From Neoroseomonas rubea (lineage in GTDB: Bacteria > Pseudomonadota > Alphaproteobacteria > Acetobacterales > Acetobacteraceae): 32,225 nucleotides of DNA. How positions within the stretch are numbered: the stretch's first letter is position 1; every line of letters begins with the position of its first letter. The position numbers were made by a program, and so were the translations under genes. The notes under the pieces were generated by a model that made no database searches, was not told the DNA's origin, and saw nothing but the letters and a program-made list of their open reading frames with translations. Of this stretch, positions 1-32,225 are shown piece by piece. The DNA lies in assembly GCF_016106015.1 (NCBI RefSeq), contig NZ_JACADQ010000016.1, forward strand, positions 1 to 32,225, written 5' to 3'.

Positions 1-121
1 TGTGCAGTTCCGGCGCCTCCGCCCCGGCGGCGAGCGCGGCGGCGAAGGCTTCCGCCGCCGGTCCCGGCCGGCCGTCCCGCTGATGCGCGGTGGCGGCCGC
101 GATCAGCGCCGCGGCATTCAC
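1..121 (-). CDS. TPR-like protein, N-terminal fragment (cut by window edge)
   Basis: An open frame begins with GTG at 121-119 and runs off the window with no stop in 40 codons. The GTG overlaps the TGA stop of the gamma-glutamyltransferase gene upstream (GTGA overlap), a usual sign of translational coupling. The start reads MNAAALIAAATAHQ, and the following residues (AAEAFAAALAAGAEAPEL) show the alanine-rich helix-turn-helix spacing of a tetratricopeptide repeat. TPR proteins act as scaffolds for protein-protein contacts. The fragment is too short to name a family; a TPR-linked glycosyltransferase or sulfotransferase is possible. The evidence is the overlap and the repeat-like periodicity only. 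Confidence 0.4.
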   Translation of the reverse strand, partial: MNAAALIAAATAHQRDGRPGPAAEAFAAALAAGAEAPELH

Positions 122-1821
122 CCGGCGATGGCGTAGGCCGGGCGGCGCGGATCGGCCCCTGCGCGCACCAGGCCGGCCTTCGGGTCGGAGAGCACCGCCT
201 CCACGCTGCCGGCGAGCCACGTGATATCGGGCCAGTCCTTCACCTCATGCCCGCGCGCGGCGAGCGCGTCGCGCGTCGCGCGGGGGATGCGCGATTCCAC
301 CGCGACGCGGGCGGGGAAATAGTCGAAGGGCGCGAAGGAGGAGGGGAAGGCGTAGGAGGCGACGCGCGGCGCCTCGATCGCCTCCTGCAGTTCCATGCCG
401 AAATGGAAGACGTTCAGCATCACCTGTAGCATCGCCTGGATCTGCACGTCCCCGCCCGGCGTGCCGAAGGGCATGACGCCGCCATCCTCGGTGACCAGCA
501 TCGCCGGGTTGGGCGTTAGGCGCGGCCGCTTGCCGGGCGCGACGCCGGAGGGATGCGCCGGGTCGGGCCGCGACTGGCTGCCGCGGTTGGACGGGATGAG
601 GCCCAGCCCCGGCACCACGGGCGAGTTCCAGGACCCGTCCGACGGCGTGGCGGAGAAGGCGTTGCCCCAGCGATCCACCACCGCGACGTAGGAGGTGTCG
701 GCCTCCACCTTCGGCAGGTCGGCGCGCTGCGGGCCATCGGCCGGCGTCCCCTGCCCGAGCAGCGGCGGATACATGGACGGATGCGCGCGCGCCGGGTCGA
801 TCTGGCTGAGCCGCGCGTCGAGATGCGCGGGGGAGAGCAGTTCCTCGAGCGGCACCGTCGTGAAGCGCGGATCGCCGAAATGATATTCGCGGTCCGCCAT
901 CGCCGCCTTCACGCATTCGACCAGCAGGTGCAGGTAGTCGGGCGCGTTGTGCGCCATGCCGTCGAAGCCGGCGCGTTCCATCAGCAACAGCGCCTGGGCG
1001 AGCGCCGGCCCCTGGCACCAGGGGCCGCAGGTCAGCAGCTGGTGCCCCCGCCAGGCGCGCGCGACCGCGGGTTCGAGGCGCGAGCGGTAGCCGGCGAGGT
1101 CGTCCATGGACAGAAACCCCTCCTCGGCCTGGATGAAGCGGACGATCTCCCGCGCGATGTCGCCGCGGTAGAAGGCGGCGTGCGCGGCGGCGAGGCCGGC
1201 CATGCGTCCGCCGGTCGCCGTGGCGCGGCGTTCCTCCTCGACCATGTAGGTCAGCGTGCGGGCGAGGTCGGCCTGCACGAAGCGCTCGCCCACCCTGGGC
1301 GGCTGCCCGCCGGGGAGGAAGATCGCGGCGTTGGACGGGTATTGCGCGTATTCGTCGCGATGGGCGGCGACGGTCTCGGCCAGCAGCGGATAGACGGCAA
1401 AGCCTTCGCCGGCGTAGCGGATCGCGAATTGCGCGACATCGCCGAAGCCCATGGTGCCGTGGCGTTCCAGCGCGGTGATCCAGGCATCGGGGGCCGCGGG
1501 CACGACGGTGCGGCGCACGCCGTTCGGGATGCGCCCGCCATGTTCGCGCATGAAGACATCGGGCGGCAGGGCGCGCGGCCAGTGGCCGAGGCCGGCGATG
1601 GTCTCGACCGTGCCGTCGGCCATGCGGATCATGATCGGCGCGACGCCGGCGACATTCACGAGGTCCGGCAGCAGCACGCCGAGCGCGACGCCGGCGGCGC
1701 AGCCCGCGTCGATCGCGTTGCCGCCGGCCTCCAGCACCGCGATGGCGGCGGTCGAGGCCAGGTAGTGGCCGGCCGAGACGGCGTGGCGCGGGCCGGACAG
1801 GGTCGGGCGGGTGGCGAACAT
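118..1821 (-). CDS. gamma-glutamyltransferase family protein (Ntn hydrolase)
   Basis: 567 residues. Gamma-glutamyltransferases are made as a proenzyme that cuts itself before a threonine, which becomes the nucleophile for hydrolysis or transfer of gamma-glutamyl groups. Here the cut site fits Thr376 in ADTSYVAVVD, matching the family's T-T-H-Y-S-V-V-D. The oxyanion glycines appear as GTPGGD (usual form GSPGG). The N-terminal LEAGGNAIDAG motif is also typical. There is no signal peptide, so a cytoplasmic YwrD-like member is more likely than the periplasmic glutathione enzyme; the substrate is unknown. The ATG at 1821 was chosen because GAAGGA lies 8 bases before it; an ATG three codons upstream is possible. 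The frame stays open far upstream, but that part is antisense to the next gene. It is divergent from the hydratase gene at 1939 and its stop overlaps the TPR-like gene. Confidence 0.85.
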   Translation of the reverse strand: MFATRPTLSGPRHAVSAGHYLASTAAIAVLEAGGNAIDAGCAAGVALGVLLPDLVNVAGVAPIMIRMADGTVETIAGLGHWPRALPPDVFMREHGGRIPNGVRRTVVPAAPDAWITALERHGTMGFGDVAQFAIRYAGEGFAVYPLLAETVAAHRDEYAQYPSNAAIFLPGGQPPRVGERFVQADLARTLTYMVEEERRATATGGRMAGLAAAHAAFYRGDIAREIVRFIQAEEGFLSMDDLAGYRSRLEPAVARAWRGHQLLTCGPWCQGPALAQALLLMERAGFDGMAHNAPDYLHLLVECVKAAMADREYHFGDPRFTTVPLEELLSPAHLDARLSQIDPARAHPSMYPPLLGQGTPADGPQRADLPKVEADTSYVAVVDRWGNAFSATPSDGSWNSPVVPGLGLIPSNRGSQSRPDPAHPSGVAPGKRPRLTPNPAMLVTEDGGVMPFGTPGGDVQIQAMLQVMLNVFHFGMELQEAIEAPRVASYAFPSSFAPFDYFPARVAVESRIPRATRDALAARGHEVKDWPDITWLAGSVEAVLSDPKAGLVRAGADPRRPAYAIAG

Positions 1822-1938
1822 GGGCGGCATCCTTCGCGTGCGGGGCCAGCCTTCCGCGCGGCGCGGCCATGCGTCAACGGCGGCTTGGCGCCCGCCGGGC
1901 CGGGACGGAGGATGCGGCACCCCGAAAGGAGACCCACC

Positions 1939-2724
1939 ATGTCCGATCCCGTCCTGCTGTCCGTCGATTCGCGCGGCATCGCCACCGCCACGCTGAACAA
2001 GCCGGCCAAGGGCAATGCCTATGACGAGGACCTGCTCGGCGCGCTGATCGCGGGTCTGGACCGGCTGCGGGACGATCCGGCGGTGCGAGCGCTGGTCATC
2101 CGCGGCGCGGGCAAGCATTTCCAGGCCGGCGCCGACCTCGACTGGCTGGCCAGGGCCGCGACCTACGGGCCCGAAAAGGCCTATGCGGCCTCGATGGCGA
2201 CGACCACGGCGATGCAGAAGCTGAACGAATTTCCCAAGCCCACCTTCGCCCTGGTCCATGGCGCCTGCTTCGGCGGCGGCTGCGGCGTGGTCTGCTGCGT
2301 CGATGTCGCGATCGCGACGCCGGAGGCGATCTTCGGCCTGACCGAGGTGCGGGTCGGCGTCGCGCCGACGCCCATCAGTACGCACATGGTCCATGCCATG
2401 GGCCTGCGCCACACGCGCCGCTACGCCCTGACCGGGGAACGATTCGGCGCCGAGGAAGCGCTGCGCATCGGCCTGGTGCATGAGGTGGTCGCGGCCGGGC
2501 AGGCCGATGCGCGGCTGGCCGAGATCATCGACCAGACCATGCTCTCCTCCCCCACCGCCATCGCCATGACGAAGGACTCGTTCCTGGGCGCCACGGGGCT
2601 TAAGCTGAGCGCGCGGGAGATGTCGCTGCTGGCGCATGAATCCTGGATGCAGCGGGCTTCGGCCGAGGGGCGGGAGGGGCTCGCGGCGTTCCGGGAAAAG
2701 CGCCGGCCAGGCTGGTATCGCTAG
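1939..2724 (+). CDS. enoyl-CoA hydratase/isomerase family, methylglutaconyl-CoA hydratase-like
   Basis: 261 residues, crotonase fold. The CoA and oxyanion region is FQAGADLDWL (about 62-70) followed by GACFGGGCGVVCC (108-120). The second catalytic glutamate is Glu136 in FGLTEVRVGVAP. The position of the first catalytic glutamate of classical enoyl-CoA hydratase is Gly116. That pattern, together with ADLxWL and LTEVRxGVAP, is what I recall for the LiuC/AtuE branch (methylglutaconyl- or isohexenylglutaconyl-CoA hydratases of leucine and terpene breakdown). No liu or atu partner genes lie nearby, so the substrate is uncertain. The ATG has a strong ribosome site, AAAGGAG, 7 bases upstream. It is divergent from the gamma-glutamyltransferase gene across 117 bases that presumably hold both promoters, though I could not pick out convincing -35/-10 boxes. 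Confidence 0.85.
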   Translation: MSDPVLLSVDSRGIATATLNKPAKGNAYDEDLLGALIAGLDRLRDDPAVRALVIRGAGKHFQAGADLDWLARAATYGPEKAYAASMATTTAMQKLNEFPKPTFALVHGACFGGGCGVVCCVDVAIATPEAIFGLTEVRVGVAPTPISTHMVHAMGLRHTRRYALTGERFGAEEALRIGLVHEVVAAGQADARLAEIIDQTMLSSPTAIAMTKDSFLGATGLKLSAREMSLLAHESWMQRASAEGREGLAAFREKRRPGWYR

Positions 2725-2760
2725 GGACTGGGCGGACAAGCGCGATTCTTGTCCGCAACC

Positions 2761-2789
2761 ATGTCATCGAAGTTTCATCAAACTGCAAT
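2761..2789 (+). promoter_or_regulatory. Pho box: three PhoB half-sites in front of pstS
   Basis: Three 7-base units repeat every 11 bases: ATGTCAT (2761), GTTTCAT (2772) and CTGCAAT (2783), separated by the AT-rich spacers CGAA and CAAA. This is the 7-4-7 layout of PhoB sites (consensus CTGTCAT with 4-base A/T-rich spacers), here with a third unit. It lies 83 bases before the pstS GTG, in the only intergenic space (2725-2871) upstream of the operon, and it is unusually A/T-rich for this DNA. PhoB bound here would replace the -35 contact of sigma-70. I could not assign a firm -10 box. Confidence 0.75.
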
Positions 2790-2871
2790 CCGAGCGACTT
2801 TCCCGGCGCCTAGAAGCCGCCCCGACGCCGCTCCGACCGGGGCGGCGAGGACAACAATACGGAGAGACGCT

Positions 2872-3891
2872 GTGAACAGGCGGTCCATCCTTCTCGGTGC
2901 CGGTGCGGCGCTGATCCTGCCGGCCTTCGGCGCGCGGGCCCAGGGCGGCCAGATCACGGGCGCGGGCGCGACCTTCCCCAACCCGGTCTACCAGAAGTGG
3001 GCCGAGGCGGCCCGCTCGGCGATCAATGTCCAGGTGAACTACCAGTCCGTCGGCTCGGGCGCCGGCATCAACCAGATCCGCAACCGGACGGTGGATTTCG
3101 GCGCGACCGACGCGCCGCTGAACGCCCAGCAACTGACCGATGGCAACCTGCTGCAGTTCCCGACGGTGATGGGTTCGCTCGTCGCCATCGTGAACATCCC
3201 GGGCATCGAGAACGACCAGCTCAAGCTGACCGGCCCGATCCTCGCCGACATCTACCTCGGCAAGATCACGCGCTGGAACGACCCGCGCATCGTCGCGATC
3301 AATGCCGGCGTGAACCTGCCGAACCTCGCGATCGCGCCGGCCTATCGCGCCGACGGGTCGGGGACGACCTTCGTCTGGGCGTCCTACCTCGCCGACGTGT
3401 CCGAGGAGTGGAAGACGCGCGTGGGCGTAGGCACCTCCGTCCGCTTCCCCGCCGGCACCGGCGCGCGCGGCAATGAGGGCGTGGCCGGCACCGTGCGCCA
3501 GGTGCGCGGCGCGATCGGCTATGTCGAGAACGCCTACGCCATCACCAACCGCCTGGTGACGACGCAGATCCAGAACAAGGACGGCAACTTCGTGAAGCCG
3601 GAACACGAGACCTTCATGGCCGCCGCCGGTGCGGCCGACTGGTCCGTGCCGGGCTTCGCCGCCAACATCGTGAACACGCCCGGGGCGAAGTCCTGGCCGA
3701 TCGTGGCGCCGACCTTCATCCTGCTGCCGACCAACCCGACGGATGCGGCGCGCAGCGCCAATGTGCGCCGCTTCTTCGACTGGGCCTTCAAGGATGGCGA
3801 CCGGCTCGCGCAGGAGTTGGAATACATCCCCCTGCCGCAGGCCACCAAGGACGCGGTCCGCGCCGCCTGGAGCCGCCAGTTCGGCGCCTGA
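2872..3891 (+). CDS. pstS: phosphate ABC transporter, periplasmic phosphate-binding protein PstS
   Basis: 339 residues. It captures inorganic phosphate in the periplasm and delivers it to PstCAB. The start is taken as GTG at 2872 with GGAGAG 6 bases upstream. This gives a twin-arginine-type signal (NRRSILLGAG, then LILPAFGARAQ) with cleavage likely after AQ, about residue 24. The mature protein has the family blocks GAGATFPNPVYQKW, YQSVGSGAGINQI, FGATDAPL, LADIYLGKITRWNDPRI and RADGSGTTFVW; the last holds the Ser/Gly/Thr phosphate contacts. The frame stays open further upstream, but that stretch contains the Pho box. It is the first gene of pstSCAB-phoU-phoB and is followed by a hairpin at 3904-3928 that probably lets pstS mRNA accumulate above the rest of the operon. 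Confidence 0.95.
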   Translation: MNRRSILLGAGAALILPAFGARAQGGQITGAGATFPNPVYQKWAEAARSAINVQVNYQSVGSGAGINQIRNRTVDFGATDAPLNAQQLTDGNLLQFPTVMGSLVAIVNIPGIENDQLKLTGPILADIYLGKITRWNDPRIVAINAGVNLPNLAIAPAYRADGSGTTFVWASYLADVSEEWKTRVGVGTSVRFPAGTGARGNEGVAGTVRQVRGAIGYVENAYAITNRLVTTQIQNKDGNFVKPEHETFMAAAGAADWSVPGFAANIVNTPGAKSWPIVAPTFILLPTNPTDAARSANVRRFFDWAFKDGDRLAQELEYIPLPQATKDAVRAAWSRQFGA

Positions 3892-3903
3892 TCGACCGGA
3901 CAG

Positions 3904-3928
3904 GGGGCTCGGCGGGATGCCGGGCCCC
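3904..3928 (+). terminator. pstS-pstC intergenic hairpin (attenuator or partial terminator)
   Basis: GGGGCTCGGC (3904-3913) pairs with GCCGGGCCCC (3919-3928) over 10 base pairs, with one G-U pair and a 5-base loop. A pyrimidine run (TTCTTCTTCC) follows. It starts 12 bases after the pstS stop. In other bacteria such a structure after a binding-protein gene ends part of the transcripts or protects the upstream mRNA. That role is inferred here. Confidence 0.65.
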
Positions 3929-3958
3929 TTCTTCTTCCTCCTGACGGGCAGACACAGC

Positions 3959-4930
3959 GTGAGCCAGGCCGCGACAGCCTCTCCCCCGCCCCCCACGCGC
4001 GCGGCGCGCGGCGCGGGAAATCTCGGCGACACCATCTTCGAATGGGCCTGCAGGGGCGCCGGGATCTTCGTCCTGCTGCTGCTGGGCGCGATCATCGTCG
4101 AGCTGTTCATCGCCGGCCTGCCCGCCTTCCGGGCCTTCGGGCTCGGCTTCATCACCTCGACGGACTGGGATCCTGTGCAGGAGGTGTTCGGCGCGGGCGT
4201 GTCGATCTACGGCACCATCGTGACCGCGCTGCTGTCGATCGTGCTGGCCGTGCCGCTCGCCTTCGGCATCGCCTTCTACCTCACGGAACTCGCACCCGTG
4301 TGGCTACGCCGGCCGGTCGGCACGGCCATCGAGCTGCTGGCCGCCGTGCCGTCGATCATCTACGGCATGTGGGGCTTCTTCGTCATCGTCCCGGCCTTCG
4401 CGACCCACATCCAGCCGACGCTGATCGACACGCTCGGCGAAGTGCCGGGGGTGGGCTTCCTGTTCCAGGGTGCGCCTTTCGGGACGGGCATCTTCACCGC
4501 CTCCTTCATCCTCGCGATCATGATCCTGCCCTTCATCGCCGCGACCATGCGCGACGTGTTCGAGCAGGTGCCCCCGGTCTACAAGGAGAGCGCCTATGGC
4601 CTGGGTGCGACGACCTGGGAGGTGATGAAGGGTGTCGTCATCCCCTACACCCGCGTCTCCGTGGTCGGCGGCATCATGCTGGGCCTGGGCCGCGCGCTGG
4701 GCGAGACGATGGCGGTCACATTCGTGATCGGCAACGCGAACCGCATCAGCACGAGCCTCTTCGGGCCGGGCAACACCATCGCCTCGCTCGTCGCGCTCGA
4801 ATTCGGGGAGAGCCAGGAAGGCAGCCTCAAGCTCGCCTCGCTGCTCGCGCTCGGCTTCATCCTCTTCGTGCTGTCGTTCGTCGTGCTCGCCACCTCGCGC
4901 TACCTGCTGCGCTCCCGGCTGAAGGCCTGA
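3959..4930 (+). CDS. pstC: phosphate ABC transporter permease PstC
   Basis: 323 residues, inner-membrane half of the phosphate channel, pairing with PstA. After a Pro/Ala-rich cytoplasmic start the first membrane helix is [20 protein letters not shown]. About six helices follow, including [19 protein letters not shown] and the last one, [19 protein letters not shown]. The EAA loop that contacts the ATPase is at about residues 209-240 ([19 protein letters not shown]), followed by [17 protein letters not shown]. The start is uncertain: an in-frame ATG at 3917 would add 14 residues but lies in the loop of the pstS-pstC hairpin, so the GTG at 3959 is preferred, although its ribosome site (GACGGGCAG) is weak. 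It ends 4 bases before pstA. Confidence 0.92.
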
Positions 4931-4934
4931 TCCC

Positions 4935-5828
4935 ATGAGCATCACGCTGTCCGCCGGCGCGGTGCCCGGCCCGCGCAAGGACCCCGAGGTGGCCCTCGCC
5001 CTCGGCCGCCGGCGCAAGCGCGCCGACCTGATCGTCCGCACGCTGTGCGTGCTGGCCACGCTGGTCGGGCTGGTCTTCCTCGCCTCGATCCTGGCGACGC
5101 TGTTCTACCGCGGCTTCGAGGCGATGAGCCTGCGCGTCTTCACCCATGTGACGGCGCCGCCGGGCTCGGAAGGCGGGTTGCTCAACGCGATCGTCGGCAG
5201 CCTGATCCAGGCCGTGCTGGGCACGGCCATCGGCACGCCGATCGGCATGCTGGTCGGCACCTACCTGGCAGAATACGCGCGTGAGTCCCGCTTCGGGAAC
5301 ATGGTGCGCTTCGTCTCGGACATCCTGCTTTCCGCCCCCTCGATCCTGGTCGGGCTCTTCGTCTACCAGATCCTGGTGCTGCCCTTCGGCGGCTTCTCCG
5401 GCTGGGCGGGTGTCGCCGCACTCGCCATCATCGTCATCCCGGTCGTGGTGCGCACGACCGAGGACATGCTCCAGCTGATCCCCAACACGCTGCGGGAAGC
5501 AGTGATTGGCCTGGGGTCGCCCAAGTGGAAGATGATCGTCTTCGTGTGCTGGAAGTCGGCCATGTCCGGCATCATCACCGGCATCCTGCTCGCGGTCGCC
5601 CGCGTGGCGGGGGAGACGGCGCCGCTGCTCTTCACCTCGCTCGGCAACAACACCTGGTCGACCGACCTGTCGAAGCCGATGTCGAGCCTGCCGGTGACGA
5701 TCTATTCCTTCGCCGGCTCCCCCTTCGAGGACTGGATCGCACTCGCCTGGGCGGGCGCGCTGCTGATCACGCTGAGCGTGCTGCTTCTCAACATCCTCGC
5801 GCGCAGCCTGCTGCGCGCCCGCAAGTGA
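4935..5828 (+). CDS. pstA: phosphate ABC transporter permease PstA
   Basis: 297 residues, second membrane subunit of the Pst importer. There is a basic N-terminal stretch ([11 protein letters not shown], about 25-35), then a helix ([19 protein letters not shown]). The transport domain contains [40 protein letters not shown] and the EAA loop near residues 184-205 ([18 protein letters not shown]), then [16 protein letters not shown], which is typical of PstA. The start is ATG, 4 bases after the pstC stop, so translation is probably coupled. Length and domain content are normal for the family. The next gene, pstB, follows after 17 bases. Confidence 0.95.
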
Positions 5829-5845
5829 CCGGAAGGAAGGACGCG

Positions 5846-6685
5846 ATGTCCACCAGCACCGAGAACGGGACGATCGAGGCCCCGCGACAGAGCTTCGGCG
5901 GCGTGCAGGCACGCTCGGGCGCCACGCTGAACGCGCCGCGCATCGCCATCCGGAACCTCGACTTCTTCTACGGCGAGAACCGCGCGCTGAAGGGGATCGA
6001 CTTCGACATCCCCGACCGGCAGGTCACCGGCATGATCGGGCCCTCGGGCTGCGGCAAGTCGACGCTGCTGCGGGTGCTGAACCGCATGTACAGCCTCTAC
6101 CCCGGCCAGCGCGCGACGGGGGAGGTGATGCTGGACGGGCAGAACGTCATCGCGCCCGATGCCGACCTGAACGCGCTGCGCGCCAAGATCGGGATGGTGT
6201 TCCAGAAGCCCACCCCCTTCCCCATGACGATCTACGAGAACATCGCCTTCGGCGTCCGCCTGCACGAGAAGATGTCGAAGTCGCAGATGGACGAGCGGGT
6301 GGAATGGGCGCTGTCGCGCGCCGCCATCTGGGACGAGGTGAAGGACCGGCTGGACAGCAGCGCGCTCGGCCTGTCGGGCGGTCAGCAGCAGCGCCTGTGC
6401 ATCGCGCGCACCATCGCGGTGCGGCCGGAGGTGATCCTGTTCGACGAGCCGACCTCCGCACTCGACCCGATCAGCACGCTCAAGATCGAGGAGCTGATCG
6501 ACGAGCTGAAGCGCGACTTCACCATCGTGATCGTAACCCACAACATGCAGCAGGCCGCCCGCTGCGCCGACCAGGTCGCCTTCTTCTACCTGGGCGAGCT
6601 GATCGAGGTGGCGCCGGCGGCGCAGATGTTCACCGCGCCGAAGCACCCCAAGACCCAGGAATACATCACCGGCCGGTTCGGCTGA
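5846..6685 (+). CDS. pstB: phosphate ABC transporter ATP-binding protein PstB
   Basis: 279 residues, the ATPase that powers PstCA. All ABC motifs are intact: Walker [10 protein letters not shown] (65-73), Q-loop in [15 protein letters not shown] (from 116), signature [15 protein letters not shown] (from 176), Walker B VILFDEP (196-202) and the switch histidine His232 in VTHNM. The Q-loop wording [16 protein letters not shown] is diagnostic for PstB among ABC ATPases. The N-terminus is about 30 residues longer than in E. coli PstB and low in complexity. ATG is preceded by GGAAGGAAGG, the strongest ribosome site in the operon. It also takes part in signalling to PhoU in the family. Confidence 0.96.
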
Positions 6686-6705
6686 GCGGCGGAGGGACCA
6701 GGACC

Positions 6706-7422
6706 ATGCCGACCGAACACATCGTTCGCAGCTACGACGAGGACCTCCGGCGCCTTCGCGACATGACGGCGCGCATGGGCGGCCTCGCGGAACGCCAGGT
6801 GGCGGACGCGACGCGCGCGCTGGTGCGCCGTGACACCGCGCTCGCCTCCGAGGTGGTGCAGCGCGACGTCCAGATCGACCAGCTGGAGCGCGAGATCGAG
6901 GCCTTCTGCGTGCGGCTCATCGCGCTGCGCCAGCCCATGGCGCAGGACCTGCGCGTCATCATCGGCGCGATGAAGGCCTCGAACGACCTGGAACGCATCG
7001 GCGACTACGCGCGCAACGCGGCCAAGCGGGCGATCGTGCTCGCCTCCCTGCCCTCCATCGGCAGCCTCGCCGGCTTCGAGCGGATGGCGCAGCTGGTGCA
7101 GGAGAACCTCAAGGCCGCGATGGACGCCTTCGTGGCGAACGACGCCGAGGCCGCGCGCCGGGTGTGGGAGGCGGACGAGCCGGTCGATGCCATCTACAAC
7201 GGCATCTTCCGCGAGTTGCTGACCTTCATGATGGAGGATCCGCGCAACATCACCGCGGCCACCCACATGCTGTTCATCGCCAAGAACCTCGAGCGCATCG
7301 GCGACCACACCACCAACATCGCCGAGCGCATCCACTACGCCGTGCTCGGCGACAGCCTGCCGGACGACCGCCCGAAGGCCGACGAATCCGCCTTCGCCGT
7401 GGTCCGCCCGGCCGGCGAATAG
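6706..7422 (+). CDS. phoU: phosphate signalling protein PhoU
   Basis: 238 residues. PhoU links the Pst transporter to the PhoR/PhoB two-component system and keeps the Pho regulon off when phosphate is plentiful. The protein has two PhoU three-helix repeats: one begins at YDEDLRRLRDM and contains MAQDLRVIIGAMKASNDLERIGDYARN; the second contains MMEDPRNITAATHMLFIAKN and NLERIGDHTTNIAER. The two E/D-R-I-G-D-x-x-x-N motifs are the metal-binding sites of the family. The gene lies 20 bases after pstB and has GGAGGGACCAGGACC before its ATG. phoB follows after 17 bases. Confidence 0.95.
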   Translation: MPTEHIVRSYDEDLRRLRDMTARMGGLAERQVADATRALVRRDTALASEVVQRDVQIDQLEREIEAFCVRLIALRQPMAQDLRVIIGAMKASNDLERIGDYARNAAKRAIVLASLPSIGSLAGFERMAQLVQENLKAAMDAFVANDAEAARRVWEADEPVDAIYNGIFRELLTFMMEDPRNITAATHMLFIAKNLERIGDHTTNIAERIHYAVLGDSLPDDRPKADESAFAVVRPAGE

Positions 7423-7439
7423 GCAGCAGGGAGCCCGCC

Positions 7440-8156
7440 ATGGCAGAAGCCTATTCCTCGCTCGCCAAGCCCACCATCCTCGTGGTGGAGGACGAGGCGC
7501 CGCTGCTGACGCTGCTGCGCTACAACCTGGAAAAGCAGGGCTTCCGGGTCGAGGAAGCCGCTGACGGGCAGGAGGCGCTGCTGCGCGTCTCCGAGGCGCG
7601 GCCCGACCTCGTGCTGCTCGACTGGATGCTGCCCGCGCTCTCGGGCATCGAGGTCTGCCGCCAGCTGCGCCGCCGCCCCGGCACGCGCGACCTGCCCATC
7701 ATCATGGTCACGGCGCGCACCGAGGACCAGGACGCGGTCCGCGCGCTGGACACGGGTGCCGACGACTACATCGCCAAGCCCTTCGCGATGGACGCGCTGC
7801 TCGCGCGCATCCGCGCCCTTCTGCGGCGATCCGGCGGTGCGGCGACCAAGGGCGCGATCTCCTACCGCGACCTCAGCATGGACCAGGACGCGCACCGCGT
7901 GACGCGCAACGGGCGCGCGCTGCATCTGGGCCCGACCGAGTACCGGCTGCTGGAATTCTTCCTTCAGCATCCGGGGCGCGTCTTCACGCGCGAACAGCTG
8001 CTCGACGCGGTCTGGGGGCGCGACATCCATGTCGAGCCGCGCACCGTCGACGTGCATATCCGCCGCCTGCGCAAGGCCATCAACGGGCCGGACGAGGTCG
8101 ACCTGATCCGGACGGTGCGCTCGGCCGGCTACGCGCTGGACGCGGAAGGGCACTGA
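7440..8156 (+). CDS. phoB: phosphate regulon response regulator PhoB
   Basis: 238 residues, OmpR/PhoB family. Receiver domain at about 12-125: acidic pocket VVEDE (16-19), phosphoacceptor Asp61 in LVLLDWMLPALSG, switch threonine in MVTART, and Lys113 in IAKPF. The C-terminal winged helix (about 140-236) has GPTEYRLLEFFLQHPGRVFT and the recognition-helix region VEPRTVDVHIRRLRKAI. DWMLP is the PhoB form of the phosphorylation loop. The start is ATG with GCAGGGAG 7 bases upstream. It is the last gene of the operon, and because the Pho box is in front of pstS it should activate its own expression. No phoR gene for its kinase is in this window. Confidence 0.94.
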   Translation: MAEAYSSLAKPTILVVEDEAPLLTLLRYNLEKQGFRVEEAADGQEALLRVSEARPDLVLLDWMLPALSGIEVCRQLRRRPGTRDLPIIMVTARTEDQDAVRALDTGADDYIAKPFAMDALLARIRALLRRSGGAATKGAISYRDLSMDQDAHRVTRNGRALHLGPTEYRLLEFFLQHPGRVFTREQLLDAVWGRDIHVEPRTVDVHIRRLRKAINGPDEVDLIRTVRSAGYALDAEGH

Positions 8157-8268
8157 GCCTTTCTTGCCCTCAGACGCCGGGCGCCGCCTCCGGCAGCTTG
8201 GCTTTCGCGCCCTGCACGGCCGCGCCAGGAACGGCTGATGGTCTGGGCGCGGTCGCGCTTTGCGCTCC

Positions 8269-8292
8269 CGGATCGTGCATCGGCACGATCCG
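8269..8292. terminator. perfect inverted repeat between convergent phoB and deoxyribosyltransferase genes
   Basis: CGGATCGTGC (8269-8278) and GCACGATCCG (8283-8292) are exact inverse copies with a 4-base loop (ATCG). The repeat starts 8 bases past the stop of the minus-strand gene and 112 bases past phoB. There is no T-tract on either side. It could end minus-strand transcription, or it could be a protein-binding palindrome. The rest of the 144-base gap (8157-8300) shows no gene. Confidence 0.5.
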
Positions 8293-8300
8293 CCCGCCCG

Positions 8301-8855
8301 TCAGCGCCGCGCGATCCAGGCGCAGCAGCGCTCGAAGGCGGCGAGGTCGCGCCAGCGGTCGCCCGGCGCGTCCTGCCGCTCGAGCACGCCGCCCGCGGCC
8401 GCGATGCCGCCATCGACCATCAGGTTGTCGGCCAGGCCGAAATCCTCGAGGCCCATGGCCTCGGCATCCTCCCACCCGCCATCGGCGCGCAGGCGCGCCG
8501 CGGTGCCGATGAAGGCGCGGGTGCGGTCGAGGAAATCCCCCCCCGCATTGGAATAGCCCGCGACCGGCCGGCCGAGCGCGCGCATGAAGCCGAGTTCAAA
8601 CACCGTCCCCGCATCGGCCGACGGCCCGCGGAAGGGCGTGAGGTTGGCGATGAGCGCGCCGCAGGAGCGGATATGCGCCTCGTTGCCCAGGTAGATGCGC
8701 ATCCAGTAGGGCCGGTCCGCCGGCACCGCGACCGGCGGCGGGTCGAGCGGAAAGACGCCTTCCAGCCCATGCGCCGCGCAGACGCGCTTCTTCGCCGCCG
8801 CGACCTCGAGCGCGTCGGGCAGGAACACCTCCGGTCCGGCCAGGTAGACCCGCAT
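8301..8855 (-). CDS. nucleoside 2-deoxyribosyltransferase family protein
   Basis: 184 residues. The family swaps bases between deoxyribonucleosides, or hydrolyses nucleotide-like substrates, through a covalent glutamate intermediate. The protein opens with MRVYLAGPEVF, the family's first strand with the glycine turn. The active-site segment is SADAGTVFELGFMRALGRPV, with Glu87 the likely nucleophile and Asp81 nearby. ALIANLTPFRGPSADAG (68-83) matches the usual N-L-T-P-F-R-G-P-x-x-D-x-G-T pattern. The ATG at 8855 has AGGATGGGG just upstream; a longer frame exists but has no such site. It is divergent from the hydrolase gene, with about 41 bases between the starts. Role inferred: nucleoside salvage. 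The exact substrate is not readable from sequence. Confidence 0.78.
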   Translation of the reverse strand: MRVYLAGPEVFLPDALEVAAAKKRVCAAHGLEGVFPLDPPPVAVPADRPYWMRIYLGNEAHIRSCGALIANLTPFRGPSADAGTVFELGFMRALGRPVAGYSNAGGDFLDRTRAFIGTAARLRADGGWEDAEAMGLEDFGLADNLMVDGGIAAAGGVLERQDAPGDRWRDLAAFERCCAWIARR

Positions 8856-8896
8856 CGCCCCATCCTGCCTTGCGCGCCGGCACGAGGCCATGCGCA

Positions 8897-9721
8897 ATGC
8901 GGCACATGGACGCGGAAGCCGAATACAACAACCGGGCGCGGGTGCCGGACAGCGGCGCCATCCTCGCGCGCTGGATCGCCGATGCCGCGGCGTTCCGGGC
9001 CGCCTGGCCGCGCGCGCGGCTGGATGTCGCCTATGGCGAGACCGAGCGCGAGGCGCTCGACCTGTTCCTGCCCGAGGCCGAGGGGCCCTGCCCGCTCGCG
9101 CTCTTCATCCATGGCGGATACTGGCAGGCGCTGGACCGAAAGGCGGTCAGCCACTTCGCGCGGGGGATGCTGCTGCGCGGCGTGGCGGTCGCCGTGCCCT
9201 CCTACGGGCTCTGTCCCGAGGTCAGCCTCGCGACCATCGTCGCGCAGTTGCGGCGCTGCGCGGCGTCGCTCTACCTCGGCGCACGGCAGCGCATCCTCGC
9301 CACCGGGCATTCGGCGGGCGGGCATCTCGCCGCCATGCTGCTCGCCACCGACTGGCCGGCGCTCGACGCGGCGCTCGGGACGGACGTGGTGCCCGCGGCC
9401 CTGCCGATCTCGGGCGTCTTCGAACTCGAACCGCTGCTGCCCACCAGCATCGCCCGCGCCCTGCAACTGTCACGGGAGGAGGCGCGGGCGCTCTCGCCCC
9501 GCCTGTTGCCCTCCCCCGGCCTGCCGCTGCATGCCGTGGTGGGCGGCGCCGAAAGCGACGAGTTCCGCCGCCAGAGCCGGGACTTCGCCGACGCCTGGGG
9601 CGGGACGGCGGAGGAAATCCCCGGGGCGAACCACTTCACGGTCCTCGACCCCCTCACCGACCCGGATCACCCGCTGACCGCCCGCGCGGCGGAAATGGCG
9701 GCCCGTCTTGCGTCCCTGTGA
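8897..9721 (+). CDS. alpha/beta hydrolase, arylformamidase (kynurenine formamidase)-like
   Basis: 274 residues. It has the alpha/beta-hydrolase oxyanion motif HGGYWQ (72-77), the nucleophile elbow GHSAGGH with Ser139, and a late histidine, His246, in GANHFTVLDPL; the acid is probably in GGAESDEF (about 217-223). HGGYWQ together with the N-terminal EYNNRARVPD segment points to the arylformamidase-like branch, whose best-known member opens N-formylkynurenine in tryptophan breakdown. The substrate here is not proven. The start is uncertain: ATG 8897 has GAGG 9 bases before it, ATG 8906 has none. The stop is only 49 bases before the Liv-type binding-protein gene on the same strand, so cotranscription is likely. 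Confidence 0.75.
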   Translation: MRHMDAEAEYNNRARVPDSGAILARWIADAAAFRAAWPRARLDVAYGETEREALDLFLPEAEGPCPLALFIHGGYWQALDRKAVSHFARGMLLRGVAVAVPSYGLCPEVSLATIVAQLRRCAASLYLGARQRILATGHSAGGHLAAMLLATDWPALDAALGTDVVPAALPISGVFELEPLLPTSIARALQLSREEARALSPRLLPSPGLPLHAVVGGAESDEFRRQSRDFADAWGGTAEEIPGANHFTVLDPLTDPDHPLTARAAEMAARLASL

Positions 9722-9770
9722 CGCTTCGCGCTTAACAGGGGCCGGAATCCGAACATACGGGGGAGCTTCC

Positions 9771-10952
9771 ATGACCGGGATCGCACGGCGCCTGCTTCTG
9801 GGCGGCACCACGGGCTTGCTGGCCGCGCCGGCCATCCTGCATGCGCAGCCCGCCGGCGGCGTGAAGATCGGCCTGGTGGCGGTGCAGACCGGCCCGCAGG
9901 CGGCCCTCGGCACCCAGCTGCGCGACGGCTTCCTCCAGGGACTGCGGCACCTCGACGGCAAGCTCGGCGGGCTGACGACCGAGGTCGTGCACATCGACGA
10001 CGAACTGCGCCCCGAAGTCGCGGTGACGAAGGTGCGCGCGGCGCTCGAGCGCGACCGCGTCGACTTCGTCGTCGGCGTCGTCTTCTCGAACATCCTGCAG
10101 GCGATCATCCGGCCGGTGACGGAGGCGAACACCTTCCTGATCAGCACGAATGCAGGCCCGTCCACCTTCGCCGGGCGTGGCTGCAACCCGTTCTTCTTCA
10201 CCACCTCCTACAACAATGACCAAGTCCATTCGGTCATCGGACAGGCCTGCGAGGATGCGGGCTATCGCCGCGTCTTCGTGATGGTGCCGAACTACCAGGC
10301 CGGCCGCGATGCGGTCGCCGGCTTCAAGTCCCGCTTCAAGGGCCAGGTGGTCGACGAGGTGTACGTGCCGCTGACGCAGCTCGATTTCTCGGCCGAGCTG
10401 GCGAAGATCGCCGCCGCGCGCCCCGATGCCATCTTCACCTTCATGCCGGGCGGGCTCGGCGTGAACCTGGTGCGGCAGTACCGCCAGGCCGGGCTCGCGA
10501 ACATCCCCTTCCTGTCCACCTTCACGGTGGACGAGGCGACGCTGCCCGCGCAGGGCGAAGCCGCCCTCGGCTTCTTCTCCGCCGCCTCCTGGGCGCCGAA
10601 CATGGACAACGAGCAGAACCGCCGTTTCGTTCGCGACTTCGAGGCGCAGTTCAACTACGTCCCCGCCTCCTACGCCGCGCAGTCCTATGACGGGGCGATG
10701 CTGCTCGACAGCGCGATCCGCAAGGTCGGCGGCAACCTGCGCGACAAGGACGCACTGCGCGCGGCGATCCGCGCGGCCGATTTCCGCTCGGTCCGCGGGC
10801 CCTTCCGCTTCGGCGTGAATCACTACCCGGTGCAGGATTTCTGGCTGCTCAAGGTCGCGCGCCGGCCGGACGGGAAGTTCCAGACCGAGACGGAGCGCCG
10901 CGTGCTCCAGGCGGATGTCGACCCCTGGGCGGCCGAATGCCGGATGCGCTGA
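9771..10952 (+). CDS. branched-chain amino-acid-type ABC transporter, substrate-binding protein (LivJ family)
   Basis: 393 residues, periplasmic. The N-terminus carries a signal with an Arg-Arg pair (ARRLLLGGTTGLLAAPAIL, cut likely after HAQ), possibly a Tat substrate. The mature part is a Peripl_BP_6/LivJ fold: VKIGLVAVQTGPQAALG at the start, VDFVVGVVFSN and NTFLISTNAGPSTFAG in lobe 1, YRRVFVMVPNYQAGRDAVAGF and PDAIFTFMPGGLGVNLVRQY in lobe 2, and AAQSYDGAMLLDSAIRK near the end. The ligands of this family include branched-chain amino acids, aromatic acids and amides, and cannot be fixed by reading. The ribosome site ACGGGGGAGC lies 6 bases before the ATG. It is the first transporter gene of the unit. 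Confidence 0.9.
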   Translation: MTGIARRLLLGGTTGLLAAPAILHAQPAGGVKIGLVAVQTGPQAALGTQLRDGFLQGLRHLDGKLGGLTTEVVHIDDELRPEVAVTKVRAALERDRVDFVVGVVFSNILQAIIRPVTEANTFLISTNAGPSTFAGRGCNPFFFTTSYNNDQVHSVIGQACEDAGYRRVFVMVPNYQAGRDAVAGFKSRFKGQVVDEVYVPLTQLDFSAELAKIAAARPDAIFTFMPGGLGVNLVRQYRQAGLANIPFLSTFTVDEATLPAQGEAALGFFSAASWAPNMDNEQNRRFVRDFEAQFNYVPASYAAQSYDGAMLLDSAIRKVGGNLRDKDALRAAIRAADFRSVRGPFRFGVNHYPVQDFWLLKVARRPDGKFQTETERRVLQADVDPWAAECRMR

Positions 10953-10977
10953 CGCGTCGCGCGCCGAAGTCCGGGGC

Positions 10978-11901
10978 GTGACCACGCAGCTGTTGCTGGT
11001 GCAGGCGCTGAACGGCCTGCAACTCGGGGTCCTGCTGTTCCTCGTTGCGGCGGGGCTGACGCTGGTGTTCGGGGTGATGGACTTCATCAACCTCGCCCAC
11101 GGCGTGCAGTACATGCTCGGCGCCTATCTCGGCGCCGCCTTCGCGGCCGCGACGGGGTCCTTCTGGCTGGGGCTCGCGCTCGCCCTGCCCGCGGCGCTCG
11201 CGGCCGGGCTGCTGCTCGAACTGCTGGTGTTCCGGCACCTGTACGACCGCGACCATTTGTCCCAGGTGCTGGCGACCTTCGGCGTGATCCTGGTGCTGAA
11301 CGAGGGCGTGAAGGTGGTCTGGGGCGCGGCACCGCTGCAGGTGCCGATCCCGCCGCTGCTCGAGGGCGGCATCGAGATCATGCCCGGCCTGCAATACCCG
11401 ATCTATCGCGTGGCCGTGCTCGGCGCGGGCATCGCGACGGCGGGGTTGTTGTGGTGGCTGGTAGAACGCACGCGGGCGGGGATGCTGGTGCGCGCGGGGG
11501 CGACGAACCCGGCGATGGTCTCGGCCCTCGGCGTCGATGTGCGGCAGCTCTTCACCATGGTCTTCGCCTTCGGCGCCATGCTGGCCGGCTTCGCGGGCGT
11601 GCTGGCCGGGCCGATCTTCTCGGTCGAGCCGGGGATGGGCGACAACGTCCTGATCCTCGCCTTCGTCGTCATCGTCATCGGCGGCATCGGCTCGATCCGC
11701 GGGGCCTTCGTGGCCGCACTCCTGGTCGGGCTGATCGACACGCTCGGCAAGTCGCTGATGCCGGACCTGATGCGGCTGTTCCTCGACGCGTCCGCGGCGC
11801 GGCAGGCGGGGGCCGCGCTCGCCTCCATGCTCGTCTATGTTGCGATGGCGGCGATCCTCGCCTTCCGGCCGGCGGGCCTGTTTCCCGTCCGCGCGGGCTG
11901 A
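10978..11901 (+). CDS. livH: branched-chain amino-acid-type ABC transporter permease (LivH family)
   Basis: 307 residues, about eight membrane helices. The diagnostic start is TTQLLLVQALNGLQLGVLLF followed by LTLVFGVMDFINLAHG, the conserved LivH N-terminal signature. Later helices include LATFGVILVLNEGVKVVWG, AFGAMLAGFAGVLAGPIF and VLILAFVVIVIGGIGSIRG; the last belongs to the ATPase-coupling region. The start is taken as GTG at 10978, since the frame before it overlaps the binding-protein gene and lacks a ribosome site. The site before the GTG (CCGGGG) is itself weak. livM follows after 5 bases. The symbol names the family only; the substrate may not be a branched-chain amino acid. Confidence 0.88.
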   Translation: MTTQLLLVQALNGLQLGVLLFLVAAGLTLVFGVMDFINLAHGVQYMLGAYLGAAFAAATGSFWLGLALALPAALAAGLLLELLVFRHLYDRDHLSQVLATFGVILVLNEGVKVVWGAAPLQVPIPPLLEGGIEIMPGLQYPIYRVAVLGAGIATAGLLWWLVERTRAGMLVRAGATNPAMVSALGVDVRQLFTMVFAFGAMLAGFAGVLAGPIFSVEPGMGDNVLILAFVVIVIGGIGSIRGAFVAALLVGLIDTLGKSLMPDLMRLFLDASAARQAGAALASMLVYVAMAAILAFRPAGLFPVRAG

Positions 11902-11906
11902 ACGCC

Positions 11907-12833
11907 GTGGCGCGCGAGGCCTGGCTGCCGCTCGCCGTGCTGCTCGCCCTCGGCGCGGCGCCCTTCGTCGGGCTCGGCGGATCCTATGAGACGACGCTGA
12001 TGGCGCGCGGCATGATCCTCGGCATGGCGGCCGTCTCCCTCGCCTTCCTCGTGGGCGGGGCGGGGCTGGCGAGCCTCGGCCATGCGGCGTCCCTCGGCAT
12101 CGGCGCCTATGCGGTCGCGATCCTCGATGCGCATGGCGTCACGGATGCCGCACGCGTGCTGCCGGCGGCGATCGGCGCGGCGGCGCTGTTCTCCCTGGTC
12201 ACGGGCGCGATCTCGATCCGGACCTCGGGCGTGCATTTCATCATGATCACGCTCGCCTTCGGGCAGATGGCCTTCTTCACCGCCTCCTCGCTCGCCGCCT
12301 ATGGCGGGGATGACGGCTACACGATGTACAGTCGCACCGAGGTCTGGGGCGCGCGGCTGCTCGAGGACCGGCTCGCCTTCCATTACATCTGCCTCGGCGC
12401 GCTGGCGCTCACCTGGGGCGGCTGCGCGATGCTGCTCGCCTCCCGCTTCGGGCGCGTGCTGCGCGCGGCGCGGGAGAATGCGCAGCGCGTCGAGGCGGTG
12501 GGCCTCTCGCCCTACCCCTTCCGGCTTCTGGCCTATGTCATCGCGGGTGCGATCGCGGGCGCCGCGGGCTTCCTGCTGGCCAACGCGACCGAGTTCGTCT
12601 CCCCCGCCACGCTCTCCTGGCAGCGCTCGGGCGAGCTGCTCTTCATGGTCATCCTTGGCGGCGTCGGGCGGCTCTGGGGGGCGATCCTCGGCGCGCTGGT
12701 CTTCGTGGTGCTGGAGACGTGGCTCGCGCAGCAGATGCAGCACTGGAAGCTCGTCTTCGGCCCGCTGCTGATCCTCGCCGTGCTGTTCCTGCGCGGCGGC
12801 CTCTCGGGCCTGGTGGCGCGCCGCCATGGCTGA
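11907..12833 (+). CDS. livM: branched-chain amino-acid-type ABC transporter permease (LivM family)
   Basis: 308 residues, about eight to nine membrane helices, partner of LivH. Signature blocks: GLASLGHAASLGIGAYAVAI near residue 55, IRTSGVHFIMITLAFGQMAF in the middle, and RAARENAQRVEAVGLSPYPF before AYVIAGAIAGAAGFLLA. The last is the cytoplasmic coupling loop (usually R-E-N-x-x-R-A-x-x-x-G). LLFMVILGGVGRLWGAILGA closes the domain. The start is GTG at 11907, 5 bases after the livH stop, with no ATG available nearby. The final 8 bases overlap the start of livG, so the two are translationally coupled. Confidence 0.88.
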   Translation: MAREAWLPLAVLLALGAAPFVGLGGSYETTLMARGMILGMAAVSLAFLVGGAGLASLGHAASLGIGAYAVAILDAHGVTDAARVLPAAIGAAALFSLVTGAISIRTSGVHFIMITLAFGQMAFFTASSLAAYGGDDGYTMYSRTEVWGARLLEDRLAFHYICLGALALTWGGCAMLLASRFGRVLRAARENAQRVEAVGLSPYPFRLLAYVIAGAIAGAAGFLLANATEFVSPATLSWQRSGELLFMVILGGVGRLWGAILGALVFVVLETWLAQQMQHWKLVFGPLLILAVLFLRGGLSGLVARRHG

Positions 12834-13578
12834 ACCGCTGCTGCGCCTTGTCGACCTGCGCAAGCATTACGGCGGGCTCGCCGTGACGGACGGCGTGTGC
12901 CTCGACGTGCTGCCGGGCGAGATCCACGCCGTCATCGGCCCGAACGGCGCGGGCAAGACCACGCTGATCCACGAGGTCACCGGCATCGTCGCGCCAGATT
13001 CCGGACGCGTGGTCTTCGCGGGCCGGGACATCACGCGCCTGTCCCTGGCACGGCGCGTGCGCGCGGGCCTGGCGCGCACCTTCCAGATCACGAGCGTGGT
13101 CGCGGGCTTCACGGCGCTCGAGAACGTCGCCCTCGCCGTGCAGGCACGCAGCGGGTCCTCCTTCCGCTTCCTCCGGCCCGCCGCCACGGAACGCGCGACA
13201 AACGACGCGGCCATGGCGGCGCTGGCCGAGGTCGGGCTCGCCGACCGCGCCGCCATTCCCGCCGGCGCGCTCAGCCATGGGGAGAAGCGGGCACTCGAAC
13301 TCGCCATCGCGCTGGCCACGCAGCCGCGTCTGCTGCTGCTCGACGAACCCCTCGCCGGGGCGGGGCCGGAGGAGACGGAGCGGCTGATCGCGCTGCTGAC
13401 GCGGCTCAAATCCGCCTACACCATCCTGCTGGTCGAGCACGACATGCAGGCGGTCTTCGCGCTGGCCGACCGCGTCTCCGTCCTTGTCTACGGCCGCGTC
13501 ATCGCCACCGGCACCGTGGCCCAGATCCGCGGCGACGCCGCCGTGCGCGCCGCCTATCTCGGGGAGGATGAGGGCTGA
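12826..13578 (+). CDS. livG: branched-chain amino-acid-type ABC transporter ATPase (LivG family)
   Basis: 250 residues. ABC motifs: Walker A GPNGAGKTT (38-46), Q-loop region ARTFQITSVVAGFTALENV, signature LSHGEKRALELAIALA (from 149), Walker B LLLLDEP (168-174) and the switch histidine His205 in LVEHDM. The signature has His and Glu in place of the second Gly and Gln of LSGGQ, a variation seen in LivG/UrtD-type ATPases. LARTFQ is also typical of LivG. It overlaps livM by 8 bases and its stop overlaps the livF start (TGATG). It supplies ATP hydrolysis to the LivHM-type permease. Confidence 0.92.
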   Translation: MAEPLLRLVDLRKHYGGLAVTDGVCLDVLPGEIHAVIGPNGAGKTTLIHEVTGIVAPDSGRVVFAGRDITRLSLARRVRAGLARTFQITSVVAGFTALENVALAVQARSGSSFRFLRPAATERATNDAAMAALAEVGLADRAAIPAGALSHGEKRALELAIALATQPRLLLLDEPLAGAGPEETERLIALLTRLKSAYTILLVEHDMQAVFALADRVSVLVYGRVIATGTVAQIRGDAAVRAAYLGEDEG

Positions 13579-14279
13579 TGCTGGCGGTGGACGGCCTCGT
13601 CGCCGGCTATGGCGGCAGCCGTGTGCTGCACGGCATCGACCTTGCCGTCGGCGCGGGGGAGGTCGTGACGCTGCTCGGCCGCAACGGCATGGGCAAGACG
13701 ACGACGGTGCGCAGCATCATGGGGCTTTTGAAGCCCGCCGCCGGCCGCATCGCCTTCGATGGGCGGGACGTGACCGGCCTGCCGCCCTACCGCATCGCCC
13801 AGCGCGGCATCGGCCTGGTGCCGGAAGGCCGCCAGGTCTTCCCGACGCTGACGGTGGAGGAGAACCTCGTCGCAACCGCCGCCAACCGCGCCGGGGGCGC
13901 GCCGCGCTGGACGCTCGATGCCGTCCTCGCGCTGTTCCCGCGCCTGGCCGAACGGCGGCGCAACCTCGGCGCGCGGCTGTCGGGCGGCGAACAGCAAATG
14001 CTGGCGATCGGCCGGGCCCTGATGACGAACCCGCGGCTGCTGGTGCTGGACGAGGCGACCGAGGGCCTCGCCCCCCTGATCCGCGCCGAGATCTGGGCGG
14101 TGCTCGCGCGCCTCCGCGCCGAGGGCCAGGCGATCCTGCTGATCGACAAGAACCTCGCCGCCATCCTCAGGCTCGCCGACCGCCATGTGGTCATCGAGAA
14201 GGGCCGCGTCGTCTGGACCGGCACCAGCGAGGCCCTTTCCGCCGCGCCGGAAGTGCGCGACACCTATCTGCATGTGTGA
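13578..14279 (+). CDS. livF: branched-chain amino-acid-type ABC transporter ATPase (LivF family)
   Basis: 233 residues, second ATPase of the transporter. Walker A GRNGMGKTT (34-42), Q-loop segment GIGLVPEGRQVFPTLTVEEN (the VPEGR wording is diagnostic of LivF), signature LSGGEQQMLAIGRALMTNPR (from 134) and Walker B LLVLDEATEGLAP (from 154). The switch position reads LLIDKNLAAIL, with Lys191 where most LivF proteins have Gln (VEQN) and general ABC ATPases His. The ATG overlaps the livG stop by one base. The cupin gene follows after 14 bases, so it belongs to the same unit. Confidence 0.92.
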   Translation: MLAVDGLVAGYGGSRVLHGIDLAVGAGEVVTLLGRNGMGKTTTVRSIMGLLKPAAGRIAFDGRDVTGLPPYRIAQRGIGLVPEGRQVFPTLTVEENLVATAANRAGGAPRWTLDAVLALFPRLAERRRNLGARLSGGEQQMLAIGRALMTNPRLLVLDEATEGLAPLIRAEIWAVLARLRAEGQAILLIDKNLAAILRLADRHVVIEKGRVVWTGTSEALSAAPEVRDTYLHV

Positions 14280-14293
14280 GGGAGGCTGACATC

Positions 14294-14737
14294 ATGGCCG
14301 CATTGAACGCGGGCATCACGCCCGCCGGCGAAGGCATCGACGGCGTCGTCTGGAACATCCTCGGCCAGACCTACAAGCCGGTCGCATCCTGCGAGTCCTG
14401 CTTCGCCTTCGACACGCTGTTCCCCGACGGGACCTTCGTGCCGCCGCACATCCACGCGACGCAGGACGAGTTCATCCGCGTGCTGGAAGGCCGCTTCGAC
14501 CTGGTGCTGGATGGCCAGCCCGTGGTCGCCAAGGCGGGCGACCTGATCCGGATGCCGATGGGCATCATGCACGGCATCTGGAACAAGTCCGGCGCGCCCG
14601 TGCGCGCGCTGTTCTGGGTCAGCCCCGCGCGCAGCCTGCACACGCTGTTCACGCGCATCCACAACGTGCCGGACCCGGCCGAGGTCATCCGCATCGCTGC
14701 GGAGCACGAGGTGGAGTTCCTGCCGCCGCCCGGTTGA
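14294..14737 (+). CDS. single-domain cupin protein, probably metal-binding
   Basis: 147 residues, one cupin_2 barrel. Motif 1 is PPHIHATQDEFIRVLEG, giving His52, His54 and Glu59 as metal ligands. Motif 2 is GDLIRMPMGIMHGIWNKSG, with His93 the likely fourth ligand. Such proteins can be small dioxygenases, isomerases or binding proteins; nothing here fixes the reaction. It is the last gene after livF (14-base gap, GGGAGG before the ATG), so it probably acts on, or responds to, the compound imported by the Liv-type transporter. With the arylformamidase-like hydrolase at the front of the unit, an aromatic or tryptophan-derived substrate is conceivable, but that is speculation. Confidence 0.72.
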   Translation: MAALNAGITPAGEGIDGVVWNILGQTYKPVASCESCFAFDTLFPDGTFVPPHIHATQDEFIRVLEGRFDLVLDGQPVVAKAGDLIRMPMGIMHGIWNKSGAPVRALFWVSPARSLHTLFTRIHNVPDPAEVIRIAAEHEVEFLPPPG

Positions 14738-14744
14738 AGGATGC

Positions 14745-14762
14745 GGGGGGAACCTTCCCCTC
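14745..14762 (+). terminator. short hairpin after the cupin gene
   Basis: GGGGGGA (14745-14751) can pair with TCCCCTC (14756-14762) around a 4-base loop, with one G-U pair, 7 bases after the cupin stop. There is no T-tract, so this is a weak terminator call. It resembles the G-rich/TTCCCC end of the intergenic elements near 25 kb. Confidence 0.3.
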
Positions 14763-14814
14763 GGTCCCATCCGCGCCGTGCTGCGGACCCATCGTTCGCG
14801 ACATGAGGTGAGGG

Positions 14815-15400
14815 CAGAATCGCGTGGCGCGATGTCTGCCCCGCCATCCGTGGGCATGGTGATGAGGGGGCCGGTGCGTTCGATGCCGGGCGGATCACTC
14901 GGGCCTTTGGGCGGCGAGACGACGAGGGCGGCGACCGTCTCGGCATAGGCCCCCGCAAGGTTGGGACGCAGCGCGGGCGGAGCCTCGGCCACCCCGCCAT
15001 CCAGCGCCGCGCGCAACTTCCGCCGGCAGGCCCCAGGTCGGCGCGCTTGCCTTCGACGGATTGCCGTTCCCGCGACCGCGCCGCGCCGCTGCGGAGGCCT
15101 CGGCGGCCAGACGGTTCCACGTCGCGATGAAGGTCGTGCGGAACTCGCCAAACAGGTCGGGCCGCATCGGCTTCGTCCCGAGTGCCGGCAGCGCGCGGAC
15201 GTCCAGGACGGCCCGCCGGACCCGGGTGGTGGTGGTGCGACATGCACCGCCGTTCCGGGCGGCGCGGCAGCCGCGGTCATCCTCGCCGAACACCCAGACC
15301 CCGTTCCCGTGGCCCGCGCAGATCACCTTGCCTGCCAGCAGGCGCCGTGGCCGGCGGCGCTGCCCGAAAGCGTGCTGCGCGACCCCGGCCTGCAGGGATC
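14815..15400 (-). pseudogene. decayed C-terminal half of a large serine recombinase
   Basis: No intact gene fits this stretch, but the minus strand translates into pieces that line up, in order, with the C-terminal part of large serine recombinases. One frame gives RRRPRRLLAG and VICAGHGNGVWVF (recombinase zinc-ribbon start, usually C-G-x-C), then GCRAARNGGAC (usually G-C-S-x-A-R-N-x-G-T-C), VRRAVLDVRALPAL, MRPDLFGEF and WNRLAAEASA. After a frameshift near 15000-15060 another frame gives RKLRAALDGGVAEAPPALR and PNLAGAYAETVAAL (usually H-P-N-x-A-x-x-Y-x-x-K-V), then LITMPTDGG. The N-terminal resolvase domain is missing, a ribbon cysteine is His, and the frame is broken, so it is dead. The edges are approximate. 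The match is from memory of the family, not a search. Confidence 0.55.
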
Positions 15401-15507
15401 CTCGCCGACCGCCGATCAGCCCCGGAGACGTTGAACGGGCGCCGCCATGCAACCAGAGGGCGGCATCGGCGTTCTTCGCCAACGACATGTCGTGGGGAGA
15501 GGAACGG

Positions 15508-16089
15508 ATGAAGCGTCCATATGCGCTTCTGGTCGGGTTGACCTTGACCATGGCAATGGCGCCACTGCCCAGCCATGCGCAGGCCCCGCCCGTGCTGCTG
15601 TACACGCAGGCGCTCTCGCCCGCCGCGACCGTCCTGATCCAGCAGAAGCTGCAGCAGGCGGGCGTATACCCGGGCCAGGCTGACGGCATCTGGGGGCCGG
15701 ACAGCCAGGCGGCACTGGAACGCTTCCAGCAGACGCGCAACCTGCAGGTCACGGGGCAGTTGAACCAGGCCACGGCAGCGACGCTCGGCGTCGCGCCCGG
15801 GGAGTTGCTTGCGGCACGGCCTGCGCAGCCGCCCGCGGCGGCTTCGTCGGGCGTGGCGATGCCGGACATCCTGAGTCCCGCCGCGGTGCGGAACGTGCAG
15901 CAGCGCCTTCGGTCGCTTGGCTTCTATCGCGGCGGGGTCGACGGCCTCTGGGGGCCCGGCACCCAGGCCGCCATCGCGCGCTTCCAGCAGGGGCGCGGCT
16001 TGCAGGCGACGGGCCAGGTCAATCCATCGACCTTGCAGGCGCTGGGCCTCGATCCGAACAACCCCGCGGCGCCGCACCGGCTCCAGTAG
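15508..16089 (+). CDS. secreted protein with two peptidoglycan-binding repeats
   Basis: 193 residues. A signal peptide (MKRPYALLVGLTLTMAMAPL, cut likely after SHAQA) is followed by two PG_binding_1 domains. The first, about 47-100, has the core YPGQADGIWGPDSQAALERF; the second, about 128-182, has FYRGGVDGLWGPGTQAAIARF. The D-G-x-W-G-P-x-(S/T)-Q-A-A pattern is the family hallmark. Such modules anchor a protein to murein. There is no catalytic domain, so it may be a structural or adaptor protein of the periplasm. The ATG at 15508 has GGGGAGAGGA just before it; an in-frame ATG seven codons earlier is less likely. The next gene, the cyclic glucan synthase, starts 107 bases downstream on the same strand. 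Confidence 0.82.
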   Translation: MKRPYALLVGLTLTMAMAPLPSHAQAPPVLLYTQALSPAATVLIQQKLQQAGVYPGQADGIWGPDSQAALERFQQTRNLQVTGQLNQATAATLGVAPGELLAARPAQPPAAASSGVAMPDILSPAAVRNVQQRLRSLGFYRGGVDGLWGPGTQAAIARFQQGRGLQATGQVNPSTLQALGLDPNNPAAPHRLQ

Positions 16090-16092
16090 CGG

Positions 16093-16134
16093 CCGATGCG
16101 GGCGGGAAAGGCGTTGCCGCATGCCTTGCATCGG
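16093..16134 (+). repeat. imperfect stem-loop between the peptidoglycan-binding gene and ndvB
   Basis: CCGATGC (16093) pairs with GCATCGG (16128-16134), and inside it AAGGC (16108) pairs with GCCTT (16123-16127), with an 8-base bulge on the left arm. It begins 3 bases after the upstream stop. It could slow or end transcription; there is no T-tract. Apart from this the 107-base gap shows nothing. Confidence 0.3.
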
Positions 16135-16196
16135 TTGCCGCAACACGAGCGCACGAGGCTTTCGCCATCCTCCAACCCGCTTGAGGCCTCCATGTG

Positions 16197-19100
16197 ATGC
16201 GGTTCCTTCGTCCCGTCCGACGGCCCGGCTCCGCCGCCGCGCCCTGGGCGAGCCGCGCACCCGTGCGCGAAGAACTCTTCAGCGTCGAGCGCCTGGAGGA
16301 ACACGCGCACAGCCTGGCGGCCGCACAGGCGGTCTCGGCGAAGCCCTCCAAGGTCTACCCTCTGGCACTGCGGCTCACGGACAACCGCGGCGTCCTGCTC
16401 GACGCCTACCGCACCATCGCCCGGGCGGCGGAAGAAGGCGCCGCCATCACGCCGGCGGCGGAATGGCTGATCGACAACTATCTCCTCGTCGAGAAGCAGA
16501 TCCACGATATCCGAAGCGACCTGCCGCCCAGCTTCTATCGGCAACTCCCGAAACTCGCCGCCGGGCCCTTCGCCGGCTATCCGAGGGTCTTCGGCCTGGC
16601 CTGGGCCTTCGTCGCCCACACCGACAGCCACTTCGCGCCCGAGACTCTGTGCCGCTACGTCCGCGCCTATCAGGACGTCGAGGTGCTCACGATCGGGGAA
16701 CTCTGGGCGATCGCGATCACGCTCCGCATCGTCCTGGTCGAGAACCTCAGGCGGCTCGCGGCGCAAATCGTCGAGGACCGCGCATCTTGCAAGGTCGCCG
16801 ACGAACTCGCGGACCGCCTGCTGGGGGCGGGCGGGCGCACCGCCGAACCCTTCGCGGCGGTGCTGGCGCATCCCGACGGTGCGTGGCCGACGAGTGCCTG
16901 CGCGGTGCAGCTCCTGCACAGGCTGCGTGACCAGGATCCGAGAATCATCCCTGCCCTGACTTGGCTCGACGAGTGCCTTGCGAAGCAGGGAACGACGGCC
17001 GACGCGGTCGTGCGCGACGAGCACCAGAGTCAGGGCGCCGCGAGCGTCACCGTCCGCAACATCATCACCAGTCTGCGACTGATCTCCGAAGTCGACTGGA
17101 GCGCGCTCTTCGAACGCATGAGCCTCGTCGACGACGTGCTCGCCGAGGCTCCCGGGTACCGGGACATGGATTTCCCGACCCGCAACCTCTACCGCAGCGC
17201 CATCGAGGAGCTCTCGCGCGGGTCGGGCCGCACGGAGCTCGACATCGCCCGCAGCGCCGTCCTTGCGACCAAGCAGGGCCGGGACGAGGCACCGGACGCC
17301 ACAGACGGCCGAAGGCGCGATCCGGGCTATCATCTCCTCACGGGTGGCCGGCCCGCCTTCGAGGCCGCCATGGGCTTCAGGCCGTCGCTGCGACGTCGCG
17401 CCTGGCAGCTGAACCAGGCGCTCGGCATCGCTGGCTATGTCAGCGCCATCACCATCGTCGCCGCCTTCCTCCTGCTGTTGCCGCTCATGGCCCTGCGCGC
17501 GGGCGGGCTCGATGGCGGCGTGCTGGCGCTGCTCGCCGCGCTGGGCGCCATCCCGGCCCTGGATGTTGCGGTCGCATTGGTGAACCGCGGCACGGCGTGG
17601 GGCTACGGGCCGCAACTGCTGCCGGCGCTGCATCTTCGCGACGGCGTACCATCCGATCTGCGCACGCTGATCGCGGTGCCGATGCTCCTGACGTCGCCGG
17701 AGGCGATCCAGGAGCAGGTTGAACGGCTGGAGGTCCATCACCTGGCGAGCTCGGATGGCGAGCTCCATTTCGCCCTCCTCTCGGACTGGCGCGATGCGCC
17801 GAGCGAACGGATGGACGGCGACGCGGCGCTGCTCGCCGCCGCCGCGGACGGCATCGCCGAGCTGAACCGCCGATACGGTCCGGCACCCGGGGGCGACCGG
17901 TTCCTGCTGCTGCATCGCGGGCGCCGGTGGAACGAGGGCGAAGGACGCTGGCTCGGCTGGGAACGCAAGCGCGGCAAGCTGCATGAGCTGAACCGCCTGC
18001 TGCGCGGCGCGACCGACACGAGCTTCATCCAGGCGGCCGAGCGGCCGCCGGTCGTGCCGGAGGGTGTCCGCTACGTCATCACCCTCGACGCCGATACGAG
18101 GCTGCCGCGCGACACCGTCCGGCGCCTGATCGGCAAGATGGCGCATCCCCTCAACCGGCCGCGGCTCGACCCGCGGGCCAGGCGGGTCGTCGAGGGCTAC
18201 GCGGTGCTGCAGCCGCGGGTCACGCCCTCCCTGCCGGTCGGGCGCGAAGGCTCGCTGTTCCAGCGGGTCTACTCGAGCCACAGCGGCATCGACCCTTACG
18301 CCTCGGCCGTCTCCGACGTGTACCAGGACCTGTTCGGCGAAGGCTCCTACGCCGGCAAGGGCATCTATGACGTCGATGCGTTCGAGGCTGCGCTGGCAGG
18401 CCGGGTGCCGGAGGCCGCGCTGCTCAGCCACGACCTGTTCGAGGGAATCTTCGCCCGCGCCGGCCTTGCCACCGATGTCGAGGTCGTCGAGGAATTTCCC
18501 GCCCGCTACGACGTCTCCGCGCTGCGGCAGCACCGCTGGGCGCGTGGCGACTGGCAATTGCTGCCATGGATCCTGGGGCGCGCTCCGCGACCCGCGGGCG
18601 GTGGCCCGGAGGCCGCCGCCGTGCCGGCCATCGGGCGCTGGAAGATGCTCGACAATCTGCGCCGCACGCTGTCGGCGCCGGCGACCATGCTGGCCTTCCT
18701 GACAGGATGGACGCTGCCCTTCCGTGCAGCGCTCGTCTGGACGGCGTTCCTGCTTGCCACGATCGTGGTGCCGCCGCTCATTCCCGCCATCAGCGCGGTC
18801 CTTCCGCGCCGTCGTGGCCTGACGGTCCGCAGCCACCTGCGCGCGCTCGGCGTCGATGTGAGGTTGGCGCTCGGCCTCTCGCTGCTCGTTCTCACCTTCC
18901 TCGCGCACCAGGCGTGGCTGATGGCCGATGCGATCCTGCGCACGCTCGTCCGTCTCTTCGTCACCCGCCGGCACCTGCTCGAATGGGTGACCGCGGCCCA
19001 GGCGACGATCGAGTGCAGGTCCGACCTGCTCGCCTTCGACCGTCGGATGGCCGGCGCGCTGGCGACCGGCGGCCTGACCATCCTCGTCGCATCGCTGTCG

Positions 19101-22100
19101 GGCCAGGGAACATGGCCTCTCGCGGCACCCTTCGCGCTGCTCTGGATCGCCTCACCCGCCATCGCGTGGTGGGCAAGCCGATCGCCGCCGGCCGGCGGCC
19201 GGCTCATGGTGCCAGAGGCCGACGCGCGCGCATTGCGGCTCATCGCGCGGCGGACGTGGCGCTTCTTCGAGGCGTTCGTGACGGCCAACGACAACATGCT
19301 GCCGCCCGACAATTTCCAGGAGGACCCCAAGCCGGTCGTCGCCCATCGCACCTCCCCGACCAATATCGGCCTCTATCTCCTGTCCGTGCTCAGCGCCCGC
19401 GACTTCGGGTGGCTGGGCACCGCGGATGCGTTGGAGCGGCTAGAGGCGACCCTCGCGACCATGGGCCGTCTCCAGCGGTTCCATGGCCATTTCTACAACT
19501 GGTACGACACGCGCGACCTGCGGCCGCTCGATCCACGCTATGTGTCCACCGTCGACAGCGGCAATCTCGCGGGGCATCTCATCGTGGTCGCGAACGCGTG
19601 CCGGGAATGGCGCGACGTGCCGATGAGCGCGGATGCACGCATCGCCGGCATCGCCGACGCGCTGGACGTCACGCGCGACGAGTGCATCCGCATTCGTGAC
19701 GGGCGCCGGACCCAGACCGTGACATGGCAGCAGCTTGACGACGCGCTCGCCACATTCACGACCGACACGCGACGGAAGCTGCCCGAAGGCGAGTCGGTCG
19801 CTGAACGCCTCGCGCGGCTTGCCGTCCAGGCCGAGGTCGTCGTCGACATCGCGGCGGCGCTCGCGGCCGAGCGCGGCGACGATGCGGGAGCGGAGGTCCT
19901 GTCCTGGCTGGCAACGGCGCAGCGCGCAATCGAGAGCCACCGCCGGGACCTTGGCGCGGCGGCCGGGCCGGACGCAGCCATGAGGAGCCGCCTCCTGGCT
20001 CTGGAGGAAGCCGCCCGGACCACGGCGCTGGCCATGGAGTTCGGCTTCCTGCTCGACCAGGACCGCAAGCTCCTGGCCATCGGCTACCAGGTGCCCGAGG
20101 GCAGGCTCGATCCGAGCTGCTACGATCTTCTGGCCTCCGAGGCGCGGCTCGCCAGCTTCTTCGCGATCGCAAAGGGCGACGTCCCGACGCGTCACTGGTT
20201 CCGCCTCGGCCGCGCGGTCACGCCGGTCGCCTCGGGCGCCGCGCTGATCTCGTGGTCGGGTTCGATGTTCGAATACCTGATGCCCTCGCTCGTCATGCGC
20301 GCCCCTGGCGGAAGCCTGATCGAGCAGACGAACCGCCTCATCGTGCGCCGGCAGGTCGAGCACGGGAGGACGCTCGGCGTGCCCTGGGGCATTTCCGAAT
20401 CCGCCTACAACGCCCGCGACCTGGAACTCACCTACCAGTATTCGAGCTTTGGCGTGCCGAGCCTCGGCCTGAAGCGGGGTCTCGGCGAGAACACCGTCGT
20501 CGCGCCATACGCGACGGGCCTCGCCACCATGGTCGACCCGGTCGCGGCGGCGCTGAACTTCCGCCGCCTCGCGGAGGTCGGTGCGCTTGGCCGCCACGGG
20601 TTCCGGGAAGCCCTGGACTACACGGCGATCCGCGTGCCGGAGGGCCAGGAGGTCGCGATCGTGCGCGCCTTCATGGCGCATCACCAGGGCATGACCATCG
20701 TCGCCATCGCGGACGCTCTGCTCGATGGCGGCATGCGGGCGCGGTTCCATGCGGAGCCCATCGTCCAGGCGACCGAACTGCTGCTGCACGAGCGCACGCC
20801 GCGCGACGTCACCATCATGCCGTCATGGATCGCCGACACGCACCCGGCCGTCCGGTTGAAGGAAATCGAGCCGCCGGGTGGCCGACGCTACACCTCCGCG
20901 CAGGATGCAGCCCCCGCCACGCACCTTCTCTCGAACGGCCGCTACACGGTCATGCTCACCGCGGCCGGCTCGGGCCAGAGCCTCTGGCGCGGCCGTGCCG
21001 TGACGCGGTGGCGCGAGGACGCGACCTGCGACGATCTCGGCTCCTACATCTTCATGCGCGACGTCGCGAGCAACGAGGTCTGGTCGGCGGGCTTCCAGCC
21101 ATGCGGCGACGAGCCCGATGGCTACGACGTCGTGTTCCACGAGGACCGCGCCGAGTTCACCCGGCGGCAGGGTTCGCTCACCACGACGCTGGACGTGGTC
21201 GTCTCGGCCGAGGACGATGCCGAGGTCCGGCGCGTCGCGATCTTGAACACCGGCACCCGGATGCGGGAGATCGAGCTCACCTCCTATGCCGAGCTGGTGC
21301 TCGGCGGTCAGGCGGCCGACGTGGCGCATCCCGCGCTTTCGAAGCTGTTCGTCGAGACCGAGCACCTGGCCGACATCGGCGCCATCCTCGCGACGCGCCG
21401 GCGGCGCTCGCCGGCGGAGCCCGAGATCTGGGCCGCGCATCTGGCCGTCGTCGACGGCCAGGCCGTGGGCCGGCCGGAGATCGAGACCGACAGGGCCCGG
21501 TTCCTCGGCCGCGGCGCCAGCATCCGCAGGCCGATCGTGATGATGGATCGCCGGTCGCTCTCCAACACGGTCGGCACGGTGCTCGACCCGGTCTTCGCGC
21601 TGCGCAGGCGCGTGAGGATCCCGCCGGGTGCAGTCGCGCGCGTGACGTTCTGGACAATCGCCGCATCCTCGCGCGACACGCTTCTCGAACTCGTGGACAA
21701 GCACCAGGACGCCGCGGGCTTCGAGCGGGCCGCGACGCTGGCCTGGACCCAGGCGCAGGTGCAACTCCATCACCTCGGCATCGATTCCGCCGAGGCGGGA
21801 CTGTTCCAGCGCCTTGCGGGCCACCTGATCTACGCCACGCCGATCCTGCGCCCGTCCTCGGAGACCATAAGGCGCGGCGGCGGCGGGCAGCCGGGGCTAT
21901 GGCCGCTTGGGATTTCCGGGGACCTGCCGATTCTCCTGCTGCGCATCAACGAGATCGAGGACATCGGGATCGCCCGCCAATTGCTGCAGGCCCACGAGTA
22001 CTGGCGGATGAAGCAGTTCGCGGTTGATCTCGTGATCCTGAACGAGCGCGCCTCCTCCTACGTCCAGGACCTTCAGGTCGCGCTCGAGACGCTGGCGCGG

Positions 22101-24758
22101 ACGAGCGAATCGCGGACGCCGCCACGCGATGCCGGGCAGCCCGGACGTGTCTTCGTGGTGCGTGCGGACCTGATGTCGTCCGAGACCGCCGCGCTGCTCG
22201 CGGCGACGGCCCGCGTCGTGCTCGTGGGCCGTCGCGGGCAGCTTTCCGATCAGCTCAACCGTGCGCCGCAGCGCGGCATCGCGCTCCCGCCCGCGGCCAG
22301 GGCGGCGGCCGCGCCCGTCATGCCGGCTGGATCGCCGCCCCTGCCGGAACTGGAATACTTCAACGGGCTCGGCGGATTCGCGGCGGATGGACGGGAATAC
22401 GTCACCATCCTGGGCTCCGGCCGGTCGACGCCGGCGCCGTGGCTCAACGTCGTCGCCAACCCCGCCTTCGGCTTCCAGGTGCCGACCGAGGGCGGCGGCT
22501 ACAGCTGGTCGGTCAACAGCCGGGAGCACCAGCTGACCCCCTGGTCGAACGACCCCGTGGCCGACCGGCCGGGCGAGGCCTTCTACCTGCGGGACGAGGA
22601 CACCGGCGCATTGTGGAGCCCGACCGCCTCGCCCATCCGCAACAACGGGGAAACCTTCGTCAGCCGCCACGGTCGCGGCTACAGCAGGTTCGGTCACGCC
22701 GGGCAGGGGATCGAGAGCGACCTCCTGCAGTACGTGCCGCTGGAAGATCCGATCAAGATTTCGCGCCTCGTGCTGCGCAATGTCTCCGGCCGGGCGCGCC
22801 GGATATCCGTGACAGCCTATGTCGAATGGGTCCTTGGCCCGTCACGGTCGGCAACCCTGCCCTTCGTGACCACGGAGATCGACGGCGGGACCGGTGCGAT
22901 GTTCGCGCGCAATCCCTGGAACCCGGCCTTCGCGCAGCGCGTCGCCTTTGCCGATCTTCGCGGCCGGCAGACGGACTGGACGGGGGACCGGCGGGAGTTC
23001 ATCGGCCGCAACGGGACGCTGGCCCGCCCGGCTGCGCTCGTCGGCACGGGGCCGCTGTCCAGGACCACCGGGGCTGGGCTCGATCCCTGCGGCGCGCTCA
23101 GGACCACGGTCGACCTGCCGCCAGGCGGCATCGTCGAGATCGCCTTCTTCCTCGGCGATGCCGCCAGCGCAGAGGAAGCGCGCAGCCTGGTCGCGCGCTA
23201 CCGCAGCTGCGACCTCGACGCCGTGAAGGCGGACGTCGATCGTCACTGGGAGGATGTCCTCGGCGCGGTGCAGGTGCGCACGCCGGACCGCGCGATGGAC
23301 ATCATGCTGAATGGCTGGCTGCTGTATCAGACCCTGGCCTGCCGGGTCTGGGCGCGCTCCGGCTTCTATCAGGCGAGTGGCGCCTACGGCTTCCGGGACC
23401 AGCTGCAGGATGGCATGGCGCTCGCCGCGTCACGCCCGGCGCTGACGCGCGAACACCTCCTGCGTGCCGCCGCGCGGCAGTTTCCCGAGGGCGATGTGCA
23501 GCATTGGTGGCTGCCGCATTCCGGCCAGGGCGTGCGCACGCGGATCTCCGACGATCGGGTGTGGCTCGCCCTGGCCGTCGCGCATTACCTCGACGTCTCG
23601 GGCGACACGGGCTTGCTCGATGTCGAGGTGCCCTTCCTGGAGGGCCAGAGACTGACGGCAGGCGAGCACGACAGCTTCTTCCAGCCGACGGTGGCCGATG
23701 AGACGGCGACGCTGTTCGAGCACTGTGCCCGCGGCCTCGATGCGAGCCTCGCGATCGGCAGCCACGGGCTGCCGCTGATCGGCACCGGCGACTGGAACGA
23801 TGGGATGAACTGCGTCGGCGAAGCGGGACAGGGCGAGAGCGTGTGGCTTGGCTGGCTGCTCGACGCCGCGCTGGCGGCATTCGCACCCATCGCCGAGGCG
23901 CGCGGCGAGACCGGCCGCGCGGAGCAGTGGCGCGCCTATGCCGCGACCCTGCGGGCATCGATGGAACGCGAGGCATGGGATGGGGACTGGTACCGGCGCG
24001 GCTATTTCGACGACGGCACGCCACTGGGTTCGGCCAGCAGCGAGGAATGCCGGGTCGATTCCATCGCGCAATCCTGGGCCGTCCTGTCGGGCGCGGCGGA
24101 TCCGGCGCGCGCGGCGCGGGCCATGGCGGCGGTCAGGCGGGAGCTGATCCGCCCGCAGGACGGCCTGGCGCTGCTGTTCACCCCGCCCTTCGACAAGACG
24201 CCGCTCAATCCCGGCTACATCAAGGGCTATCCGCCAGGCATCCGCGAGAATGGCGGCCAGTACACCCACGCCGCCCTCTGGTCCGTCATGGCCTTCGCGG
24301 CGCTTGGCGAGGGCGACAGGGCGGTCGAGTTGTTCGCGATGCTGAATCCGATCAACCACGCCCGGACGCGGGCCGGGGTCCACCGCTACAAGGTGGAACC
24401 CTATGTCATCGCTGCCGACGTCTACGCCGCGCCGGCCCATCTCGGACGGGGCGGCTGGACCTGGTACACCGGCTCCGCGGGATGGATGCAGCGCGCCGGC
24501 ATCGAGAGCATCCTCGGGCTGCGCATACGGGGCGGTGCCCTTCTCCTGGACCCCTGCATCCCCCGGGCATGGCCGCGTTACGAGCTGACCGTCGCGTGCG
24601 GCGCGGCGCGGTACGAGATCCACGTGGACAATCCCGACGGCGTCAATCGCGGCGTCGCCACCGCCACGTTGGATGGCGCGGTGATCACGGCGCGTCCGCT
24701 GCGCCTGCCGTTCGTTGACGATGGTGCACGTCATCGGATCCATCTGACGCTTGGATGA
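16197..24758 (+). CDS. ndvB: cyclic beta-1,2-glucan synthase (NdvB/ChvB type)
   Basis: About 2853 residues, the size of NdvB/ChvB (about 2830). The enzyme builds and cyclises beta-1,2-glucan from UDP-glucose at the inner membrane for the periplasm. The N-terminal part is soluble to about 405. Membrane segments lie near 411-465, 826-870, 891-914 and 956-995. Between them is the GT84 glycosyltransferase core, with LDADTRLPRD (about 630-639) and the Q-x-x-R-W motif QHRWARGDWQ (about 778-787). Next come a glycoamylase-like region (about 1300-1500, MAHHQGMTIV) and two GT36/GH94 phosphorylase-type domains, from about 1575 and 2050; the second holds the catalytic GDWNDGMN near 2531-2538, thought to set ring size. 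The start is ATG 16197, with GAGG 10 bases upstream; GTG 16194 is an alternative. The frame is uninterrupted. Cyclic glucans serve osmoadaptation and host interaction in rhizobia, Agrobacterium and Brucella. Confidence 0.93.
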   Translation: MRFLRPVRRPGSAAAPWASRAPVREELFSVERLEEHAHSLAAAQAVSAKPSKVYPLALRLTDNRGVLLDAYRTIARAAEEGAAITPAAEWLIDNYLLVEKQIHDIRSDLPPSFYRQLPKLAAGPFAGYPRVFGLAWAFVAHTDSHFAPETLCRYVRAYQDVEVLTIGELWAIAITLRIVLVENLRRLAAQIVEDRASCKVADELADRLLGAGGRTAEPFAAVLAHPDGAWPTSACAVQLLHRLRDQDPRIIPALTWLDECLAKQGTTADAVVRDEHQSQGAASVTVRNIITSLRLISEVDWSALFERMSLVDDVLAEAPGYRDMDFPTRNLYRSAIEELSRGSGRTELDIARSAVLATKQGRDEAPDATDGRRRDPGYHLLTGGRPAFEAAMGFRPSLRRRAWQLNQALGIAGYVSAITIVAAFLLLLPLMALRAGGLDGGVLALLAALGAIPALDVAVALVNRGTAWGYGPQLLPALHLRDGVPSDLRTLIAVPMLLTSPEAIQEQVERLEVHHLASSDGELHFALLSDWRDAPSERMDGDAALLAAAADGIAELNRRYGPAPGGDRFLLLHRGRRWNEGEGRWLGWERKRGKLHELNRLLRGATDTSFIQAAERPPVVPEGVRYVITLDADTRLPRDTVRRLIGKMAHPLNRPRLDPRARRVVEGYAVLQPRVTPSLPVGREGSLFQRVYSSHSGIDPYASAVSDVYQDLFGEGSYAGKGIYDVDAFEAALAGRVPEAALLSHDLFEGIFARAGLATDVEVVEEFPARYDVSALRQHRWARGDWQLLPWILGRAPRPAGGGPEAAAVPAIGRWKMLDNLRRTLSAPATMLAFLTGWTLPFRAALVWTAFLLATIVVPPLIPAISAVLPRRRGLTVRSHLRALGVDVRLALGLSLLVLTFLAHQAWLMADAILRTLVRLFVTRRHLLEWVTAAQATIECRSDLLAFDRRMAGALATGGLTILVASLSGQGTWPLAAPFALLWIASPAIAWWASRSPPAGGRLMVPEADARALRLIARRTWRFFEAFVTANDNMLPPDNFQEDPKPVVAHRTSPTNIGLYLLSVLSARDFGWLGTADALERLEATLATMGRLQRFHGHFYNWYDTRDLRPLDPRYVSTVDSGNLAGHLIVVANACREWRDVPMSADARIAGIADALDVTRDECIRIRDGRRTQTVTWQQLDDALATFTTDTRRKLPEGESVAERLARLAVQAEVVVDIAAALAAERGDDAGAEVLSWLATAQRAIESHRRDLGAAAGPDAAMRSRLLALEEAARTTALAMEFGFLLDQDRKLLAIGYQVPEGRLDPSCYDLLASEARLASFFAIAKGDVPTRHWFRLGRAVTPVASGAALISWSGSMFEYLMPSLVMRAPGGSLIEQTNRLIVRRQVEHGRTLGVPWGISESAYNARDLELTYQYSSFGVPSLGLKRGLGENTVVAPYATGLATMVDPVAAALNFRRLAEVGALGRHGFREALDYTAIRVPEGQEVAIVRAFMAHHQGMTIVAIADALLDGGMRARFHAEPIVQATELLLHERTPRDVTIMPSWIADTHPAVRLKEIEPPGGRRYTSAQDAAPATHLLSNGRYTVMLTAAGSGQSLWRGRAVTRWREDATCDDLGSYIFMRDVASNEVWSAGFQPCGDEPDGYDVVFHEDRAEFTRRQGSLTTTLDVVVSAEDDAEVRRVAILNTGTRMREIELTSYAELVLGGQAADVAHPALSKLFVETEHLADIGAILATRRRRSPAEPEIWAAHLAVVDGQAVGRPEIETDRARFLGRGASIRRPIVMMDRRSLSNTVGTVLDPVFALRRRVRIPPGAVARVTFWTIAASSRDTLLELVDKHQDAAGFERAATLAWTQAQVQLHHLGIDSAEAGLFQRLAGHLIYATPILRPSSETIRRGGGGQPGLWPLGISGDLPILLLRINEIEDIGIARQLLQAHEYWRMKQFAVDLVILNERASSYVQDLQVALETLARTSESRTPPRDAGQPGRVFVVRADLMSSETAALLAATARVVLVGRRGQLSDQLNRAPQRGIALPPAARAAAAPVMPAGSPPLPELEYFNGLGGFAADGREYVTILGSGRSTPAPWLNVVANPAFGFQVPTEGGGYSWSVNSREHQLTPWSNDPVADRPGEAFYLRDEDTGALWSPTASPIRNNGETFVSRHGRGYSRFGHAGQGIESDLLQYVPLEDPIKISRLVLRNVSGRARRISVTAYVEWVLGPSRSATLPFVTTEIDGGTGAMFARNPWNPAFAQRVAFADLRGRQTDWTGDRREFIGRNGTLARPAALVGTGPLSRTTGAGLDPCGALRTTVDLPPGGIVEIAFFLGDAASAEEARSLVARYRSCDLDAVKADVDRHWEDVLGAVQVRTPDRAMDIMLNGWLLYQTLACRVWARSGFYQASGAYGFRDQLQDGMALAASRPALTREHLLRAAARQFPEGDVQHWWLPHSGQGVRTRISDDRVWLALAVAHYLDVSGDTGLLDVEVPFLEGQRLTAGEHDSFFQPTVADETATLFEHCARGLDASLAIGSHGLPLIGTGDWNDGMNCVGEAGQGESVWLGWLLDAALAAFAPIAEARGETGRAEQWRAYAATLRASMEREAWDGDWYRRGYFDDGTPLGSASSEECRVDSIAQSWAVLSGAADPARAARAMAAVRRELIRPQDGLALLFTPPFDKTPLNPGYIKGYPPGIRENGGQYTHAALWSVMAFAALGEGDRAVELFAMLNPINHARTRAGVHRYKVEPYVIAADVYAAPAHLGRGGWTWYTGSAGWMQRAGIESILGLRIRGGALLLDPCIPRAWPRYELTVACGAARYEIHVDNPDGVNRGVATATLDGAVITARPLRLPFVDDGARHRIHLTLG

Positions 24759-25048
24759 TCTTCGCGATCGTTCAGCAATAGCCGTCGCCGGCGGCCGGCG
24801 CCGACGCGCCCTCGCGGGCCACCGCTCCGCCGACGACATCCCGTCCGACGCCCACGTCGACGAGCAGGACGGCTCTGGCGAGGCCCGTTCTCCGCGATGT
24901 GTGTTCGGCATGGCTGGATCCATCCCCAGGCCCCCTCCCTTCCCGATCGTCCAGGACCGGACTTCCGCTATCGGCTCCCAGGTTCCAGAAAGGACTTGAG
25001 GCGGGTCCGGGGGGAGACGTTCCCTTCTTCCCCCGCCCGGAGGTCCCA
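24759..25048. other. 290-base gap with a repeat-like segment
   Basis: No gene is supported here. The 3' part (about 24918-25038) has a C-rich block (CCCCCTCCCTTCC), a middle part with GACTTCCG and AGAAAGG, then G-rich GGGGGGAGACGTTCCC and CCCCCGC. These occur in the same order as in the palindromic element at 25821-25938 downstream of the next gene, so it may be a diverged copy. The similarity was judged by eye. Confidence 0.35.
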
Positions 25049-25831
25049 ATGCCCGGCCAGATCGCCCTGCACCGCACCCATGCCGGCGCCGTCGCCCATG
25101 TCACCGTGGATCACGACGCCAAGCTCAACACGCTCAACCCCGAGCTGATGCACGACTTCGCCGCGACCTTCGCGACGCTGTCGGCCGACCGCGCGCTGCG
25201 CGCCGTCGTGCTGACCGGCGCCGGGGCGCGCGCGTTCATCGGCGGCGCCGACATCACCGTCATGGCCGGCATCGACAGCGAGGCGGGGGGCGAGGCCTTC
25301 ATCCGGCTGGTGCATGCATGCTGCCGCGCGGTACGGGACTGCCCGGTGCCCGTGCTCGCGCGGATCAATGGCTGGTGCCTCGGCGCGGGGCTCGAGGTCG
25401 CGGCCGCCTGCGACCTGCGCATCGCGGCGGACAGCGCTCAGTTCGGCATGCCGGAAGTGCGCGTCGGCATCCCTTCGGTGGTGGAGGCCGCACTGCTCCC
25501 GGGCCTGATCGGCTGGGGCCGCACGCGCCGGCTGCTTCTGCTGGCCGAGACGATCGGCGCGGCCGAGGCGCTGGACTGGGGCCTGGTGGAACGCATCGTG
25601 CCTGCGGCGGCGCTCGACGACGCCGTCGATCAATGGCTCGCGCTGCTTCTGGACGCGGGGCCGGAGGCGATCCGCGCGCAGAAGGCGCTGATCCGGCGGT
25701 GGGAGGACCTACCCCTGTCCCAGGCGATCGCGGCGGGGATTGACGCCTTCGCGGCGTCGTGGCGCACGGAGGAACCGCGCAGGATGCTGGGCGGATTCCT
25801 CGACAAGAAGAAGAATGCGTCGGGGGAGTGA
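25049..25831 (+). CDS. enoyl-CoA hydratase/isomerase family protein (both catalytic glutamates present)
   Basis: 260 residues, crotonase fold. Oxyanion segment AFIGGADITVM (62-72), then INGWCLGAGLEVAAACDLRI with Glu116 and FGMPEVRVGIPS with Glu136. These are the two catalytic glutamates of classical hydratases, so this copy should be a water-adding enzyme, unlike the first paralogue at 1939-2724. Substrate unknown. The start is ATG 25049 with GGAGG 5 bases upstream. The last residues (DKKKNASGE) are read from DNA that runs into the palindromic element, whose first hairpin covers the stop codon; the element may have replaced the original gene end. It is convergent with the FAD monooxygenase gene. 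Confidence 0.84.
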   Translation: MPGQIALHRTHAGAVAHVTVDHDAKLNTLNPELMHDFAATFATLSADRALRAVVLTGAGARAFIGGADITVMAGIDSEAGGEAFIRLVHACCRAVRDCPVPVLARINGWCLGAGLEVAAACDLRIAADSAQFGMPEVRVGIPSVVEAALLPGLIGWGRTRRLLLLAETIGAAEALDWGLVERIVPAAALDDAVDQWLALLLDAGPEAIRAQKALIRRWEDLPLSQAIAAGIDAFAASWRTEEPRRMLGGFLDKKKNASGE

Positions 25832-25938
25832 ACTCCCCCGAATCCCCCTCCTTTTTCTGTCTTTTGGTGACTGACCTCCGAGGTCAGTTCCCAACAGACA
25901 AGAAAGGGAGGGGGGCGGGGGAGGTTCCCCTCCCCCGC
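25821..25938. repeat. long palindromic intergenic element between convergent genes
   Basis: From 25830 to 25927 the sequence reads nearly the same on both strands around the centre at 25879. The core CTGACCTC-C-GAGGTCAG is exact and the outer arms (C-rich left, G-rich right) match imperfectly for about 48 bases each side. Two further exact hairpins flank it: CGGGGGAGT/ACTCCCCCG (25821-25829, 25832-25840), spanning the TGA of the hydratase gene, and GCGGGGGAGG/CCTCCCCCGC (25915-25924, 25929-25938), ending 4 bases before the stop of the opposite gene. It can serve as a two-way terminator. Its length and symmetry suggest a mobile or REP-type repeat. Confidence 0.7.
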
Positions 25939-25942
25939 ACCT

Positions 25943-27154
25943 TCACCGCGGCGCCGCGAACCCCGCCATCGCCGCGTACCCACCTGCGATCGCGGCCAGC
26001 TCCTCCCGCGCGATCACATCCTCCAGCCGTGCGAAGCCCTCGGGGGCGCGTTCGGAGACGACATCCACCACGCGCTCCGGCCCGCCGCGGCGGTTGCTGC
26101 GCACGATCTCCGCCGTCTTGGGCAGGCGATCCGCCTCATAGGCCGCGAGCGCAGCCGGGCCGGGGGCGGCGGCGATGGCATCCGCCAGGCAGCGCGCATC
26201 GAGTACCGCCTGGGAGGCGCCGTTCGAGCCCACCGGGTACATCGGGTGCGCCGCGTCGCCCAGCAGCGTGACGCGCCCACGCGTCCAGAAGGGCAGCGGA
26301 TCCCGGTCGCACATCGGGTATTCCCAGAATTCCGGCGTGGCGCGCACCAGCGCGGCCACGTCCAGGAACGGGATCCGGAAGCGCGCCACATGCGGCAGCA
26401 CGTCCGCGAGCCGCCCGGGGCGCGACCAATCCTCCCGCCGCGGCGGCGGCTTCGTCGCATCCCCGATCTGCGCGCAGACCACCCAGTTGGTCAGACGCAT
26501 GCCCGGGCGGGATCCGGCGGCGATCGGGTAGAGCACCAGCTTTTCACGCATGTCGCCGGCGACGATCATGGTGTCGCCGCCCTCGAATTCCGGCCAGTCG
26601 ATCGCGCCGCGCCACATCTGGATGCCGTTCCAGCGGATGCCGCCATCTGCGGGGTGCAGCGCGGCGCGCACCACGGAATGGATGCCGTCGGCACCGACCA
26701 GCAGGTCGCCCGTCGCGCTGCGCCCATCGGCGAAGTCGAGCCGCACGCCGTCCGCGGTCTCGGCGAAGGCCGCGAGCCGCGCGCCGGTCATCAGCGCGGC
26801 ATCGCCCAGCCTCTCCCGTGCCGCCGCCCACAGCACCTGGTGCAGGTGGCCGCGATGGATCGAGAATTGCGGCACGTCGTGCCCCGCCCAGGTGCCGCGC
26901 TTCTCGACCCAGATCTCCTGGCCGAAGCGGTTCAGGTAGCGCAGTTCGCGCGTGCGCACCGCGACGGCGTCGAGCGCCGGCAGCAGGCCAAGCCCCGCCA
27001 GCTCGCGGATCGCATGCGGCAGGGTGTTGATGCCCACCCCGAGCGGCTTCACCTCGGACGCCGCCTCGAAGACGGTGCAGCCGATGCCGCGCTCCCGCAG
27101 CATCAGGGCGAGCGTCAGGCCACCGACGCCGCCGCCCGCGATCAGCACATGCAT
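25943..27154 (-). CDS. FAD-dependent monooxygenase, PhzS-like (group A flavoprotein)
   Basis: 403 residues. The protein has the FAD dinucleotide motif GGGVGG (7-12) with Glu30 ending the second strand, the DG motif GADGIHS (154-160) and the GD motif LLGDAAHPMYPVGSNGASQA (298-315). Such enzymes use NAD(P)H and O2 to hydroxylate aromatic or heterocyclic rings. The wording closely follows what I recall of the phenazine hydroxylase PhzS (EVKPLGVGIN, LRYLNRFGQEIW, QFSIHRGHLHQVL, YPMCDRDPLPFW), so it belongs to that branch, but no phenazine synthesis genes are here. The substrate is probably another aromatic acid. There is no signal peptide, so it is cytoplasmic. The start is ATG at 27154. A small membrane-protein gene ends 6 bases upstream on the same strand, so the two are probably cotranscribed. 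Confidence 0.85.
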   Translation of the reverse strand: MHVLIAGGGVGGLTLALMLRERGIGCTVFEAASEVKPLGVGINTLPHAIRELAGLGLLPALDAVAVRTRELRYLNRFGQEIWVEKRGTWAGHDVPQFSIHRGHLHQVLWAAARERLGDAALMTGARLAAFAETADGVRLDFADGRSATGDLLVGADGIHSVVRAALHPADGGIRWNGIQMWRGAIDWPEFEGGDTMIVAGDMREKLVLYPIAAGSRPGMRLTNWVVCAQIGDATKPPPRREDWSRPGRLADVLPHVARFRIPFLDVAALVRATPEFWEYPMCDRDPLPFWTRGRVTLLGDAAHPMYPVGSNGASQAVLDARCLADAIAAAPGPAALAAYEADRLPKTAEIVRSNRRGGPERVVDVVSERAPEGFARLEDVIAREELAAIAGGYAAMAGFAAPR

Positions 27155-27160
27155 GGCGGG

Positions 27161-27337
27161 TCAGGACTCCTCGTCGTCGGGCGGCGGGGGCGGGGCTTCC
27201 TCCGGCCAGGCGGCGCGCGCCTCGGCGCGGCGCTTCGCAGCGCAGGCGAGCAGCGCGAGGCCCGCGCCAGCGGCGACCAGCGCCGTCCCTGCGAGGGTGG
27301 CGCCGGCAAGCCCGACAGCGATTGCGCGAATGAACAT
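27161..27337 (-). CDS. small single-helix membrane protein, unknown function
   Basis: 58 residues. A hydrophobic stretch (AIAVGLAGATLAGTALVAAG, about 5-24, continuing LALLAC) is followed by a basic turn (AAKRRAEARAAW) and an acidic, proline-rich tail (PEEAPPPPPDDEES). This suggests one membrane helix with a cytoplasmic tail. ATG 27337 is chosen because GGGAG lies 5 bases before it; an ATG four codons earlier lacks a site. It ends 6 bases before the FAD monooxygenase gene. I do not recognise a family. It could be a chance frame, but the ribosome site and spacing favour a real gene. Confidence 0.5.
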   Translation of the reverse strand: MFIRAIAVGLAGATLAGTALVAAGAGLALLACAAKRRAEARAAWPEEAPPPPPDDEES

Positions 27338-27470
27338 TGGCACTCCCATTTCGCCTCAGGGTAGCATCGTCGCGTGGCATGCACCCGGACGCCGGGGCAG
27401 CGCCGCCAGTCTAGCCCGCCGCGACGGCGCCGTCGCGCCGGCGGCCAACGATACCGGAGGAGATCCACAC

Positions 27471-28457
27471 ATGAGCACCAGCCGTCGTGCCCTACTGGGC
27501 GCAGGCGTTGCCGCCGCAGCCCTGCCGTTCATGCCTGCCGAGGCGGCCGCGCCCTTCGTCGGCCGCGGCGCGCCCGCCTGGTACCGCTTCCGCTTCGGCG
27601 CCTATGAGGCGACGATCGTCTCCGACGGCGCGCTGCCGCTGGGCAAGGCGGAGGACGCCTTCACCGGCGCGCAGCCCGGGCAGATCGTCGACCTGATGCG
27701 CGCCAACTTCCTCGACCCGGCGAATGCGGTGCTCGAGCAGAACGCGCTGATCGTGAACACCGGCCGCCAGTTGATCCTGTTCGACACCGGCATGGGCGAC
27801 AGCATGGGGGAGGCGAGCCGCATGTTCGGCCCGACCACCGGCCGGCTGCTGCGCAACATGCGCGCGGCGGGGATCGAGCCGTCGCAGATCGACCTCGTCG
27901 TGCTCTCCCACGCCCATTGCGACCATTGCTGGGCGCTGGTCGATGCGCAGGGCAACCGCAACTTCCCCAACGCGCAGGTGGCACTCGCCGAAGCCGACCT
28001 GAACTTCTGGACGGATGACGCGAACAAGCGCGGCCCGGCCTTCATGGTGCCCTTCATCGACGGGGCGAAGAAGAACCTCTCCGCCTATCGCGACCGGATG
28101 GTGATGGTGCGCAACGAGCAGGAGGTGGTGCCCGGCGTGATCGCGCTCTCCGCCCCCGGCCATACGGTGGGGCACACGGTCTATGCCGTGACCTCGGGGC
28201 AGGAGGCGATGGTCTATACCGGCGACCTCGCCCACCATCACATCCTGCTGCTGCGCCACCCGATGTGGGAATTCGCCTTCGACACCAACCCGCAGCAATC
28301 GGCGCAGACCCGCGCGCGGATGCTGGACCGCTTCGCGACCGACCGCACGACGGTCATGTCCTACCACTTCCCCTGGCCGGGCACGGGGCGGATGGTGAAG
28401 GAAGGCCAGGGCTTCGCCTGGCATCCCACGCCGATGGACGTGACAAGCCTCGGCTGA
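27471..28457 (+). CDS. exported metallo-beta-lactamase-fold hydrolase
   Basis: 328 residues. A twin-arginine signal (SRRALLGAGVAAAALPFMPA, cut likely after AEA, about residue 26) sends it to the periplasm folded. The metal-binding set is complete: SHAHCDH (His147, His149, Asp151, His152), His231 in APGHTVGHT, Asp252 in TGDLAHH and His299 in SYHFPWPG. This is the pattern of the quorum-quenching lactonase/AidC-like and methyl-parathion-hydrolase-like branch, where lactones, esters or phosphotriesters are cleaved by two zinc ions. The substrate cannot be read. The ribosome site GGAGGAG lies 9 bases before the ATG. It is divergent from the small membrane protein and PhzS-like pair, with 133 bases between, and convergent with the small gene at 28468. 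Confidence 0.85.
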   Translation: MSTSRRALLGAGVAAAALPFMPAEAAAPFVGRGAPAWYRFRFGAYEATIVSDGALPLGKAEDAFTGAQPGQIVDLMRANFLDPANAVLEQNALIVNTGRQLILFDTGMGDSMGEASRMFGPTTGRLLRNMRAAGIEPSQIDLVVLSHAHCDHCWALVDAQGNRNFPNAQVALAEADLNFWTDDANKRGPAFMVPFIDGAKKNLSAYRDRMVMVRNEQEVVPGVIALSAPGHTVGHTVYAVTSGQEAMVYTGDLAHHHILLLRHPMWEFAFDTNPQQSAQTRARMLDRFATDRTTVMSYHFPWPGTGRMVKEGQGFAWHPTPMDVTSLG

Positions 28458-28467
28458 GCCGCCCCGG

Positions 28468-28665
28468 TCAGCCCTGCGGCGCGTCCTTGTCGGGCAGCGG
28501 CCGCAGGGCGCGGATGCGCTCGGCAAGGTCCGGGCGCCCCGCTTCCAGGGCGAGGAAGGCGGCCTCGTCCCGGGCGATCTCGTAGCCGAGGCGATACCCC
28601 TCCCCCGTCGCGCGGGAGAGGGTGCGGGCCAGGCCCCGTGCCACGCCGCGCGGCGCATCGGTCAT
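28468..28665 (-). CDS. small protein of unknown function
   Basis: 65 residues, soluble, rich in Arg, Ala and Glu, predicted mostly helical ([18 protein letters not shown], then [18 protein letters not shown]). There is no signal peptide or recognised motif. The ATG at 28665 has GGAGGG 7 bases upstream, a good ribosome site. The stop is 10 bases from the stop of the metallo-hydrolase gene on the other strand. The frame stays open upstream, but that part lacks a ribosome site and runs into the icd leader. It is divergent from icd, whose start is 151 bases away; that gap must hold both promoters, but I see no clear boxes. Confidence 0.55.
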
Positions 28666-28816
28666 GGAACGCCCTCCGAAGGGGTTAACGGACTGCCATG
28701 CCGGGATTTTCCGGTCCGCGGCGGACTTGCCGCACCGCCCGCCCCGGTGCAAGGTCCGCCCGCGCCGGCCGCCCCCAGGCGGGCCAGCACCACGAATGCG
28801 CCGCATGAGGACAGGC

Positions 28817-30034
28817 ATGGCCAAGATCAAGGTGAAGACCCCCGTCGTCGAGATGGACGGGGACGAGATGACCCGCATCATCTGGGGGTTCATCAAGGAC
28901 AAGCTGATCCTTCCCTATCTCGATATCGACCTGAAGTACTACGACCTCGGCATTCAGAAGCGCGACGAGACGGACGACCAGATCACCGTCGACGCCGCGA
29001 ACGCCACGAAGCAGTTCGGCGTCGCGGTGAAGTGCGCGACCATCACGCCCGATGAGGCGCGCGTCGCCGAGTTCGGCCTGAAGAAGATGTGGCGCAGCCC
29101 GAACGGGACCATCCGCAACATCCTCGACGGCACGATCTTCCGCGAGCCGATCATCTGCAAGAACGTCCCGCGCCTGGTGCCGCACTGGTCGAAGCCGATC
29201 GTCGTCGGCCGCCATGCCTATGGCGACATCTACCGCGCCGCGGAGACCAAGATCCCCGGCGCCGGCAAGGCCACGCTGACCTGGACCCCGGCCGACGGCT
29301 CCGCGCCGGTCGAGCTTGAGGTGACCAACTTCCCCGCCGGCGGCGGCGTGCTGATGGGCATGCACAACACCCGCGCCTCGATCGAGGGCTTCGCCCGCGC
29401 GAGCCTCAACTACGGCCTGGCGCGCGGCTACTCGGTGTATTTCAGCCACAAGAACACGATCCTCAAGGCCTATGACGGCGAGTTCAAGGACATCTTCAAG
29501 AAGGTGTTCGACGCCGAGTTCGCCGACAAGTTCAAGGCCGCCGGCCTGACCTACGAGGACCGGCTGATCGATGACATGGTCGCCTGCGCGCTGAAGTGGG
29601 AAGGCGGCTATGTCTGGGCCTGCAAGAACTACGATGGCGACGTGCAGTCGGACATCGTGGCGCAGGGCTTCGGCAGCCTCGGCCTGATGACCAGCGTGCT
29701 GCTCAGCCCCGATGGCGCGACGGTGGAAAGCGAGGCGGCGCACGGCACCGTCACCCGCCACTACCGTGAGCACCAGAAGGGCCGCGAGACCAGCACCAAC
29801 CCGATCGCGTCGATCTTCGCCTGGACGCGCGGGCTGGCCTATCGCGGCCGCTTCGACGGCACGCAGGACGTGGTCGACTTCGCCAATGCGCTCGAGGCGG
29901 TCTGCATCGAGACGGTGGAAAGCGGCCACATGACGAAGGACCTCGCGGTGCTGATCGGCAAGGACCAGCCCTGGCTCAACACCCAGGCCTTCCTCGCCAA
30001 GCTCGACGAGAACCTGAAGAAGAAGATGGGGTGA
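28817..30034 (+). CDS. icd: NADP-dependent isocitrate dehydrogenase (IDH1-type homodimer)
   Basis: 405 residues. It oxidises isocitrate to 2-oxoglutarate plus CO2 with NADP+ in the citric acid cycle. The start [20 protein letters not shown] is typical of the eukaryote-like short homodimeric form common in alphaproteobacteria. The substrate loop [18 protein letters not shown], the metal-binding part [24 protein letters not shown], and the cofactor-binding [17 protein letters not shown] with [12 protein letters not shown] are all present. ATG 28817 has GAGGA about 6 bases upstream; the longer frame upstream is antisense or leader sequence. A strong hairpin follows the stop, so the gene is probably a single-gene transcript. 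Confidence 0.96.
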
Positions 30035-30042
30035 CGCCCGCG

Positions 30043-30076
30043 GCCGTGGCGGGGCGCGACAGCGTTCCGCCACGGC
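30043..30076 (+). terminator. terminator hairpin after icd
   Basis: GCCGTGGCGG (30043-30052) pairs exactly with CCGCCACGGC (30067-30076). The stem continues inward with GGCGC against GCGTT (two G-U pairs), giving about 15 pairs and a GACA tetraloop. It lies 8 bases after the icd stop. There is no T-tract, as often in GC-rich genomes. The remaining bases to 30186 show no gene. Confidence 0.7.
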
Positions 30077-30186
30077 GCCCCCTCGTGCCGAGACGGTCGC
30101 GCAAGCGTGCATTGCGCGGACCTCCCAAGCCGGTAAGCCGCATCCCGCGAAGACGTCCGTCTTGCCGAGGATCGCGAGGCTTCACC

Positions 30187-30876
30187 TTGCCGGGCTTGCC
30201 GCTTGCCGAGTTCACCCGCGACCATGCGACGCATGTGGTATCGTTCGGCGCCTATTGCGCGGCGGCGCACAACATCCGGCGCTTCTACGGGGTCGAGACG
30301 GCCTATTGCTTCGACTGGTGGGTGACGCCGCTCACGGGCCTGGCGAAATTCTTCGAGAACCCGGATGCGGACGCGCTCTACCGCAGCACCGATCTTCAGC
30401 CCGTGGTGAACGACGCCGGGATCCCGGTGATCATCAACAGGCATATCGGCATCGAGTATTTCCATGAGTTCAAGGTGACCGGCACCGAGGACGGCCCCCG
30501 GGTCGCCGCAAGTTTCGACGAGGACGTGCCGAAGGCGCGGGATCGGACGGCCGCCTTGATCAAGCGGCTGATGGCGCTGAATGCCGCCGGCAACCGAATC
30601 GCCTTCCTGCGGACCGCCTTTCCGCGCGATTTCGACGAGGACGCGCCGGCCCTGTGCGCGCGCCTCGCCGCCGCCCTCGATCGCTGCTTCGACCAGGCCA
30701 CCTACACCGTGGTCATGGCCAGCACCCGTGCCGTGGCCTGGACGCTTCCACCCGGCTTCACGAGCCTCCGCTTCGTCGCGACGCAGGCCGCCGACTGGCG
30801 CGGGCATCCGCCGGACTGGGATGCCTTCCTGACATCCACGGGCATCGTCCTGCCCGCGGCACCAACTCCCGGCTGA
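30187..30876 (+). CDS. DUF1796-like (putative papain-fold cysteine peptidase) protein
   Basis: 229 residues. The N-terminal block HVVSFGAYCAAAHNIRRF followed by YCFDWWVTPLTGLAKFF matches my memory of DUF1796 proteins, called putative papain-like cysteine peptidases: a conserved S-x-G-x-x-C early on (Cys24 here), then F-D-W. A histidine-rich segment (NRHIGIEYFHEF) follows and may hold the catalytic histidine. In that family members often sit with polysaccharide or glycosyltransferase genes; here it stands alone. The start is read as TTG at 30187, because GAGG lies 7 bases before it and no ATG or GTG with a ribosome site exists upstream of the conserved block; the 52 further upstream codons look non-coding. 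There is no signal peptide. Confidence 0.6.
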   Translation: MPGLPLAEFTRDHATHVVSFGAYCAAAHNIRRFYGVETAYCFDWWVTPLTGLAKFFENPDADALYRSTDLQPVVNDAGIPVIINRHIGIEYFHEFKVTGTEDGPRVAASFDEDVPKARDRTAALIKRLMALNAAGNRIAFLRTAFPRDFDEDAPALCARLAAALDRCFDQATYTVVMASTRAVAWTLPPGFTSLRFVATQAADWRGHPPDWDAFLTSTGIVLPAAPTPG

Positions 30877-30939
30877 CGCCGCGCCCTTCGGCCAGGGGGC
30901 CATTCCGTCGGTGCGCCCCGGCACGATAGGCTTGCACCC

Positions 30940-31620
30940 ATGCCGCCCTTCACGCTGCTCGACTGGATCGCGCTCGCCGTCTTCGTGGCCTGCTGGGTCG
31001 TCTATGCGCTGGTGGTGGACCGGGTGCCGTCCATCCGCGCACGCAGCGTCATCGCCGCGATGGACGTACACCGGCGCCGCTGGATGATCGCCGCCCTGCC
31101 GCGGGACAACCGCATCGCCGACATCGCGGCGATCGGCAACCTGATGTCCTCAGTCTCCTTCCTCGCCACCACCTCCATCCTGATCTTGGGCGGCCTGGTC
31201 GCGATGATGGCCGCCCCCGACCTCGGCCGGCGCGTCGTCGCGGCCTTCCCGTGGTCGAGCGTGCCGGACGACGCGATGTGGGAGATCAAGATCGGCCTGC
31301 TGCTGCTAATCTTCGTCAACGCCTTCTTCGAGCTGACCTGGGCGCTGCGCCAGTTCAACTACGTGAGCATCCTGGTGATGAGCATGCCGCAGGACAGCGC
31401 CGCGACCGGCACGGCGGAAGCGGCCGCGCGGCTGGCCAACCGGGCCGCGCGGCATTTCAATACCGGACTGCGGTCCTACTATTTCGGGCTCGCCGCGCTG
31501 GCCTGGATCGTCCATCCGCTGGCGCTCGTCGCGGCGAGCCTGCTCGTGCTGCGGGAACTGCACCGGCGGGAGTTCCGATCGGCCGCGCGTGACGCGCTGG
31601 CGAGCCAGGCGGTGCGCTGA
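30940..31620 (+). CDS. DUF599 family membrane protein
   Basis: 226 residues with about four membrane helices: LLDWIALAVFVACWVVYALV (5-24), SFLATTSILILGGLVAMMAA (about 73-92), IGLLLLIFVNAFFELTWAL (about 117-135) and YFGLAALAWIVHPLALVAAS near the end. The motif RRRWMIAALPRDNRIADIAA between helices 1 and 2 and the Phe/Thr-rich second helix fit DUF599, whose function is unknown. A conserved LRQFNY segment follows helix 3. The start is ATG at 30940; no strong ribosome site is visible. It is convergent with the gene at 31623 with only 2 bases between stops, so the transcripts must overlap. Confidence 0.75.
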   Translation: MPPFTLLDWIALAVFVACWVVYALVVDRVPSIRARSVIAAMDVHRRRWMIAALPRDNRIADIAAIGNLMSSVSFLATTSILILGGLVAMMAAPDLGRRVVAAFPWSSVPDDAMWEIKIGLLLLIFVNAFFELTWALRQFNYVSILVMSMPQDSAATGTAEAAARLANRAARHFNTGLRSYYFGLAALAWIVHPLALVAASLLVLRELHRREFRSAARDALASQAVR

Positions 31621-31622
31621 GC

Positions 31623-32225
31623 TTATCGCAACTGGATCCGCTGCCCCGGCATCGCGCCGGACGCCAGTCCGCAGATCGCGCGCACCATTGCCGCCGGCGC
31701 CGCCGCGGCCATCGCCACGCCCTCGCAGACGCCGCGGCGCAAATCGTCCTCGTGCCGGTCCACGCCGAAGGCTTCCTCCAGCGCGCCATCCGCGTCGAAG
31801 CGATGGAAGACGAAGGAGAAGCCGCAGCAGCCGTTGCGCCCCATCGTCACCAGCCGGCCGGCCGCGTCGCGGGAAAAGCCGATGCCCGAGACCTCTCCGG
31901 CGCGGCGGAAGCGCCCGTTCGCCTCCTGCCGCCACAGGTCCCAGGCCGTGTTGGCGCCGCCGTCGATCACCGGCACCCAGAGATCCCCCGCACCGTCGCC
32001 ATCCGCATCGGCGACGCGCGGCGCGCTGCGCGGCAGGTCGGAGGCGACGACGATCCGCTGCACCTCGCTGCCGGCCTCCAGCACGCGGATCGTCCAGCGG
32101 CCCTCGGCGAAGGCGGCGCTCAGGATCAGCGGCGGCGCGTTCTGGCGCGTGGCGCGCAGCGTGGCCTCGGCGGCCGCCGGTGCGGCGGCGAGCAGCAGGA
32201 GCAGCGCCGCCAGCGCCGCCCGCAT
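31623..32225 (-). CDS. secreted protein with aspartate-rich loop (XAC2610-like)
   Basis: 200 residues; the start ATG is exactly at the window edge, so an earlier start cannot be excluded. A clear signal peptide (MRAALAALLLLLAAAPAAAEA) is followed by a beta-rich domain. Residues 73-81 (DADGDGAGD) form a D-x-D-x-D-G loop like those binding calcium in FG-GAP or EF-hand-like proteins. GRNGCCGFSFVFHRFDADG (129-147) carries a Cys pair. The pattern of an Asp-rich loop in a small exported protein recalls the XAC2610/lysozyme-inhibitor-like group, which is a tentative match. Function unknown. It is convergent with the DUF599 gene. Confidence 0.65.
   Translation of the reverse strand: MRAALAALLLLLAAAPAAAEATLRATRQNAPPLILSAAFAEGRWTIRVLEAGSEVQRIVVASDLPRSAPRVADADGDGAGDLWVPVIDGGANTAWDLWRQEANGRFRRAGEVSGIGFSRDAAGRLVTMGRNGCCGFSFVFHRFDADGALEEAFGVDRHEDDLRRGVCEGVAMAAAAPAAMVRAICGLASGAMPGQRIQLR

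Follow-up and report, generated by a model that had tools for sequence, protein, structure and literature searches.

A probable REPIN-like dispersed palindrome next to gene stop codons in Neoroseomonas

The window, a stretch of 32,225 nucleotides from Neoroseomonas rubea, contains a long palindrome that occupies the gap between the convergent stop codons of an enoyl-CoA hydratase gene and a FAD monooxygenase-like gene. What kind of element is this, and how did it come to lie between two gene ends? A sequence-only reading had proposed a repeated palindromic element, inserted at the end of the hydratase gene and now serving as a two-way terminator.

Structure of the palindrome and its half-units

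The two arms (25821-25878 and 25880-25937) are 58 nt each, 74% complementary and separated by 1 nt, bearing out the symmetry about position 25879 that had been described. As RNA, 25821-25938 is predicted to fold into three hairpins (-89.1 kcal/mol, z -9.5; 0/200 dinucleotide shuffles equally stable). The predicted DNA fold of 25813-25945 contains the same three stems (z -8.7, 0/200 shuffles equally stable), including the side hairpins noticed earlier, one with 9 pairs and one with 10, and the opposite strand of 25813-25945 folds equally strongly (z -8.3). The hydratase TGA (25829-25831), also said to be covered by the palindrome, sits in the loop of the left hairpin, the stop codon being supplied by the element. 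At the other side, the palindrome had been said to end 4 bases from the opposite stop, which is correct for base 25938 (the stop being 25943-25945), but other copies show that the element extends to that stop. Its parts and surroundings are as follows.

25813-25945, both strands: whole element, two inverted half-units; covariance-model match of 134.5 bits (+) and 125.3 bits (-), this element being among the 27 sequences used to build the model (R1)
25820-25841, + strand: left side hairpin of 9 pairs, loop TGAA with the hydratase TGA, subtype a7 (G5-AG arm); from fold and sequence
25844-25914, no strand assigned: central long imperfect hairpin; from arm search and fold
25915-25938, - strand: right side hairpin of 10 pairs, subtype a8 (G5-AGG arm); from fold
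25939-25945, - strand: terminal ACCTTCA, its reverse complement TGAAGGT containing the neighbour's TGA stop; from sequence and end consensus
24898-25042, no strand assigned: second, degraded copy upstream of the hydratase; covariance model, 37.9 bits
25049-25831, + strand: enoyl-CoA hydratase/isomerase gene, last residues (SGE-stop) attributed to the element; from gene call, Pfam PF00378 and orthologue ends
25943-27154, - strand: FAD-binding monooxygenase-like gene, convergent neighbour; from Pfam PF01494 and orthologue ends

The central hairpin carries C5TCC and a T-rich tract, the core GACTGACCTC-CGA-GAGGTCAGT and then the matching right arm. The degraded copy, just upstream of the same hydratase, had been missed by the sequence-only reading. 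Rfam returned 20 sub-threshold matches at E values up to 1 and none at the gathering score; those to microRNAs were taken as chance. Integron attC sites, considered as a candidate, were dropped, the conserved boxes here lying at the palindrome centre.

Each half-unit spans ~63 nt and comprises a purine-rich end (AAGGTC), a G-rich hairpin, a C5-6 tract, a T-rich tract and a core, TTGGGGACTGAC; the consensus of 31 aligned halves is roughly TGAAGGTC-GGGGGAGG-loop-CCTCCCCC-GAN-CCCCCTCCC-TTCTTTGTC-NN-TTGGGGACTGAC. In a full copy, two halves meet head to head across a short centre, for which the core pattern used for scanning has 7 nt, and the ends of the copy are terminal inverted repeats, AAGGTC and GACCTT. 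Our non-redundant set of 94 copies includes 75 full and 19 solo ones, 5 of the latter at the edge of a contig or locus, so that a partner half may be missing through truncation.

Four subtypes, defined by hairpin arm and tract, accommodate 137/158 parsed halves. The two halves of a copy are usually of unlike subtype: among 66 full copies analysed, both halves could be typed in 60, and only 5 of these were homotypic, versus 18.2 expected from shuffled pairing (0/5000 shuffles as low). Unlike halves are thus favoured; a possible reason is the instability of long palindromes that are nearly perfect. Inner arms pair no better within an element (16.70) than between elements (17.34), with 185/200 shuffles reaching the observed value, so the long stem gives no sign of compensatory selection; together with the pairing of unlike halves, this suggests that each half behaves as a conserved module. 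The length of the G-run equals that of the C-run in the half's own tract in 102/130 halves and that in the partner tract in 40/130. All four subtypes show a mirror-repeat-like match between the hairpin arm and the C/T tract beside it. A mirror or triplex function is not claimed, since the parsing expression limits the visible forms and the classes may simply be subfamilies.

The conserved dyad core would be in keeping with a DNA-level signal (an uptake sequence, a methyltransferase site or a nucleoid site) that simply builds up at gene ends; according to the available text of PMC3049150, terminator formation is predicted for paired uptake sequences elsewhere. However, the unit is long and occurs in four subtypes, and no known site was recognised in it, which makes this reading quite improbable.

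Other palindromes accompany some copies. A second one, ~40 bp long and of the GGGCGCCCATCGGC...CGATGGG type, lies within or next to the elements of loci L015, L025, L138 and L151, between the tract and the terminal hairpin. At 7560-7829 of locus L156 two half-units are separated by 150 bp containing further palindromes, and similar motifs occur in L169.

Distribution and signs of mobility

That the palindrome is a repeat located at gene 3' ends, as had been suggested, is confirmed by blastn and covariance-model copies and by gene-context counts: far from being single, it has many copies in its own genome and in relatives. The N. rubea genome (5.0 Mb, 774 contigs) contains at least 57 blastn matches on both strands (from the best 40 of 95 candidates). 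Model R1, built from 27 full copies, gives at least 146 matches at E values up to 0.001 (from the best 150 of 1450 candidates), corresponding by hand count to ~79 places. Copies lie at or near the ends of contigs C114, C126, C768, C224, C712, C95, C153, C282, C306, C148, C303, C212, C312 and C15. With more than 12 copies so placed, contig breaks in the draft probably fall at copies, and the true number of copies may be higher; assemblies across the genus seem to be broken by the element, which may also change where genes end and how they are ordered.

Among 35 genomes of the genus (own included), the best blast match lies below 1e-14 in 16, whereas the other 19 have none below 6.7e-9. The 16 well-matched genomes measure 4.2-6.4 Mb; of the other 19, 18 are smaller than 4.2 Mb. 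Matches to R1, counted on both strands, number at least 150 in G003, 131 in G028, 100 in G020 and 34 in the complete genome G010; eight small-genome species have 2, 1, 2, 1, 2, 0, 0 and 0, so that three of the eight give no model match at all. Scanning one genome from each of 84,980 species with the strict core pattern retrieved 49 stretches: 43 from Neoroseomonas, 3 from Roseomonas sp. CECT 9278, 1 from a Rhodospirillales MAG and 2 from Lactobacillaceae (L115, L139), the last two being dropped for want of a half-unit or model match. The plasmid and phage collections searched yielded no match. As far as searched, the element is confined to Neoroseomonas and near kin (Acetobacteraceae), and no description of it was found among the papers listed in searches of an open-access library.

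This distribution bears on the idea that the copies are unrelated terminators, alike because GC-rich terminators converge on G5A/TC5 hairpins. Other GC-rich terminator-like hairpins do occur at gene ends in the genus (G021); yet convergence is contradicted by a 63-nt half and a TTGGGGACTGAC core common to loci at up to 95% identity, as well as by a strict pattern that matched essentially Neoroseomonas alone, and is hardly credible.

Several observations suggest that copies move. Orthologous sites are empty at L003, L016, L113, L002 and L009 in G010 and at L003, L030 and L111 in G020, and at some empty junctions the two flanking genes run into each other. The L036 junction holds a full or shortened element in 8/30 fetched genomes and a solo half in one; in small-genome species it holds an unrelated hairpin. 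In the closest relative, which is 93% alike to N. rubea at the window locus, all 10 distinct tested loci with flanks kept together carry an element or remnant. Genome G003 contains eight other copies 91-95% identical to its L126 copy, so amplification there was probably recent.

Neither of the two hallmarks of transposition that the sequence-only reading had listed as worth looking for was found. For target duplications, 65 of the 75 full copies had usable flanks, and no offset or length rose above the 95% level of permuted pairs. For a RAYT/TnpA partner, the RAYT model (NF047646) scored over its cut-off in 0/35 genus genomes, with one weak match in G027, and Y1_Tnp (Pfam PF01797) matched in 1/35, again G027, and in none of the element-rich genomes. 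G027 is itself element-poor (best blast match to the element, E 2.5). As positive controls, the RAYT and Y1 searches matched in 6 and 5 of 14 control genomes.

Terminal inverted repeats and near-identical copies would also be compatible with a MITE descended from an insertion sequence of the DDE type that carries matching terminal inverted repeats. Two results make such an origin unlikely, namely the 65 elements without target duplication beyond permuted controls and the contents of three inward-facing half pairs, 0.7-2.9 kb apart, which enclose ordinary genes and no transposase: GNAT and ligA in L133, an Imm11-family gene in L273 and, in L243, an ORF with a sub-threshold TPR match. No parent insertion sequence was present among the fetched copies. 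Since neither transposase nor target duplication was found, movement is inferred only from copy number, near-identical copies and empty sites. In L273 (981-1771, own contig C57) and L243 (956-1828, G010) one gene lies between the inward-facing halves, an arrangement that is either cassette-like or a gene inserted into an element.

Gene ends and the inverted hydratase

According to a simple codon-usage gene caller, 41 of the 75 full copies lie in tandem, 24 in convergent and 3 in divergent spacers, with 1 inside a called gene and 6 at an edge where a neighbour is missing. The same loci contain 153 tandem, 45 convergent and 54 divergent spacers that are 30 nt or longer, a baseline that counts the element spacers too; against it, divergent locations are depleted (Fisher test, p 0.0006) and convergent ones enriched (p 0.004), in loci that were chosen by similarity or strict pattern and are no random sample. 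The stop-side gap has a median of 3 nt in tandem spacers (n=41) and of 1 nt over the 48 ends of the 24 convergent pairs, and 83/89 such gaps fall within -20 to 15 nt; element-free spacers are short too (medians of 13 nt tandem and 19.5 nt convergent), so this tight fit at stops is only partly special. At L126 the TGA of the gene end lies inside the element in the three genomes that have it, versus TAG in 26/26 fetched genomes without it, in which the neighbour gene also differs. Solo halves are found in both orientations in tandem spacers, and therefore no strand preference is claimed for them.

At the window locus, the hydratase tail DKKKNASGE had been suspected of coming from the element. 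The C-terminus is GGFLDKKKNASGE, and its last codons, TCG GGG GAG TGA (SGE-stop), are element sequence. Most orthologues from large genomes have a basic tail (ARRKG, ARKKK or ARKKKA) soon after a conserved GF/EF/DF, and that of G028 is longer (AAKARRAARD). The KKK of the window protein resembles these tails, so that DKKKN appears native or nearly so and only SGE-stop is clearly of element origin. The FAD monooxygenase ends at the same place and length in relatives without the element, although its TGA is the element's other end.

Insertion at a gene end, as had been envisaged, is too simple a history here. The orientation of the hydratase relative to the monooxygenase is opposite in 23/23 relatives with both genes on one contig (hand count), and in G028 one element lies between the monooxygenase stop and the hydratase start. 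The right half of the degraded copy (24898-25042) and the half of the G028 element next to the hydratase start are identical at 61/68 positions, the right half of the 25813-25945 element and the other half of the same G028 element at 63/72, and all other pairings of window and G028 halves score far lower. The left half of 25813-25945 would derive from another copy; a half of the same subtype is seen by eye at the hydratase end in G030. The simplest account of the locus would be an inversion of the hydratase between two elements, both junctions lying inside elements, by which left and right halves of two different elements appear to have been joined. Both joints fall within repeats, and the assembly is a draft of 774 contigs, so misassembly instead of inversion is possible.

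The window also contains ~10.2 kb (14737-24915) at a place where, in G028, G018, G030 and G015, the DNA left of 14737 adjoins the hydratase end. This stretch includes a gene with a peptidoglycan-binding domain and a 2832-aa gene with GH94 domains, which we take to resemble cyclic beta-glucan synthases.

The window locus and L126 had suggested general rearrangement hot spots at elements, but a control showed no enrichment, and the idea is kept for the window locus only. Neighbours were kept together (both flanks in order on a single contig, no more than about 1 kb apart) at 14/17 element loci versus 11/12 control junctions in close relatives, a count from which control junctions L152 and L159 (neither flank found in own genome) were left out. 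The corresponding values in G010 are 10/15 and 8/12, with L009 entered as kept. L152 was excluded as a duplicate of L002, 4/18 loci gave no usable control junction, and each search scored the best 40 candidates from every genome.

Relation to known repeats, function and origin

REPINs are inverted REP doublets (PMC3116915), and the ends of GTAG REPs often supply a stop codon (PMC3733652), as stated in the portions of these sources available to us. The features given there for REPINs and BIMEs (two inverted hairpin units in one larger palindrome, singlets, location between convergent or unidirectional genes, stop-supplying termini) have close counterparts here, where inverted doublets and singlets are extragenic, lie at gene 3' ends and occur in many copies. 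The differences are the 63-nt halves, the C-rich and T-rich tracts, the lack of a GTAG or CGTC tag at the hairpin foot (in the consensus of 31 halves the hairpin is preceded by AAGGnC and followed by GAN-CCCCC) and the failure to find RAYT/Y1 in element-rich genomes. CGTC REPs are reported missing in Acetobacteraceae, the family of Neoroseomonas, in the accessible part of PMC3733652. A classical REP/REPIN family mobilised by RAYT, a Y1 tyrosine transposase, would account for the inverted doublet, the gene-end location and the TGA supplied to genes, yet with no RAYT match over the cut-off in 35 genomes, a Y1_Tnp match confined to G027 and no tag it becomes very improbable. By these tests of tag and Y1 enzyme, the element is REPIN-like in design and habit and not a REP/RAYT member. 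REPIN-type dispersed palindromes are thought to depend on RAYT, and the same design and gene-end habit are met here where RAYT was not found.

NEMIS/Correia and ERIC elements, which are MITEs, are likewise short, foldable and intergenic, but for the present element neither a target duplication nor, among the fetched copies, a parent insertion sequence was found. Correia elements have been reported to invert (PMC10969869, in the text available). The palindromic elements of Rickettsia can also add residues to a reading frame, but lie within genes as far as the available passages of PMC10969869 and PMC3733652 describe them, whereas here 1/75 full copies is inside a called gene. SPRITE of Streptococcus pneumoniae is another dispersed repeat that resembles a terminator and is enriched near the 3' ends of genes and between convergent ones, and whose target duplication is described as not established in the part of PMC3049150 available; it has one AT-rich stem and a U-rich tract, in contrast to the GC-rich, palindromic, three-stemmed element described here.

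With respect to function, the exits of the terminal hairpins contain 3.24 T per 10 nt versus 1.56 in nearby control sequence, and 24/140 exits versus 3/417 controls have 5 or more T in 10. These T-tracts are weak, and a terminator consensus scan found none in 24000-27500; the enrichment would suit a weak two-way terminator. A putative RNA processing or stabilising site between genes (for example an RNase III substrate), rather than a terminator, is a tentative alternative that deserves consideration: the long stem is predicted to be very stable, and 41/75 full copies occupy short, operon-like gaps between tandem genes, a position in which strong termination would deprive the downstream gene of transcription. 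Both the stem and these many locations would suit such a role, but the stem lacks compensatory pairing and the T-enrichment at the exits fits termination.

Taken together, these data lead us to favour, with a probability of roughly 0.7, a REPIN-like palindromic element that is non-autonomous, is dispersed beside the stop codons of genes, spreads between gene ends, acts as a two-way 3' end and recombines between copies. Under this reading, copies spreading between gene ends would be tolerated there because they supply stop codons and avoid promoters. Transcribed from either side, the element may fold into three hairpins that would serve as a two-way 3' end, whether as a leaky terminator, an RNA stabilising or processing site, or both; a two-way terminator or RNA 3'-end function is what we infer from the features above. 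Recombination between copies could swap halves and flip a gene lying between them, as proposed for the window hydratase.

A clue to the origin may come from recN. The weak blast matches in nine small-genome species (L046-L054) all correspond to one place, a solo half-unit between recN and ligA, and a half-unit also follows recN in L133 (2498-2542), from the large-genome relative Neoroseomonas soli, and in the own genome (L267, 938-988). All 11 recN 3' ends examined carry it (11/11), in loci selected by element match, among which element-free genomes would not appear. The sequence just beyond this half-unit is conserved as well, so the place is orthologous. It is possibly an ancestral copy of the family or, alternatively, an old insertion kept there. 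More speculatively, and with doubt prevailing, a host terminator may have turned into a dispersed element: the half-unit would have begun as the recN 3' end in the genus ancestor. In one branch it would then have doubled, giving inverted pairs made preferentially of unlike halves, and would have reached ~80 or more copies with no Y1 transposase involved, halves being exchanged between copies by recombination. Given a REPIN-like design where RAYT was not found, a possible ancestral copy at recN and species with and without the element, the origin and spread of such repeats can be studied directly in this genus; in several small-genome species, the recN half-unit is still about the sole copy.
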